From positions 1-64,000 of the forward strand of contig NZ_JAUSUJ010000019.1 of assembly GCF_030813915.1 (NCBI RefSeq): 64,000 nucleotides of DNA. The letters run 5' to 3'. Below, piece after piece: positions 1 through 64,000 of the stretch. This stretch comes from Rhodoplanes tepidamans. Its GTDB lineage: Bacteria > Pseudomonadota > Alphaproteobacteria > Rhizobiales > Xanthobacteraceae. The notes beneath the pieces are model-generated. The model was given only the letters and a program-made list of their open reading frames with translations, was not told the origin of the DNA and ran no database searches. Numbering within the stretch: position 1 is the first letter of the stretch; every line of letters begins with the position of its first letter. A program made the translations under genes and the position numbers.

Positions 1-96
1 GTCCCCCCGCGCGCGCGCCCCGGCCCCGCCCCCCCCCCCCCCCCCCCGCGGGGGGGGGGGGGGGCCCGGGGGGGGGGGGGGGGGGGGGGCCGCCCG
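1..96. other. G/C-only low-complexity stretch at the contig edge
   Basis: Apart from the second base, the first 96 bases hold no A or T and consist mostly of long C runs followed by long G runs. No reading frame or motif is visible. Homopolymers of this kind at the very edge of a contig are usually sequencing or assembly artefacts. The gene expected upstream of tatD in this group (metG) is absent because the sequence ends here. Confidence 0.6.
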
Positions 97-120
97 TCCC
101 GCAAGCTCGGAGGTCGTGGA

Positions 121-185
121 GCGCCCCCTCACCCGGTTCCTCGCTGCCCGAGGACCCACCCTCTCCCACGAGGGGAGAGGGTTTC
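121..185. repeat. REP-like inverted repeat upstream of tatD
   Basis: A 10-base perfect inverted repeat, ACCCTCTCCC at 158-167 and GGGAGAGGGT at 173-182 with a 5-base loop, follows the string CCCCTCACCCGGTTCCTCGCTGCCCGAG. Similar CCCTCACCC...CTCTCCC elements are dispersed between genes in many alphaproteobacteria. It ends 34 bases before the chosen tatD start and could also act as a hairpin in the leader. Confidence 0.5.
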
Positions 186-219
186 GGCCCGTGCCGCGGA
201 TCAGATGAAGAGTCCCGGA

Positions 220-1014
220 ATGCTCGTCGACAGCCACTGCCATCTCGACTTCCCCGACTTCGCCGACGATCTCGACGGGATCGTCGCCCGGGCCCGCGCC
301 GCCGGGGTGGGGCGGATGGTGTCGATCTCCACGCGCGTGCGCCGGCACGACGCGCTGCTCGCCATCGCCGGGCGCTACGACGACGTGGTCTGCTCGGTCG
401 GCACCCATCCGCACCATGTCGCCGAGGAGACCGACGTCACGCTGGACGATCTGCTCGCACGCGCGGCGCATCCGAAGGTGGTGGCGATCGGCGAGGCCGG
501 GCTCGACTACTTCTACGACTACGGGCCGCGCGACCTGCAGGCGAAGAGCTTCCTGATCCATGTCGAGGCGGCGCGGAGAACCGGCCTGCCGCTGGTGATC
601 CACACCCGCGAGGCCGACGCCGACATGCAGCGCATGCTGGAGGAGGAGGCCGCCAAGGGGCCGTTCGTCGCGGTGCTGCACTGCTACACGGGCGGCCGCG
701 CGCTCGCGTTCCGGGCGATCGAGCTCGGTCACTACGTCTCGTTCACCGGCATCGTGACGTTCAAGAAGTCCGAGGAGCTGCGGGCGCTGGCCGCCGACAT
801 CCCGGCCGACCGCATCCTGGTGGAGACCGACGCGCCGTATCTGGCGCCCGGAAAGTTCCGCGGCAAGCGCAACGAGCCGGCCTATGTGGGGGAGACGGCG
901 CGCGTGCTGGCCGAGACGCGCGGCGTGACGCCGGAGGCGTTCGCGGCGCAGACCACCGAGAACTTCTTCCGGCTGTTCTCGAAGACACCGCGGCCCGCGG
1001 AGGCGGCGGCGTGA
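220..1014 (+). CDS. tatD: TatD family metal-dependent hydrolase
   Basis: Predicted Mg-dependent deoxyribonuclease or 3'-5' exonuclease of the amidohydrolase superfamily, cytoplasmic. The 264-residue protein has the metal ligands of the family: H6 and H8 in DSHCHLD, E92 in GEAGLDY, H128 in VIHTR, H154 in VLHC and D204 in VETDAPY. It is normal in length. The ATG at 220 gives the usual family N-terminus MLVDSHCHLD; an ATG at 205 would add five residues. The next gene is a metallo-beta-lactamase-fold protein, the usual partner downstream of metG-tatD in rhizobia. The physiological substrate of this paralogue is not evident. Confidence 0.93.
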   Translation: MLVDSHCHLDFPDFADDLDGIVARARAAGVGRMVSISTRVRRHDALLAIAGRYDDVVCSVGTHPHHVAEETDVTLDDLLARAAHPKVVAIGEAGLDYFYDYGPRDLQAKSFLIHVEAARRTGLPLVIHTREADADMQRMLEEEAAKGPFVAVLHCYTGGRALAFRAIELGHYVSFTGIVTFKKSEELRALAADIPADRILVETDAPYLAPGKFRGKRNEPAYVGETARVLAETRGVTPEAFAAQTTENFFRLFSKTPRPAEAAA

Positions 1015-1037
1015 TATGACGTCGACGGTTTTCTCCG

Positions 1038-1140
1038 GTCATTCCGGGGCGCCGCGCAGCGGCGAACCCGGAATCCGGCGGAGAGCGCGGTGCGAGTGGC
1101 TGGATTCCGGGTTCGCGCCTTCGGCGCGCCCCGGAATGAC
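1038..1140. repeat. Intergenic palindromic repeat, copy 1
   Basis: This 103-base element has perfect 13-base terminal arms, GTCATTCCGGGGC and GCCCCGGAATGAC. Inner arms GAACCCGGAATCC and GGATTCCGGGTTC are also nearly complementary, so the single strand can fold into a long hairpin. Copies of the same design occur at 4248, 43444, 52960 and 57201, all between genes. Confidence 0.85.
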
Positions 1141-1164
1141 GACATTGCGGTTTTCGGAGGTGGC

Positions 1165-2004
1165 ATGACGCTCACGGTCACGATCCTCGGCTGCGGCTCG
1201 TCGGGCGGGGTGCCGCGGCCGGCGCTCGGGTGGGGCGTGTGCGACCCGGCGAATCCGCGCAACCGGCGGCGGCGCTGCTCGATCCTGGTCGAGCGCCGGG
1301 CGGCCGAGGGGAAGACCCGCGTGCTGGTCGACACCGGCCCGGATTTGCGCGACCAGCTGCTCGACGCCGACGTCGACTGGCTCGACGGCGTCCTCTACAC
1401 CCACGAGCACGCCGACCACACCCACGGCATCGACGACCTGCGCGGCCTGTTCATGCACATGCGCCGCCGGCTCGACCTCTATCTCGACGAGCCGACCTGG
1501 CGGGTGATGTTCGCGCGCTTCGGCTACTGCTTCGTCACGCCGCCCGGCAGCGCCTATCCGCCGATCGCCAACGAGCACCGCATCGCGCCCGGCGAGCCGG
1601 TGACCATCGCCGGGAAGGGCGGCCCGGTGACGGCGCTGCCCTTCCTCCAGGACCACGGCGACATCCCCTCGCTCGGCTTCCGGTTCGGCGGGCTCGCCTA
1701 TTCGAGCGACCTCGTGAACATGCCGGAGGAGAGCGCCGCCATGCTGGAGGGGCTCGACCTGTGGATCGTCGACGCGCTGCGCTGGAAGCCGCATGTCAGC
1801 CACTTCTCGGTCGACCAGGCGCTCGCCTGGATCGACCGCCTGAAGCCGAAGCGCGCCATCCTCACCAACCTGCACAGCGACCTCGACTACGAGGAGCTGA
1901 AGGCCTACCTGCCGGCCGGCGTCGAGCCGGCCTTCGACGGCATGCGGGTCCGTCTCGCCGACGGCGAGGTGGTGGTGGAGGACACCGAAGCCGCCCGGTC
2001 CTGA
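1165..2004 (+). CDS. MBL-fold metallo-hydrolase, PhnP-like
   Basis: Metallo-beta-lactamase-fold hydrolase of 279 residues, probably a phosphodiesterase-type enzyme. The zinc motif HEHADH lies at residues 80-85, and a second metal-binding His is in QDHGDIPS. The N-terminus LGCGSSGGVPRP is typical of the PhnP/RNase Z-like branch. The ATG at 1165 is chosen because GGAGG stands five bases upstream; a longer frame from 1090 would translate the palindromic repeat. It follows tatD in a conserved pair. No phosphonate (phn) genes are nearby, so a role in phosphonate metabolism is not supported. Confidence 0.88.
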   Translation: MTLTVTILGCGSSGGVPRPALGWGVCDPANPRNRRRRCSILVERRAAEGKTRVLVDTGPDLRDQLLDADVDWLDGVLYTHEHADHTHGIDDLRGLFMHMRRRLDLYLDEPTWRVMFARFGYCFVTPPGSAYPPIANEHRIAPGEPVTIAGKGGPVTALPFLQDHGDIPSLGFRFGGLAYSSDLVNMPEESAAMLEGLDLWIVDALRWKPHVSHFSVDQALAWIDRLKPKRAILTNLHSDLDYEELKAYLPAGVEPAFDGMRVRLADGEVVVEDTEAARS

Positions 2005-2022
2005 CCTCACCGCCGTGCCGGC

Positions 2023-2556
2023 TCAGCCCTCGGTCGCCCAGAACCCGTCCTGCAGGGCGGCGGCTTCGTCTTCCAGCAGCGGGCCGATGACCGTGACGGG
2101 CCGCTGGCCGGCCGCGAAGACGGTGCGGCAGGGCAGGTCGAGCGTCGGGTTCTCCGGGTGGTCGCCGGTCTGCGCCTTGAGGTGGCGCTCGCTCTGGCCG
2201 TAGACGACGCGGCCGATGCCGGCCCAGTAGATGGCGCCGGCGCACATCGCGCAGGGCTCGGCCGAGGTGTAGAGCGTGCAGGTCGCGAGGAACCGCGGCG
2301 GGTGCGCCCGCGAGGCGCGGCTCGCCAGCAGACGCTCGGCATGCGCCGTCATGTCCCGGCCCTCGGCCGTGTAGCCGTTGCCCTGCTCCATCAGCACGCG
2401 GCCGTCGGGGCCGACCAGGATGGCGCCGAACGGATGGTCGCCGCCGTCGCGCGAGCGGCGGGCGACGTCGAAGGCCCGGCGCAGGAACCCCTCGTGGTCG
2501 AGTTCGGGCAGGGCGGCGCCCGTGGCATCGTCGCTCATGTCGTCGCTCCGGTTCAT
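2023..2556 (-). CDS. Nucleoside deaminase (CMP/dCMP deaminase fold)
   Basis: Zinc-dependent deaminase of 177 residues, probably acting on guanine, cytosine or another amino-heterocycle. It has the zinc and catalytic motif HAE at residues 72-74 and PCAMC at 101-105. The ATG at 2556 overlaps the stop of the permease gene by four bases (ATGA), which suggests translational coupling; an ATG at 2538 is the alternative. It is the last gene of the minus-strand operon, so its substrate may be the compound imported by the ABC transporter or a product made from it. The length and an insert before the C-terminus fit guanine-deaminase-like members rather than TadA, but I cannot fix the substrate. Confidence 0.85.
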   Translation of the reverse strand: MNRSDDMSDDATGAALPELDHEGFLRRAFDVARRSRDGGDHPFGAILVGPDGRVLMEQGNGYTAEGRDMTAHAERLLASRASRAHPPRFLATCTLYTSAEPCAMCAGAIYWAGIGRVVYGQSERHLKAQTGDHPENPTLDLPCRTVFAAGQRPVTVIGPLLEDEAAALQDGFWATEG

Positions 2557-3407
2557 CGCTCCGACTTCGGGAGCGACCACGGCACCAGCATCTTCTGCGC
2601 CAGCCCGACCAGGCGGAACAGCGCCAGGCTGATCGCCACCAGCACGACGAGCCCGGCGAAGGCGGCCGGGATCTTGAAGAACGAGGTCGAGAACAGGATG
2701 AAGAAGCCGAGCCCGCGCTCGGCGGCGACGAACTCGGCCACCACGGCGCCGATCACCGCGAGCGTGGTCGAGATCTTCAGGGCCGAGACCAGGTGCGGCA
2801 CCGCGTAGGGCAGGCGGATGTGGAGGATCTCGCGGCTGCGCCCGGCGCGCAGCGAGCGCGACAGCTCGATCAGCTCCTCCGGTGTCGACAGCAGGCCCGT
2901 CACGGTCGAGACGACGATCGGGAAGAACGTGATCAGGAACGTGATGACGACGCGCGGCAGGTCGGAGGCGCCGAGCGTCACCACGATGATCGGCGCCACC
3001 GCGACGATCGGGGTCGACTGCACCACGACCAGCATCGGATAGAGGGTGCGCGACAGCAGCCGCGACGAGGCGAGCGCCACGGCGAGCGGCACCGACACGG
3101 CGATGGCGAGCAGGTATCCCATCAGCGCCACCCGCAGCGTCGCCCAGATGTGGCCGAGCCAGACCTCGGCCGGCGTCGCGAGGCCGGCCGCCACGATGGC
3201 GCTGGGGGCGGGGAGCAGGAAGGACGGGATGGCGAACACCCACGTCGCGGCCTCCCACACGGCGAGCGCGGCCGCGAAGGCGAGCGCCGGCGCGAAGCGG
3301 TCGAGCCAGGCGAGGAGTGTCGTCCCCACGCCCGCGGCCGGCGCCGTCGGCGCGGCGTCGGTCTCGGGAAGGGTCGTCTCGGGAGCGGCTGCGGTGGTGT
3401 CGCTCAT
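2553..3407 (-). CDS. ABC transporter permease, SsuC/TauC family
   Basis: Inner-membrane permease of 284 residues with about six hydrophobic helices after a soluble Ala/Thr-rich N-terminus. The cytoplasmic EAA loop is visible as SLRAGRSREILHIRLP, the segment that contacts the ATPase. The ATG at 3407 lies 7 bases after the ATPase stop; a further ATG at 3470 would overlap that gene. With the preceding ATPase and the NMT1-type binding protein it forms a complete importer of the nitrate/sulfonate/pyrimidine class. This family transports small organic compounds, and the sequence does not fix which one. Confidence 0.92.
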   Translation of the reverse strand: MSDTTAAAPETTLPETDAAPTAPAAGVGTTLLAWLDRFAPALAFAAALAVWEAATWVFAIPSFLLPAPSAIVAAGLATPAEVWLGHIWATLRVALMGYLLAIAVSVPLAVALASSRLLSRTLYPMLVVVQSTPIVAVAPIIVVTLGASDLPRVVITFLITFFPIVVSTVTGLLSTPEELIELSRSLRAGRSREILHIRLPYAVPHLVSALKISTTLAVIGAVVAEFVAAERGLGFFILFSTSFFKIPAAFAGLVVLVAISLALFRLVGLAQKMLVPWSLPKSER

Positions 3408-3414
3408 GGCGGCC

Positions 3415-4194
3415 TCAGGCGGCGGCGGGGCGGGAGAAGAGGGTGCCGCGGATGTGATCGGCGAGCGCATGGAAGGTCGGATCCGTCAGGGTGGCGAGGG
3501 AGCGCGGGCGCGGCAGCGGCACGTCGAGGATCTCCCGCACGCGGCCGGGACGCGGCGTCATCACCACGATGCGGTCGGCGAGCAGCACCGCCTCGGGGAT
3601 CGAATGGGTGATGAACAGCACGGTCTTCGGCCGCTCCGACCAGATGCGCAGGAGCTCGAAGCTCATCTCGTCGCGGGTGAGCGCGTCGAGCGCCGAGAAC
3701 GGCTCGTCCATCAGCAGGATGTCGGGATCGAGCAGCAGGGCGCGGGCGATCGCGACGCGCTGCTGCATGCCGCCGGAGAGCTCGTCGATGCGCTTGTCGG
3801 CGAAGTCGGCGAGGTCGACGAGCGCGAGGAGCTCGCGGGCCCGCGCCCGTTCCGCCTCGCCCACCCGCCCGTACTTGTGGCGCATCGGGAACGTGACGTT
3901 GCCGAGCACGTCGAACCACGGCAGCAGGGTGGGGCGCTGGAACACGATGCCGATCTCGTCGCGCGGCTCGGTCACCGGCATGCCCCAGATCTCGACCGAT
4001 CCGCGGGTCGGCGCGATCAGGCCGGCGATCAGCCGCAGCAGCGTGGACTTGCCGCAGCCCGACGGCCCGAGCACGGCGACGAACTCGTGCCGGCCGATGT
4101 CGAACGAGACGCCGTCGAGCGCCGTGACGGCGCGCCCGGCCGCGGTCTCGAAGACCTGGCCCAGTCGCTTGAAGGAGATCACCGGGGGCTGCAT
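3415..4194 (-). CDS. ABC transporter ATP-binding protein, SsuB/TauB family
   Basis: ATPase subunit of 259 residues that powers the adjacent permease. Walker A GPSGCGKST is at about residues 43-51. The Q-loop (VFQRP), signature LSGGMQQR and Walker B LLMDEPFSALD follow in normal order. It is encoded between the binding-protein gene (239 bases upstream, with a palindromic repeat in the gap) and the permease (7 bases downstream). Family members energise uptake of taurine, alkanesulfonates, nitrate or thiamin-pyrimidine precursors. Confidence 0.95.
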   Translation of the reverse strand: MQPPVISFKRLGQVFETAAGRAVTALDGVSFDIGRHEFVAVLGPSGCGKSTLLRLIAGLIAPTRGSVEIWGMPVTEPRDEIGIVFQRPTLLPWFDVLGNVTFPMRHKYGRVGEAERARARELLALVDLADFADKRIDELSGGMQQRVAIARALLLDPDILLMDEPFSALDALTRDEMSFELLRIWSERPKTVLFITHSIPEAVLLADRIVVMTPRPGRVREILDVPLPRPRSLATLTDPTFHALADHIRGTLFSRPAAA

Positions 4195-4247
4195 GGTCGG
4201 TCCTTTCGTGATCGACGAGAGACGGGATCCGGCTGATCGGTTCGGTG

Positions 4248-4354
4248 GTCATTCCGGGGCGGCGCGCAGCGCCGAACCCGGACTCCAGCCGCGACCACGG
4301 AGCTTGCCGCTGGAGTCCGGGTTCGAGTGCCTGCGGCACTCGCCCCGGAATGAC
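4248..4354. repeat. Intergenic palindromic repeat, copy 2
   Basis: A 107-base copy with the same GTCATTCCGGGGC and GCCCCGGAATGAC ends. It lies inside the operon, between the binding-protein gene and the ATPase gene. Inner arms read GAACCCGGACTCCAG and CTGGAGTCCGGGTTC, so both arms carry matching changes relative to copy 1. At this position a stable hairpin could protect the upstream message and raise binding-protein expression over ATPase and permease; this is inference. Confidence 0.85.
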
Positions 4355-4432
4355 GGCGACCGATCCCTCGGCAACGGCACGATACGGTCGCGGGTCACGG
4401 CGGCCGCGACCGGCCGCCGTGAGCACGGCCGC

Positions 4433-5425
4433 TCACTTCGCCGCGGCGCGGTCCACCGCGGTCTCGGGGTCGAGCTTGTCGAGCGGCAGGTTCTGGGCCT
4501 TCGCCACCCACTCCCAGGACGTCTTCAGGAGCTTGGCGTCGAAGGCGCCGTCGCCGTCGCGCCTGGAGACGTCGTTGACCATCAGCGGGATCGACGAGAC
4601 GAACTGCTTCTCGGCGGTGGCGACGTCGATCTCCGGCACCATCGCCTTGAGGGCCTCGGCCGCGGCCTTCGGGTCGGCGATCGCCATCCGGGTCGCCTCG
4701 GCATAGGCCTTGACGAACTTCTTCACGACGGCGGGGCGGTCCCTGAGCATCTTCTCGGAGACGAACAGCGACAGGCCGTAGCCGTCATAGCCGTAGTTCG
4801 ACCACGGCAGCACCACGAGCTTCTTCTTCGCCTCGCCGACCGGCCCTTCGAAGGCGGCGGCGACCGTCACCCAGTTGATGGTGGCGACGACCTGGCCGGC
4901 CGCCAGCATGGGGGCGAGCGCGCCGGGATCGACCTTCAGCATCTGGACGCTCGCCGGATCGATGCCGTTCGCGCGCAGCACCAGCGGCCACGCCACGTTG
5001 GAGGACGAGAAGGTCGCGGTCGCGATCTTCTTGCCGGCGACGTCCTTCAGGCTGGTGATGCCGGAGCCCTCGGTGGTGAAGATCGCGTCGGCCTGCTTGG
5101 TGTAGATCGCGTACACGGCCTTCACGGGCACGTTCGTCTCGGCCTTGGCCTGCAGCAGCGCGGCGAGCCCGCCGGTGCCGATGTCGGCCGCGCCGGTGCC
5201 GAGCTTGGTGACGACGTCGCTCGAGCCGCGGCCGCTCTGGATCGTCACCTCGAGGCCCTCGGCGGCGAACAGGCCCTTCTTCACCCCGAGATAGGGCACC
5301 GCCTTGTCGCCGGCCGGCAGCCAGTCGATCATGAAGGTGACCTTTTCGGCGGCCCGGCCGGGGGTGCCGAGCAGCACGGCCAGCGACAGCGCCAGCACGG
5401 TGATCCGGGTCAGTCTGCCTGTCAT
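4433..5425 (-). CDS. ABC transporter substrate-binding protein, NMT1/THI5-like
   Basis: Periplasmic solute-binding protein of 330 residues. Residues 1-26 form a signal peptide with a cleavage site after GRA. The mature part starts with VTFMIDWLPAGDKAVPYLGV, the usual opening of NMT1/SsuA-type proteins that bind pyrimidines, sulfonates or aromatic acids. The ATG at 5425 overlaps the stop of the alpha/beta hydrolase gene (ATGA). It is the ligand-recognition part of the ABC importer encoded downstream. A ThiY-like pyrimidine binder is possible, but the Cys-rich motif of some THI5 relatives is not present. Confidence 0.9.
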   Translation of the reverse strand: MTGRLTRITVLALSLAVLLGTPGRAAEKVTFMIDWLPAGDKAVPYLGVKKGLFAAEGLEVTIQSGRGSSDVVTKLGTGAADIGTGGLAALLQAKAETNVPVKAVYAIYTKQADAIFTTEGSGITSLKDVAGKKIATATFSSSNVAWPLVLRANGIDPASVQMLKVDPGALAPMLAAGQVVATINWVTVAAAFEGPVGEAKKKLVVLPWSNYGYDGYGLSLFVSEKMLRDRPAVVKKFVKAYAEATRMAIADPKAAAEALKAMVPEIDVATAEKQFVSSIPLMVNDVSRRDGDGAFDAKLLKTSWEWVAKAQNLPLDKLDPETAVDRAAAK

Positions 5426-6351
5426 GGAGTCCTCTCTCGCTGTGGAGCCTTGGCGGCGAAGTCGTCGGGGGCGAAGTCTCGGGTCGTGAAGTCTCGGGTC
5501 GTGAAGTCTTGGGCGGTGAAGTCTTGGGCGGTGAAGTCGTCGGCGCGGCGGTCCGCCGCCGCGGTCGTCGTCGTGAGAAACGGCACGATCGCCTCCGCCA
5601 GCAGCCGCGGCGCCACGAGCTGTGGCGCGTGCCCGGTGGGCAGCGACACCACGGCGGCGCCCGGCACCAGCGCCTGCATCCGGCGCTGCAAGATCGGGAC
5701 CACGGAGCGGTCGGCGGTCGCCTCGACATAGAGGCGCGGCACGCGGCCGAAGCGCGCGGCGGTGAGGCGCGGCCGCACGGCGCGGCCGCCCTCCGGCTGG
5801 GCGGTGAGCTGTCGCGCCGCGCTGCGGGCCGCCGCGGCGTCGCAGTCGTGATAGAAGAAGGCGAGCGCCGCCGCCTCCGGCACCGTGCTGCTCGCGCGGT
5901 CCGCCGACCACACGAGATGCGGCCCGATGCCTGCGGCCTCGGGATGCTCGGCGATCACGTCGCGCACCAGATCGGCATAGGCCATGCCGTCGGGCAGCAT
6001 CATGCCGGCGACGTAGACGATGCGCGCGACGCCGTCGGGATCGGCCTCCGCCACCTGCGAGGCGACGAGGCCGCCGCCCGAATGGGCGACCAGCGACACC
6101 GGCCGGCCGCGGCGGGCGATCGCCGCCCGCACGTGCTCGACATAGAGATCGAGCGACACCGGCCGGGGCGCCGGCGTCGTGCCGTTGCCGGGCAGGTCGA
6201 TCGCCTCGAAGGCGAGACCGGCGGCGGCGAGCTCCGGCACGAAGGCGTCCCACGCCCAGGCGCCCTGCCAGGCGCCGTGGATCAGCAGCACCGGATCGGC
6301 GTCCGTCGGATGCTGGCGCGCGGGGGCGGCCGCGCCGGCGACGGCCCTCAC
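5422..6351 (-). CDS. Alpha/beta hydrolase with pentapeptide-repeat tail
   Basis: Serine hydrolase or esterase of 309 residues. The oxyanion-hole motif LLIHGAWQGAWAW is near the N-terminus, the nucleophile elbow is AHSGGG, and a late GHAPQ supplies the likely catalytic His. It resembles the short esterases and methylesterase-like alpha/beta hydrolases. The GTG start at 6351 overlaps the oxygenase stop (GTGA), and the stop overlaps the next start (ATGA). The C-terminus is odd: six 15-base tandem units encode six successive pentapeptides ending in DF, an acidic low-complexity tail with no role in the fold that I can recognise. Confidence 0.85.
   Translation of the reverse strand: MRAVAGAAAPARQHPTDADPVLLIHGAWQGAWAWDAFVPELAAAGLAFEAIDLPGNGTTPAPRPVSLDLYVEHVRAAIARRGRPVSLVAHSGGGLVASQVAEADPDGVARIVYVAGMMLPDGMAYADLVRDVIAEHPEAAGIGPHLVWSADRASSTVPEAAALAFFYHDCDAAAARSAARQLTAQPEGGRAVRPRLTAARFGRVPRLYVEATADRSVVPILQRRMQALVPGAAVVSLPTGHAPQLVAPRLLAEAIVPFLTTTTAAADRRADDFTAQDFTAQDFTTRDFTTRDFAPDDFAAKAPQRERTP
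5458..5547 (-). repeat. Six tandem 15-base units inside the hydrolase gene
   Basis: Six head-to-tail 15-base units each begin with GAAGTC on the plus strand. Units 2 and 3 are identical, as are units 4 and 5, which points to recent stepwise duplication. The unit is a multiple of three, so copy changes keep the frame. On the minus strand they encode RADDF, TAQDF, TAQDF, TTRDF, TTRDF and APDDF. Confidence 0.9.
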
Positions 6352-7328
6352 GCGTAGGTCCGGGCGTACATGTCCTTCAGATGCGCCTCGACCGTGGTCG
6401 GCGCGTATGTGGGCGTCTCGCCGGCCGCCAGGCAGGTCGGGATGCATTCGATCGGCTGGTCCGGATTGCCGGTGTAGAAGAACGGCACCGAGTAGCGCTC
6501 GCGGCCCGACACGTTGACGACTCGATGGAGCGTCGAGCGATAGCGGCCGTTGGTCCAGCGGGCGATCAGGTCGCCGAGATTGACCACGTAGGCGCCGGGG
6601 ATCGGCGGGGCGTGGATCCAGGTGCCGGCCGCCTCGTCCCACACCTGCAGGCCGCCGACGTCGCCCTGCAGCAGCAGCGTCAGGCTGCCGAAGTCGGTGT
6701 GGGCGCCGCAGCCCTTCTCGCCCGGGGCGGCGTTGGCCGGCTGCGGCGGATAGTGCAGGAGCCGCAGCGTCGCCAGCGGGTCGCGGTCGAACACCGCGAA
6801 GTGGTTCTCCGGCAGATCGAGCGACAGGGCGATGCCGCGCATCAGCCGGGCGCCGAGATCGAGCATCGCTGCGAAATAGGCCTGCATGGTCGGGCGGAAG
6901 CCGGGCAGGTCGGCGGGCCACTGGTTGGGGCCGCGGTTGAACCGCCTCGCGGCGACCCGCGGGTCGTCGAGCGGCAGGTCGGGGCCGATGTAGAAGCCCT
7001 CCTTGAGGTCGGGCGGGGCGCCGGGCTCGAGCGTCTGCGCCTTCAGCGGCTCGTAGCCGCGGTTGCAGAAGGACAGCGCCATGTCGACCGCCTGCTTGCG
7101 CGCCATCGGCTGGTCGAAGAACGCCTTGGATTCGGCCAGCACGGCAGCGATCAGGCCCTGCGGCACGCCGTGCCCGATGACGTAGAAGAATCCCTTGTCG
7201 AGGCAGGCGGCGCGCAGCGCGGCGCCGACCGCGGCGCGGTCCTCCGGGCGCGACGAGCTGAGGCCGGTGGCGTCGATGATGGGCAGTTGCGCGTCGGCGA
7301 CGCGTACGGCGTCGAGGGTGGCCGCCAT
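6348..7328 (-). CDS. Isopenicillin N synthase-family 2OG-Fe(II) dioxygenase
   Basis: Non-haem iron oxygenase of 326 residues, predicted to hydroxylate or oxidise a small molecule using 2-oxoglutarate. The N-terminal DIOX_N region (residues 15-125) contains KGFFYVIGHGV. Iron ligands are H210 and D212 in HTDFGSLTLL and H268 in STLHR. The 2-oxoglutarate-binding Arg-x-Ser is R278-Y-S280. The ATG at 7328 is preceded by GGAGGAG at 8 bases. It is the first structural gene of the operon, 95 bases after the LysR gene. Bacterial homologues include xanthine, ethylene-forming and gibberellin-type oxygenases; the substrate here is unknown. Confidence 0.92.
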   Translation of the reverse strand: MAATLDAVRVADAQLPIIDATGLSSSRPEDRAAVGAALRAACLDKGFFYVIGHGVPQGLIAAVLAESKAFFDQPMARKQAVDMALSFCNRGYEPLKAQTLEPGAPPDLKEGFYIGPDLPLDDPRVAARRFNRGPNQWPADLPGFRPTMQAYFAAMLDLGARLMRGIALSLDLPENHFAVFDRDPLATLRLLHYPPQPANAAPGEKGCGAHTDFGSLTLLLQGDVGGLQVWDEAAGTWIHAPPIPGAYVVNLGDLIARWTNGRYRSTLHRVVNVSGRERYSVPFFYTGNPDQPIECIPTCLAAGETPTYAPTTVEAHLKDMYARTYA

Positions 7329-7423
7329 GTCGAGGTCTCCTCCGTGGGTACGGGAAAACCCTAAGCGGCGGCGCAGCGTTCGCGAAAGAAGAGAAATGGC
7401 CTCGGGCCGATGCCGAAACGGCA

Positions 7424-8347
7424 TCAGCCTCGGGCGTTCTCCAGCTGCTCGCGGGCGGCGAGCGCCCCGGCGAGGATCTGCAGGAAGAGATCCAGCACGG
7501 CGGGCAGCGAGCGGCCGGCCCGGACATAGACGCCGAGGTCGCTCCACACCGGCCCGCCATTGTCGAGCGGCACGTGGACGAGCCGGCCGTCGGCGAGCTG
7601 GCGCTCGAGGCCGATCCGGGTCTGGAACGCGATGCCGGCGCCGCGCTCGGCGAGCTCGCGCATCAGCTCGATCGACGAGGCGGTGACGCAGGGCTCGAAC
7701 GAGCGGGGCAGGCGGGCGAGCGCCGGCCCGAGCAGCTGGTTGATGGAGAGCTCGGGCGTCGCCAGGATGATCGGGTGGTCGAGGCAGGCGGCGAGGCTGA
7801 CGGTCCTGCGGCTCGCCAGCGGGTGGTCCGGCGGCACGATGGCGCCGAGCTTGAACCGGCTCACCGCCACCTGGCGCAGCTCCGGCGCCCGGCGCAGCGC
7901 GAAGGCGACCCCGACGTCGGCGTCGCCGGCCGCGATGGCGTCGGGAATCGCGAACGACCCCATGGTCGACACCGCGATGGTGACGCGCGGTGCGCGCGCC
8001 CGCAGCGTGCCGATCACCTCGGGCAGCAGGGCGCCGCACACGCCCTCCACGGTGCTGACGGCGATGTGGCCGGCGCGGGCGCCGCGCAGCCCCTCGATGT
8101 CGGAGCGGGCGCGTTCGAGGTCCTGCAGCACCACGAGAGCGTGGCGGGCGATCGCCTCGCCGGCCGCGGTGAGCTTCAGCCCGGCCGGCAGCCGCTCGAA
8201 CAGCGGCGCGCCGATCTCGGCCTCGAGCTTGACGATCTGCCGGTTGACGGCCGAGGAGGCGACGTTGAGCCGGCGGGCCGCCTCGCGGATCGAGCCGGCC
8301 CGCCGCACGGCGTCGAAATACACGATGGCGGCCGAATGGATGCGCAC
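7424..8347 (-). CDS. LysR-family transcriptional regulator
   Basis: DNA-binding regulator of 307 residues. The winged helix-turn-helix occupies roughly residues 5-63 (GSIREAARRLNVASSAVNRQ), followed by a periplasmic-binding-like effector domain. It is encoded on the same strand directly upstream of the oxygenase gene and ends 95 bases before it. This suggests that it controls the operon in response to the transported compound. LysR genes are more often divergent from their targets; here the promoter could be upstream of the regulator (8348-8502) or in the 95-base gap. Confidence 0.93.
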   Translation of the reverse strand: MRIHSAAIVYFDAVRRAGSIREAARRLNVASSAVNRQIVKLEAEIGAPLFERLPAGLKLTAAGEAIARHALVVLQDLERARSDIEGLRGARAGHIAVSTVEGVCGALLPEVIGTLRARAPRVTIAVSTMGSFAIPDAIAAGDADVGVAFALRRAPELRQVAVSRFKLGAIVPPDHPLASRRTVSLAACLDHPIILATPELSINQLLGPALARLPRSFEPCVTASSIELMRELAERGAGIAFQTRIGLERQLADGRLVHVPLDNGGPVWSDLGVYVRAGRSLPAVLDLFLQILAGALAAREQLENARG

Positions 8348-8502
8348 GCTGTCCTCTCGCGGGCCGGCCGGTCCTGCGGCCGTGTCGCGCTAGTGGAATG
8401 CTAAGCATGTCATGGACGTCGCCGACAATATCGGTGTCGGGTAACCGCTCGTTAACCGCTTCGGCGAAATCATGGTCCCGTCGCGCCACCGACGAGGGCC
8501 GC

Positions 8503-8979
8503 ATGTTCTTCAAGCGAACGACCGCGAAGTCCGTCGCCGTGATCGATGCCTTCCATGCGGCCGCGCCGAAGCTGCGGTCGCCGGAGCACGCGGTGGCGCA
8601 GGCCGCCTTCGCCGGCATCGCCCAGGCCGTGCTGGAGCGCCATCGCACCCGCAACTACCGGTCGCTGCCGCGCCGGCTGCAGCGCGACCTCGCCCTGGTG
8701 CTCGTGCTGGTCCACGACGACCAGCCGTCCTTCGACCGCGCCCTGGTCGCCGCCGGCATCCCGATCGACGACCTCGTCGCGCTGCGCGAGCGCGCCGTGC
8801 GGCGCGACGACCTCCTCGAACGCGCCCGGCTCGCCATGCGCATGGCGCTCGCCGAGGCCCGCGCCGTCCGCCGGGCGGCCCGCGCGGCGGCCCTCGCCAC
8901 CGCGGCCGGGGCGGCGGCCTTCGAGGACCCGCTGGAAGACATCCTCCTCGCCCCCGAGGCCGGCCGGCTCGCCGCCTGA
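8503..8979 (+). CDS. Hypothetical Ala/Arg-rich helical protein
   Basis: I do not recognise this family. The protein has 158 residues from the ATG at 8503 (MFFKRTT) and looks wholly alpha-helical. It is very rich in Ala, Arg, Leu and Asp/Glu, with the cationic segment HRTRNYRSLPRRLQRD at about residues 46-61 and a long amphipathic, possibly coiled-coil helix at 90-140. There is no signal peptide or membrane segment. In-frame sequence extends back to 8398, but codons before 8503 look non-coding. It lies just upstream of the rpsB promoter region and transcribes in the same direction. Confidence 0.55.
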   Translation: MFFKRTTAKSVAVIDAFHAAAPKLRSPEHAVAQAAFAGIAQAVLERHRTRNYRSLPRRLQRDLALVLVLVHDDQPSFDRALVAAGIPIDDLVALRERAVRRDDLLERARLAMRMALAEARAVRRAARAAALATAAGAAAFEDPLEDILLAPEAGRLAA

Positions 8980-9015
8980 CCGGCGCCCGGGCGGCGGCGC
9001 ATCGCCCGTCGGCCG

Positions 9016-9044
9016 TTGCATTCCGGCCCCCGCGCCCCTATAAG
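9016..9044 (+). promoter_or_regulatory. Candidate sigma-70 promoter of rpsB-tsf
   Basis: TTGCAT at 9016-9021 and TATAAG at 9039-9044 are separated by 17 bases, a good fit to a housekeeping promoter in otherwise GC-rich DNA. They stand about 125 bases before the rpsB start. The intervening leader is long enough for the S2 autoregulation known for this operon, although I did not identify a defined structure. Confidence 0.55.
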
Positions 9045-9169
9045 CGCGCCATCTCACACGCGGATTCTCAGGCTTCGTGCCGTCCGGTGGCTGTCGGGCG
9101 ACCCTTCCCGCTGAGGGCAGGGTCGGCCGGGTCCACACGATCCGCGGAGGAAAAACCGGAGAACTATCA

Positions 9170-10177
9170 ATGGCGCTGCCCGATTACAGCATGCGCCAGC
9201 TGCTCGAAGCTGGCGTCCATTTCGGCCATCAGTCGCATCGCTGGAACCCGAAGATGAAGGAGTACATCTTCGGCGCCCGCAACAACATCCACATCATCGA
9301 CCTCGCCCAGACGGTGCCGCTGATGCACCGGGCGCTGCAGACCATCAGCGACACGGTCGCCCGCGGCGGCCGCATCCTGTTCGTCGGCACCAAGCGCCAG
9401 GCCCAGGAGATCGTCGCCGAGAGCGCCAAGCGCTGCGCCCAGTACTACGTCAACTCGCGCTGGCTCGGCGGCACGCTGACCAACTGGAAGACCATCTCGG
9501 AGTCGATCAAGCGGCTGCGCAAGCTCGACGAGATGCTCGCCTCCGGCGAGGCCCAGGCCTACACCAAGAAGGAGCGGCTGACGCTCACCCGCGAGCGCGA
9601 CAAGCTCGACCGGGCGCTCGGCGGCATCAAGGACATGGGCGGCCTGCCCGACCTCCTGTTCGTGATCGACACCAACAAGGAGGACATCGCGATCAAGGAG
9701 GCCAAGCGCCTCGGCATCCCGGTGGCCGCGATCGTCGACACCAACTGCGATCCGGACGGCATCACCTACATCGTGCCCGGCAACGACGACGCCGGCCGCG
9801 CCATCAGCCTCTACTGCGATCTCGTCTCGCGCGCCGCCATCGACGGCATCTCGCGCGCCCACGGCGAGGCCGGCATCGACATCGGCGAGGCCGAGACCCC
9901 GATCGTCGAGGACCTGCCGTCCGAGACGGCGGCGCCCGGCGGCGTCGGCTACGAGCAGCTCTCCGGGCCGCGCGGCGTCGCCGACGACCTCAAGAAGCTC
10001 ACCGGCGTGTCGCCGGCGATCGAGCGCAAGCTCAACGACCTCGGCATCTTCCACTACTGGCAGATCGCCGCCTTCGGCCCCGACGCGGCCAGCCATGTCG
10101 GCGACGCGGTCGGCCTGCCGGGCCGGGTCGAGAAGTGGATCGCCAAGGCCAAGGAACTGAGCGCCGAGGCCGAGTGA
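9170..10177 (+). CDS. rpsB: 30S ribosomal protein S2
   Basis: Structural protein of the small ribosomal subunit, 335 residues. The conserved core runs from [14 protein letters not shown] through [14 protein letters not shown] and IVDTNCDP to about residue 225. Roughly 85 extra C-terminal residues form a helix-hairpin-helix-like domain ([20 protein letters not shown]); such an extension is normal for alphaproteobacterial S2. The ATG at 9170 has GGAGG about 20 bases and CCGGAGAAC about 10 bases upstream. It begins the rpsB-tsf-pyrH-frr cluster. Confidence 0.99.
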
Positions 10178-10184
10178 CAGCGAC

Positions 10185-10213
10185 GGCGGCGCCGGGCAGG
10201 GGCCCGCGCCGCC
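10185..10213 (+). terminator. Hairpin between rpsB and tsf
   Basis: GGCGGCGC at 10185-10192 pairs perfectly with GCGCCGCC at 10206-10213. A further GGG/CCC pair is reached across one bulged C. There is no U-tract, so it is more likely a partial terminator or a message-stabilising hairpin that sets S2 and EF-Ts levels than a full stop. Confidence 0.4.
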
Positions 10214-10350
10214 TTCGACCGTTCGCGCCGCCGCGCCCCCTATCCGTCACGGTGGCGTCAAGTTAGTCGTGGATGCCCGGGTCCGGCGCGGCCGGACGGG
10301 TCCGGTCGCCGACCGGGCCCGCGAGCGTCCCGTCCAGAGGACAATTCGAC

Positions 10351-11274
10351 ATGGCGAACATCAGCGCTTCATTGGTGAAAGAGCTCCGCGACAAGACCGG
10401 CGCGGGCATGATGGACTGCAAGGCCGCGCTCGGCGAGACCAACGGGGACCTCGAGGCGGCGGTCGACTGGCTGCGCAAGAAGGGCCTCGCCAAGGCCGCC
10501 AAGAAGGCCGGGCGCGTCGCCGCCGAGGGCCTGATCGGCGTCGCCGTGAAGGGCAAGAAGGGCGTCGTCGTCGAGGTCAACTCGGAGACCGACTTCGTCG
10601 CCCGCAACGACCTGTTCCAGGGCCTGGTGCGCATGGTCGCCCAGGTGGCGCTCGACGTCGGCACCGACGTCGAGACGATCGCGGCCGCCAAGGTCGGCGA
10701 GACCACCATCGCCGAGGCGCTGTCGTCGGCGATCGCCACCATCGGCGAGAACATGACGCTGCGCCGCGCCGCCGGCGTCGAGGTGTCGCAGGGCGTCATC
10801 GGCCAGTACGTGCACGCCTCGGTCGGCGAGGGCCTCGGCAAGATCGGCGTGATCGTCGCGCTCGAGTCGGCCGGCAGCGCCGACGAGCTGACCGCGCTCG
10901 GCCGTCTGGTCGCCATGCACATCGCCGCCTCCAACCCGCAGGCCGTGGACGAGGCCGGCGTCGACCCGGTCGTCGTCGCGCGCGAGAAGGAAGTGATCGC
11001 CGACAAGGCGCGTCAGCAGGGCAAGCCCGACAAGGTGATCGAGAAGATCGTCGAGTCCGGCATCAAGACCTTCTACAAGGAGGTCTGCCTGCTCGATCAG
11101 CCCTACATCCACGACACCGGCAAGAGCGTCGCCCAGGCCCTCAAGGAGGCCGAGGGCAAGGTCGGCAGCGCGATCAAGGTGACCGGCTTCGTGCGCTACG
11201 CCCTCGGCGAGGGCATCGAGCGCAAGGAGAGCGACTTCGCGGCCGAGGTCGCGGCCGCGGCCGGGCAGGGCTGA
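10351..11274 (+). CDS. tsf: Translation elongation factor Ts
   Basis: Guanine-nucleotide exchange factor that recycles EF-Tu. It has 307 residues, the usual length. The N-terminal UBA-like domain contains [17 protein letters not shown]. The EF-Tu-binding core starts with [11 protein letters not shown] at about residue 80. The ATG at 10351 is preceded by AGAGG. It is cotranscribed with rpsB in nearly all bacteria; here a 173-base gap with a hairpin separates the two genes. Confidence 0.99.
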
Positions 11275-11290
11275 CCCTCTCCACCGTCGC

Positions 11291-11325
11291 GTGCGGCGGC
11301 GGGCCCGCGGGCCGCGCCGCCGCAC
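11291..11325 (+). terminator. Strong hairpin between tsf and pyrH
   Basis: An 11-base perfect stem, GTGCGGCGGCG at 11291-11301 with CGCCGCCGCAC at 11315-11325, encloses the further palindrome GGCCCGCGGGCC. No run of T follows. It may end part of the rpsB-tsf message and lower expression of pyrH and later genes. Confidence 0.5.
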
Positions 11326-11365
11326 GGCGTCGCCAGACCAGCGATCGGCCGTGGGAGAGCATCAC

Positions 11366-12082
11366 ATGACGGCGGCAGGCTACCGGCGGGTCATCGTCAA
11401 GCTGTCGGGCGAGGCGCTGAGCGGCGCCGAGCCGCACGGGATCGACCAGGCCACGGTCGACTGCTACGCGGCCGACCTGGTCGCCGCCCGGGCGACGGGC
11501 GTGACGCTGGGGGTGGTGGTCGGCGGCGGCAATCTGCTGCGCGGCGCCACGGCGGCCAGCCACGGGGCCGACCGCACCATCGCCGACGTGATGGGAATGC
11601 TGGCGACCGTGATGAATGCGCTGGCGCTGGAGTCGGCGATCGAGCGGCTCGGCGCGCCCGCCCGTACCGTCTCGGCGATCGCCATGCCGCAGGTCTGCGA
11701 GACCTACGAGCGCCGCGCCGCGCGCCGCCATCTCGACGACGGCCGCATCGTGCTGTTCGCCGGCGGCACCGGCAATCCGTTCTTCACCACCGACACGACG
11801 GCGGTGCTGCGCGCCGCCGAGATGGGCGCCGAGGCGGTGCTCAAGGCGACCAACGTGGACGGCGTCTACAGCGCCGACCCGAAGACGGATCCGACCGCGA
11901 CGCGATACGAGCGTCTCGGCTTCGACGAGGCGCTCGGCAAGCGGCTCGGCGTCATGGATCTGACCGCGTTTTCCCTTGCCCGGGACCATCGCATCCCTAT
12001 CATCGTGTTCTCGATCCGCGAGCCCGGGGCCGTCGAATCGGTCTTGCGAGGAACCGGTCGCGCCACGATCGTCGGTGGCTGA
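11366..12082 (+). CDS. pyrH: UMP kinase
   Basis: Phosphorylates UMP to UDP with ATP in pyrimidine nucleotide synthesis. The protein has 238 residues of the amino-acid-kinase fold: KLSGEAL near the N-terminus binds phosphate, VVGGGN follows, and [11 protein letters not shown] is the conserved UMP-binding region. The ATG at 11366 follows GGGAGAG. An in-frame extension to 11291 would start in the hairpin. It is placed, as usual, between tsf and frr. Confidence 0.98.
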
Positions 12083-12235
12083 CGTGCCGTCCGGCACGGG
12101 TTCGGCGACCGGAGTCGTGAAGGCCGGAATTGCGAAGACCGGACGCGTGACGACCATTGGGTTGATTGCGAGCGGCGCGCCCGAAGGATCCGAGTCCCGC
12201 TCGGGTGCAGTGCCGTCGCTTCTGGAGAAGTGTCG

Positions 12236-12799
12236 ATGACAGCCGAAACCTACGACATCAACGAACTGAAGCGCCGCATGCAGGGCGCCGTGCAGATGCT
12301 CAAGCAGGAGCTCGGCGGGCTGCGGACCGGCCGCGCCTCGACGGCGCTGCTCGATCACGTCCAGGCGGAGGTCTACGGCAGCCACATGCCGCTCAACCAG
12401 CTCGCCTCGATCAGCGTGCCGGAGCCGCGGCTGATCAGCGTCCAGGTGTGGGACAAGTCGGCCGTCCACGCGGTCGAGAAGGCGATCGTCGCCGCCAATA
12501 TCGGGCTCACCCCGAACACCGAAGGCCAGGTGATCCGCCTGCGCGTGCCGGAGCTCAACGAGGAGCGCCGCAAGGAGCTGGTCAAGGTCGCGCACAAATA
12601 CGCCGAGACGGCGCGGGTCGCGGTCCGCCACGTCCGCCGCGACGGCATGGAGCTCCTCAAGAAGCTCGACAAGGACGGCAAGATCGGCCGCGACGAGCAC
12701 GACCGCATGTCGGAGGAGGTCCAGAAGGCCACCGACCAGACCATCACCGACATCGACCACACGCTCGCCGCCAAGGAAAAAGAGATCATGACGGTGTGA
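12236..12799 (+). CDS. frr: Ribosome recycling factor
   Basis: Splits post-termination ribosomes together with EF-G. It has 187 residues, close to the 185 typical of the family, and contains the hallmark LRTGRAST and the C-terminal VRRDGMELLKKL. The ATG at 12236 is preferred because GGAG lies 8 bases upstream; the GTG at 12230 would leave only 2 bases. It is 153 bases after pyrH. Confidence 0.98.
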   Translation: MTAETYDINELKRRMQGAVQMLKQELGGLRTGRASTALLDHVQAEVYGSHMPLNQLASISVPEPRLISVQVWDKSAVHAVEKAIVAANIGLTPNTEGQVIRLRVPELNEERRKELVKVAHKYAETARVAVRHVRRDGMELLKKLDKDGKIGRDEHDRMSEEVQKATDQTITDIDHTLAAKEKEIMTV

Positions 12800-12847
12800 T
12801 GCGGCGGTACGGATGACGGTGTGACCTTGGACGCCCGGAGCCTCGCC

Positions 12848-13615
12848 ATGTCCACATCCGCCCCGGAGGCGGTGCTCGACGCGACCGCGAGCGGTCGCGG
12901 CGCCCCCCGCCACGTCGCCGTCATCATGGACGGCAACGGGCGCTGGGCGGCGCAGCGCGGCCTGCCGCGGCGCGAGGGACACCGGCGCGGCGTCGAGGCG
13001 CTGCGCCGCACCGTGCGGGCGGCCGGCGAGCTCGGCATCGGCATCCTCACCATCTTCTCGTTCTCCTCGGAGAACTGGTCGCGCCCGCCGTCCGAGATCA
13101 GCGACCTGATGGGGCTGCTGCGCCGCTTCATCCGCAACGACCTCGTCGACCTCCACGAGAGCAACGTGAAGGTCCGGGTGATCGGCGAGCGGTCGACCCT
13201 CGATCCGAGCATCGCCGGCCTGCTGCGCGAGGCCGAGGATCTGACCCGCGACAACACCGGCCTCGTCCTCGTCGTCGCCTTCAACTACGGCTCGCGCCAG
13301 GAGATCGCCCGCGCCGCCCAGCGGCTCGCCGCCGAGGTGGCGGCCGGCCGCCTCGCGCCCGAGGCGATCACGGCCGAGCTGATCGCGTCCCGTCTCGACG
13401 CCCCCGATCTGCCCGACCCCGACCTCATCATCCGCACCAGCGGCGAGCAGCGGCTGTCCAATTTCCTGTTGTGGCAGGCCGCCTACAGCGAGCTGGTGTT
13501 CGTGCCGCTCTACTGGCCCGAGTTCGACCAGGCCGCCCTCGAGGGCGCGATCGCCGAGTACCGGCGGCGCGAGCGCCGGTTCGGCGGGCTGGCGGCGGCG
13601 GGAGCCGGAACCTGA
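12848..13615 (+). CDS. uppS: Isoprenyl transferase (undecaprenyl diphosphate synthase)
   Basis: Condenses isopentenyl diphosphate into the C55 lipid carrier for peptidoglycan and LPS. The 255-residue protein has motif [12 protein letters not shown] with catalytic D28, FSFSSENW, and the C-terminal [15 protein letters not shown]. The ATG at 12848 has CGGAG 7 bases upstream; a GTG at 12821 would add nine residues. It precedes cdsA by 2 bases. Confidence 0.97.
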
Positions 13616-13617
13616 CC

Positions 13618-14487
13618 GTGTCCCATGACGCCCCGGCCCCGGCGAGGCCGGGCGAACCATCCGCCGAGAAACGCAGCGAGAAGCGCAGCGACACGCTGAT
13701 CCGCGTCGTCTCCGCCGTCGTGCTGGCGCCGCTCGCCATCGCGGCCGTGCTGGTCGGCGGCTGGCCGTTCGTCCTGTTCTGGGCGATCGCGGCGATCGGC
13801 GTGCACTGGGAGTGGTCGTCGGAGATCCTGCGGGCGCCGCGCCTGCCGCAGGCGATCGGGGCCGGGGTGCTGGCCTTCGCCGGGCTGGTCGCCGGCACCG
13901 GGCGGCCCGGGCTCGCCGTGCTGGTGCTGGCCGGCGGCGTCGCCCTGATGGCGGTCGCGGTCCGCGAGCGGCGGGCCTGGTGCGTCGGCGGGCTCGTCTA
14001 TGCCGGCCTGGTGCTGGCCGGCCCGGCGGTGCTGCGCGCCGACCCGTCCTTCGGGGTCGTCGCCATCTTCGTCCTGTTCGCCGTGGTGTGGGCGACCGAC
14101 GTGCTCGCCTATTTCGGCGGCCGCGCCATCGGCGGGCCGAAGCTCGCGCCGTCGATCAGCCCGGGCAAGACGTGGTCGGGCGGCGTCACCGGGGCGGTCG
14201 GCGGGGTCGTGGCCGGGCTTCTGGTCGCAGCCGTCGCCGGGGTGCCGAATCTCCTCGCCGTGGCGGTCCTGGGCTTGGTACTGTCCTGTGTCTCGCAGGC
14301 CGGCGATCTCTTCGAGTCGGCCGTCAAGCGGCGCTTCGGCGTCAAGGATTCCAGCCGGATCATTCCGGGGCATGGCGGTCTGATGGACCGGCTCGACGGC
14401 TTCCTGGCCGCCGCCGGCGCCGCCGCCCTGCTCGGGGCGATGCGCGGCGGCCTCGACGGTGCGGCGCAGGGATTGCTGGTCTGGTGA
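13618..14487 (+). CDS. cdsA: Phosphatidate cytidylyltransferase
   Basis: Makes CDP-diacylglycerol for phospholipid synthesis in the inner membrane. The 289-residue protein starts with a hydrophilic stretch of about 28 residues, followed by some eight membrane helices. The cytidylyltransferase signature is SPGKTWSGG and the C-terminal block KRRFGVKDSSRIIPGHGG...DRLDG. The GTG at 13618, 2 bases after the uppS stop and after GGAG, is the only start that avoids translating uppS out of frame. Confidence 0.96.
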   Translation: MSHDAPAPARPGEPSAEKRSEKRSDTLIRVVSAVVLAPLAIAAVLVGGWPFVLFWAIAAIGVHWEWSSEILRAPRLPQAIGAGVLAFAGLVAGTGRPGLAVLVLAGGVALMAVAVRERRAWCVGGLVYAGLVLAGPAVLRADPSFGVVAIFVLFAVVWATDVLAYFGGRAIGGPKLAPSISPGKTWSGGVTGAVGGVVAGLLVAAVAGVPNLLAVAVLGLVLSCVSQAGDLFESAVKRRFGVKDSSRIIPGHGGLMDRLDGFLAAAGAAALLGAMRGGLDGAAQGLLVW

Positions 14488-14505
14488 TTGTTCTGGTGTA
14501 TCGCG

Positions 14506-15729
14506 ATGAGCCCCGTTCCCATTGACGTGACGCCGGCCGTGGCCCCGGTGGAGCGCAGCGTCACGCTGCTCGGCGCCACCGGCTCGATCGGCTCGAGCAC
14601 GGTCGACCTGATCCGCCGGGCGCCCGACCGCTACCGGGTCGAGGCCGTGACGGCGGCCAAGAACGCCGTCGCGCTGGCCGCGCTCGCCCGCGCGCTCGGG
14701 GCCCGGTTCGCCGCGGTCGCCGACCCGGCCCTCTACGACGAGCTCAAGCGCGAACTGTCGGGCAGCGGCATCGAGGCCGGCGCCGGGCCCGAGTCCCTGG
14801 TCGAGGCGGCGCGCCGCCCGGCCGACTGGGTGATGGCCGCCATCACCGGGGCGGCGAGCCTGAAGCCGACGCTGGCGGCCGCCGACCGCGGGGCGATCGT
14901 GGCGCTCGCCAACAAGGAGTGCCTGGTCTGCGCCGGCACCCTGTTCATGCGCCGTGCCGCGGCGGCCGGCGCCACCGTCCTGCCGGTCGATTCCGAGCAC
15001 AACGCCGTGTTCCAGTCGATGGCCTCCGGCCGGCGCGCCGACGTGAAGCGCATCATCCTCACCGCCTCGGGCGGCCCGTTCCGGTCCTGGTCGATCGAGC
15101 AGATCCGCCGGGCGACCGTCGAGGAGGCGCTCAAGCATCCCAACTGGTCGATGGGACCGAAGATCACCATCGACTCGGCCAGCATGATGAACAAGGGCCT
15201 GGAGATCATCGAGGCCCACCACCTGTTCGAGGCGGGCCCCGACGAAATCGACGTCCTGGTCCATCCGCAGTCGATCGTGCACGGCGGCGTCGAGTTCATC
15301 GACGGCTCGATGGTGGCCCAGATCGGCCCGCCCGACATGCGGGTGCCGATCGCCCACTGCCTCGCCTGGCCGGCCCGGATGGACGGGGCGACGCGCCTGT
15401 CCTTCGACAAGCTCGCCAACCTGACCTTCGAGGAGCCGGACGAGACCCGGTTCCCGGCGCTGCGGCTCGCCAAGGCGGCGCTGGCGACCGGGCAGGGCGC
15501 TCCGACCGTGCTGAACGCCGCCAACGAGATCGCGGTCGCCGCCTTCCTCGACCGCAAGATCGGCTTCCCGCACATCTCGGCCCTGGTCGAGGCGACGCTC
15601 GACGCCAGCGCGTCCCGCGGCGTCCTGCGCGAGCCGGTCGATCCCGAGGAGGCCCTCGACGTTGACCATACCGCGCGAACTTTGGCGCACGGCCTCTTGC
15701 CGGAAATCGCCGCAAAGGCATTCTACTAG
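14506..15729 (+). CDS. dxr: 1-deoxy-D-xylulose 5-phosphate reductoisomerase
   Basis: Second step of the MEP isoprenoid pathway: NADPH-dependent conversion of DXP to methylerythritol phosphate. It has 407 residues. The NADPH motif GATGSIG is at 23-29, the metal site is LPVDSEHNA, and the flexible loop and substrate site include DSASMMNKG. The ATG at 14506 is chosen; a TTG at 14488 directly after the cdsA stop is possible, and neither has a strong ribosome binding site. It lies next to uppS, which consumes pathway products. Confidence 0.97.
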
Positions 15730-15783
15730 CATTAACGAATGGTGACCGGCGCATCCGGTCGGCAACCCCTGCGCGAGGTCGTG

Positions 15784-16935
15784 ATGGGATCGAATCTGCT
15801 TGCGTCGCTGAACGATCTCGGCCTCGGCTTTGTTGGCTATCTCGTTCCGTTCCTTTTCGTTTTGACCATCGTGGTGTTCTTCCACGAGCTCGGCCACTAC
15901 CTGATCGCCAAGTGGAACGGGATCAGGGTGCTGACCTTCTCGATCGGCTTCGGGCCCGAGATCGTCGGCTTCGACGACCGCAGCGGCACCCGCTGGAAGC
16001 TCGCGGCGATCCCGCTCGGCGGCTACGTCAAGTTCTACGGCGACGAGAACGCGGCCAGCGTGCCCGACCAGGACGCGCTGTCCGGCCTCTCCGAGGCCGA
16101 GCGCCGGCAGACCTTCCCGGGCCAGTCGGTGGCGGCGCGGGCGGCCGTGGTCGTCGCCGGCCCGCTGGCGAATTTCGTTCTGGCCATCGTGATCTTCGCC
16201 GGGATCTTCATGTTCCACGGCAAGCAGACCACGACCCCGCGGGTCGATTCGATCCAGGCCGGCAGCGCCGCCGAGGCGGCCGGCTTCGCGGTCGGCGACA
16301 TCGTCCGGGCGATCGACGGCCGGCGGATCGACAGCTTCTCCGAGATGCAGCGCATCGTCAGCGGCGCCGCCGGCCAGACGCTGCGGGTCGAGGTCGACCG
16401 CGGCGGCGCCCTGCTGACCCTGCCGGTCGTGCCGACGCTGCGGGAGGTGAAGGACAATTTCGGCAACGTCCACCGCATGGGGGTGCTCGGCATCTCGCGC
16501 TCGATGGCGCCCGGCGACGTCAAGACCGAGTCGGTCGGGCCGCTCGCGGCGGTCGGCATGGGCGCGGCGGAGACCTGGTTCATCGTCGAGCGGACGCTCG
16601 GCTACATCGGCGGGATCGTGGTCGGCCGGGAGAGCGCCGACCAGCTCGGCGGGCCGATTCGCATCGCCCAGGTGTCCGGGCAGGTGGCGACCGTGGGATT
16701 CGTGGCGCTGCTGCACCTCGCCGCCGTGCTGTCGGTGTCGATCGGGCTCCTGAACCTGTTTCCGGTGCCGCTGCTCGACGGCGGGCACCTCATGTTCTAC
16801 GCGATCGAGGCGGTGCGCGGCCGGCCGTTGTCGGAGCGGGCCCAGGAGGTCGGCTTCCGCATCGGCTTCGCCCTGGTCATCATGCTCATGATTTTCGCAA
16901 CCTTTAACGATATCCTGCACTTGGCCTCGTCATAA
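15784..16935 (+). CDS. rseP: RIP metalloprotease RseP (site-2 protease)
   Basis: Intramembrane zinc protease that cleaves anti-sigma factors and remnant signal peptides. It has 383 residues. The zinc motif HELGH is at 34-38 in the first membrane helix, one PDZ domain lies at about 130-215, and the LDGGH motif with its catalytic Asp follows FPVPL near the C-terminus. Only one PDZ is evident, against two in E. coli RseP, which is usual in alphaproteobacteria. The ATG at 15784 has GAGG 5 bases upstream; 15739 is also in frame. Confidence 0.95.
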   Translation: MGSNLLASLNDLGLGFVGYLVPFLFVLTIVVFFHELGHYLIAKWNGIRVLTFSIGFGPEIVGFDDRSGTRWKLAAIPLGGYVKFYGDENAASVPDQDALSGLSEAERRQTFPGQSVAARAAVVVAGPLANFVLAIVIFAGIFMFHGKQTTTPRVDSIQAGSAAEAAGFAVGDIVRAIDGRRIDSFSEMQRIVSGAAGQTLRVEVDRGGALLTLPVVPTLREVKDNFGNVHRMGVLGISRSMAPGDVKTESVGPLAAVGMGAAETWFIVERTLGYIGGIVVGRESADQLGGPIRIAQVSGQVATVGFVALLHLAAVLSVSIGLLNLFPVPLLDGGHLMFYAIEAVRGRPLSERAQEVGFRIGFALVIMLMIFATFNDILHLASS

Positions 16936-16975
16936 TGTGCGCACAAGTCCGCCACAATGTGTGACGTCGAGGCCA
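16922..16975. other. Inverted repeat at the rseP-bamA junction
   Basis: TGGCCTCG at 16922-16929 and CGAGGCCA at 16968-16975 are perfectly complementary. They enclose the exact palindrome TGTGCGCACA at 16936-16945. The element covers the last codons of rseP. It could be a protein-binding site or RNA structure that separates bamA from upstream transcription. No promoter match is convincing. Confidence 0.4.
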
Positions 16976-17102
16976 CTGACGGCGGCCAAATGGAGAGCCT
17001 GGGGAGACTCTCTGTTTGCAGGGGGAACCAAAGCCGATACAAGCGAAGACGGAATCGATCGCGACGGGCGGTGGTGGGGATTCTTTTGGGGGCCCATAGC
17101 GT

Positions 17103-19637
17103 ATGGCACTGGGGTTGAAGGCAAATCGGACGTTCGCTGCGATCGCCTTGATGGTCGCTCAGACGTTCACGGCGGGGGTGGTCGCGACCGCTACGGTCAC
17201 GCCTGTGCTCGCGCAGTCGGCGTCGCAGATCGTCGTCGAGGGTAATCGGCGCGTCGAGGCCGATACCATCAGGTCCTACTTCCGGGTCGGCCCGGGCGAG
17301 CGGCTCGATGCCGCGAAGCTCGACCAGGCCCTGAAGGCCCTCTACGCAACCGGCCTGTTCGAGGACGTGCGCATCACCCCGTCGGGTGGCCGAATCGTCG
17401 TCACCGTCGTCGAGAACCAGGTGATCAACCGGGTCGCCTTCGAGGGCAACCGGAAGCTCAAGGACGAGCAGCTCTCCACCGAGATCCAGTCCCGGCCGCG
17501 CGGCACCTTCTCGCGGGCCGTGGTGCAGGGCGACACCCAGCGCATCGTCGACATCTATCAGCGCTCCGGCCGCTACGACGTCCGCGTCGAGCCGAAGATC
17601 ATCGAGCTGCCGAACGGCCGCGTCGACCTCGTCTTCGAGGTGGACGAGGGCGCCAAGACCGGCATCGCCAAGATCGAGTTCGTCGGCAACAAGGCGTATT
17701 CCGACTGGCGCCTGAAGGACGTCATCAAGACCGGCGAGACCAACTGGCTGTCGTGGCTGAAGAGCAACGACATCTTCGATCCGGACCGGGTCGAGGTCGA
17801 CCGCGACCTGATCCGCCGCTTCTACCTGCGCAGCGGCTACGCCGACGTGCGCGTCGTCTCGGCGATCTCCCAGTACGACCCGTCCCGCAAGGGCTTCGTC
17901 ATCACCTTCACGATCGACGAGGGCGAGCGCTACAAGTTCGGCTCGGTCGAGATCCAGTCGTCGGTGCGCAACATCGACGTCGAGCGGCTGCGCGGCCGGC
18001 TCAAGACCAAGTCGGGCGGCGTCTACAACGCCGACGCGGTCGAGAAGTCGGTCGAGGACCTCACCGTCGAGGTCGCCAAGCTCGGCTATCCGTTCGCGTC
18101 GATCCGGCCGCGCGGCGACCGTGACTTCAACGCCCGCCTCGTCAACGTCGTCTACGTGATGGAGGAGGGGCAGCGGGCCTACATCGAGCGGATCAACATC
18201 CGCGGCAACACCCGCACCCGCGACTACGTGATCCGGCGCGAGTTCGACATCGTCGAAGGCGACGCCTACAACCGCGCGCTCGTCGACCGGGCCGAGCGGC
18301 GAATCAAGAACCTCAACTACTTCAAGACCGTCCGCATCACCAACGAGCCCGGCTCGGCGCCCGACCGGGTGGTCGTGAACGTCGACGTGGAAGAGCAGTC
18401 GACCGGCGAGTTCTCGGTCTCCGGCGGCTACTCGACGGCGGACGGCTTCATCGGCGAGGTGAGTGTCGGCGAGCGCAACCTGCTCGGCCGCGGCCACGTC
18501 GCCCGCGCCTCGGTGCAGTACGGCGAGCGCGCCCGCGGCTTCGAGCTGTCCTTCGTCGAGCCCTATCTGATGGGGCAGCGGCTGGCGCTCGGCGTCGACG
18601 TGTTCGGCAAGGAGACGACCTCGTCGTCCTACTACTCCTACACTTCGAGCACGATCGGCGGTAACCTCAAGCTGGGCATCCCGATCACCGACAACTTCTC
18701 GATCCAGCCGCGCTACACCGGCTACCGGCAGGAGATCGAGCTCGACCAGGCCTACAACAACTGCTGGAACCCCGGCGTTACGCCTGGTCTGCCGAGCAGC
18801 GCTGCCGGGTACTATCCGACCCCGCAGTATCAGGGCGCAATTGATCCTTCGACCGGCCTGGCGTTCACCTACAACTGCTACAATGACGGCGAGGCCTCGC
18901 TGGCGGTGCGGCGCGAGCTCGCCAACGGCCCGGTCTTCGTCTCGGCGGTGGGCTCGACCTTCAGCTACAACACGCTCGACAACAACAAGAACCCGACCAA
19001 CGGCCTGATCGTCACGCTGAACGAGGATTTCGCCGGTGTCGGCGGCGACGTGAACTACTCGAAGACCACGCTCGACACCCGGCTCTACAACGAGATCCTG
19101 CCCGACGTCGTCGGCTCGATCCGAGTGCAGGGCGGCTTCGCCACCGGCTGGGGCGGCGAGGAGCTGCGCATGCTCGACCACTTCCAGGGTGGTCCGAACC
19201 TGGTGCGCGGCTTCCAGACCGCCGGCTGGGGCCCGCGCGACATCACGCCGGGCACCAACCAGGACGCGCTGGGCGGCTCGATGTACTGGGCCGTGAACCT
19301 GGAGGTTCAGACCCCGCTGTTCTTCGCCCCGAAGGACTTCGGCATGAAGCTCGCGGTGTTCGCGGACGCCGGCCAGCTGAGCGACTACAAGGGCCCGACC
19401 TCGTGGGCGGAGCGCGGCCTGGTGATGACCTGCCCGGGCCAGGCTCTGAATCCGACGAACCCGCTGGCCAACGTGCCGTGCTACGGCGACGACAACATGA
19501 TCCGGTCGTCGGTCGGCGTCGGCCTAATCTGGAACTCGCCCTTCGGTCCGCTGCGCTTCGACCTCGCCTATCCGATCACCTACGCGGATTACGACAAGAA
19601 GCAGATCTTCCGGTTCGGTGGCGGCACCAAGTTCTGA
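17103..19637 (+). CDS. bamA: Outer membrane protein assembly factor BamA
   Basis: Central outer-membrane subunit of the BAM complex, which inserts beta-barrel proteins. The 844-residue precursor has a signal peptide ending near residue 38. Five POTRA domains run to about residue 370 (first [16 protein letters not shown]), and a 16-stranded barrel follows. The lid-lock motif VRGF is present in [12 protein letters not shown], and the protein ends in Phe as outer-membrane barrels do. It is followed by two hairpins and by lpxD, so outer-membrane protein and lipid A assembly genes are adjacent. Confidence 0.98.
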
Positions 19638-19655
19638 CGCTCCGCCCGACCTGAC

Positions 19656-19710
19656 GGGGCCGGCTCCCGCCGGCCCCCGGTTTCCGCGCCCGGGGCCGTC
19701 GCCCCGGGCG
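19656..19710 (+). terminator. Two tandem hairpins after bamA
   Basis: The first hairpin pairs GGGGCCGGC (19656-19664) with GCCGGCCCC (19669-19677) over the loop TCCC. The second pairs CGCCCGGGGC (19687-19696) with GCCCCGGGCG (19701-19710) over the loop CGTC. Both stems are perfect and lie within 75 bases of the bamA stop. T-tracts are poor, as often in GC-rich genomes. Confidence 0.6.
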
Positions 19711-19878
19711 TCGCATTTCGGCCTCCCGGAAAAAACGGGGCGCCGCCGCCACTGCGGCGTTGTCAGGCCCGGCCGAAACTGGCAACCCTCTGGCCATGCT
19801 TCGCCCGGCCGATCGCCGTTCCTCCCGTCCTTTCGAGCCCTGCGCCCGGCCTCGCCGCGCCGGGGCAGCGCCGCCGTC

Positions 19879-20955
19879 ATGAGCGAACCGTTCTTCTTCG
19901 AGCCCGCGACCACGCTCACCGTCGCCGAGATCGCCCGCCTCACCGGCGCCGAGCCGGGACCGGGGGCGCCGCTCGACCGGGTGATCCGCGACGTCGCCAC
20001 CCTGGACCAGGCGGGGCCGTCCGACCTCGCCTTCCTGGAAAATCCCCGCTACGCCGACGCGCTGCCGCGCAGCCGCGCCGGCGCCTGCCTGATCGCCCCG
20101 CGCTTCGCCGCGTCGGCGCCGGCCGGCCTGCCGGTGCTGACCGTGCGCGACCCGCACCGCGCCTTCGTGGCCGTCGCCCGCGCCCTCTATCCGTCGGCCC
20201 TGCGGCCGGTCTCGTTGTTCGGCAGCCAGGGCGTCTCGCCCGGCGCCTCGGTGCATCCGGCGGCGCGGCTGGAGAGCGGCGTCGTCGTCGATCCGGGCGC
20301 CGTGGTCGGGCCGGGGGCCGAGATCGGCACCGGCACCGTGATCGGGCCGACCGCGGTGGTCGGGCCCGGGGTGCGCATCGGGCGTGACTGCGCCATCGGG
20401 GCCGGCTGCACGCTGACCCACGCGCTGGTCGGCGACCGGGTCATCATCCATCCCGGCTGCCGGATCGGCCAGGACGGGTTCGGCTACGTCATGGGGGCGG
20501 GCGGCCACCAGAAGGTGCCGCAGCTGCGCCGGGTGATCATCCAGAACGACGTCGAGATCGGCGCCGGCACCACCATCGACCGCGGCGGCACCCGCGACAC
20601 CGTGATCGGCGAGGGCACCAAGATCGACAACCTCGTGCAGATCGGCCACAACGTGCTGATCGGCCGGCATTGCGTCATCGTCGCCCAGACCGGGATCTCG
20701 GGCAGCGCCGTGCTGGAGGACTACGTGGTGCTCGGCGCCCGCGCCGGCGTCAACAACCACGTGGTGATCGGCGAGGGCGCCCAGGTCGCCGCGGTGAGCG
20801 GCGTCAACAGCGACATCCCGCGCGGCGAGCGCTGGGGCGGCGTGCCGGCGAAGCCCGCCAGGGCGTGGATGCGCGAGCTGCGCGCCATCAACCGCCTTGC
20901 CCAGTCGCGTGGCGGCGGTGATAAGACCGATCCATCAGATGACGACAGGCATTGA
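19879..20955 (+). CDS. lpxD: UDP-3-O-acylglucosamine N-acyltransferase
   Basis: Adds the N-linked hydroxyacyl chain in the third step of lipid A synthesis. It has 358 residues. The N-terminal uridine-binding domain spans about 1-105, and a left-handed beta-helix of hexapeptide repeats follows. It contains the conserved [10 protein letters not shown] and the catalytic-His segment [10 protein letters not shown]. The ATG at 19879 opens the recognisable family N-terminus; in-frame sequence upstream runs through the bamA terminator. fabZ follows 10 bases later. Confidence 0.97.
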
Positions 20956-20965
20956 GGACGCCGCG

Positions 20966-21427
20966 ATGACCGAGGCTGTCAAGACATTGGAGGCGGCCGA
21001 CATCTCGGCCATCATGAGATCGCTGCCGCACCGCTACCCGTTCCTGCTGGTCGACCGCGTGACCAACATCCGCGGCGCCGAGTTCGGGATCGGCATCAAG
21101 AACGTCACCTTCAACGAGCCGCAGTTCATGGGGCATTTCCCCGAGATGCCGGTGTTTCCCGGCGTCCTGATGATCGAGGGCATGGCGCAGACCGCCGGCG
21201 TGCTCTGCGTGCTCTCCGGCGAGATCGGCCGGCCGCCCTACACGGTCTACTTCACCACCATCGACAAGGCGAAGTTCCGCAAGCCGGTGACGCCCGGCGA
21301 CACGATCGAGTACCACATGACCAAGCTCTCAAGGCGGCGCAACATGTGGTGGTTCCGCGGCGAGGCGAAGGTCGCCGGCCAGGTGGTCGCGGAAGCCGAG
21401 GTCAGCGCCGTCCTGTCGGGAGCCTGA
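20966..21427 (+). CDS. fabZ: 3-hydroxyacyl-ACP dehydratase FabZ
   Basis: Dehydrates 3-hydroxyacyl-ACP in fatty acid elongation and competes with lipid A acylation for hydroxyacyl-ACP. It has 153 residues of hot-dog fold, with catalytic H57 in [11 protein letters not shown] and E71 in IEGMAQ. The ATG at 20966 follows GAGG at 8 bases, which overlaps the lpxD stop. The order lpxD-fabZ-lpxA is the standard one. Confidence 0.98.
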
Positions 21428-21432
21428 ACCGA

Positions 21433-22242
21433 ATGCCCTCCATCGACCCGAGCGCCCGCGTCGCGGACGGAGCCCGTCTCGCCGACGACGTCGAGGTCGG
21501 CCCGTTCTGCACGATCGGGCCGAACGTCGAGATCGGCGCCGGCACGAAGCTGGTCTCGCATGTCGCGATCACGGGCCACACCGTGATCGGCGAGCGCAAC
21601 GTCATCCGTCCGTTCGCCTCGCTCGGCACGCCGCCGCAGTCGACCCACTACCGCGGCGGGCCGACCCGCCTGGTGGTCGGGTCCGACAACGACATCCGCG
21701 AGGGCGTCACCATGAACACCGGGACCGAGGACGACCACGGCCTCACCCGGGTGGGCAGCCACTGCTTCTTCATGGTCGGCTCGCATGTCGGGCACGACTG
21801 CGTGGTCGGCGACCACGTCACCTTCGCCAACAACGCCGTGCTGGGCGGCCATGTCCAGGTCGGCAGCCACGTGGTGTTCGGCGGCCAGGCGGCGGTGCGC
21901 CAGTTCGTCCGCATCGGCGACGGCGCCATGATCGTCGGGCTGTCCGGCGTGCGGGCCGACGTGATCCCGTTCGGGCTCGTGCACGGCCAGTCGGCCGAGC
22001 TGATCGGCCTCAACGTCGTCGGCATGAAGCGGCGCGGCCTCACCAAGGCCGACATCCACAAGGTGCATCGCGGCTTCGAGGCGCTGTTCTTCGGCGAGGG
22101 CACGTTCCGCGAGCGGCTCGACCTCGTCGCCGCCGATCTCGGCGACGACCCGCTGATCGGCCAGATCGTCGCCTTCATCCGCAGCGGCACGCGCCCCCTC
22201 ACCATGGGGGTCAAGCGCGCCGCGCTGCGCGTCGCGTCGTGA
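21433..22242 (+). CDS. lpxA: UDP-N-acetylglucosamine O-acyltransferase
   Basis: First step of lipid A synthesis: transfers 3-hydroxyacyl from ACP to UDP-GlcNAc. It has 269 residues with hexapeptide repeats from the N-terminus (IDPSARVADGARLADDVEVG). The catalytic His lies in VGSHVGHDCVVGDH, and a helical C-terminal domain begins near residue 195 (LVHGQSAELIGLNVVGMKRRG). It starts 5 bases after fabZ and overlaps lpxI by four bases. Confidence 0.98.
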   Translation: MPSIDPSARVADGARLADDVEVGPFCTIGPNVEIGAGTKLVSHVAITGHTVIGERNVIRPFASLGTPPQSTHYRGGPTRLVVGSDNDIREGVTMNTGTEDDHGLTRVGSHCFFMVGSHVGHDCVVGDHVTFANNAVLGGHVQVGSHVVFGGQAAVRQFVRIGDGAMIVGLSGVRADVIPFGLVHGQSAELIGLNVVGMKRRGLTKADIHKVHRGFEALFFGEGTFRERLDLVAADLGDDPLIGQIVAFIRSGTRPLTMGVKRAALRVAS

Positions 22243-23123
22243 GCGGGCCCGCGGCGGCCGCCGGCCGGGCTGCGGCCGAGGGGCCGCTCGCGATGATCTG
22301 CGGTGGCGGCCGGCTGCCGGGCGACATCGCCGCCAAGGTCGAGGCGGGCGGCCGGCCCGTCGTCATGTTCGCCATCGAGGGCTGGGCCGATCCCGCCGTC
22401 GTCGCGCCGTTCCGCCATCACTGGCTGTCGCTCGCCCGCTACGGGACCTTCCTGCGGCTGATGCGGCAGGAGGGCTGCCGCGACCTCGTCGTCATCGGCA
22501 TCCTGCTGCGGCCCTCGCTGTGGCAGCTGCGGCCCGACCTGGGGACCGTGCGGGTGCTGCCGCGCATCGTGCGGGCGTTCCGGGGCGGCGACGACCACCT
22601 GCTCACCAGCCTCGGCCGCATGCTCGAGGACGACGGCTGCCGGCTGCTCGGCGCCCACGAGGTGGCGCCCGACATCCTCGCCGCCGCCGGGCCGATCGGG
22701 GCCCGCATGCCGGGCGCCCGCGACGCCGCCGACATCGCGCTGGGGCTCGGCCTGCTCGCCGCCACCAGCCCGTTCGACGTCGGCCAGGCCGCCGTGGTGG
22801 CGAACCGCCACGTCCTCGCCGTCGAGGCGGCGGAGGGCACGGACCGCATGCTGGCCCGGATCGCCGAGCTGCGCGAGATCGGGCGGATCAAGCTGCCGCG
22901 CGGCGTCGGCGTGCTGGTGAAGGCGCCCAAGGTGGGGCAGGACCAGCGCTTCGACATGCCGACCGTCGGGCCGAACACGATCGACGGCGTCGCCCGTGCC
23001 GGCCTCGCCGGCCTCGCGGTCGCCGCCGGCGGCGTCATCGTCGCCGAGCCGCAGGAGGTCGTGCGGCGCGCCGACGCGGCCGGCCTGTTCGCCGTCGGCG
23101 TCCCGACTCCGGAGGGCGCATGA
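22239..23123 (+). CDS. lpxI: UDP-2,3-diacylglucosamine diphosphatase LpxI
   Basis: Hydrolyses UDP-2,3-diacylglucosamine to lipid X and UMP. It is the alphaproteobacterial replacement for LpxH, formerly DUF1009. It has 294 residues: AMICGGGRLPGDIA opens the N-terminal domain, and the C-terminal domain contains LVKAPKVGQDQRFDMPTVG and ends with the block around AVAAGGVIVAEPQE. The GTG start at 22239 overlaps the lpxA stop (GTGA), and its own stop overlaps lpxB (ATGA), so three lipid A genes are coupled. Confidence 0.96.
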   Translation: MSGPAAAAGRAAAEGPLAMICGGGRLPGDIAAKVEAGGRPVVMFAIEGWADPAVVAPFRHHWLSLARYGTFLRLMRQEGCRDLVVIGILLRPSLWQLRPDLGTVRVLPRIVRAFRGGDDHLLTSLGRMLEDDGCRLLGAHEVAPDILAAAGPIGARMPGARDAADIALGLGLLAATSPFDVGQAAVVANRHVLAVEAAEGTDRMLARIAELREIGRIKLPRGVGVLVKAPKVGQDQRFDMPTVGPNTIDGVARAGLAGLAVAAGGVIVAEPQEVVRRADAAGLFAVGVPTPEGA

Positions 23124-24310
23124 GCACGGCCGGGCCGACCATCGCCGTGGTGGCCACCGAGGCGTCGGGCGACCGGCTCGGCGGCGGCCTGATGCAGGCG
23201 CTGCGGGCCCGGGTGCCGGACGCGCGCTTCGTCGGACTCGGCGGGCCCGACATGATCGGGCAGGGGCTGCACAGCCTGTTCCCGATCGACGAGCTCGCCA
23301 TCATCGGCATCACGGCGATCCTGTCCCGGCTGCCGGAGCTGCTGGGCAGGATCGGGTCGGCCGCCGACGCCATCGTCGCGGCGAAGCCGGACGTGCTCGT
23401 CATCGTCGACAGTCCGGAGTTCACCCACCGGGTCGCGAAGCGGGTGCGTCGGGCGCTGCCCGATCTGCCGGTCGTCGACTACGTGTCGCCGTCGGTGTGG
23501 GCGTGGCGGCCCGGCCGGGCGCGCGCCATGGCCGCCTATGTGGACCACGTGCTGGCGCTGCTGCCGTTCGAGCCGGCGGCGCACCGGAGGCTCGGCGGGC
23601 CGGCCTGCACCTATGTGGGCCATCCGCTCGCCGCCGAGGCGGCGCTGCTGCGGCCCGGACCCGCGGAGGCCGCGCGGCGCGAGGCGTCGCCCCCCGTGCT
23701 GCTGGTCTTGCCGGGCAGCCGCGGCGGCGAGCTGGCCCGCCACGCGCAGCTGTTCGGCGACGCCCTCGCGCGCCTCGTCGAGCGCCGCGGCCCGGTCGAC
23801 GCCGTGCTGCCGACCCCGCCCCATCTCTCGTCGCGCGTGAAAGACGCGACCGCGGGATGGAGCGTGCAGCCCCGCATCGTCGCGACGCCGGAGGAGAAGT
23901 GGGCGGCGTTCCGCGGCGCGCGGGCGGCGCTCGCCGCCTCCGGCACCGTGACGCTGGAGCTCGCCGTCGCCGGCGTCCCGACCGTCGTCGCCTACAAGGT
24001 TCCGCTGATCGAGGAGCTGATCGCCCGTGCGATGATCAAGGTGCCCTCGATCGTGCTGGCCAACCTGGTGCTGGGCGAGAACGTCATGCCGGAGCTGGTC
24101 CAGCGTGCCGCGACGCCGGAGACGCTGGCCGCCGCGCTCGCCCCGCTGCTCGCCGACACGCCGGAGCGCCGCGGCCAGGTCACGGCGTTCGCGACGCTCG
24201 ACGCGATCATGCAGATCGGCACCGCGCAGCCGAGCGAGCGTGCCGCCGACATCGTCCTGGCCGAGATGCGGCGGCGGAGCGCCGGCCGTCAGGCGCCCGC
24301 CACGGGCTGA
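23120..24310 (+). CDS. lpxB: Lipid-A-disaccharide synthase
   Basis: Joins lipid X and UDP-diacylglucosamine to form the lipid A disaccharide. It is a 396-residue GT-B glycosyltransferase of family GT19. Typical motifs are EASGDRLGG near the N-terminus, VSPSVWAWRPGR in the centre, VLPGSRGGEL, and AASGTVTLELAVAGVPTVVAYK. The ATG overlaps the lpxI stop. The last 22 bases overlap the end of the convergent GntR gene. Confidence 0.97.
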   Translation: MSTAGPTIAVVATEASGDRLGGGLMQALRARVPDARFVGLGGPDMIGQGLHSLFPIDELAIIGITAILSRLPELLGRIGSAADAIVAAKPDVLVIVDSPEFTHRVAKRVRRALPDLPVVDYVSPSVWAWRPGRARAMAAYVDHVLALLPFEPAAHRRLGGPACTYVGHPLAAEAALLRPGPAEAARREASPPVLLVLPGSRGGELARHAQLFGDALARLVERRGPVDAVLPTPPHLSSRVKDATAGWSVQPRIVATPEEKWAAFRGARAALAASGTVTLELAVAGVPTVVAYKVPLIEELIARAMIKVPSIVLANLVLGENVMPELVQRAATPETLAAALAPLLADTPERRGQVTAFATLDAIMQIGTAQPSERAADIVLAEMRRRSAGRQAPATG

Positions 24311-25056
24311 CGCGGGTTCGCGTCGAGCCGCTTCATGCTGCTCTGGTAGCTGTAGCGATCGGCCGGATGGATGCTGAGGGACACCTCGGCCAGCATGCCG
24401 GGGCTCAGGATGTACTGGCGCCGGATCGCCAGCGCGTGGCTCTGCGGCGCGGCCCGCAGGACCGGCGCGAGGTCGTCCGGGATGCCGACCGCCGTGATGG
24501 TCTGCCGGATCTCGCTGATCGAGCGACCGGAGATCGATTCGAGCAGCGTCCCGAAGATGGCGACATGGCCTTCCATCCGGGCCTGCACGGCGGCGCTGAA
24601 GCTGGCGTGGATGTAGACGTCGGTCCAGCAGATCGGCGTCTGCGTCGCATCGCCGGGGACCAGCCGGACGAAGGAGATCCGCAGCCAGCGCTGCCCCGGA
24701 CGGCATCCGAGCCGCGCCGCGAGGTCGTCGTCGGCGACGATCTCGCCGACCGCCTGGATGCGGCGCTCGGTCTCGACACCGAACTGCTGCACGGCCTCGA
24801 TCGATCCGAGGGTGTGCGAGAAGGTGCCGGCCCGGGTGGCCGCCGGCAGGGCCTCGACCCGGGTTCCGGCGCTCTTGCGCCGGCTGACCAGCCCCGAATT
24901 CTGCAGCTCCTGCATCGCCGCGCGAACCGTCGACCGGCTCACCGCGAACTGCTTCGCGAGATCGATCTCGTTGGGCAGGAACGAGCCGACGGGGTGGCGG
25001 CCGTCGGCGATCGCCGCCGTGATCGCCCGGGCCACATAGGCGTACCGCGTTTCCAA
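24289..25056 (-). CDS. GntR/HutC-family transcriptional regulator
   Basis: Ligand-responsive repressor of 255 residues. A GntR winged helix-turn-helix lies at about residues 5-70 (NEIDLAKQFAVSRSTVRAAM), and a UTRA effector-binding domain follows to the end. I choose the TTG at 25056 because AGGAG stands 6 bases upstream and no ATG fits; in-frame sequence to 25383 would run through the divergent promoter. It is divergent from the lyase-TctC-fumarase genes and almost certainly controls them. It overlaps the end of lpxB by 22 bases. Confidence 0.9.
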   Translation of the reverse strand: METRYAYVARAITAAIADGRHPVGSFLPNEIDLAKQFAVSRSTVRAAMQELQNSGLVSRRKSAGTRVEALPAATRAGTFSHTLGSIEAVQQFGVETERRIQAVGEIVADDDLAARLGCRPGQRWLRISFVRLVPGDATQTPICWTDVYIHASFSAAVQARMEGHVAIFGTLLESISGRSISEIRQTITAVGIPDDLAPVLRAAPQSHALAIRRQYILSPGMLAEVSLSIHPADRYSYQSSMKRLDANPRQPVAGA

Positions 25057-25115
25057 GTCTTGCTCCTGTGCGCAGTGCGGCGCGGTTCCGCTCAAGACAC
25101 CCGCCGGTGTCGAAA

Positions 25116-25183
25116 CGTCAAGACCGGTGCTTGACGTCGTGGCGTTGTACGTACATAGATATGTACGGACAAAGAGAATGTAC
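25116..25183 (+). promoter_or_regulatory. Divergent promoter with GntR-type operator
   Basis: TTGACG at 25131-25136 is a good -35 for the lyase operon, with a weak -10 near 25154-25159. Over this -10 lies the palindrome GTACATAGATATGTAC (25151-25166), and further GTAC half-sites occur at 25147-25150 and 25180-25183. The -35 is the right arm of a perfect inverted repeat, CGTCAAG (25116-25122) and CTTGACG (25130-25136), so a second TTGACG faces the regulator gene. Binding here by the GntR protein would block the operon. Confidence 0.65.
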
Positions 25184-25309
25184 GAACTATGTCGCTCGGC
25201 AGGCCGGGGCGGCAGAACGACCCCGGCATTGCCCGGTTTCGCGTTTCTCCGACCCGCCCTCGAGCCCGGCGCCGGCCGGGCCGATCCATTGTTCCGACGA
25301 GCCAGCCCC

Positions 25310-26698
25310 ATGCCGATGCGTCCCGCCGCGACGACCGTCCTCGACTCGATCCTGTTCCGGGACGCGTTCGGGACACCCGCCATGCGGGGCGTCTTCTCCG
25401 ATCTCGCCCGCGTGTCCCGCTATGTCGAGGTCGAGGTCGCCCTGGCCCGGGCGGAGGCGCGGTGCGGCCTGATTCCGCCGGAGGCCGCCGCCGAGATCGC
25501 CCGGCGCGCCGACGCCGAGAGCCTCGATTTCGAGCTCCTCGGCCGGGAGACGGATCTGGTCGGCTACCCGATCCTGCCGCTCGTCCATCAGCTCGCCACG
25601 CAATGCGGCGAGGCCGGCCGCTATCTCCACTGGGGCGCCACCACCCAGGACATCATGGACACGGCCGTGGTCCTGCAGGTGCGCGAGGCGCTGGCGCTGG
25701 TCGCGCAGGACGTCGCGGCGCTGCGCGAGATCCTCGCCGGCCTGGCGGCGCGCTACCGCGGCACGCCGATGGCGGGCCGCACCCATCTGCAGCACGCGCT
25801 GCCGGTCACCTTCGGCTACAAGGCGGCGATCTGGCTCGCGATGTTCGACCGGCACGCCGAGCGGCTCGCCCAGCTCGCGCCGCGGGTTCTGGTCGGGTCC
25901 TTCGGCGGCGCCGCCGGCACGCTTGCGTCGCTCGGCGCGGACGGGCTGAAGGTCCAGGCGGCGCTGTGCGCCGAGCTCGGTCTCGGCGTTCCCGTCTCGA
26001 CGTGGCATGTCGCCCGCGACGGCTTCGCCGAGACCGTGAACCTCCTCGCGCTGATCACCGGCTCGCTCGGCAAGATCGCGCTGGACGTGATGATCATGGC
26101 GTCGGCGGAGTTCGGCGAGGTCTACGAGCCCTTCACCCAGGGGCGCGGCGCCTCGTCCACGATGCCGCAGAAGCGCAACCCGATCTCCTCCGAGCTGATG
26201 CTGGCCGCCGCCAAGAGCGTGCGCCAGCACGCCGGGCTGATGCTCGACGCGATGGTCCAGGACTTCGAGCGCGCCACCGGCCCGTGGCACGCCGAATGGA
26301 TCGCCATTCCCGAGGCCTTCCTGCTCACCGCCGGCGCGCTGCATCAGGCGAGGTTCGCGCTCGGCGGCCTCGTCGTCGACGAGGACCGGATGGCGCTGAA
26401 TCTCGGGCTGACCGACGGGCTGATCGTCGCCGAGGCCGTGATGATGCGGCTCGCCCCGGCGCTCGGGCGGCAGAAGGCGCACGACGTCGTCTACGCGGCC
26501 TGCCGCGCCGCGGCCGAAGGGCACGGCCAGCTGTCCGACGTTCTCGCCCGTGATCCGGAGGTCGCCGCGATCCTCGACCGGGCGGCGATCGAGCGGCTGA
26601 CCGATCCGGCGAACTATCTCGGTCTCGCGGAGCAGATGGTCGATCAGGTCCTCGCGAGCCGAACCCGGGGTTCGGAGAACCAGAACACGTCCCGCTGA
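25310..26698 (+). CDS. Fumarase/aspartase-superfamily lyase, PcaB-like
   Basis: Lyase of 462 residues related to adenylosuccinate lyase and 3-carboxy-cis,cis-muconate cycloisomerase. It has the three superfamily regions: HWGATTQDIMDTA, GRTHLQHALPVTFG with the catalytic His, and the mobile Ser loop SSTMPQKRNP. Most relatives split a C-N bond and release fumarate; the PcaB branch isomerises a lactone. No other protocatechuate genes are nearby, so a fumarate-releasing reaction fed to the fumarase two genes downstream is at least as likely. The ATG at 25310 is supported by the usual N-terminal alignment rather than by a clear ribosome binding site. Confidence 0.88.
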   Translation: MPMRPAATTVLDSILFRDAFGTPAMRGVFSDLARVSRYVEVEVALARAEARCGLIPPEAAAEIARRADAESLDFELLGRETDLVGYPILPLVHQLATQCGEAGRYLHWGATTQDIMDTAVVLQVREALALVAQDVAALREILAGLAARYRGTPMAGRTHLQHALPVTFGYKAAIWLAMFDRHAERLAQLAPRVLVGSFGGAAGTLASLGADGLKVQAALCAELGLGVPVSTWHVARDGFAETVNLLALITGSLGKIALDVMIMASAEFGEVYEPFTQGRGASSTMPQKRNPISSELMLAAAKSVRQHAGLMLDAMVQDFERATGPWHAEWIAIPEAFLLTAGALHQARFALGGLVVDEDRMALNLGLTDGLIVAEAVMMRLAPALGRQKAHDVVYAACRAAAEGHGQLSDVLARDPEVAAILDRAAIERLTDPANYLGLAEQMVDQVLASRTRGSENQNTSR

Positions 26699-26713
26699 CG
26701 CCAGGAGGAAGCC

Positions 26714-27690
26714 ATGAACGTCATTCGAGCTCTTGCGGTCGCTCTCGTCGCGGTGCCGGCGATGGCCGCGGCCGCGTCCGCGCAGTCCTTTCCGAACCGT
26801 CCGATCACGATGGTCATGCCGTACTCGGCCGGCGGGCCGGGCGACACGATCACGCGCCTGGTCGCGCAGGGCATGACGCAGACGCTCAAGCAGCAGATCG
26901 TGGTCGACAACACGTCGGGGGCGGGCGGCTCGATCGGCAGCGCCAAGGTCGCGCAGTCCGCGCCGGACGGGCACACGCTGCTGATGATCCATGTGAGCCA
27001 CGCCACCAACCCGGCGCTCTATCCGAAGCTGCCCTACGACCCGATCAAGGACTTCGAGCCGATCGGCCTGGTCGTCGACCTGCCGGCGGCCTTCGTGGCG
27101 CGGAAGGATCTGCCGCCCCGGACCTTCAGCGAGTTCCTGGGCTACGTGAAGGCCAACGGGGCGAAGGTCAACTTCGCCCATGCCGGAATCGGCTCGTCGG
27201 CCCATCTGTGCGGGCTCCTGTTCGCGAGCGCGACCGGCGTCGAGATCACCAGCGTGCCGTACCGGGGCGCCGGGCCGGCCCTCAACGACATGATGGGCGG
27301 CCGGGTCGACGCGATGTGCGACCAGATCGTCAACGTCGTCCGCCATGTCGAGGCCGGGGCCATCAAGGGCTACGCCGTCACCGGCAGCGAGACGGCGGCG
27401 GCCCTGCCGAACCTGCCGACCGTCGCGACGGCGGGGCTGCCGGGCTTCACCTATCAGGTCTGGTACGGCCTGTTCGCCCCGAAGGGCACGCCGAAGCCGG
27501 TGATCGACACGCTGGTTGCCGCCCTCAACGTGGCGCTGAAGGACCCGACCATCAAGGCGCGCCTGGCCGAGCTCGGCGCCGACACGGTGTCGCCCGAGCG
27601 CGCCCGGCCCGAGGCCCTCGCGGCGCATCTCAAGGCCGAGATCGACAAATGGGGCCCGGTCATCAAGGCGGCCGGAGTCGTCGGAGCACA

Positions 27691-27694
<4 letters not shown>
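26714..27694 (+). CDS. Bug/TctC-family tricarboxylate-binding protein
   Basis: Periplasmic binding protein of 326 residues. A signal peptide ends near residue 23 (ASAQS). The mature protein begins FPNRPITMVMPYSAGGPGD, the signature of Bug (TctC) proteins that bind carboxylates such as citrate, aspartate or aromatic acids. The cognate TctA and TctB membrane subunits are not encoded here, so it must use distant ones or act as a sensor. It lies 15 bases after the lyase gene, and its stop overlaps the fumarase start (ATGA). Confidence 0.93.
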
Positions 27695-29118
<1,424 letters not shown>

Positions 29119-29210
29119 CGAGTTTTTGGGGTCGACCGTCGCCTGGCGGATCGGCCGGGCGTCGGATAACGCCGGCTGGGTTTGTTTCGCCGGGTTTGAT
29201 CCGCACTCGG

Positions 29211-29283
29211 CTCATTCCCGCGCAAGCGGGAATCCAGGGCGCACGTCGCGGCGCCCCTGGGTCCCCGCTTTCGCGGGGACGAG
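29211..29283. repeat. CATTCCCGC-type palindromic repeat
   Basis: CATTCCCGCGCAAGCGGGAATCCAG is followed by an imperfectly complementary second half ending CTTTCGCGGGGACGAG. Each half carries its own small hairpin (CCCGC/GCGGG). Such CATTCCCGCnnAAGCGGGAATCCAG elements are widely dispersed in proteobacterial genomes. Confidence 0.65.
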
Positions 29284-29348
29284 CAGAGATCAAGACCGAT
29301 TCACTCCCACTGAAAACCCTCTGGCAGGATGTCGAAATTCGGATTTCG

Positions 29349-29457
29349 GTCGTTCCGGGGCCGGTTGGAGCCCGGAACCCATGATCCCGGTCTTGCCGCA
29401 ACAATTCCGACCAGGGTCATCGATTCCAGACAGCCGCTTCGCGGCTTCCGGAATGAC
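29349..29457. repeat. Intergenic palindromic repeat, decayed copy
   Basis: The 109-base element starts GTCGTTCCGGGGC and ends TTCCGGAATGAC, so its termini match the family seen at 1038, 4248, 43444, 52960 and 57201. The interior is strongly diverged and the central arms no longer pair fully. Confidence 0.6.
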
Positions 29458-29481
29458 CAGGAGGGTTTTTCAAACGTCCTG

Positions 29482-31785
29482 CTAGGCCGCCGCGGCCTCC
29501 GGGATGCCGCTCATCTGGGCGACCTCGGCGGGCGTCAGCGGCGTGCCGTCGAGGCCGAGGCCGGTGAACTCGGTGTTGACCCAGATCACCCGGGCGCGCA
29601 GCCGCCGGCCGTCCACCTCGACCTCGCAGACTCCGTTCGGCGCGAGCCCCGGCACGTTGCGGATGCGCAGCCCGCTGGAGCCGAGATCGATCATCCGGGT
29701 CGGGGTCGACCGCCCGTCGACCGTCACTGTGACGGGGCGGTCGCATTTCGAGCGGACCTCGGCCCGACGGTCGTCGAGCTCCTTGGCCAGCGCGGCGAGC
29801 AGCGTCTCGACCGCGCCGCGCAGGGTGCGGGTCGAGCCGACGAGATCGGACGCGGTGCTGTTGACCATCGCGGCCTCGGCGTTGGTGCGCGAGATCGCGT
29901 CGGCGACGCCGGTGACGTTGCGGTCCACCTCGGTGAAGTCGACGTTCTTCGAGATCTGGCCGGTCGCCGCGTCCTGCTGCTCGACCGCCGCGGCGATTGA
30001 CGTCGTGAGGCCGGCGATCTCGTTCATCCGCACCGCCATGTCGGCGATCGCCCCGACCGCCTGCTGCGACGAGTTCTGGATCTCGGCGATCTGGCGGGAG
30101 ATGTCGTCGGTCGCCTTCGACGTCTGGGCGGCCAGCGCCTTGACCTCCTGGGCGACGACCGCGAAGCCTTTGCCGGCCTCGCCGGCGCGCGCCGCCTCGA
30201 TGGTGGCGTTGAGGGCCAGCAGGTTGGTCTGTCCGGCGATCGTGGTGATCAGCGCGACGACGTCGCCGATGCGGGCCGCCGCCTCGGCCAGCCCGGACAC
30301 CTCGGTGTTCGCCCGGGCCGCCACGGCGGCCGCGTCGTTGACGATCTCGCTCGCCCGTGCGGTCTGGCCGGCGACCTCGCGGATCGAGCCGCCGAGCTCG
30401 CCGGTCGCCCCGGCGATCACCTGCACGGCGCCGGAGGCGTGGCGCGAGGCCGTGACCGCGTCGTCGGCCTTGCGCGCCGCGACGGCGGCGATCTCGCCGA
30501 GCGCGGCGCCGGTCGAGGTCATGCGCGCGGCGCCGGCGTCGACCACGGCGAGCGTCCGGCCCACCTGGTCGCGGAAATTGTCGATGATCGCCACGAGCTG
30601 GTGATGATGCGCGCGCTTCTGCTCCTCGCCCGCCATCGTCTCCCCCTCGAGCCGGAGCCGCTGCAGCGCGGTGTCGCGGAACACCGCGACGGCCCGGAAC
30701 ATCGCGCCGATCTCGTCGCTCCGCTGGACCCCGTCGAGGGCGACCGAAGTGTCGCCCTGGGCGAGCCGCAGCATGTCCTCGGTGAGCTCGTGGACGTCGC
30801 GATGCAGCGAACGGCCGAGCACGACCAGGAGGCTGATCGCCAGGAGCGCGATGGCGCCGCCGAGCGTCGCCGACCAGAGGAGGCGCGAGCGCGCCTCGGC
30901 CGCGGCCGCGGCCGCAATGTCGCGCAGACCGGCCGCGACGGTCTCCTCCAGCCTCTTCAGCGCGTCGATGCGGGCCGTCGATGCGGCCCACCAGGCCTTG
31001 GGATCCCCCTCGGTCCGGCCCGCGGCGAGGCCGTCCCGGGCGGCGGCCCGGAACGGCTCGATCGCGGTCGCGACCGGCGAGCGGTCGAACTGCGCCAGCG
31101 CCTCCACGGCGGCCGGGGCGCCGACCGCACGCGCCAGGCCGAACCAGTCGCCCTGGCGCCCGCCGAGCCGGGCGAACAGCGTGTAGTCGTCGGGGGTGAA
31201 TCGTCCGGCCGAGAAGCCGCGGGCCCCGGTCGCCCGTTCCAGCCCGGCGAGCTCCTTGGCGGCGACCACGGCCTTGTAGGAGAGGGCGGCGCGGGCGATC
31301 CGCGCCTCGTCGGAGAGCGACGTCAGGCGGTCGAGCACCGCGATCAGGCGATCGACCATCGCGGTGTAGCTGCGCGCCACCTCGACGCCGCCGACCGCGA
31401 AGCGGTCGATGGTCTGCCGCAGTGCTGCGACGCGGTCGAGAGAGGCCGCCGCGTCGCCGAGCGGCGCCGCGAGGGTGCCGTCGGCCGCCACCGTCGCGAC
31501 CGCCGCCCGGAACGCCGTGACGGCCGTGTCGGTCTCGGCCCGCTGGCGCGGCACGATGTCGGCGAACACGGCGCCCTTCGACGCCGCGAAGGTCGACGAG
31601 GCGCCGCGCTCCTTCTGCAGCTCGTGCACCAGGCCGCCGATCACCGGAGCGATCGTGACGAGCTCGGTCACGCGCCGCGCCTCGTCGAGCCGCGTCCAGG
31701 CGCTGCGCACCTCGACGGCCGCGAAGGCGGTCAGGCCGGCGACCGGCAGGAGCGAAAGGATGGCGACCTTCGTCGAGAGCTTCAT
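29482..31785 (-). CDS. Chemoreceptor with NIT, HAMP, MCP and PilZ domains
   Basis: Methyl-accepting chemotaxis-type protein of 767 residues from the ATG at 31785. A membrane helix lies at about 7-25. A NIT (nitrate/nitrite-sensing) domain follows, with [14 protein letters not shown] second helix is near 310-330, then HAMP and the signalling hairpin ([20 protein letters not shown]). The C-terminal 100 residues form a PilZ domain with RAEVR and DLGSSG, a degenerate form of the c-di-GMP motif RxxxR...(D/N)xSxxG. It could link a periplasmic ligand and c-di-GMP to taxis or another phosphorelay. No che genes are nearby. Confidence 0.9.
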
Positions 31786-32171
31786 GGCGCGACGTCGCGG
31801 CGACCGGCCGCCTCCACGGTTGGCAGGACGTTCGAATGACACGCTGGCGATGGCGAATGCACGCGGACGGACGGCGCTGTCGTCCGGATGAGCCGGCACG
31901 ATGGCCCGCCGCCGGGCGACCGGTTCGTCAAAAGCTATGCGAACGAGCTTAATGGAATATGAGCGGAAGTATTCCGCGATGTCGGTATAAGTTCGATCCG
32001 CGGCCCGCCGGGAGCGTCGGAAAACTAATAAACCTATGAGCGTTTTGTATTATAGTAAGAGCGTACGACCCTTCATCGTACCTCCGTCGGCGTCGGACGG
32101 CGCGCGCAGGGCACCGACGCGAACGGGGCGCCGAAGCGCCCCGTCGTGGTCGGCCGCCGGTCGCTGAGCGC
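31786..32171. other. Non-coding, partly AT-rich gap upstream of the chemoreceptor gene
   Basis: This 386-base gap contains an AT-rich island (about 31925-32085) that is unusual here. It carries the inverted repeat GGAATA (31954-31959) and TATTCC (31970-31975). On the minus strand a perfect TATAAT lies at 32054-32049, without a good -35. These could form the chemoreceptor promoter region. The gltA hairpin is at its right end. No gene is credible. Confidence 0.5.
32123..32144 (-). terminator. Hairpin downstream of gltA
   Basis: ACGGGGCGC (32123-32131) and GCGCCCCGT (32136-32144) form a perfect 9-base stem with loop CGAA, 27 bases beyond the gltA stop. No T-tract follows on the minus strand. 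Confidence 0.55.
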
Positions 32172-33479
32172 TCAGTGCCGCTTGGAGATGTCGCAATACT
32201 CGCGCCGCGTCGCGCCGGTGTAGAGCTGGCGGGGACGGCCGATCTTCTGGCTCGGGTCCTCGATCATCTCCTTCCACTGGGCGATCCAGCCGACCGTGCG
32301 GGCGAGCGCGAACAGCACCGTGAACATCGAGGTCGGGAAGCCCATCGCCTTGAGCGTGATGCCCGAATAGAAGTCGATGTTCGGGTAGAGCTTCTTCTCG
32401 ATGAAGTACTCGTCGTGCAGGGCGACGCGCTCGAGCTCCATGGCGACCTCGAGCAGGTCGTCGTTGACGCCCGTCTCGGCCAGCACCTTGTGGCAGGTCG
32501 TCTGCATGATCTTGGCGCGCGGGTCGTAGTTCTTGTAGACCCGGTGGCCGAAGCCCATCAGGCGGAAGGAGTCGTTCGGGTCCTTCGCCCGCCGGACGAA
32601 CTCCGGGATGCGCTCCGGCTTGCCGATCTCGGCCAGCATCTTAAGCGCCGCCTCGTTGGCGCCGCCGTGCGCCGGGCCCCACAGGCAGGCGATGCCGGCC
32701 GCGATGCAGGCGAACGGGTTGGCGCCCGACGAGCCGGCGAGCCGCACCGTCGAGGTGGAGGCGTTCTGCTCGTGGTCGGCGTGCAGGATGAAGATGCGGT
32801 CCATGGCGCGGGCCAGGACCGGGTTCACCTTGTACTCCTCGCACGGCACCGAGAAGCACATGCGCAGGAAGTTGGCCGCGTAGTCGAGCTCGTTCTTCGG
32901 GAACACGAAGGGCTGGCCGATCGTGTACTTGTAGGCCATCGCCGCGATCGTCGGCATCTTGGCGATCATGCGGATCGAGGCGACCATCCGCTGGTGCGGA
33001 TCGGAGATGTCGATGGAGTCGTGATAGAACGCCGAGAGCGCGCCGACGCAGCCGACCATGACGGCCATCGGATGGGCGTCGCGGCGGAAGCCCTGATAGA
33101 ACCGGGCCATCTGCTCGTGCACCATGGTGTGGCGCGTGACCCGCAGGTCGAAGTCCTTCTTCTCCGCCGCGGTCGGCAGCTCGCCGTAGAGCAGGAGATA
33201 GCAGGTCTCGAGGAAGTCGCCGTGCTCGGCCAGCTGCTCGATCGGGTAGCCGCGGTAGAGCAGGACGCCTTCGTCACCGTCGATATAGGTGATCTTGGAC
33301 TCGCAGCTCGCGGTCGACGTGAAGCCGGGATCGTAGGTGAAGATGCCGGCCTTGCCGTAAAGCTTGCTGATGTCGACGACATCAGGGCCGATGGTCCCTT
33401 GGTGGATCGGGAACGAATAGTTCTCGTCGCCGATCGTGAGGGTCCCGGTCTTCGTGTTGGCGCCCGATTTAGCGTCCAT
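32172..33479 (-). CDS. gltA: Citrate synthase
   Basis: Condenses oxaloacetate and acetyl-CoA at the entry of the TCA cycle. It is a 435-residue type II (hexameric) enzyme. It has the conserved [10 protein letters not shown] with one catalytic His, [14 protein letters not shown] with another, and the downstream Asp in [19 protein letters not shown] region. The ATG at 33479 has GAGGAG 3 bases upstream. It lies beside gltX as in other rhizobia. Confidence 0.98.
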
Positions 33480-33798
33480 AGGCTCCTCGGATGTCAGGGG
33501 TCGTGCGAGCACAAGGGGCTCGCGCTGGCCGGCGGTTGACGGGGTACTTCTGGCGCTCGACCGCGACTTGCGTACCGCATCTCGTGCAGTGCGGCAAGGT
33601 GACGCCGGACGGCCCGCGAGCAGGGCGCCAAACGCCGTACATACAAGGCGATATGGGATGGGCGGCGGGCTCCGGAAAGGCCCGCGCATCGACGGAGGAT
33701 GGTTCAGTTCTTTGGCCGCGATCAAAGAACCGGGGGTCGGGATCCGGCGGTATCGTCGCAGCCGTCCGCCGGCCCGGTCCGGCGGCCCCGTCCGGCGG
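33480..33798. other. Non-coding gap between gltX and gltA
   Basis: This 319-base gap must hold the gltA promoter, but I find no convincing -35/-10 pair on the minus strand. It also contains the inverted repeat listed at 33707-33730. Reading frames crossing it have no recognisable domain. Confidence 0.5.
33707..33730 (-). terminator. Inverted repeat downstream of gltX
   Basis: GTTCTTTG (33707-33714) and CAAAGAAC (33723-33730) are perfectly complementary with an 8-base loop. It is 69 bases past the gltX stop and about 230 bases before gltA. It could be the gltX terminator or a regulator site for gltA. Confidence 0.4.
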
Positions 33799-35274
33799 TC
33801 AGGCGCCGGGCGCCTCCGCGGTCGCGCCGGCCTGGTCGGTGAGCCGCCCCAGGCACTCCTCGCGGCCGAGCGCCGCCAGCACGTCGAAGATGCCGGGCGA
33901 GGTGGTCCGCCCGGTCAGCGCCGCCCGCAGCGGCTGCGCCACGGCGCCGAGCTTGAGGCCCTGGGCCTCGGCGAAGGCCCGCACCGCGGCCTCGGTCGCC
34001 TCGGCGGTCCACGGCGTGACCGGCGCCAGCGCCGCGGCCAGCCGCCCGAGCACGCCGCGCGCCTCGGCGGTCAGCAGCGCCTTCGCCTTGTCGTCCAGCG
34101 CGATCGGCCGGTCCGCGTAGACGAACCGCGCCTGCTCGATCAGGTCCACCAGGGTCTTGGCGCGCTCCTTCAGGCCCGGCAGGGCGAGCAGCAGCTTGTC
34201 GCGCATCGCCGGCGTCAGCTTCGCAGCGATCTCGGGGCCCTGGGCGATGTGGGGCAGCAGCGCCTCGATCTCGGCCAGCAGGGCCGGCGCGTCGAGCTGG
34301 CGGATGTAGTGGGCGTTGAGGCTCTCCAGCTTGGCGAAGTCGAAGCGCGCCGGCGAGCGGCCGATCTGGGGCAGATCGAACGCCGCGATCATCTCCTCGG
34401 TCGAGAAGATCTCCTGGTCGCCGTGGCTCCAGCCGAGCCGGACCAGATAGTTGCGCATCGCCGCCGGCAGGTAGCCCATCGCCCGGTAGGCGTCGACGCC
34501 GAGCGCGCCGTGGCGCTTCGACATCTTGGAGCCGTCCGGCCCGTGGATCAGCGGGATGTGGGCGAACACCGGCGCGTTCCAGCCGAGCGCGTCGTAGATC
34601 TGCTTCTGGCGCGCCGCGTTGGTGAGGTGGTCGTCGCCCCGGATCACGTGGGTGACGCCCATGTCGTGGTCGTCTACCACCACGGCCAGCATGTAGGTCG
34701 GGGTGCCGTCGGAGCGCAGCAGCACGAGGTCGTCGAGGTTCTCGTTCTGCCACACGACCCGGCCCTGCACCTGGTCGTCGATCGCCGTCTCGCCCGCGAG
34801 CGGCGCCTTGAGACGGACCACCGGCTTGACCCCGGCCGGCGCCTCGGCCGGGTCGCGGTCGCGCCAGGTGCCGTCGTAGAGGCGGGTGCGCCCCTCGGCC
34901 CGCGCCTTCTCGCGCATCGCGTCGAGCTCGGCCTGGGACGACCAGCAGCGATAGGCGCCGCCGGAGGCGATCAGGCTCTCGACGACCTCACGGTGCCGCG
35001 CCGCGCGGGCGAACTGGTAGACGGTGTCGCCGTCCCAATCGAGGCCGATCCATTTCAGCCCGTCCAGAATGGCGTCGATCGCCGCCTGGGTGGAGCGCTC
35101 GCGGTCGGTGTCCTCGATGCGCAGCAGCATCCGGCCGCCGCGGGCGCGGGCGTAGAGCCAGTTGAACAGCGCCGTGCGGGCCCCGCCGATATGCAGGAAG
35201 CCGGTCGGGGAGGGGGCGAATCGGGTGACGACGGTGTCGGGCACGCTGGTCTCGGACGCGATGGGCTCGGACAC
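33799..35274 (-). CDS. gltX: Glutamyl-tRNA synthetase
   Basis: Charges tRNA-Glu, and in organisms with GatCAB also tRNA-Gln. It has about 491 residues. The class I motif is [12 protein letters not shown] and the second signature is SKMSKRHGA. The anticodon-binding region fills the C-terminal third. The start is uncertain: the GTG at 35274 is used, the GTG at 35244 directly before the conserved [10 protein letters not shown] would also work, and no ATG is suitable. It is divergent from glnS. Confidence 0.95.
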
Positions 35275-35536
35275 GATGGGCTCGGTCTCGGCACGCAGGT
35301 TGGCCGCGCACGGCGGGAAAAAGGCGGACCCTCCTAGCACAGTCGCGGGGCCGTGCAATCGGCGCCTCGGCCCACCCCGGCGTGGGCCGCCGCCGCGGCC
35401 GCCGGCGCGCCCGGCGCGGCGATCTCGTCCGGACGGGCGATCGCCCTTGGCGCACCTGCACGAATTTGGCACAAGACCCGGAACGTGCCGCGCGCGGGAG
35501 GCCGCCCAGCGGTACCTGACCACGGGACACGCGAGC

Positions 35537-37219
<1,683 letters not shown>

Positions 37220-37303
37220 GGGGGCGGGCGCTCGCGCCCGTCGCTGCGGGGCTCGTCCGCACAGGGGCTGACCCGAGATCGGGGGCTCAGCCTCTCGATC
37301 GTC

Positions 37304-37430
37304 GTCGTCCGCGCAGGCGGACGACCCAGTATCCACCGAGCTCCATTGCTCCAGTCGAGGGGCTGCGGCGTACTGGGTGCTCCGCCTTCGCGGAGCACGA
37401 CCAGCCAGAGGCTTCGCGCCCCGGAATGAC
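37304..37430. repeat. Composite palindromic repeat between glnS and comEC
   Basis: Two hairpins, GTCGTCCGC/GCGGACGAC at 37304-37325 and GTGCTCCGC/GCGGAGCAC near 37378-37398, flank matching arms CCCAGTA and TACTGGG. The right end is CGCCCCGGAATGAC, identical to the right end of the GTCATTCCGG palindrome family. It looks like a second repeat family joined to a remnant of the first. Confidence 0.6.
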
Positions 37431-37512
37431 TCCAGCGTTTCCGTTGTGTTCATCCTGAGTTTCCCGGAAAACTAGAATACGCTGCCGGCTCCAGCCAACA
37501 GCGGAGCACCGC

Positions 37513-39825
37513 ATGGCGGAGCCGGGCAGGGCGCGCGGACGCGTCGGCACGCTTCCGGCCGGCCCCCGGCCGGGCGTCGCGGCGGCGGGGGGCCGTGCGC
37601 TTCCGGTGCCGCTGCCGGGGCGGCTCGGCGATCTCGTCCACGCGGCGGGCGCCCGCATCGCCGGATGGGCGGCCGAGGAGGTCGCGCCCGGGCGGCTGTT
37701 TCCCTGGCTGCCGGTCGGCGTCGCCGCCGGCGTGATCCTCTACTTCGCCGCCGAGACCGAGCCGGCCCCGTGGGCCGCCGCCGCGGCTGTCGCGGGCGCG
37801 CTGGGGCTCGTGATCGCGACCCGCCGGCGCGGCGCCGTGTTCGCCGCCATCGGGCTCGCCGCGGTGGCGGCGGGCTTCTGCACCGCGACGCTGCGCGGCC
37901 GCCTCGTCGACGCCCCGGTGCTGCGCCAGCCGGCCTTCGGGGCGAAGCTCGCCGGCTTCGTCGAGAAGCGCGAGGAGCGCGAGAAGAGCGACCGCATCGT
38001 GTTGCGGGTCCTGTCCTACGAGGCGCCGCGCGGCGGGGCGGTCGTGGCCGGGGCGCGGCCCGAGCGCGTGCGGGTCGCGGTGCGCAAGGGCACGGCGCCG
38101 CCGGTCGGCGCCCATGTGGCGCTGACCGCGCGGCTGTCGCCGCCGCTCGCGCCGCTGCGGCCGGGCGGCTACGACTTTTCCCGCGACCTGTACTTCCACG
38201 GCATCGGCGCCTCGGGCTTCGCGCTCGGCGCCGTGCGGCCGCAGCCGGCGCCGGTCGCGCCGGACCCGGGGCTGCGCGCCGCCGCGGCGATCGACGACTT
38301 TCGCGAGGCGATCGACGAACGCATCCGCGCCGCCCTGCCGGGCGATGCCGGCGCCATCGCCTCGGCCCTGATCACCGGCAAGCGCGACGCGATCTCGACC
38401 CCGGTGAACGAGGCCATGTACGTGTCGAGCCTCGCCCATGTGCTGTCGATCTCGGGCTACCACATGGCCGTGGTCGCCGGCGTGGTGTTCGTCGTGCTGC
38501 GCGCCGGGCTCGCGCTGGTGCCCGGGCTGGCGCTGCGCCGCCCGGTGAAGAAATGGGCGGCCGGCGCGGCGCTGGCCGCGGCCGCCTTCTACCTGGTGCT
38601 CTCGGGCGCCGAGGTCGCGACCCAGCGGGCCTTCGTGATGACGGCGATCGTGCTCGCCGGCGTGATGCTCGACCGCCGCGCCCTGACCCAGCGGACGCTC
38701 GCCGTGGCGGCCCTCGCCGTGATGCTGCTCACGCCCGAGGCCGTGGTGCATCCGAGCTTCCAGATGAGCTTCGCCGCGACGCTCGCGCTGGTCGCCGTCT
38801 ACGAGCGCGGCCTGCCGTGGTTCGCGGCGCGGCCGCGCAGCGCGCTCGCCGCCCGCCTCGCCCTGTGGGGCGCCCGCGAGATCGTCGCGCTGGTGATCGC
38901 CTCGCTTGTCGCCGGCGTCGCGACGACGATCTTCGCGGCGTATCATTTCCACCGGCTGGCGCCCTACGGCGTCCTGGCCAATCTCGCCGCCATGCCGGTC
39001 GTCTCCGGCTTCGTGATGCCGCTCGGGCTGCTCGCCCTCGCGCTGCTGCCGTTCGGCTTCGACGGGCCGCTGTGGCGGCTGATGGGCACCGGCATCGACT
39101 GGATGACGGCGGTCGCCCAGTGGGTCGCGGCGCTGCCCGGCGCGGTCGGCCGCGTCCCGGCCTTCGGGGTCGACGCGCTGCTGGTCGCCACCGCCGGCCT
39201 GATCGTCCTGGCGCTCCTGCGGACGCCGCTGCGCTGGAGCGGGGCCGGGCTCCTGGTGATCGCCGCGCTGCTCGCCGGCGCGGCCGAGAAGCCCGACGTG
39301 CTGATCGCGCCCGGCGGCGAGGCCGTGGCGGTGCGCGGCGCGGACGGCCGGCTCACGGTCCTGCGCACCGGCTCCCTCGCCTTCGCGGCGCGCGACTGGC
39401 TCGCCGGCGACGGCGACGCCCGGCCGGCCGACGCGTCCGAGGTGGCGGCCGGCTTCGCCTGCGACCCGGCCGGCTGCGTGGCGCGCCTCGCCGACGGCAC
39501 GGCCGTCGCGGTGGCGCGCAGCGCCGAGAGCTTCGCCGACGACTGCGCCCGCGCCGCCCTGATCGTCGCGCTGCGCGATCCGCCGGCGGGCTGCCGGGCG
39601 ACGGTGATCGACCGCGCCATGCTGAAGGAGACGGGCGCCGTGGCGCTGCGGCGGACCGGCGACGGCTTCGCCGTCACCCGCGCCCGCGCGCCGGGCACCG
39701 ATCGCCCGTGGTCGCCGGCCTCGCCGGCGGCGTCGCGGCCCGCCGCGCCCGCGGCCGGCCCGTCCGGCCGTCCCGCCCCGGCACCCGACGCGACCCCGGC
39801 GATCGAGGACATCGATCCCGACTGA
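37513..39825 (+). CDS. comEC: ComEC/Rec2-family membrane protein
   Basis: Predicted inner-membrane channel for DNA uptake. It has 770 residues: an N-terminal membrane region, a soluble OB-like DUF4131 part (about 130-250), and the Competence domain with VSSLAHVLSISGYHMAVVAG at about 305-325, followed by many helices. The C-terminal 150 residues lack the HxHxDH metal motif of the beta-lactamase-like nuclease domain found in Bacillus ComEC. A Pro/Ala-rich tail ends the protein. It lies in the usual rhizobial position before lexA, convergent with it. Confidence 0.92.
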   Translation: MAEPGRARGRVGTLPAGPRPGVAAAGGRALPVPLPGRLGDLVHAAGARIAGWAAEEVAPGRLFPWLPVGVAAGVILYFAAETEPAPWAAAAAVAGALGLVIATRRRGAVFAAIGLAAVAAGFCTATLRGRLVDAPVLRQPAFGAKLAGFVEKREEREKSDRIVLRVLSYEAPRGGAVVAGARPERVRVAVRKGTAPPVGAHVALTARLSPPLAPLRPGGYDFSRDLYFHGIGASGFALGAVRPQPAPVAPDPGLRAAAAIDDFREAIDERIRAALPGDAGAIASALITGKRDAISTPVNEAMYVSSLAHVLSISGYHMAVVAGVVFVVLRAGLALVPGLALRRPVKKWAAGAALAAAAFYLVLSGAEVATQRAFVMTAIVLAGVMLDRRALTQRTLAVAALAVMLLTPEAVVHPSFQMSFAATLALVAVYERGLPWFAARPRSALAARLALWGAREIVALVIASLVAGVATTIFAAYHFHRLAPYGVLANLAAMPVVSGFVMPLGLLALALLPFGFDGPLWRLMGTGIDWMTAVAQWVAALPGAVGRVPAFGVDALLVATAGLIVLALLRTPLRWSGAGLLVIAALLAGAAEKPDVLIAPGGEAVAVRGADGRLTVLRTGSLAFAARDWLAGDGDARPADASEVAAGFACDPAGCVARLADGTAVAVARSAESFADDCARAALIVALRDPPAGCRATVIDRAMLKETGAVALRRTGDGFAVTRARAPGTDRPWSPASPAASRPAAPAAGPSGRPAPAPDATPAIEDIDPD

Positions 39826-39915
39826 GCGGTGCCGGACGTCCTCGTGATCCACGCGCCGCCGTCCCGGGGCGAAGACCCCGTCCGGGCACGAGCCGCTGCG
39901 GGCCGGTCAGCGACC

Positions 39916-40626
39916 TCAGTACCGCCGCATCAGCCCGACCAGCCGGCCCTGGATGCGCACCCGGTTGGGGGGAAGGATGCGCACCTCGTAGGAGGCGTTG
40001 GCGGGCTCCAGCGCGATCGACGCGCCGCGGCGGCGGAAGCGCTTGAGCGTCGCCTCCTCCTCGTCCACCAGGGCGACGACGATGTCGCCCGTCTCGGCGT
40101 TCTCGGAGCGGCGGATCAGCGCGATGTCGCCGTCGAGAATGCCGGCCTCGATCATCGAGTCGCCGCGCACCTCGAGGGCGAAATGGTCGCCGGCGCTCAA
40201 GAGCTCGGGCGGCACGTTGACCACCGAGCTCTTGGTCTGGATCGCCTCGATGGGGGTGCCGGCGGCGATCCGGCCCATCACCGGCACGGCGACCGGCCGG
40301 GCCGAATCCTCCTCCTGCGGCGCAGGCGGCCGGACCCGGCCGAGATTGCCCTCGATGACGCTCGGGGTGAAGCCGCGGGCGCGGCCGCCCGCCATCACGC
40401 CGTGGCCGACCGACTCGGGCAGCTTGATCACCTCGATGGCGCGCGCCCGGTTGGGCAGGCGGCGGATGAAGCCGCGCTCCTCCAGTGCCGTGATCAGGCG
40501 GTGGATGCCGGACTTCGAGCGCAGGTCGAGCGCGTCCTTCATCTCGTCGAAGGAGGGCGGGACGCCGCTCTCCTTCAGACGCTCGTGGATGAACCGCAAC
40601 AGCTCGAACTGCTTTCGCGTCAACAT
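39916..40626 (-). CDS. lexA: SOS repressor LexA
   Basis: Represses DNA-damage genes and cleaves itself when bound to RecA filaments. It has 236 residues. The N-terminal winged HTH contains [20 protein letters not shown]. The cleavage site is A122-G123 in [10 protein letters not shown], and the serine protease dyad is S157 (GDSM) and K195 (ATLKRF). The ATG at 40626 opens the usual [11 protein letters not shown] canonical alphaproteobacterial LexA box stands 72 bases upstream, so it is autoregulated. Confidence 0.98.
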
Positions 40627-40697
40627 GCATCGTCCCCCGGAGCTCGTTCGGGCAGTCCATCGCAACCGCCTAAACAAATCATGAACATACCCTATAT

Positions 40698-40712
40698 GTT
40701 CGATATGTGTTC
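40698..40712 (-). promoter_or_regulatory. LexA box (SOS operator) of lexA
   Basis: GTTC at 40698-40701 and GTTC at 40709-40712 are separated by exactly seven bases, the direct-repeat operator GTTCN7GTTC known for alphaproteobacterial LexA. An additional GAAC at 40683-40686 makes an inverted match, GAACATA...TATGTTC, with the first GTTC. The surrounding 30 bases are AT-rich, as expected for a promoter. Confidence 0.85.
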
Positions 40713-40875
40713 CGCAACCTTTTAATGTCGCGGCGGGGAATCGACGCGTGCCGGGCAGGAACGATTAGCCCTAAGAACTGGTGCGGTCGACGAAAAACCG
40801 GCGTGCGCGGGTCGGACCGCGGACCGCGCCGCACCGGCGGTATTCTGCGCCGACGGGGCCGGTCCGGGGACCGGC

Positions 40876-42090
40876 TCAGGCCGGCAGGCGAATCACCCGG
40901 CACGGCCCGCCGGCCGGCACGGGCGCTGCGTGGGGCGCGCGCAGCAGCAGCCCGTCGGCGAGGCCGAGCGGGGCGAGCAGCGACGAATCCTGGTCGGTGA
41001 CCGGCGTCGCGACGAGGCGTCCCTCGGCGTCGGTCGAGAGCATGGCGCGCAGGAAGTCGGCACGCTCGTCGTTCTCCTTCAGGGCGGCACCGGCGATCGC
41101 CGGCTCGTCCGGGATCGAGAGATCGCCGCGGCCCTGCAGGCGGCGCAGCAGCGGCACCAGGAAGAGCACCGCCGTGACGAAGGACGACACCGGATTGCCG
41201 GGCAGGCCGAGCACGTGGACCTCGCCGAGGCGTCCGCTCATCAGCGGCCGGCCGGGCCGCATGGCGATCTTCCAGAAGGCGAGCCGCATTCCCTCGGACG
41301 CCAGCGCCGTCTGCACCAGGTCGTAGTCGCCGACCGAGGCGCCGCCGGTGGTCACCAGGACGTCGACGGCTTCGGCGCGGGCCCGCCGGATCGCCGCGAC
41401 GGTCTCGTCCAGCCGGTCCGGCACGATGCCGAGATCGATGGTGTCGGCGCCCTCGTGGCGGGCGAGCGCCCCGATGGCGAAGCCGTTCGAGTAGACGATG
41501 CGGCCGGGGCCGGGCTCGGTGCCGGGCGGCACCAACTCGTCGCCGGTGGCGAGCAGGCCGACCCGCGGCCGGCGGTGCGCCGGCACGGCCGGATGGTTCA
41601 TGGCGGCGGCGAGCGCCAGATCCCGCATGGTCAGCCGGCGGCCGCGGCGAAGCAGCACGGCGCCGGTGGCGAAGTCGCGGCCGCGGCGGCGGACGTGCCG
41701 GCCCGGCGTGCCGGCGGCCGAGAACGTCACCGTGTCGCCGTCGCGGGTCGCGACCTCCTGGACCACCACGGTGTCGGCGCCGGCCGGCATCACGCCGCCG
41801 GTGAAGATGCGGGCCGTCTCGCCGGGCCCGACCGTGCCGTCGAACGGCCGGCCGGCCGGCACCTCGCCGATCACCCGCAGGCGCGCGCCGGGGGCGGCCA
41901 CGTCGGCGGCCCGCACCGCGTAGCCGTCCATGGCGGAGACGTCGTCGGGCGGCTGGGTGCGGCGCGCCGCGAGGTCCTCGGCGAGCACGCGGCCGTGCGC
42001 CTGCGCGAGCGGCACCGTCTCGGCCGGCAGCGGCGCGGCCGGGTCGAGCACGCGGGCGAGCGCGTCGGCGACCGACAGGGGGGCGGCCAT
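40876..42090 (-). CDS. moeA: Molybdopterin molybdotransferase MoeA
   Basis: Inserts molybdate into adenylylated molybdopterin to form the molybdenum cofactor. It has 404 residues: DVSAMDGYAVR at the N-terminus, the MoCF-binding core with TTGGASVGDYD, and LPGNPVSSFVTAVLFL. Four domains can be inferred from length. The start overlaps the moaC stop by one base (TGATG), so both enzymes are coupled. Confidence 0.97.
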   Translation of the reverse strand: MAAPLSVADALARVLDPAAPLPAETVPLAQAHGRVLAEDLAARRTQPPDDVSAMDGYAVRAADVAAPGARLRVIGEVPAGRPFDGTVGPGETARIFTGGVMPAGADTVVVQEVATRDGDTVTFSAAGTPGRHVRRRGRDFATGAVLLRRGRRLTMRDLALAAAMNHPAVPAHRRPRVGLLATGDELVPPGTEPGPGRIVYSNGFAIGALARHEGADTIDLGIVPDRLDETVAAIRRARAEAVDVLVTTGGASVGDYDLVQTALASEGMRLAFWKIAMRPGRPLMSGRLGEVHVLGLPGNPVSSFVTAVLFLVPLLRRLQGRGDLSIPDEPAIAGAALKENDERADFLRAMLSTDAEGRLVATPVTDQDSSLLAPLGLADGLLLRAPHAAPVPAGGPCRVIRLPA

Positions 42091-42584
42091 CAGGCGTCTC
42101 CGCCGGCGCGGAAGTGGCCGGACTTGCCGCCCTGCTTCTCCAGCAGCCGCACGCCCTCGATGCGCATGCCGCGCTCGACCGCCTTCACCATGTCGTAGAT
42201 GGTGAGACACGCGACCGACACCGCGGTCAGCGCCTCCATCTCGACGCCGGTCTGGCCGCCGACCTGCACGGTCGCGACGACGCGCAGGCCCGGCAGGTCG
42301 GGCTCCGGCGTGATCTCCACCTCGGCCTTGGTGATCATGAGCGGATGGCAGAGCGGGATCAGCTCGTGGGTCTTCTTGGCCGCCATGATGCCGGCGACCC
42401 GGGCGACGCCGAGCACGTCGCCCTTCTTGGCGTCGCCGCGCAGCACCAGGTCGAGCGTCGCGGCCGACATCACGACGCGGCCCTCGGCCACGGCGACGCG
42501 CTTGGTCACGGCCTTGTCGGAGACGTCGACCATGCGGGCCTCGCCGGCCGCGCCGATATGGGTGAGCCGCGGCTCGTCGGTCAT
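42090..42584 (-). CDS. moaC: Cyclic pyranopterin monophosphate synthase MoaC
   Basis: Second step of molybdenum cofactor synthesis. It has 164 residues with [14 protein letters not shown] near the N-terminus, [13 protein letters not shown] and [20 protein letters not shown] containing the active-site residues. It lies 22 bases after trpC and overlaps moeA, the usual trpC-moaC-moeA order of rhizobia. Confidence 0.98.
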
Positions 42585-42606
42585 GGGGCTGTCCGGGGGC
42601 AGGGGG

Positions 42607-43422
42607 TCATTCGGCGGCCGGGGCGGGGGCGCCGCGGCCGAGCAGGGCGCGGGTCGCCGCTGTCACGTCGGCCTGGCGCATCAGGCTCTCGCCGATCAGG
42701 TAGGTGGAGATGCCGACGCGGGCGAGGCGGGCGAGGTCGTCGGGCGTGAAGAGGCCGCTCTCGCCGACCAGCACGCGGTCCTTGGGCACCAGCGGCGCCA
42801 GCCGCTCGGAGACCTCCAGCCGCGTCTCGAAGGTCTTGAGGTCGCGGTTGTTGATGCCGACGAGCCGCGAGGACAGCCTCAGGGCGCGTTCCAGCTCGGC
42901 CTCGTCGTGCACCTCGATCAGCGCGTCCATGCCGTGCTCGGCCGCCGTCTCCTCGAGGTCGCGGGCGGTGCGGTCGTCGACGGCCGCCATGATGATCAGG
43001 ATGCAGTCGGCGCCGAGCGCCCGCGCCTCGATCACCTGGTAGGGATCGTAGAGGAAGTCCTTGCGGATCACCGGCAGCGCCGTGGCGCCCCGCGCCGCGA
43101 CGAGGTGGTCGCCGCGGCCCTGGAAGCTCGGTCCGTCGGTGAGCACCGACAGGCAGGTGGCGCCCCCGGCCTCGTAGGCGCGGGCGAGCGCCGGCGGATC
43201 GAAGTCGGCCCGGATCAGGCCGCGCGACGGGCTCGCCTTCTTGATCTCGGCGATCAGCGCCGGCTGCTGGCGGGCGAGGCGGCGCTCGATGGCGCGCAGG
43301 AAGCCGCGCGGCGGCGCGGCGGCCTTCGCCACCTCGGCGACCGCGGTCCACGGATGCGCCTTCTTGGCGGCGGCGATCTCGGTGCGCTTGTAGGCTTCGA
43401 TCTTCTGCAGGATGTCGGCCAT
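42607..43422 (-). CDS. trpC: Indole-3-glycerol phosphate synthase
   Basis: Fourth step of tryptophan synthesis; converts carboxyphenylamino-deoxyribulose phosphate to indoleglycerol phosphate. It is a 271-residue TIM barrel with [13 protein letters not shown] (catalytic Lys), [19 protein letters not shown] and VGESGL. It is not fused to TrpF. The ATG at 43422 is chosen over a GTG three codons upstream. A palindromic repeat separates it from trpD. Confidence 0.97.
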
Positions 43423-43443
43423 CGGGCTCACCCGTCCCCTTCA

Positions 43444-43555
43444 GTCATTCCGGGGCGCGGGCAAAGCCCGCGAACCCGGAATCCAGACACGATCACGAAG
43501 GCTCGTTTCCGGGCTGGAGTCCGGGTTCGGCGCTGCCGCGCCGCCCCGGAATGAC
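43444..43555. repeat. Intergenic palindromic repeat, copy 3
   Basis: A 112-base copy with GTCATTCCGGGGC and GCCCCGGAATGAC ends, located inside the trp operon between trpD and trpC. Inner arms are GAACCCGGAATCCAG and CTGGAGTCCGGGTTC, with one mismatch. Confidence 0.85.
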
Positions 43556-43595
43556 CAGTGCCGCGCCCGGAACGACGGATGCGTCACCATCGGGC

Positions 43596-44609
43596 TCACG
43601 CGTTGGAGACGGCGATCAGCCGGCCGAGGCTGCCCTCGGCGGCGCCGGTGTCGATCGACTGCGCCGCGAGCGCGACGCCGCTGGCGAGATCGGCGGCCTT
43701 GCCGGCGACCACCAGTGCGGCGGCGGCGTTGAAGACCGCGACGTCGCGATAGGGGCCCTTGCGGCCCTCCAGCACGCCCTTCAGGGCCACCGCGTTGGCG
43801 GCCGCGTCGCCGCCGCGCAGCGCCTCCGGCGCCGCCCGCGGCAGGCCGACCGCCTCGGGCGTGATCTCGAAGGTCGTCACCGTGCCGTTCTCCAGCGACG
43901 CCACCGCGGTCGGGCCCGCGATGGTGATCTCGTCGAGGCCGTCGGAGCCGTGCACCACCAGGGCGCGCTCCGAGCCGAGATTCTTCAGCACATGGGCGAG
44001 CGGCTCGACCCACTGGCGCGAGAACACGCCGACCATCTGGCGCTTCACCCCGGCCGGGTTCGACAGCGGCCCGAGCAGGTTGAAGATCGTGCGGGTGCCG
44101 AGCTCCACCCGGGTCGGGCCGACATGCTTCATCGCGGGATGGTGCACGGGCGCGAACATGAAGCCGATGCCGGCCTCGCGGATGCAGCGGCCGATCTGCT
44201 CGGGGCCGAGCTCGATGCGCACGCCGAGCGCGGCGAGCACGTCGGCGGCGCCGGACTTCGACGACAGCGCGCGGTTGCCGTGCTTGGCGACCGGCACGCC
44301 GGCGCCGGCCACGATGAAGGCCGCGCAGGTCGAGATGTTGAACGAGCCCGAGGCGTCGCCGCCGGTGCCGACCACGTCGACGGCGGTCGGCGGCGCGTCG
44401 ACCCGCAGCATCTTGGCGCGCATCGCCGAGACCGCGCCGGTGATCTCCTCGACGGTCTCGCCGCGCACCCGCAGCGCCATCAGGAGCGCCCCCATCTGGG
44501 ACGGGGTCGCCTCGCCCGACATCATCCGGGTGAAGGCGGCGGCGGCCTGCTCGCGGGTCAGCGGCGCCCCGGTGGCGACCTGCGCGATCAGCGTCTTCAA
44601 CTCGACCAT
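43596..44609 (-). CDS. trpD: Anthranilate phosphoribosyltransferase
   Basis: Second step of the tryptophan branch; joins anthranilate and PRPP. It has 337 residues, with the PRPP loop [33 protein letters not shown] and [15 protein letters not shown] ribosome binding site precedes the ATG at 44609. It starts 7 bases after the trpG stop. Confidence 0.98.
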
Positions 44610-44616
44610 GGAAGCC

Positions 44617-45237
44617 TCACTGCGGCCGGGACGCGGCGCGTCCCTCGGCCCGGCCCGTCGCCTCGTTCCAGGCGCGGGCGAGATCGAGAAAATTCTTCAG
44701 GATGAGATGGCCGTGCTCGGACTTGATGCTCTCGGGATGAAACTGCACCCCGTGCACGGGACGGGTCTTGTGCTGCATCGCCATGATCAGCCGGTCGGTC
44801 TCGGCCGTCACGGCGAGATCGTCGGGCAGGGTGGCGCGGTCGACCACCAGCGAGTGGTAGCGGGTCGCCCGGAACGGGCCGTTGATGCCGCGGAACAGGC
44901 CCTGGCCCTCGTGGCTCATCTCGGAGAGCTTGCCGTGCACCGGCACGGGCGCCCGGACGACGGTGCCGCCGAAGGCCTGGCCCATCGCCTGGTGGCCGAG
45001 GCAGACGCCGAGCATCGGCACGGTCGCCGACGCCCTGTCGATCAGCTCCAGGCAGATGCCGGCCTCGTTGGGGGTGCAAGGGCCCGGCGACAGCACGATC
45101 GCCTCCGGCTCGGCGGCCAGCACCGCGTCGGCCGTCACCTTGTCGTTGCGGTGGACGACCACGTCCGCGCCCAGCCCGCCGAGATAGTGGACGAGGTTGA
45201 ACGTGAAGCTGTCGTAGTTGTCGATCAGCACGATCAT
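44617..45237 (-). CDS. trpG: Anthranilate synthase glutaminase subunit
   Basis: Supplies ammonia from glutamine to TrpE; it may also serve p-aminobenzoate synthesis. It has 206 residues of class I amidotransferase. The nucleophile C79 is in GVCLGHQ and the His-Glu pair is in VQFHPESI. It starts [12 protein letters not shown], the standard TrpG/PabA opening. It is separate from trpE, whereas several rhizobia carry a fused trpEG. Confidence 0.97.
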
Positions 45238-45314
45238 GACGCCCACCGGCCCCCCGAAGGGCGTCTTAGACCGCGCTGCCGAAGGGGGTCAAGGCGCGCC
45301 GGGGTGCCGGGCGG

Positions 45315-45557
45315 CTAGAACAGCCGGCCCTGTGCGTCGTCGTCCCCGGCGTCCGCGGTGCCGTCGCCCGGCACGCCGCCGTGGAACCGGCGCATCTGGG
45401 CCAGGATGTCCTCGACGGTCGGCGCGCTGGCGATCTCGAAGGTGCCCGGCCCGGCGACCCGGATCTCGACCGAGTCGCCTTCCGCCAGCCCGAGCGCCTC
45501 CACCACCTCCTTGGGAAGGCGGACCGCCAGGCTGTCACCCCACTTTGCGACCTGCAC
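45315..45557 (-). CDS. Orphan MazE/AbrB-type antitoxin-like protein
   Basis: Small DNA-binding protein of 80 residues with the swapped-hairpin AbrB domain: VAKWGDSLAVRLPKEVVEALGL at the N-terminus, then an acidic tail. Such proteins are normally antitoxins next to MazF or PIN toxins. Here no toxin gene exists on either side: trpG is downstream and trpE upstream. The GTG at 45557 is chosen because GGAG stands 6 bases upstream and the domain starts there; an in-frame ATG at 45647 would add 30 poorly conserved residues. It may be a trp-linked regulator or a remnant. Confidence 0.8.
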   Translation of the reverse strand: MQVAKWGDSLAVRLPKEVVEALGLAEGDSVEIRVAGPGTFEIASAPTVEDILAQMRRFHGGVPGDGTADAGDDDAQGRLF

Positions 45558-45753
45558 GACGAGCTCCGGAGTTGCGCGGACGAAATCGGCGGGTGTCCTA
45601 CCGGCCCGGCTCCGCCCCGGCAACGGTCTCGTCGCGATGGCAGCCATGAGCCCGGACGGCGAGCTGGGCTAATTCAACGGGTTAGGTCGGAGTTGTCGAA
45701 ACCGATTTCGCCTTTTGGATGATCCGGAGCCCGGCTGCCGGGGACCCGCCGCG

Positions 45754-47271
45754 CTACTGCCCCCGCTTCGCCGCGCTGGCGAACCGGCGGGCCTCCTCGG
45801 CGGCGCGGAACAGGGCCTTGGCCTTGTTGACGCATTCCTGCTGCTCGGCGGCCGGGTTGGAATCCGCTACGATGCCGGCGCCGGCCTGGACGTACATGGT
45901 GCCGTCCTTCACCAGCGCGGTGCGCAGCACGATGCACGAATCCATCTCGCCGTCGGCCGAGAAGTAGCCGACGCAGCCGGCATACAGGCCGCGCTTCTCC
46001 GTCTCCAGCTCGTCGATGATCTGCATGGCCCGCACCTTCGGCGCGCCCGACACCGTGCCGGCCGGAAAGCCCGCCGCCAGGGCATCGAGGGCGTCGTTCG
46101 AGGAGGCGAGCCTCCCCTCGACGTTGGAGACGATGTGCATCACCTGGCTGTAGCGCTCGATGAAGAACTGGTCCGTCACCGTCACGGTGCCGATCGCCGC
46201 CACCCGGCCGACGTCGTTGCGTCCGAGGTCGAGCAGCATCAGGTGCTCGGCGCATTCCTTCGGGTCGGCGAGCAGCTCCTCCTCCAGCGCCTTGTCCTCG
46301 TGCGGGGTGGCGCCGCGCGGCCGCGTCCCGGCGATCGGGCGGATCGTCACGGTGTCGTTGCGCACCCGCACCAGGATCTCCGGGCTCGAGCCGACCACGG
46401 CGTAGCCGCCGAAGTCGAGGAAGAACAGGAACGGCGCCGGATTGACCCGCCGCAGCGCGCGATAGAGGGCGAAGGGCGGCAGCGCGAACGGCGTCGAGAA
46501 GCGCTGCGCCAGCACCACCTGGAAGATGTCGCCGGCGGCGATGTACTCCTTGGCCCGCCGCACCATCTCGGCATACGCGTCCGGCGTGGTGTTGGACACC
46601 GGGGGCTGATCGAGCGCCTCGGCGAGGTCGGCCGCCGGCTCCTTGAGCAGCGGCCGGTCGAGGGCGTCGACCACGGCGGTGAGCCGCTCGACCGCACGGG
46701 CATGGGCGACCCGGGCCGGCACGGCGGGATCCGGCCGCACCGGCGTCACCACCGTGATGGTGTCCTTCACCGCGTCGAACACGATGACGATGGTGGGCCG
46801 AACCAGCACGGCGTCCGGGATGCCGATCGGGTCCGGATTGGCGGCCCCGAGCTCCTCCATCTGCCGCACCATGTCGTAGCCCAGATACCCGAACACGCCG
46901 GCCGCCATCGGCGGCAGCGTGTCGGGCAGCACGATCCGGCTGTCGGCGATCAGGCGGCGCAGCGCCGAAAGCGGCGGCTCGGGGCAGGGCGCCACCGTGT
47001 CGGCCTGGCCGCGCACCGGCCGGACGATCTCGGCCTTGCCGTCGCGGACCCGGAAGACCAGGTCGGGCTCGAGCCCGATGATCGAGTAGCGGCCCCGCAC
47101 GGCGCCGCCCTCGACCGACTCGAGCAGGAAGCTCGACGGCTTCCCGTCCGCCACCTTGAGGAAGGCCGAGACCGGGGTCTCGAGGTCGGCCACCAGGGTG
47201 GTGGAGACGACCTGGGCGATGCCGCGCCCATAGGCGTCGACGAAGGCTTCCGCCTGCGGTTCGATCTGCAT
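45754..47271 (-). CDS. trpE: Anthranilate synthase component I
   Basis: Makes anthranilate from chorismate. It has 505 residues. The N-terminal feedback region contains SSFLLESVEGG, the Trp-binding LLES motif. The catalytic C-terminal domain has DIFQVVLAQRF, GTRPRGATP and GAPKVRAMQIIDELE. It starts 25 bases after the ppiD stop, which leaves no room for a classic peptide-leader attenuator. The orphan AbrB gene separates it from trpG. Confidence 0.97.
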   Translation of the reverse strand: MQIEPQAEAFVDAYGRGIAQVVSTTLVADLETPVSAFLKVADGKPSSFLLESVEGGAVRGRYSIIGLEPDLVFRVRDGKAEIVRPVRGQADTVAPCPEPPLSALRRLIADSRIVLPDTLPPMAAGVFGYLGYDMVRQMEELGAANPDPIGIPDAVLVRPTIVIVFDAVKDTITVVTPVRPDPAVPARVAHARAVERLTAVVDALDRPLLKEPAADLAEALDQPPVSNTTPDAYAEMVRRAKEYIAAGDIFQVVLAQRFSTPFALPPFALYRALRRVNPAPFLFFLDFGGYAVVGSSPEILVRVRNDTVTIRPIAGTRPRGATPHEDKALEEELLADPKECAEHLMLLDLGRNDVGRVAAIGTVTVTDQFFIERYSQVMHIVSNVEGRLASSNDALDALAAGFPAGTVSGAPKVRAMQIIDELETEKRGLYAGCVGYFSADGEMDSCIVLRTALVKDGTMYVQAGAGIVADSNPAAEQQECVNKAKALFRAAEEARRFASAAKRGQ

Positions 47272-47296
47272 GACACGCTACGCTCGCGCCGAAGCG

Positions 47297-49204
47297 CTAC
47301 TGCTCGGCGGAGCCCCGTCCGACCGCCTGGGCCAGCGCCGTCTGGTTGATCCTGACCTTCAGCTCGTTCTGGAGCCGGGCGACGTATTGCGCCATCACGT
47401 CGTCCGCATAGGCGTTGCGGAGCTGGTCGAGCAGCCGCTTGGCCTCGGCGCCGGCCGGGTCGAAGGGCGGCGGGCGGACGTCCGTCACCTTGAACACGAT
47501 GCGGTCCGTCGGGGTCGCCCCGGACGCCGTCCCGACGCCGTCCTTCGGCGTCTTGAACACCTGCTCGATCACGTCGGCCGGCAGGGTGCCGCGGGTGCGC
47601 CGCTTGAGCGCCGGCGCGGTCTCGACCTTGAGGCCGTCCTGGCTGGCGATCTCGGCGAACCAGCCGCCGGCCTTCAGCTTGCCGGCGATCTCCTCGGCCT
47701 TGGCGGCGAGCCGCTTGGCGATCTCGTCGCTGCGCCAGCGCTCCTCGACCCGGTCCTTGACCTCGTCGAAGGTCCGCTCGCGCGACGGCGTGACGCCGGC
47801 GACCTCGTACCAGAGATAGCCGCCGCCCGGGACCGACAGCGCCTCGTTCTCCAGGCCGACCTGGGTGGAGAAGGCCGGGCCGAGCACGTCGATGTCCTTG
47901 GGCAGCGCCACGGTCGCGCCGTCGGGGGCGCGGCCGGAGCGGTCGACCGCCTCGATGATGCGCACCGGCAGCTTCAGCTTGGCGCCGATCTCGTCGAGGC
48001 GGCTGCCGGCGGCGAGCTCGTCCTCGACCTTGTCGCGCAGCTCGGCGAGCGACGCCTTGGCGCGGTCGAGCGCGATCTCCTTCTTGATCTGCGCCTCGAC
48101 GTCGGCGAACGGCGTGGTGCGGCCGGGCTCGACCTTGGTGACCCGCAGGATCGCCGTGGTGAAGCGGCCCGTCACCGGGGCGCTGACGCCGCCCTCGGGC
48201 AGGCCGAAGGCCGCCTCGGCGATGGCGGGGTCGAGCATCTCGGCCTTGGCCACCAGGCCGAGGTCGAGGTCGGCCGGGGCGACGTTGCGCTCGGCCGCCA
48301 GCGCCTCGAAGGTGGTGCCGCCGGCGAGCTTCTCCTGCGCCGCCTTGGCCTCCTCCGGAGTGGGGAAGGAGATCTGCTGGACCTGGCGCTTCTCGGGGGT
48401 CTCCCACCGGGTCTTGCGCGCCTCGTAGGCCTTGCGGGCATCCTCGTCGCTCACCTCGACGGTGGCGGCGAGCTGCTCGGGCGACACCTCGAGCAGCATG
48501 ACCTTGCGGTATTCCGGGGCGCGGAACAGGAACTTGCGCTCGTCGTAATAGGACCGGAGCTGGTCCGGCGTCGGCGCCGGCATCTCGCCCGCATGGGCGG
48601 CGTCGAGCACCACGTAGTCGATGAAGCGCTCCTCGTTCTCGAACCGGTTCACCACCTCGGCGGTCGCCACCGGCGCCGTCACCTCGCCGCCCACCGTGCC
48701 GGCGAGCTGGCGGCGCAGCGTGACCCGGCGCTGCTCGGCGATGAAGCGCTGCTCGGTGTAGCCGGCCTGGCGGATCAGGTAGGCGAAGCGCTGCTGGTCG
48801 AACTGGCCGTTGACGCCGCGGAACGCCGGGTCCTGCATGACATGGCGCACCACCTCCTCGTCGGAGACGCCGAGCCCGAGCTGGCGGGCCCGCTCGTCGA
48901 GCACGGCCTCGGCGATCAGGGTGGAGAGGATCTGGCGGTCGAGGCCGGCGGCACGCGCCTGGTCGGCCGAGATCGGACGGCCGAGCTGGCGGCCGTACTG
49001 CTGCAGCCGGTCGTTGTAGAACTGCCGGAACTGCTCGATCGTGATCTCGCTGCCGCCGATGGTCGCGACCGTCGACACGCCGAAGCCGCGGAAGATGTCG
49101 CCGATGCCCCACACCGCGAAGCTGATGACCAGGAACCCGACCACGGCCGCCATGACGACCTTGCCGAGCCAGTTGGATGAGGCCTTACGCAATCCGCGGA
49201 GCAT
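47297..49204 (-). CDS. ppiD: SurA/PpiD-type periplasmic peptidyl-prolyl isomerase
   Basis: Membrane-anchored folding chaperone at the Sec translocon exit. It has 635 residues. An N-terminal helix ([20 protein letters not shown], about 17-36) anchors it. A SurA-like N-terminal domain spans about 40-200, and a parvulin-type rotamase region lies near 245-360. Its place between trpE and tpiA-secG is the normal one in rhizobia, and SecG is part of the translocon it serves. Confidence 0.92.
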
Positions 49205-49566
49205 GTGTCCTGTTCGCAGTGGTTTGGGGCGCCTTCACGCGACATCCGCACGCGACATCCGCGATTCGGGTCGAGGAAGCGAGCCCCCGTCGATCGGCCG
49301 CGCCGCCCGCCGGCTCGTCCGGCGGCGCGCGAGGGGGAATGGGCCGCCGCGGCCGACGTGGTCGGCCGCCCGGCGGCGGCGCGCATCATAGGGGGGGCGC
49401 CTCCCCCCCGCAACGTCGCCGAAGGGACTGTCCGACGACGGATTTTGTCGCACCCGCGGTACGATCGTGGCATAACGCCGGGGACCGGAGAGGCCCCGGT
49501 CGGGCCGCCCGGCGCGCGGCGCCGGCCGCTCGGAAGCCGGGGCATCCGAGCATCGCGAGGACATCG
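49205..49566. other. Divergent promoter region of ppiD and tpiA
   Basis: This 362-base gap has no credible gene. Seven G at 49391-49397 and seven C at 49403-49409 can form a hairpin. For tpiA the best promoter match is TTGTCG (49445-49450) with GGCATA (49469-49474) at 18 bases, which is weak. Frames crossing the gap have no recognisable domain. Confidence 0.4.
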
Positions 49567-50322
49567 ATGGCGGCTGTGCGGCGCCCGCTGGTGGCGGGCA
49601 ACTGGAAGATGAACGGGCTGCGGGCCTCCCTCGGCGAGATCGGGCTGATCGCGCAGGGGCAGGGCGGGCTGTGGCGCAACACCGATCTGCTGATCTGCCC
49701 GCCGGCCCCGCTGGTGTTCACGGCGGCCGCCGTGGCGATCGGCACCAAGGTCGCCATCGGGGCGCAGGACTGCCACGCCGAGGCCTCGGGCGCCTTCACG
49801 GGCGACGTCTCGGCCGAGATGCTGGCCGACGCCGGGGCGACGGCCGTGATCGTCGGCCATTCGGAGCGGCGCACCTATCACAAGGAGAGCGACGCCGAGG
49901 TGCGGGCCAAGGCGCAGGCCGCCTGGCGGGCCGGGCTCCTGGCGATCGTCTGCATCGGCGAGACCAAGGACGAGCGCCTGGCCGGCAAGACGCTGGAGGT
50001 GCTGGGCGTCCAGCTCGCCGGCTCGCTGCCGGACGGATGCACCGCCGCCAGCCTCGTCGTCGCCTACGAGCCGGTCTGGGCGATCGGCACCGGCCTGACC
50101 CCGACCCCGGCCGACGTCGCCGAGGCGCACGGCTTCATCCGCGACCGCCTGGTCGAGCGCTTCGGCGCCGAGGGGGAGGGCGTGCGGGTGCTCTACGGCG
50201 GGTCGGTGAAGCCGTCCAACGCCGCCGAGCTGATGGCGGTCGCGAACGTGGACGGCGCCCTGGTCGGCGGCGCCAGCCTCAAGGCGAGCGACTTCCTGGC
50301 GATCGCTGCGGCGTACAAGTAG
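49567..50322 (+). CDS. tpiA: Triosephosphate isomerase
   Basis: Interconverts dihydroxyacetone phosphate and glyceraldehyde 3-phosphate. It is a 251-residue TIM barrel with N12 and K14 in GNWKMNG, the catalytic His in GHSERR, the catalytic Glu in [11 protein letters not shown], and the phosphate loop [10 protein letters not shown]. The ATG at 49567 is supported by alignment. It is followed by a perfect hairpin. Confidence 0.98.
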
Positions 50323-50669
50323 GGTCGTCACGACGGCGTCGCCGGGCCCGGCCCGGCGACCCATCTCGTTGCGAACAAACGGCTTCTGCGCAATTCGATG
50401 GATGCGCGGGTCGAGCCCGCGCATGACCGCCCGCGCGTGAGCGGCGCGGCCGCTCTTGTTTCCCGCCTCGGCAGGGCGAACGCACGTGGCCCTGCCCAGA
50501 TTCTCGCCCTTCCGGGTGGAAAAGCGCGCCGGGATCGTGTAGACGCGGCGCGCCGCCCCCATATGTCGCCGGTCGGCTCGCGCGCCGCACCGTGGCGCGG
50601 GGTGCGCCGGGGCGGGTGCCCGGGTTTTCACAGTCGTCGCGCTTACCTGTCGTTTCAGCGGAACGTTCC
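50323..50669. other. Non-coding gap between tpiA and secG
   Basis: This 347-base gap holds the tpiA hairpin and, at 50402-50424, the inverted repeat ATGCGCGGG/CCCGCGCAT. Read on the minus strand this is the dispersed alphaproteobacterial motif often mis-translated as MRGLDPRIH. No gene is credible, and the secG promoter is not recognisable. Confidence 0.55.
50339..50359 (+). terminator. Hairpin downstream of tpiA
   Basis: TCGCCGGGC (50339-50347) and GCCCGGCGA (50351-50359) form a perfect 9-base stem with a 3-base loop, 16 bases after the tpiA stop. It is followed by CCCATCTCGTT with a weak T content. Confidence 0.55.
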
Positions 50670-51089
50670 ATGCAGACCGTCGTCATCGTCGTCCACCTGA
50701 TGATCGTGCTCGCCATGATCGGGCTCGTGCTGCTGCAGCGTTCCGAGGGCGGCGCGCTCGGCATCGGCGGGGGCGGCGGCTTCATGAGCAACCGCGGCTC
50801 CGGCAACGCGCTCACCCGGGCGACCGCCATCCTGGCGGCGGCGTTCTTCGTCACCAGCCTGCTCCTCTCGGTGCTGGCCGGCCTGTCGCAGCGCCCGACC
50901 ACGGTGATCCCGGCCCAGACCGGTCCGTCCGCCCCGAGCCCCGGCGCCCCGACGCCGCTCGGCACCGGCGGCGGCGTGCTCGACCAGCTCCAGCGCAACC
51001 AGCCCGCGGCCCCGGCCGCGCCCGGCGCCCCGGCGGCTCCGGCCGCACCCGCCGCGCCGTCGGGTCCCGAGGTCCCGCGCTCGCAGTGA
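50670..51089 (+). CDS. secG: Preprotein translocase subunit SecG
   Basis: Small inner-membrane subunit of the SecYEG channel. It has 139 residues. Two membrane helices lie at about 3-22 and 50-72, with GGGGGFMSNRGSGNALTRAT between them. A Pro/Ala-rich tail of some 60 residues is typical of alphaproteobacterial SecG. The ATG at 50670 fits the family start. It precedes pyrG, a conserved neighbour. Confidence 0.95.
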   Translation: MQTVVIVVHLMIVLAMIGLVLLQRSEGGALGIGGGGGFMSNRGSGNALTRATAILAAAFFVTSLLLSVLAGLSQRPTTVIPAQTGPSAPSPGAPTPLGTGGGVLDQLQRNQPAAPAAPGAPAAPAAPAAPSGPEVPRSQ

Positions 51090-51153
51090 GGACGGGCCGC
51101 CCGCGCCGTCGCCCGGGCTGCCGCGACCGTCTCTTCACCATCGCGTCATCCAC

Positions 51154-51176
51154 CGCCGGGCGGCGTTCGCCCGGCG
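51154..51176 (+). terminator. Hairpin downstream of secG
   Basis: CGCCGGGCG (51154-51162) and CGCCCGGCG (51168-51176) form a perfect 9-base stem with a 5-base loop, 65 bases after the secG stop. No T-tract follows. It may separate secG from pyrG transcription. Confidence 0.4.
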
Positions 51177-51300
51177 CCCGAGGATCTGGAGACAAGCCAT
51201 TGCGAGATGGCGTGAAAAACGCGGCCGTGCCGCCCTGCGCGCGGTTCGGCGGGTCAGCCCTGCGCGCAAAGTTCTCGTCGAATCGTTCCAGCGAGGCTAG

Positions 51301-52941
<1,641 letters not shown>

Positions 52942-52959
52942 TGGCCTCTTGGGCGTGCC

Positions 52960-53062
52960 GTCATTCCGGGGCGCGCCAAAGGCGCGAACCCGGAATCCAG
53001 CGGCAGAGTGTGTCTTCGTGGCTGGATTCCGGATCCGGCGCGGTGCGCCGGTCCGGAATGAC
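52960..53062. repeat. Intergenic palindromic repeat, copy 4
   Basis: A 103-base copy starting GTCATTCCGGGGC and ending GGTCCGGAATGAC, 19 bases after pyrG. Inner arms are CCCGGAATCCAG and CTGGATTCCGG. The right-hand GCGCCGG segment is diverged. Confidence 0.85.
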
Positions 53063-53099
53063 GCCCCCTGATAGCGCGGCATTGCACAGGAATTAGCGC

Positions 53100-53339
53100 A
53101 TGAAGCACGTTCTCGCCGTCCTGGTGGCGCTGCTGGCGATCCTCACCTGGACCTTCGCCGGCACCATCGTCGAGCTGGAGAGCTACCGAGCCACCAACGC
53201 CCAGGGGCTCTGCCACGTGCCCGGCACCGACTACGCCGCCGATGCCGCCGCCCGGCAGCAGCGCGAGCAGTGCCTGATGGCCACCCAGACCGGCACGGGC
53301 CCGGTGCGCCATCTCCTCAACGCCCTGGGCATCTTCTGA
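53100..53339 (+). CDS. Small membrane-anchored or secreted protein
   Basis: Unrecognised protein of 79 residues. Residues 4-21 are hydrophobic, a signal peptide or single membrane helix. The remaining 58 residues are polar and carry two cysteines (NAQGLCHVPG and REQCLMAT) that could form a disulfide outside the cytoplasm. The ATG directly follows a short AT-containing spacer (CAGGAATTAGCGC) with AGGA as a ribosome binding site. Neighbours give no clue to function. Confidence 0.6.
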   Translation: MKHVLAVLVALLAILTWTFAGTIVELESYRATNAQGLCHVPGTDYAADAAARQQREQCLMATQTGTGPVRHLLNALGIF

Positions 53340-53471
53340 AGAAGATTCGGTAAGCCCTTGACTAGCCTCGGTGTGCCGCGCGTCTGCGCCGCCACACGAA
53401 CACGTGATTCGGGCGCCGGCGCCGCCGGCGGCTAGGATCGGGCGGATCCTCGATCGACCCGGAGCGTGCCG

Positions 53472-53786
53472 ATGTCCTCGTCCCCGACGCGACCGACGCT
53501 GTTCGCCGCCGCCGCACTGCTCGCCCTGTCCGTGATGCCGGCCGCCGCCGGCGACATCGCGGCGCCCGGCTGGTCCGAGGTGGGGCCGCCGACCGCCCGC
53601 TTCGGACCGGCGCCAGTGGTGCGCCTCGGCGCCGTCCTGGCGCCCGACCTCGCCGGCCCGGTCACGCTCGTGCGGCCCGGCAAGCCCTACGACCTCGAAG
53701 CCTTCGTGCCGCACCTCACCGGCACGCCGGAAGCGCCGGCCGTCCCGGTCTGGGCCGCTCCGGTGATGGCCCGCGGCGAGGAGTAG
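53472..53786 (+). CDS. Small predicted secreted protein
   Basis: Unrecognised protein of 104 residues. A clear signal peptide (TLFAAAALLALSVMPAAA) ends at an Ala-x-Ala site near residue 26. The mature part of about 78 residues is Pro/Ala/Val-rich and without cysteines. The ATG at 53472 has GGAG 7 bases upstream. It could be a small periplasmic protein; no conserved domain is visible. Confidence 0.55.
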   Translation: MSSSPTRPTLFAAAALLALSVMPAAAGDIAAPGWSEVGPPTARFGPAPVVRLGAVLAPDLAGPVTLVRPGKPYDLEAFVPHLTGTPEAPAVPVWAAPVMARGEE

Positions 53787-53902
53787 CCTGCCGCGCAGGC
53801 AGGAGCTCGCGCCGGCAGGAGCGGGCACCGGCGTGCCGGGCTCCCTCGCCTCTGATAGGATGGGGCGGCCCGGACGGGGACCGGCCCGCCGGCGGAGCAG
53901 GC

Positions 53903-54424
53903 ATGAGCCACGACTCCACGCCCCGCGCACACGCCGATGCGGCGCGCACCCTCTACGACGACGACATCCTGCTGTGGTCCGAGCAGCAGGCGGAGCTGAT
54001 CCGTGCCCTCGGCCGCCGCCGCGACCTCCCGAACGCGCTCGACACCGAGAACGTCGCCGAGGAGATCGAGAGCGTGGGACGGTCCGAGCTCGCCGCAGTC
54101 AAGAGCTTGATCCGCCGGATCTTCTTTCATCTCATGATATTGGCTGTGGAGCCGGAAGCCGCGGCCGCGCGGTGTTGGCGGGTCGAGATCGCCGGGTTTC
54201 ACGCCGACATGCGTCGTCGCTACGCCCCGTCCATGCGGCAGCGGATCGACCTCGACGCGCTGTGGCGCTCGGCCCTCGAGCAGCTGGCACTGACCCACGA
54301 GGGCACGCCGCTGGCCGAGGCGGTGGCGACCCTGCCGCGGACCGCCGCGATCGGTCTCGACGATCTCCTGGCGGCGCCGTTCGACAGCGCCGCCGCGGCC
54401 GGCCGCATCCGCGCGCAGGCCTGA
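53903..54424 (+). CDS. DUF29 domain-containing protein
   Basis: Protein of 173 residues with the DUF29 hallmark: LYDDDILLWSEQQAELIR followed by LDTENVAEEIESVGRSE, then a helical region. DUF29 proteins are short, all-helical and common in cyanobacteria and alphaproteobacteria, often in several copies. Their function is unknown. The ATG at 53903 follows GGCGGAGCAGGC. It is convergent with hspQ. Confidence 0.85.
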   Translation: MSHDSTPRAHADAARTLYDDDILLWSEQQAELIRALGRRRDLPNALDTENVAEEIESVGRSELAAVKSLIRRIFFHLMILAVEPEAAAARCWRVEIAGFHADMRRRYAPSMRQRIDLDALWRSALEQLALTHEGTPLAEAVATLPRTAAIGLDDLLAAPFDSAAAAGRIRAQA

Positions 54425-54463
54425 GCCGCTCCGCGGGCTCTCGCCGGGGTCAGCGCCTCGCCG

Positions 54464-54796
54464 TCAGTTCAGCACCTCGAAGCGGCGGCGGTAGGAGCCG
54501 TCCTCGCCGCGCTCGAACACCTCGGAGACCTGCGGGTGGCGCACCGGCTCGCCCGAGTCGTCGGGCAGCAGGTTCTGCTCCGACACATAGGCGATGTACT
54601 CGGTCTCGGCGTTCTCGGCGAACAGGTGGTAGAACGGCTGGTCCTTGCTCGGCCGCACGTCCTCCGGAATCGCCTCGTACCACTCGTCGGTGTTGGCGAA
54701 GACCGGGTCGACGTCGAAGATCACGCCCCGGAACGGATAGATCCGGTGCCGAACGACCTGTCCGATCATGTACTTTCCGACGCGCGTCTTCATCAT
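54464..54796 (-). CDS. hspQ: Heat shock protein HspQ
   Basis: Hemimethylated-DNA-binding/YccV-like protein of about 110 residues, known in E. coli as a heat-shock factor and Lon-specificity enhancer. Conserved blocks are FRGVIFDVDPVF, DQPFYHLFAEN and YIAYVSEQNLLPD. The start is either of two adjacent ATGs at 54796 and 54793; a TTG at 54814 would overlap an inverted repeat TTGCG...CGCAA just upstream. Confidence 0.93.
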   Translation of the reverse strand: MMKTRVGKYMIGQVVRHRIYPFRGVIFDVDPVFANTDEWYEAIPEDVRPSKDQPFYHLFAENAETEYIAYVSEQNLLPDDSGEPVRHPQVSEVFERGEDGSYRRRFEVLN

Positions 54797-54909
54797 TTTG
54801 CGAAAATAGCGCAAGCCTCAGCCGGCGAACAGGGTCCCGGGCCTTCTCCGGGTGCAGCCCTGGGTTCCGTCCGGACGGCCCGGCCTGGGCCTTGCCGTCC
54901 GGGACACGC

Positions 54910-55953
54910 TCACATGCCGTAGCGCGACGCCATCTCCGGATCCTTGGCGGCGACCAGGCGGGCGAGGTCGTGGACCACCTTGGCCTGCTTCCAGGTGGCG
55001 TCGTCCTGCATCTTGCCGTCGATCATCACGGCGCCGGTGCCGTCCGGCATGGCGTCGAGGATCTTGTGGGCGAGCTTCACCTCGGCCGGATCGGGCGAGA
55101 ACACCCGCTTGGCGATGTCGATCTGGCTCGGATGCAGCGACCACGCCCCGGCGCAGCCGAGCAGGAAGGCGTTGCGGAACTGCGCCTCGCAGGCCTCCGG
55201 GTCGGAGAAGTCGCCGAACGGGCCGTAGAAGGCCTTGATGCCGGCCGCCGCGCAGGCATCGACCATGCGGGCGAGGGTGTAGTGCCAGAGGTCCTGCTGG
55301 AACGCCGTGCGCGGGCCGCCGTCGGGAGTCGCGTCGGCCAGCACCTTGTACTCGGGATGGCCGCCGCCGACCCGGGTCGTCTTCATCGCCCGCGAGGCGG
55401 CGAGATCGGCCGGGCCGAGGCTCATGCCGTGCATGCGCGGCGACGCGGTGGCGATCCGCTCGACATTGTTGACCCCCTCGGGGGTCTCCAGGATGGCGTG
55501 GATGAAGATCGGCTTGCGCAGCCCGTAGCGGGCCTCCAGCTGGGCCAGCAGCTGGTCGAGATAGTGGATGTCCCACGGCCCCTCGACCTTGGGGATCATC
55601 ACCACGTCGAGCTTGTAGCCGACCGCCTCGACGATCTCCAGGAGGTCGTCCAGCACCCAGGGCGAGTTCAGCGCGTTGATCCGCACCCACAGCCCGGTCG
55701 AGCCGAAGTCGCTCTCCCGCGCCATCTCGATGAAGCCGCGGCGGGCCTCCTCCTTGCAGTCGGCCGGGATCGCGTCCTCGAGATTGCCGAGCACGACGTC
55801 GACCTGGCCGGTCAGCTCGCGGACCTTGGCCCGCAGCTTCTCGATATGGGGCGGCACGAAGTGGATCATCCGCTCGAGCCGCACCGGGAGCTCGCGGCAG
55901 GGCGCCGGGGCACCGATCGCGAGCGGCTTGTAGAAGTTGCGAGGAAGCTTCAT
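54910..55953 (-). CDS. CoA-ester lyase, malyl-CoA lyase/CitE family
   Basis: HpcH/HpaI-type aldolase of 347 residues, related to L-malyl-CoA/beta-methylmalyl-CoA lyase. It would cleave or form a C-C bond at a CoA thioester, with Mg. Key segments are [14 protein letters not shown] with the conserved acidic pair, [29 protein letters not shown] with the Mg-binding Glu, and [14 protein letters not shown]. It may feed glyoxylate and acyl-CoA metabolism. It is monocistronic here and divergent from an AEC carrier, so the substrate is open. Confidence 0.88.
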
Positions 55954-56232
55954 CGATCCTGTTCCGCCGTTGGACCGCTGGGGACGCCGGCGCGCGACAC
56001 CGGGGGCCGGGCGCGCCGCAACGTTCTGCATGGGATGCCTGCGCGGCCTGCCGCTGCGCCGGTCGCCGGGAAATGCTCTAAGTAGGACGCGTGATCGCCC
56101 GACCAGCCTAGAGGAAGCCGCGCCGTCCGCCAAGCCGGACGGGCCGGCGGCATCGTATGACCTTCGTCGAGCCGGCGTCCCGCGCCCGCCTCGACGCGCC
56201 ACCCCGAGTGCCGACCGCCACGTGACCGCCGC

Positions 56233-57192
56233 ATGATCGACGTCCTCAACCTCGCACTGCCGTTCTTCGGGCTGATCTTCCTCGGCATGGGCTGCGGGCG
56301 CTTCGCCCGCATCCCGGACGCCGGCCTCGCCTGGATGGACTTCTTCGTCATCTACGTGGCCCTGCCGTCGCTGTTCTTCCGGGTCCTGTCGGAGACCCCG
56401 GCCGACCAGCTCGGCCAGGTCTCCTTCATCCTCGGCACCACGCTCGCCACCTTCGCGGCCTTCCTGATCAGCTTCGGGGTGGCGACCCTGCTGCGGCGGG
56501 GGCTGCGCGAGGCGACCATCATCGGGCTCGCCGGCTCGTTCGGGAACGTCGGCTACATGGGGCCGGGGCTCGCCGTGTCGGCGCTCGGCACCGAGGCGGC
56601 GGCGCCGGTCGCGCTGATCTTTTGCTTCGATACGCTGCTGGTCTTCTCGCTCGCCCCGTTCCTGATGGCGCTGTCGCGCGGCGGCGGGGCCGGGGCGCTG
56701 GCGACCCTGCGGCTGGTGCTGCGCCGGATCGCCCTGCATCCCTTCATCATCGCGAGCGTGCTCGGGGTCGCCGCGGCGGCCCTGGAGGTCCGGCCCCCGG
56801 TGGCGCTCGACCGCCTGCTGCAGTTCCTGCAGAACGCCGCGGCGCCCTGCGCGCTGTTCGCGCTGGGCGTCACCGTGGCGATGCGCCCGGTCGACGCCGT
56901 CTCGGCCGAGATGCCGATCGCCATCGTGGTGAAGCTCCTGGTCCACCCCCTGATCGTGCTGGCGATCCTGTCGCTGCTCGGTCCGTTCGCCGAGACCTGG
57001 GTCTACACGGCCGTGCTGCTCGCGGCGCTGCCGACCGCCCTGTCGATCTTCGTGCTGGCCCGCCAGTACGACACCTGGGTGGCCGAGGCGTCGAGCCTTG
57101 TGATGTACGGGATCGTCGTCTCGGTGTTCACCGTCACGGCGGTGCTGTGGCTGATCAAGACCCACCGGGTGCCGGTGAGCTTCTGGGGGTAG
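56233..57192 (+). CDS. AEC (auxin efflux carrier) family transporter
   Basis: Inner-membrane carrier of 319 residues with about ten helices. The N-terminal [21 protein letters not shown] and the central [16 protein letters not shown] fit the Mem_trans/AEC family, which exports or imports organic acids such as malonate and malate. Lying divergent from the CoA-ester lyase, it could handle a dicarboxylate related to that enzyme. The ATG at 56233 is the only suitable start. Confidence 0.88.
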
Positions 57193-57200
57193 GGGGCCTG

Positions 57201-57303
57201 GTCATTCCGGGGCGCGCTGAAAGCGCGGGCCCGGAATCCAGCCCCGCGCTCCGAGATCGCGGCTGGATTCCGGGTTCGCCGCTGCGCGGTGCCCCGGAAT
57301 GAC
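57201..57303. repeat. Intergenic palindromic repeat, copy 5
   Basis: A 103-base copy with GTCATTCCGGGGC and GCCCCGGAATGAC ends and inner arms CCCGGAATCCAGCC and GGCTGGATTCCGGG. It fills the gap between the convergent AEC and hydroxylase genes and could end both transcripts. Confidence 0.85.
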
Positions 57304-57316
57304 CCTTTCCAAGCTG

Positions 57317-58540
57317 CTATCCCAGCGGCTCTCCGCGCAGGAGCTTCGGCTCGGCCAGCGCCGGGGCGACGCCTTCGCGCATCACCAGGCGGCGCAGCGG
57401 GCCGAGGCGGGCGAGCAGCCACAGGCCGGCGCCGCGGACGCCCTGCACCGGCAGCAGGTCGCTCAGCAGGCTGCGGTTGAGGAGGTCGACGGCCAGCGTC
57501 CGGCTGGTGACGTCGGTGCGGCGGCGCCGGTCGTAGTCGGACGTGACCTCCGGCCCGCCCGGGTCGCGGCCGTCGCGGCGGGCGTCGGCGACCAGCTCGG
57601 CGATCGTCGCCGCATCGCGAAAGCCGAGATTGAGGCCCTGGGCGCCGATCGGCGGCACCACGTGGCCGGCCTCGCCGACCAGCACCACCCGGTCCGCGCC
57701 GAGCGTCCGGGCCGTCTCGGCGGCGAGCGGGAAGGCGCCGCGGCCGGGCTCGACCGTCACCCGTCCGAGGATCGAATGGGAGCGCCGCTCCATCTCGGCG
57801 TCGAGCGCCGGGCCGTCGAGCGCCTGCAGCCGCTCGGCCTCGGCGGGCGACACGACGCACACCACGCTGACCCGCCGCCCAGGCAGCGGCACGAGCGTGA
57901 ACGGGCCCTCGGGCGAATGAAATTCGGTCGAGATGTCGTGGTGATCGCGAGACGTGCTCAGGTTGAAGGTGAGCGCCGTCTGGGGGTAGCGCCAGCCCCG
58001 GGTGGCGATCCCGGCGGCCTCCCGCACCGGCGACCGCCGGCCGTCCGCGCCGATCGCGAGCCGCGCCCGGACGGTGCGGCCGTCGGCGACCGAGACCGTC
58101 ACGGCGTCGGCGCCGATCGCCACCGCGGCGGCGTCGTCGCGGATCACGGCGAGGTTGGCGAACCCGGCCGCCCGCGCCTCCAGGGCGGCGACGAGGTCGC
58201 GGTTGGCGATGTTCCAGCCGAACGCGTCGAGCCCGATCTCGTGCGCCTCGAACCGCACCTCGGGGGCGCGCCACAGGCGGCCGGTGTCGTCGACGATCCG
58301 CATGGCGCGCAGCGGCGCGGCGGCCTCCCGGCAGCCGTCCCACACGCCGAGCGCCGTCAGCGCGTCGACCGAGCCGGCGAGCAGCGCCGTCGTCCGGTTG
58401 TCGCGCGCCACAGGCCGGCCGGCGACCAGCACGGTGGCGGCCCCGGTCGAGGCGATCGCCACGGCCGCCATCAGCCCGGCCGGTCCGCCACCGACCACCA
58501 CCACGTCGCACGCCGTCGCCTTTGCCCCGTCGTCCACCAT
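57317..58540 (-). CDS. UbiH/COQ6-family FAD-dependent hydroxylase
   Basis: Flavin monooxygenase of 407 residues, probably hydroxylating an aromatic ring in ubiquinone synthesis. The dinucleotide site GGGPAGL is at about 17-23. The second FAD motif is VLVGEAGHVVPPIGAQGLNLGF, an alphaproteobacterial variant of GDAAH. The conserved GADGRRSPVR lies between them. The ATG at 58540 opens the FAD motif properly. It is divergent from yeiH. It could be UbiH, UbiF or a UbiL-type paralogue. Confidence 0.9.
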   Translation of the reverse strand: MVDDGAKATACDVVVVGGGPAGLMAAVAIASTGAATVLVAGRPVARDNRTTALLAGSVDALTALGVWDGCREAAAPLRAMRIVDDTGRLWRAPEVRFEAHEIGLDAFGWNIANRDLVAALEARAAGFANLAVIRDDAAAVAIGADAVTVSVADGRTVRARLAIGADGRRSPVREAAGIATRGWRYPQTALTFNLSTSRDHHDISTEFHSPEGPFTLVPLPGRRVSVVCVVSPAEAERLQALDGPALDAEMERRSHSILGRVTVEPGRGAFPLAAETARTLGADRVVLVGEAGHVVPPIGAQGLNLGFRDAATIAELVADARRDGRDPGGPEVTSDYDRRRRTDVTSRTLAVDLLNRSLLSDLLPVQGVRGAGLWLLARLGPLRRLVMREGVAPALAEPKLLRGEPLG

Positions 58541-58634
58541 CGCGTCGTCCCTTCGTCCCCGGCTCCCGACGAACGGGGACCGCGACCGTCTTAGTCGATC
58601 CGCCGGCCCGGTCGAAGGGCGCCGACGTCGCGGG

Positions 58635-58668
58635 CTCGTAATCAATCTGATTTACAGATCGATACGAG
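58635..58668. promoter_or_regulatory. Nested inverted repeats in the ubiH-like/yeiH intergenic region
   Basis: CTCGTA (58635-58640) and TACGAG (58663-58668) flank ATCTG (58645-58649) and CAGAT (58655-58659). The 34-base element is AT-rich in a GC-rich background, lies about 70 bases before yeiH, and has the form of a LysR-type binding site. The LysR gene following yeiH is the likely binder; this is inference. Confidence 0.5.
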
Positions 58669-58735
58669 CGAAATAACTTGTTGGATCGAACGGATGCGGT
58701 GCGGCTTCTCTGGCCCGACAGCCGAGGAGAGGCCG

Positions 58736-59824
58736 ATGCCGCCCGTTCGAGAGACCACCCCAGACACCGTTCCGGCCCCCGTTCCATGCCCTGCGACCAC
58801 CCGACCCGGACTGCTCCGCGGCCTCTGGCCCGGGCTCGCCCTCGCCGGCGGGGTCGCGGCGCTCGCCCTGGCGCTGCGCACCCTGCCGGGCGTAGCGGTG
58901 CTCAGCCCGATGATCCTGGCGATCGTCATCGGCATCGCGGTGCGCAACCTGGTCGGGACGCCGGCGGCGGCCCAGCCGGGGCTCGGCTTCGCGATGCGGC
59001 GGGTGCTGCGCTTCGCCATCGTGCTGCTCGGCCTGCAGCTGACCGCGGCCGACATCGTCGAGCTCGGCTGGTCGAGCGCCGCCGTGCTTGTGGCGACGCT
59101 CACCGCGACCTTCCTGTTCACCGAATGGCTGGGGCGCCGGCTCGGCGTCGAGCCGGGGCTCGCCCGGCTGGTGGCGGCCGGCACCTCGATCTGCGGGGCC
59201 TCGGCCGTGGTCGCCGCCAACACGGCGACCCGGGCGAGCGACGAGGACGTCGCCTACGCGGTCGCCTGCGTCACCCTGTTCGGCTCGCTCGCCATGGTGC
59301 TGTATCCGCTGCTGCCGGAGCTGCTGCATCTCGGCCCGCGCGCGTACGGCCTGTGGGCCGGCGCCTCGATCCACGAGATCGCCCAGGTGGTGGCGGCGGC
59401 GTTCCAGGCGGGCGGCGAGGCCGGCCATGTCGGCACCATCGCCAAGCTGTCCCGGGTCATGATGCTGGCGCCCGTGGTGCTGCTGCTCGGCGTCTGGACG
59501 ACGCGGGCCGCGGCCGCGTCGGGCCGGGCGGAGCAGGGCGCGACGGAGCAGGGCGGGGCGAGGGCGCGCCCGCCGGTCCCGTGGTTCGTGTTCGGGTTCC
59601 TGGCGCTGTGCGGGCTGAACAGCGTGATCGCCGTCGATCCGGACGTGCGCGGCTGGATCGTGCTCGCCACCACGGTGCTGCTGACCGTGGCGCTCGCCGC
59701 CATGGGGCTGGAGACCGACATCCGCAAGCTCGCCGCCAAGGGCCTGCGGCCGCTCCTGCTCGGCGCCGCCGCCACCGCCTTCATCGCGGTGTTCAGCCTG
59801 GGGCTGGTCGAAATCCTCGGCTGA
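58736..59824 (+). CDS. YeiH-family putative sulfate exporter
   Basis: Inner-membrane protein of 362 residues with about ten helices, family Cons_hypoth698. Conserved segments are LRFAIVLLGLQLTAADI, AAGTSICGASAVVAANTATRAS, and WAGASIHEIAQVVAAAF. Relatives are proposed sulfate/sulfite or taurine-related exporters. The ATG at 58736 has GGAGAGG 5 bases upstream. A LysR gene of the YeiE type follows 37 bases later, the same pair as in E. coli, though there it is divergent. Confidence 0.92.
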   Translation: MPPVRETTPDTVPAPVPCPATTRPGLLRGLWPGLALAGGVAALALALRTLPGVAVLSPMILAIVIGIAVRNLVGTPAAAQPGLGFAMRRVLRFAIVLLGLQLTAADIVELGWSSAAVLVATLTATFLFTEWLGRRLGVEPGLARLVAAGTSICGASAVVAANTATRASDEDVAYAVACVTLFGSLAMVLYPLLPELLHLGPRAYGLWAGASIHEIAQVVAAAFQAGGEAGHVGTIAKLSRVMMLAPVVLLLGVWTTRAAAASGRAEQGATEQGGARARPPVPWFVFGFLALCGLNSVIAVDPDVRGWIVLATTVLLTVALAAMGLETDIRKLAAKGLRPLLLGAAATAFIAVFSLGLVEILG

Positions 59825-59861
59825 CCGGCCGGGGCCGCCGGGCCGCCTGTTGGAGGCGGCC

Positions 59862-60737
59862 GTGACGCTGGAGCAGCTGCGCATCTTCGTCGCCGTCGCC
59901 GAGCGCCAGCACATGACCCGCGCCGCCGAGGCGCTCGGCCTCGTCCAGTCGGCGGTCAGCGCCGCCGTCGCGGCGCTCGAGGCCCGCCACGCCACGGTGC
60001 TGTTCCACCGGGTCGGGCGGCGCATCGAGCTGACCGAGGCGGGCCGCGTCTTCCTGCCCGAGGCGAGGGCCGTGCTGGCGCGGGCCGCCGCCGCCGAGCT
60101 GGCGCTCGCCGAGACCTCCGGCCTCGCCCGCGGCAGCCTGACCGTCGCGGCGAGCCAGACCATCGCCGGCTACTGGCTGCCGGCCCGGCTGGTGGAGTTC
60201 CGCCGTGCCCACCCCCAGGTCGCGGTCCGGCTGGTGGTCGGCAACACGGCGCAGGTCGCCGCCGCCGTGGTCGACGGCGACGCCGATGTCGGCCTGGTCG
60301 AGGGCGCCATCGACGTGCCGGCGCTGAGTGACCGGCCGTTCCCGGGCGACCGGCTGATCCTGGTGGTGCCGCCCGGCCATGCCTTCGCCGACCGCGCCGC
60401 GATCGCGCCGGCCGACCTGCTCGATGCCGACGTGATCCTGCGCGAGCCGGGCTCCGGCACCCGCTCGGAGTTCGAGGAGGCGCTGCGCGCCGCCGGCGTC
60501 GATCCGGGCCGGCTGCGGGTCGCCCTGGAGCTGCCGTCGAACGAGGCGGTGCGGGCTGCCGTCGAGGCGGGCGGCGGCGTCACGGTCGTCTCCGAGCTGG
60601 TCGCCGCGCCCGGGCTGCGGTCCGGCCAGCTGGTGCGCGCGCCCTTCGCGCTGCCGATGCGCGACTTCCACCTGCTGCGTCACCGCGAGCGGTATCAAAG
60701 TATGGCGGCACGGGCCTTCGCCGCCCTGGTCGCCTGA
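59862..60737 (+). CDS. LysR-family regulator, YeiE/CysB-like
   Basis: Transcriptional regulator of 291 residues. The HTH is at about 2-60 (HMTRAAEALGLVQSAVSAAV), followed by an effector domain with GSLTVAASQTIAGYWLP. That segment and the late EPGSGTRSEFE are typical of the YeiE/CbbR-like branch, which respond to sulfite or metabolic anions. The GTG at 59862 is chosen because GGAGG stands 5 bases upstream; a TTG at 59850 would overlap that site. It probably regulates yeiH. Confidence 0.93.
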   Translation: MTLEQLRIFVAVAERQHMTRAAEALGLVQSAVSAAVAALEARHATVLFHRVGRRIELTEAGRVFLPEARAVLARAAAAELALAETSGLARGSLTVAASQTIAGYWLPARLVEFRRAHPQVAVRLVVGNTAQVAAAVVDGDADVGLVEGAIDVPALSDRPFPGDRLILVVPPGHAFADRAAIAPADLLDADVILREPGSGTRSEFEEALRAAGVDPGRLRVALELPSNEAVRAAVEAGGGVTVVSELVAAPGLRSGQLVRAPFALPMRDFHLLRHRERYQSMAARAFAALVA

Positions 60738-60894
60738 GCGCCGGCCCGGCGCCGGTCGGGCGATCCGGCGCGCGTCGAGCGGCGCGAGCCGGCCGGGTCC
60801 GCAGCCGCCCGCATGCGCGGCCCGGTCGAATGCGCTATGGACGATGTGTGGCGATCCCCCGCAGCCGCCGGCCCGGCCGGCCCCGAGCCCGATC

Positions 60895-61833
60895 ATGACC
60901 GACACCCCGCATCGCTCCGACCTCGTCGACCCGCCGAGCGGCCCGCCCGAGGTGCCGCTGCTCGCCCGCCCGGTGGTGGTCGCGCTCGCCTGCCTGGTGG
61001 TGCTGGCCGGCCTCGGCTGGCTCTATCTCGGGCTGATGGTGGCCGGGATGGCCGGGGCGGGCTCGGTCGCCGCGATGGGGCCCGGCATGGGCCTGTTCGA
61101 CCTCCTCGGCGGCGGCGTGCCGCTCGACGGCTTCGCCAAGGCGCTGGCCGAGGCGATCTGCAGCCCGAGCTTCGGCCAGCAGGCGGGCGTCGGTCTGGCC
61201 GAGCTGGCGACGCTGGCCGGCATGTGGGCCGCCATGGCGCTCGCCATGATGCTGCCGACCGCCGGCCCGATGATCCTCTCCTATGCCGAGATCGCCGCCA
61301 CGGCGGCGCGCCGCGGCGAGCCGACCGTGTCGCCGGTCGCCCTGATCGTCGGCTATGCCGGGGTGTGGCTCGCCTTCGCGCTGGTCGCCGCCGCTCTCCA
61401 GGCCGGCCTCGCCCGCCTCGCCCTCCTCGATCCGGCCATGGCCTCGGCGAGCCCGCTGTTCTCCGGCGCCGTGTTCGTCGGGGCCGGGGTCTACCAGTTC
61501 TCGCCGCTGAAATACGCCTGCGTGACGCGCTGCCAGCGGCCGTTCCCGTTCTTCCTGCTGCACTGGACCAGCCGGGCCGGCGGCGTCGTCCGGCTCGGCA
61601 TGCGGCAGGGGCTGCTCTGCCTCGGCTGCTGCTGGGCCATGATGCTGGTGATGTTCGCGGTCGGGGTGATGAACGTGGTCTGGATGGCGCTGCTCGGCAT
61701 CGTCATGGGGGCCGAGAAGATCGCCGTGACGACCCGCTTCTCCAAGGCGATCGGCGTGGTGTTCCTGGCCATCGGCGCCTGGATGATCGGCGACGCCGTG
61801 ATGGCCCACTGGCCGGCCGCGCGGGCGGGCTAG
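60895..61833 (+). CDS. DUF2182 integral membrane protein
   Basis: Predicted metal-binding membrane protein of 312 residues with about seven helices. The family signature is YQFSPLKYACVTRCQRP, with the Cys pair, then CLGCCWAMMLVMFAVGVMNVVWM and EKIAVTTRFSK. Several Met-rich helices (MWAAMALAMMLP) would suit copper or another soft metal. Function in the family is unproved. The ATG at 60895 lies 157 bases after the LysR gene, so it may have its own promoter. Confidence 0.85.
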   Translation: MTDTPHRSDLVDPPSGPPEVPLLARPVVVALACLVVLAGLGWLYLGLMVAGMAGAGSVAAMGPGMGLFDLLGGGVPLDGFAKALAEAICSPSFGQQAGVGLAELATLAGMWAAMALAMMLPTAGPMILSYAEIAATAARRGEPTVSPVALIVGYAGVWLAFALVAAALQAGLARLALLDPAMASASPLFSGAVFVGAGVYQFSPLKYACVTRCQRPFPFFLLHWTSRAGGVVRLGMRQGLLCLGCCWAMMLVMFAVGVMNVVWMALLGIVMGAEKIAVTTRFSKAIGVVFLAIGAWMIGDAVMAHWPAARAG

Positions 61834-61853
61834 CTGCGCGGCCGGCCGGCCGC

Positions 61854-63092
61854 TCAGGCGGGCGACCGCGGCTCCGCGTGCGCTTCGGTCACGAACAGCA
61901 TGCACACGGCGGCCAGGAACGGGCCGACCGCGAGCGCCAGGAAGGCGACCGTGAACGAGCTGCTCGCCTGGTACAGCAGCCCGACCACGCTCGGCACGAT
62001 GACGCTGCCGATCTGCCAGATCGCGTTGGTGAAGCCGGTCGCGGCGCCGGCCCGGGCGACGCCGGCCGCCTCGCCGATCAGCGCGAACATCAGCGGCGTG
62101 TACACGAAGGCGAACACTCCGAGGAAGGGCGCCAGCCAGCGGAACAGGACGATGCTGTCGGCATGGCCGAACAGGATCAGGACCACCGAGAAGCCGAGGA
62201 AGCAGCCGATCACCAGCGGCTTCTTCCGGTCGCCGCCGAGCCAGTCCGACAGCAGTCCGATCAGCGGCTTGGCGAACACGGCGCCGATGCCGAACATCGA
62301 CACGATCGCGCCGGCCTCGATGGCCGAGACGTGGTAGCCGCGGATCATCAGCGCGTTGGCCCAGAACGCGAATCCCCAGGTGCCCCACATGGCGCCGAAG
62401 CCGGCGGCGGCGAGCAGAAGCAGGTTGCGGTTCGCCACGAGGTCCCGGATCGAGGTTTCGGCGCCCGCCTTGGGGCCGTCCTCGAGGGCGGGCGGACGGC
62501 GGCCGAGCACGATCCAGGCGAGGACCGCGCCGGAGAGCGTCACCAGCCCGAGCATGCGGTAGACGCCCTGCCAGCCGAACAGCGCCGTCAGGGTCGGGAC
62601 CGTGGCGTTGGCGACCACCACGCCGAGCGATGTCGCCGAGGTGAGCAGGCCCATCGCGCGGCCGCGCTCGAGCTTGCCGAACCACATCATCATCAGCTTG
62701 ACGCAGGCGGTTGGGTTGGCGCCGGCCGACAGGCCCATGACGGCCTGGGCCGCGAGGCCCCAGGCGACCGACGCGGTGAAGCTGAACAGGAATGTCGACG
62801 CCGCGAGCGCCACCAGCGTGACCGTCAGGGTGGCACGCGGGCCGAGGCGATCGCAGGCGACGCCGCCGATGGCGTTGGAGACGACGTAGCCGACATAGAA
62901 GGCCGTGACGAAGACGCCGAGCGCCGCCAGCGGCAGCGACAGCCCGTGGCCGACCTCGATGGCGACGTTGCCCCAGGCGAGGCGGTCGACGAAGGTCAGC
63001 AGGAACGAGAACCAGGCGACGAACAGCACGCCCCAGCGTGCCGCCGGCTTCGCGGGCGCCGCGACCGCGCCCTGCAGGATCGAATCCGTCAT
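61854..63092 (-). CDS. MFS transporter, anion/organic acid type
   Basis: Major facilitator of 412 residues and 12 predicted helices. The loop 2-3 motif is GGVACDRLGPRATL, and the second half has a matching GLLSDWLGGDRKKP, so the two halves are recognisable as duplicates. The N-terminal VDRLAWGNVAIEV resembles the anion-cation symporter group that carries sugar acids or aromatic acids. It starts 10 bases after the FAD oxidoreductase gene, so the two probably form an operon for uptake and oxidation of one substrate. Confidence 0.92.
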   Translation of the reverse strand: MTDSILQGAVAAPAKPAARWGVLFVAWFSFLLTFVDRLAWGNVAIEVGHGLSLPLAALGVFVTAFYVGYVVSNAIGGVACDRLGPRATLTVTLVALAASTFLFSFTASVAWGLAAQAVMGLSAGANPTACVKLMMMWFGKLERGRAMGLLTSATSLGVVVANATVPTLTALFGWQGVYRMLGLVTLSGAVLAWIVLGRRPPALEDGPKAGAETSIRDLVANRNLLLLAAAGFGAMWGTWGFAFWANALMIRGYHVSAIEAGAIVSMFGIGAVFAKPLIGLLSDWLGGDRKKPLVIGCFLGFSVVLILFGHADSIVLFRWLAPFLGVFAFVYTPLMFALIGEAAGVARAGAATGFTNAIWQIGSVIVPSVVGLLYQASSSFTVAFLALAVGPFLAAVCMLFVTEAHAEPRSPA

Positions 63093-63102
63093 CGAGAAAT
63101 CC

Positions 63103-64000
63103 TCACCACTGTGTGCCGAGATAGGCGCCGTCCGCTTCCAGGCGCCGCTGCAGTTGCGCGACCGCGAGGTCGCGCGGCGCCACGGCGCGGTCGAGCGCCA
63201 GGGCCGCGGCCGTGCCGGCCGCCTGGCCCATCACGAAACAGGCGCCGGTCACCCGCGCGGCCGACTGTCCCTCGTGGGTCATCGAGGCGCAGCGGCCGGC
63301 GACGAGGAGGTTGTCGACGCCCTTCGGCAGGATCATCCGGTAGGGCAGGTGGTTGAAGCCTCGCCCCTGCGGATCGCTGTGCCAGCGGTAGACGACGGCG
63401 CCGTCGAGATGTGCCTCGACGGGCCAGCCGTTGACTCCCACCGTGTCGGCGAAGCTCGCCGCGTCGAGCACGTCGGACTCGGAGAGCTGATAGTCGCCGA
63501 CGATCCGGCGCGTCTCGCGGATGCCGACCTGCGGTCCGATCTCGACGATGTAGCAGTCCTCGAAGCCGGGCAGCGTGCGCAGGAACCGCAGGATCTCGAA
63601 GGCCTGGCGGCGGCCCTCGATCTCGCCGTGGCTCAGGCTCGCGGCGTCGGTCCCGTCGACCGCGGAGCCGTCCGGATTGCGCTGCTGTGTGATGTTGACG
63701 CGCCACTCGATGGCGCGCTTCTGCGGCCGCAGCACCGCGCCCTTGCGCGGGAACCGGAACTCGCCGCGCGCCTCGGCCTCCTGCATCAGGCGGTCGACCT
63801 CGCGCCAGATGTCGCCGGCGCGTGCCGGGTCGACGCCGTTGACCCGGAACATCATCGACGGGAACAGCAGATTGCCGCGACCGTCGCCCTTCTCGAACGG
63901 CGCGCCCGCCCAGGCGGCGAGATCGCCGTCGCCCGAGGCGTCGACGAACACCCCGCCCCGGATGGCCCGGCGGCCCGACTTGGTCTCGACCAGGAGGGCG
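63103..64000 (-). CDS. FAD-dependent oxidoreductase, 5' end outside the window
   Basis: Partial gene: about 299 C-terminal residues are present and the frame is open to the window edge. Segments FVDASGDGDLAAWAG and DNLLVAGRCASMTHEGQSAARVTGACFVMGQAAGTAAALA identify the FAD_oxidored family (PF12831 type), which is related to fumarate reductase and succinate dehydrogenase flavoproteins. The N-terminal GxGxxG site is missing because it lies beyond base 64000. It is followed by the MFS gene. The substrate is unknown; relatives act on sugar-derived or xenobiotic acids. Confidence 0.88.
   Translation of the reverse strand, partial: ALLVETKSGRRAIRGGVFVDASGDGDLAAWAGAPFEKGDGRGNLLFPSMMFRVNGVDPARAGDIWREVDRLMQEAEARGEFRFPRKGAVLRPQKRAIEWRVNITQQRNPDGSAVDGTDAASLSHGEIEGRRQAFEILRFLRTLPGFEDCYIVEIGPQVGIRETRRIVGDYQLSESDVLDAASFADTVGVNGWPVEAHLDGAVVYRWHSDPQGRGFNHLPYRMILPKGVDNLLVAGRCASMTHEGQSAARVTGACFVMGQAAGTAAALALDRAVAPRDLAVAQLQRRLEADGAYLGTQW

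Follow-up and report, generated by a model that had tools for sequence, protein, structure and literature searches.

A conserved oxygenase, importer and deaminase gene set of Rhodoplanes tepidamans, tentatively assigned to scavenging of a modified purine base

What compound is imported and broken down by a gene set that combines a 2OG-Fe(II) oxygenase, an alpha/beta hydrolase, an NMT1-type ABC importer and a base deaminase? Such a set is found in Rhodoplanes tepidamans, in the 64,000-nucleotide stretch of DNA analysed here (contig NZ_JAUSUJ010000019.1, positions 1 to 64,000; the window). Soils regain nitrogen and carbon when modified nucleobases (from RNA caps, tRNA, rRNA and plant methylxanthines) are turned over, and to our knowledge little is known of bacterial routes for such bases beyond the Rieske caffeine enzymes. 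The seven genes are co-directed on the minus strand and span positions 2023 to 8347 (Table 1). All seven open reading frames and their Pfam families, each above its curated cut-off, agree with the gene list of the sequence-only reading. The three four-base overlaps that it had claimed are read straight from the sequence: GTGA at 6351-6348 (oxygenase/hydrolase), ATGA at 5425-5422 (hydrolase/binding protein) and ATGA at 2556-2553 (permease/deaminase). The ATPase and permease genes are 7 bases apart, and 238 bases separate the binding protein and ATPase genes. Four terminator-like stems were matched in the region (mean of 1.6 in shuffles). One of them lies in the LysR/oxygenase gap and thus LysR may be transcribed apart. 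No sigma-70-like promoter was found in the region scanned.

Table 1. Features of the gene set, in the direction of transcription
Feature	Position	Strand	Remarks
LysR-family regulator	7424-8347	-	GTG start; first gene of the set; Pfam HTH_1 and LysR_substrate
LysR/oxygenase gap (95 bases)	7329-7423	-	terminator-like stem 7419-7399; GGAGG ahead of oxygenase start (consensus match)
2OG-Fe(II) oxygenase, isopenicillin-N-synthase-like	6348-7328	-	Pfam DIOX_N and 2OG-FeII_Oxy
Alpha/beta hydrolase	5422-6351	-	GTG start within oxygenase stop; Pfam Abhydrolase_6
NMT1/THI5-type periplasmic binding protein	4433-5425	-	starts within hydrolase stop; Pfam NMT1 (PF09084)
Palindromic (REP-like) element	4248-4354	.	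inside binding protein/ATPase gap
ABC transporter ATPase	3415-4194	-	Pfam ABC_tran
ABC transporter permease	2553-3407	-	Pfam BPD_transp_1
CDA-superfamily base deaminase	2023-2556	-	starts within permease stop; Pfam dCMP_cyt_deam_1

Conservation of the set was surveyed at 50 loci carrying an oxygenase relative of at least 53% identity, the window not counted. Truncated contigs (L018, L019, L028, L038 and others) were retained. Three loci with another group of 2OG oxygenases that gave no match to the window's oxygenase (L086-L088) were left out, as was L091, to judge by length and place the same contig as L002. Close relatives are among the loci counted, and the counts are non-independent. The hydrolase gene is nearby at 36 of the 50 loci and a LysR gene of at least 44% identity lies in the same stretch at 21. 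The earlier reading was to be given up if close homologs of the oxygenase and the deaminase never occurred together; it survives, with the deaminase gene nearby at 14 of the 50 loci. All 14 have the NMT1-type ABC importer, and their hosts fall into nine named families within the alpha-, beta- and gammaproteobacteria. The six structural genes are found in identical order on one strand at ten further loci in two classes (L002, L012, L016, L023, L040, L041, L043, L045, L076 and L077) and rearranged at four more (L017, L020, L022 and L025), so that the full set occurs in three classes. Within the window's family, oxygenase and deaminase occur together in four of six genomes with an oxygenase of at least 60% identity (the window's genome included). 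On the oxygenase tree the gene-set label is clustered (8 changes; 9 of 500 shuffles were as low). A loose collection of genes, assembled fortuitously or through a single local insertion, might be suspected from the flanks, which appear to be housekeeping (named by eye: rpsB, tsf and pyrH at one end, tatD and a metallo-hydrolase at the other), yet it is contradicted by the shared order, the spread over three classes, the translational overlaps and the tree clustering, and we consider it extremely improbable. The claim that no known pathway has this exact set also holds within the open-access literature searched, where no such pathway was found.

The oxygenase has the HxD...H and RxS signatures of its family and matches PF14226 and PF03171 above cut-off. 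In an alignment of 34 sequences the Fe ligands H210, D212 and H268 and the 2OG-binding residues R278 and S280 are invariant. The nearest solved sequences and structures, at 39 to 44% identity, are a Pseudomonas aeruginosa PAO1 oxygenase (6jyv, which we take to be PA0147) and an ancestral ethylene-forming enzyme (9ovh); both differ from the window's clade in having Trp at the position of N89. The fungal thymine-7-hydroxylase (5c3p-5c3s) shares fold, length, and the Fe and 2OG residues. In the accessible part of the paper on this enzyme, the substrate residues are given as Asn87, Glu122, Arg190, Tyr217, Phe292 and Asn294, and Asn87 contacts O2 of thymine (PMC4787775). Four of these six positions are kept in the window's oxygenase (N89 for Asn87, R189 for Arg190, F213 for Tyr217, as Phe, and F284 for Phe292). 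The Asn that contacts O2 is missing from the four other relatives compared. In contrast, Glu122 and Asn294 are replaced by Y113 and T286, identity is 30 to 35%, and the window's enzyme is encoded in a bacterial operon. A true thymine hydroxylase was rejected on the two changed pocket residues.

The deaminase has the zinc motifs of CDA-superfamily guanine deaminases, HAE (72-74) and PCxMC (101-105), invariant among 20 aligned sequences (L045, with a stop in the translated stretch, was left out). In a profile search the mycobacterial deaminase ranked first (1.9e-28), followed by guanine deaminase 1wkq (3.1e-24), tRNA adenosine deaminases (4.2e-22) and, at best 1.5e-12, cytosine deaminases. TadA identity was rejected (NCBIfam TadA 65.2 bits, cut-off 150). 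The window's protein thus shares family and zinc motifs with 1wkq and with 5xko and 8wlw, which are presumably the mycobacterial enzyme; its own group (50 to 87% identity to it) differs in having no solved member. These rankings and residues bear on a pyrimidine route, in which an analog of thymine- or 5-methylcytosine-hydroxylase and a cytosine deaminase would feed a Mo-hydroxylase and barbiturase. Glu122 and Asn294 are not kept, cytosine deaminases rank below the other deaminases, and genes specific to purines occur more widely near the oxygenase and the deaminase alike. We regard the pyrimidine route as decidedly unlikely.

The importer narrows the choice in part. The binding protein scores 129.5 bits against PF09084 (cut-off 20.5), which places it in the NMT1/THI5-like family. 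Among solved structures it is closest to the THI5/ThiY-type binding proteins for pyrimidine precursors (4nmy, 4h65 and 3ix1), from which it differs in that no thiamine gene was recognized among the neighbors that were named. The alignment of binding proteins does not include L040 and L076. Import of sulfonate, taurine or nitrate was rejected: the binding protein falls under the NCBIfam cut-offs for the SsuA family (96.6 of 163.5) and the taurine binder (49.8 of 304.25), and the ATPase falls under the curated nitrate and taurine cut-offs (ntrCD 220.1 of 291.8). In the hydrolase the Ser-Asp-His triad of alpha/beta hydrolases is present as S91, D214 and H241, invariant in 14 sequences (L004, L006, L021, L024 and L026 not included), with roles assigned by position and motif.

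The neighborhoods of the relatives point to nucleobases. A purine, Mo-hydroxylase or ring-amide marker is nearby at 26 of the 50 loci and at nine of the 14 full-set loci, compared with three of ten distant-paralog loci. Curated models on representatives identified 8-oxoguanine deaminase, PuuE, UraD, HpxZ, allantoicase, PbuX, AtzE, allantoate amidohydrolase, XdhB, XdhC and HpxO; neighbor genes also include OHCU decarboxylase, allantoinase, xanthine permease and molybdenum hydroxylases. At 13 of 20 separately collected deaminase loci, BMP-type importer genes adjoin the deaminase, most with 8-oxoguanine-deaminase-like (10), allantoate-amidohydrolase-like (8) or Mo-hydroxylase (8) genes in addition. 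The substrate might instead be an N-heterocycle, ester or sulfonate outside the nucleobases (such as an alkaloid from plants, an agrochemical or an aromatic amide), the purine neighbors being shared nitrogen-scavenging islands. NMT1 importers carry many compound types, and the best solved match of the hydrolase is a pyrethroid hydrolase. No marker was found at 24 of the 50 loci. Among these are six Rhizobium/Ciceribacter loci in housekeeping-looking surroundings and five of the 14 full-set loci (L017, L041 and the window's closest full-set relatives L002, L076 and L077), which have none within about 9 kb. Against this stand the enrichment of markers, the purine neighborhoods of the deaminase itself and the link of the oxygenase to ndmCDE-like genes and HpxO described below, and we give a non-nucleobase substrate rather a small chance. 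Judged from gene content, the operon very probably serves nucleobase catabolism, and its substrate probably belongs to the purine branch. Supported, too, is the broader claim that the genes are a conserved unit for the import and, most likely, the catabolism of a nitrogen heterocycle; the ring opening and the cleavage of an ester or amide that the sequence-only reading also proposed are conjectural.

Genome content suggests which kind of purine. OHCU decarboxylase (UraD) is encoded in all 15 operon genomes and in 17 of 18 further oxygenase genomes; it is common anyway, in 85 of 149 genomes (57%) of the window's family. GuaD is above cut-off in nine of the 15 operon genomes and a Mo-hydroxylase domain of at least 260 bits, which is not specific to xanthine dehydrogenase, is present in 14, which suggests a non-canonical base. 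Rhodoplanes has no GuaD above cut-off, and the deaminase might just serve as its guanine deaminase. Tentatively, we favor a route by which a modified purine is scavenged, oxidized (most likely by N-demethylation) and deaminated before it enters the urate route. Demethylation as the chemistry of the oxygenase is itself a possibility that we hold with reserve. The substrate and the order of steps are those that we infer. The binding protein and ABC transporter would import the base; the oxygenase would hydroxylate an N-methyl group, with loss of formaldehyde (e.g., from guanine or xanthine methylated at N7 or another nitrogen); and the deaminase would convert the guanine-type product, or methylguanine itself, to a xanthine-type base that joins the xanthine-urate-allantoin route encoded elsewhere in the genome. 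The alpha/beta hydrolase may act on some intermediate, and LysR may sense the base or an intermediate.

Comparison with the ndmABCDE caffeine clusters is instructive. Uptake of a purine base, attack by an oxygenase and entry into the xanthine-urate route would be common to both. The window operon differs in having no Rieske oxygenase, reductase or GST (none of the seven genes corresponds to the Rieske oxygenases of the ndm system, to their NdmD reductase or to the NdmE that acts in N7 removal; ndmCDE-like genes are found only in relatives' loci), in an NMT1 ABC importer in place of the NCS2 permease, and in the added alpha/beta hydrolase and base deaminase. Oxygenases of the same branch (41 to 59% identity to the window's) are found in or beside plasmid clusters with ndmCDE-like genes. 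Those on five Pseudomonas plasmids are 58 to 59% identical, and on both of the two plasmids examined the gene lies with ndmC-, ndmD- and ndmE-like genes, HpxO and NCS2; one record each was examined for Acinetobacter, Moraxella, Klebsiella and Paraburkholderia. The ndm-like genes of pKF715A have split domains (Rieske fused to reductase, oxygenase without Rieske, and GST), as in the unusual architecture of the 7-methylxanthine demethylase NdmCDE in the available text of PMC4408171. The word "oxoglutarate" is absent from the main text, as far as accessible, of the caffeine-demethylation papers checked, including PMC4408171. In the portion available, the ndmABCDE table of Pseudomonas NCIM 5235 has no 2OG oxygenase (PMC10380055), and therefore caffeine N-demethylation does not need one. 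An N7-demethylase would be redundant where ndmCDE is present.

The same loci lend something to another purine reaction, hydroxylation of a ring carbon (C8 of xanthine or methylxanthine), in which the oxygenase would stand in for xanthine dehydrogenase without molybdenum and the other genes would import and deaminate. XanA is such a stand-in in fungi. On two P. putida plasmids HpxO (urate hydroxylase) adjoins the oxygenase or is one gene off, and no xanthine dehydrogenase is annotated in the stretch on either. Six oxygenase genomes have no strong Mo-hydroxylase (G152 Alloalcanivorax, 75 bits; five Acinetobacter, none at E <= 1e-10) and one Sphingobium genome reaches 195 bits at best. OHCU decarboxylase is retained in all seven, so they probably form urate by a different route. 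A pose like that in thymine-7-hydroxylase would put both C8 and N7 near the iron. Nevertheless, 14 of the 15 operon genomes already have the strong Mo-hydroxylase domain, and the Rieske oxygenases of the genomes poor in xanthine dehydrogenase could do the same step. Those of Acinetobacter and Sphingobium are close to each other; those of G152 are 28 to 30% identical and two lie near UraD. These Rieske candidates weaken the view that the oxygenase alone replaces xanthine dehydrogenase, and we consider C8 hydroxylation unlikely.

For N-demethylation, a methylated guanine or xanthine could be held by its six-membered ring like thymine, between F284 and F213 with N89 on the 2-position, which would place N7 and its methyl at the iron, where the methyl of thymine would be. 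The oxygenase might then be the first member of a class of 2OG-Fe(II) enzymes that N-demethylate purines without Rieske partners, and the operon might be a complete importer-demethylase-deaminase route for RNA-derived methylguanine, a bolder proposal to which we assign a low probability. No paper on bacterial breakdown of RNA-derived methylguanine was found in the open-access literature search; a paper on PHYHD1, in its accessible part, deals with 2'-O-methylated nucleosides. If the assignment to modified purines is confirmed, the operon would provide a Rieske-independent purine oxygenase, a family of specific importers and a marker by which such breakdown could be traced among proteobacteria. 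The 2OG oxygenase genes adjoining ndmCDE-like genes, one of them on the caffeine plasmid of Paraburkholderia caffeinilytica (reportedly the subject of Sun et al. 2020), would then also be seen in a new light. Against demethylation, the window operon has no formaldehyde gene, and no formaldehyde dehydrogenase (FrmA) was found at the full-operon loci. In its favor, the frmA gene directly follows a sister-type oxygenase in Sphingobium L029, is separated from the oxygenase by about 9 kb in Sphingobium L027, and is about 3 kb away from a sister-type oxygenase on an Acinetobacter plasmid, with an IS element between.

The seven minus-strand genes of the operon and their three overlaps are present as the sequence-only reading had stated, and each family name it had assigned was matched by Pfam above the curated cut-offs. 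The oxygenase had no NCBIfam match and the other six proteins fell below the cut-offs of the NCBIfam models listed (for the ATPase and LysR, among the best 25 models listed). The genome carrying the window is 6.86 Mb in size; its close relative Rhodoplanes elegans DSM 11907 has an oxygenase 92% identical to the window's. The operon flanks resemble housekeeping genes (ORFs named by eye). The first matches to the binding-protein profile were 4nmy, THI5, THI13 and the formylaminopyrimidine binder 3ix1. The deaminase carries HAE and PCxMC motifs; mycobacterial deaminases and guanine deaminase rank above tRNA adenosine and cytosine deaminases in its profile, the drop to the tRNA enzymes being small.

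Oxygenase relatives were collected at 45 loci in a scan with one genome per species, further loci came from the 149 genomes searched in the window's family, and 20 wider regions were taken. Sixty loci were scored for operon genes and for markers (purine, molybdenum hydroxylase or ring-amide genes nearby), 50 whose oxygenase is 53% or more identical to that of the window and 10 with more distant paralogues. The co-occurrence that the sequence-only reading had proposed as a check was found: near the 50 closer oxygenases, the hydrolase is present at 36 loci and the deaminase at 14. A complete importer is found at 15 (at 14 together with the deaminase) and LysR at 21. At the same thresholds, hydrolase, deaminase, importer and LysR were each found at 0 of the 10 distant-paralogue loci. 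These locus counts are not independent because several loci are near-copies of one another. Loci with the full set (oxygenase, hydrolase, NMT1-type importer and deaminase), 14 in all, come from nine named families across alpha-, beta- and gammaproteobacteria and, in addition, from two further genomes in the window's family and an unclassified betaproteobacterium. In ten of these loci, each alpha- or gammaproteobacterial, the genes keep the order oxygenase-hydrolase-binding protein-ATPase-permease-deaminase on one strand. When the full set is mapped on a tree of 39 oxygenases it requires eight gains or losses, at least five of them forced by well-supported branches, and its clustering was equalled in only 9 of 500 shuffles. 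This pattern marks the full set as an old or mobile unit which is frequently trimmed. In a metagenome-assembled Breoghania (L040), the oxygenase and several neighbours appear to be in broken frames; the related locus L012 is whole.

Neighbouring genes were identified by ORF clustering across loci and by curated models on representatives. Neighbours in the oxygenase loci include 8-oxoguanine deaminase, allantoinase PuuE, OHCU decarboxylase (UraD), allantoicase, HpxZ, AtzE-family amidase, allantoate amidohydrolase, xanthine permease, XdhB, XdhC and HpxO. The Alloalcanivorax operon (L023) comes immediately after PuuE, UraD, a gene identified by eye as PuuD-like (without an NCBIfam match), allantoicase, ureidoglycolate lyase and 8-oxoguanine deaminase. 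The Alkalilimnicola operon (L045) is flanked by XdhB-XdhC with a BMP-type importer and by HpxZ-AtzE. At L012, L016, L040 and L043 the deaminase is followed by a three-gene molybdenum hydroxylase; the L016 large subunit is below the xanthine dehydrogenase cut-offs, and this enzyme may therefore act on a different substrate. At least one marker is found at 26 of the 50 loci and at 3 of the 10 distant-paralogue loci. Nine of the 14 full-set loci have a marker; none was found at L002, L017, L041, L076 and L077, the window's closest relatives among them. Twenty deaminase loci drawn from the family search were also scored: BMP-type importer genes adjoin the deaminase in 13, and an 8-oxoguanine-deaminase-like gene is found in 10, an allantoate-amidohydrolase-like gene in 8, a molybdenum hydroxylase in 8 and an AtzD-family gene in one, with no such marker in 6. 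Genes of the cyanuric acid hydrolase/barbiturase family, with no obvious purine role, lie near the oxygenase or deaminase at five loci (L021, L024, L026, L039 and L108).

OHCU decarboxylase is a marker of urate breakdown. It is encoded in 15 of 15 operon genomes and in 17 of the 18 other genomes with an oxygenase (background, 85/149 in the window's family and 4/14 named controls), and the six family genomes whose oxygenase reaches 60% identity all have it. A molybdenum hydroxylase domain of at least 260 bits, a Pfam domain not specific to xanthine dehydrogenase, is found in 14 of the 15 operon genomes; only Alloalcanivorax lacks one. The purine island of that genome (L130) encodes OHCU decarboxylase together with two Rieske oxygenases, and the genome holds no strong molybdenum hydroxylase domain, which suggests that xanthine may be oxidised there without xanthine dehydrogenase. 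In 9 of the 15 operon genomes a GuaD-type guanine deaminase exceeds the cut-off; none does in the window's genome, where the operon deaminase may instead serve as guanine deaminase. Judging from gene content, guanine and xanthine are probably already handled by other genes in most operon bacteria, and this suggests that the operon's own target is a different, modified base.

Oxygenases 58-59% identical to the window's are found on five Pseudomonas plasmids, two of which (pKF715A and pPp1290) were examined. The neighbours on pKF715A are an NCS2 symporter, a Tsx-like porin, a second 2OG oxygenase, GST, a 585-residue protein with Rieske, NAD-binding and Fer2 domains, a 282-residue oxygenase without a Rieske domain, a TIM-barrel protein, LysR, a BMP binding protein, HpxO and a Rieske oxygenase; the pPp1290 neighbourhood is similar. 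NdmC, NdmD and NdmE form the 7-methylxanthine N7-demethylase, and their split architecture is described as unique to them (PMC4408171). The predicted plasmid proteins have the same split architecture. The ndmCDE-like assignment rests on this architecture and on similarity to genes on the Paraburkholderia caffeinilytica CF1 plasmid (58, 45 and 62%), which is named as the carrier of that strain's caffeine genes (PMC10380055). The ndmD-like reductase gene of pPp1290 is annotated in three pieces and therefore may be broken; each of the two 2OG oxygenase genes there has an intact annotation.

A sister type of 2OG oxygenase is also found with such genes. CF1 plasmid p1 carries one, 42% identical to the window's, in its ndm-like caffeine stretch; the main text of the caffeine papers searched does not mention oxoglutarate. 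Formaldehyde dehydrogenase (FrmA), S-formylglutathione hydrolase and formate dehydrogenase are encoded in the same stretch of p1. On the Klebsiella plasmid (L133) the sister-type gene comes after an ndmE-like gene, and at L133 and L127 the two genes directly adjoin. A TIM-barrel protein is conserved beside this pair (88% identical between the L133 and L127 plasmids). In Sphingobium, FrmA comes right after a sister-type oxygenase at L029 and stands about 9 kb from the oxygenase at L027; on an Acinetobacter plasmid it is about 3 kb from a sister-type gene, with an IS element in between.

The gene ensemble probably falls within purine catabolism, with an oxygenase activity that is probably new. 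We tentatively favour N-demethylation, because related oxygenases keep company with ndmCDE-like and formaldehyde genes and because other genes mostly deal with unmodified xanthine and guanine. Against this, FrmA was found at none of the full-operon loci, and the table in PMC10380055 lists no 2OG oxygenase in the ndm cluster of Pseudomonas NCIM 5235. The closest rival, hydroxylation of the purine ring by the oxygenase, is considered because a strong molybdenum hydroxylase domain is missing from six oxygenase genomes, but Rieske oxygenases could fill that gap and we regard it as less likely. In our reading of the operon, a modified purine would be imported, oxidised in a 2OG-dependent step and deaminated, and the product would be delivered to the urate route.

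The hydrolase keeps a catalytic triad; the comparisons made here pointed to no substrate for it. The search turned up no relative of it at the Acinetobacter and Sphingobium loci carrying several oxygenases, and on the P. putida and A. ursingii plasmids the annotation shows none close to the oxygenase. On a Moraxella plasmid an alpha/beta hydrolase is annotated about 7 kb from the oxygenase. The C-terminal tail of the window's hydrolase carries short tandem DFTxxD repeats; in the alignment the sequences of most relatives were trimmed ahead of it.

Positions of repeat elements in the window and of selected genes at related loci
Feature	Source	Position	Remark
Palindromic REP-like element	window	4248-4354	inverted arms checked; separates binding protein from ATPase within the operon
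Palindromic REP-like element	window	1062-1116	inverted arms checked
Similar palindromic REP-like element	window	52991-53031	paired pattern hit; pattern alone little above chance
Similar palindromic REP-like element	window	57232-57272	paired pattern hit; pattern alone little above chance
Hydrolase C-terminal tail	window	5422-5570	
ndmD-like reductase gene	P. putida pPp1290 (L132)	6826-8581	
Sister-type oxygenase	CF1 plasmid p1 (L131)	13974-14948	
Sister-type oxygenase	Klebsiella plasmid (L133)	9977-10954	
Sister-type oxygenase	plasmid (L127)	5025-6014	
Oxygenase in broken frames	Breoghania (L040)	9001-9953
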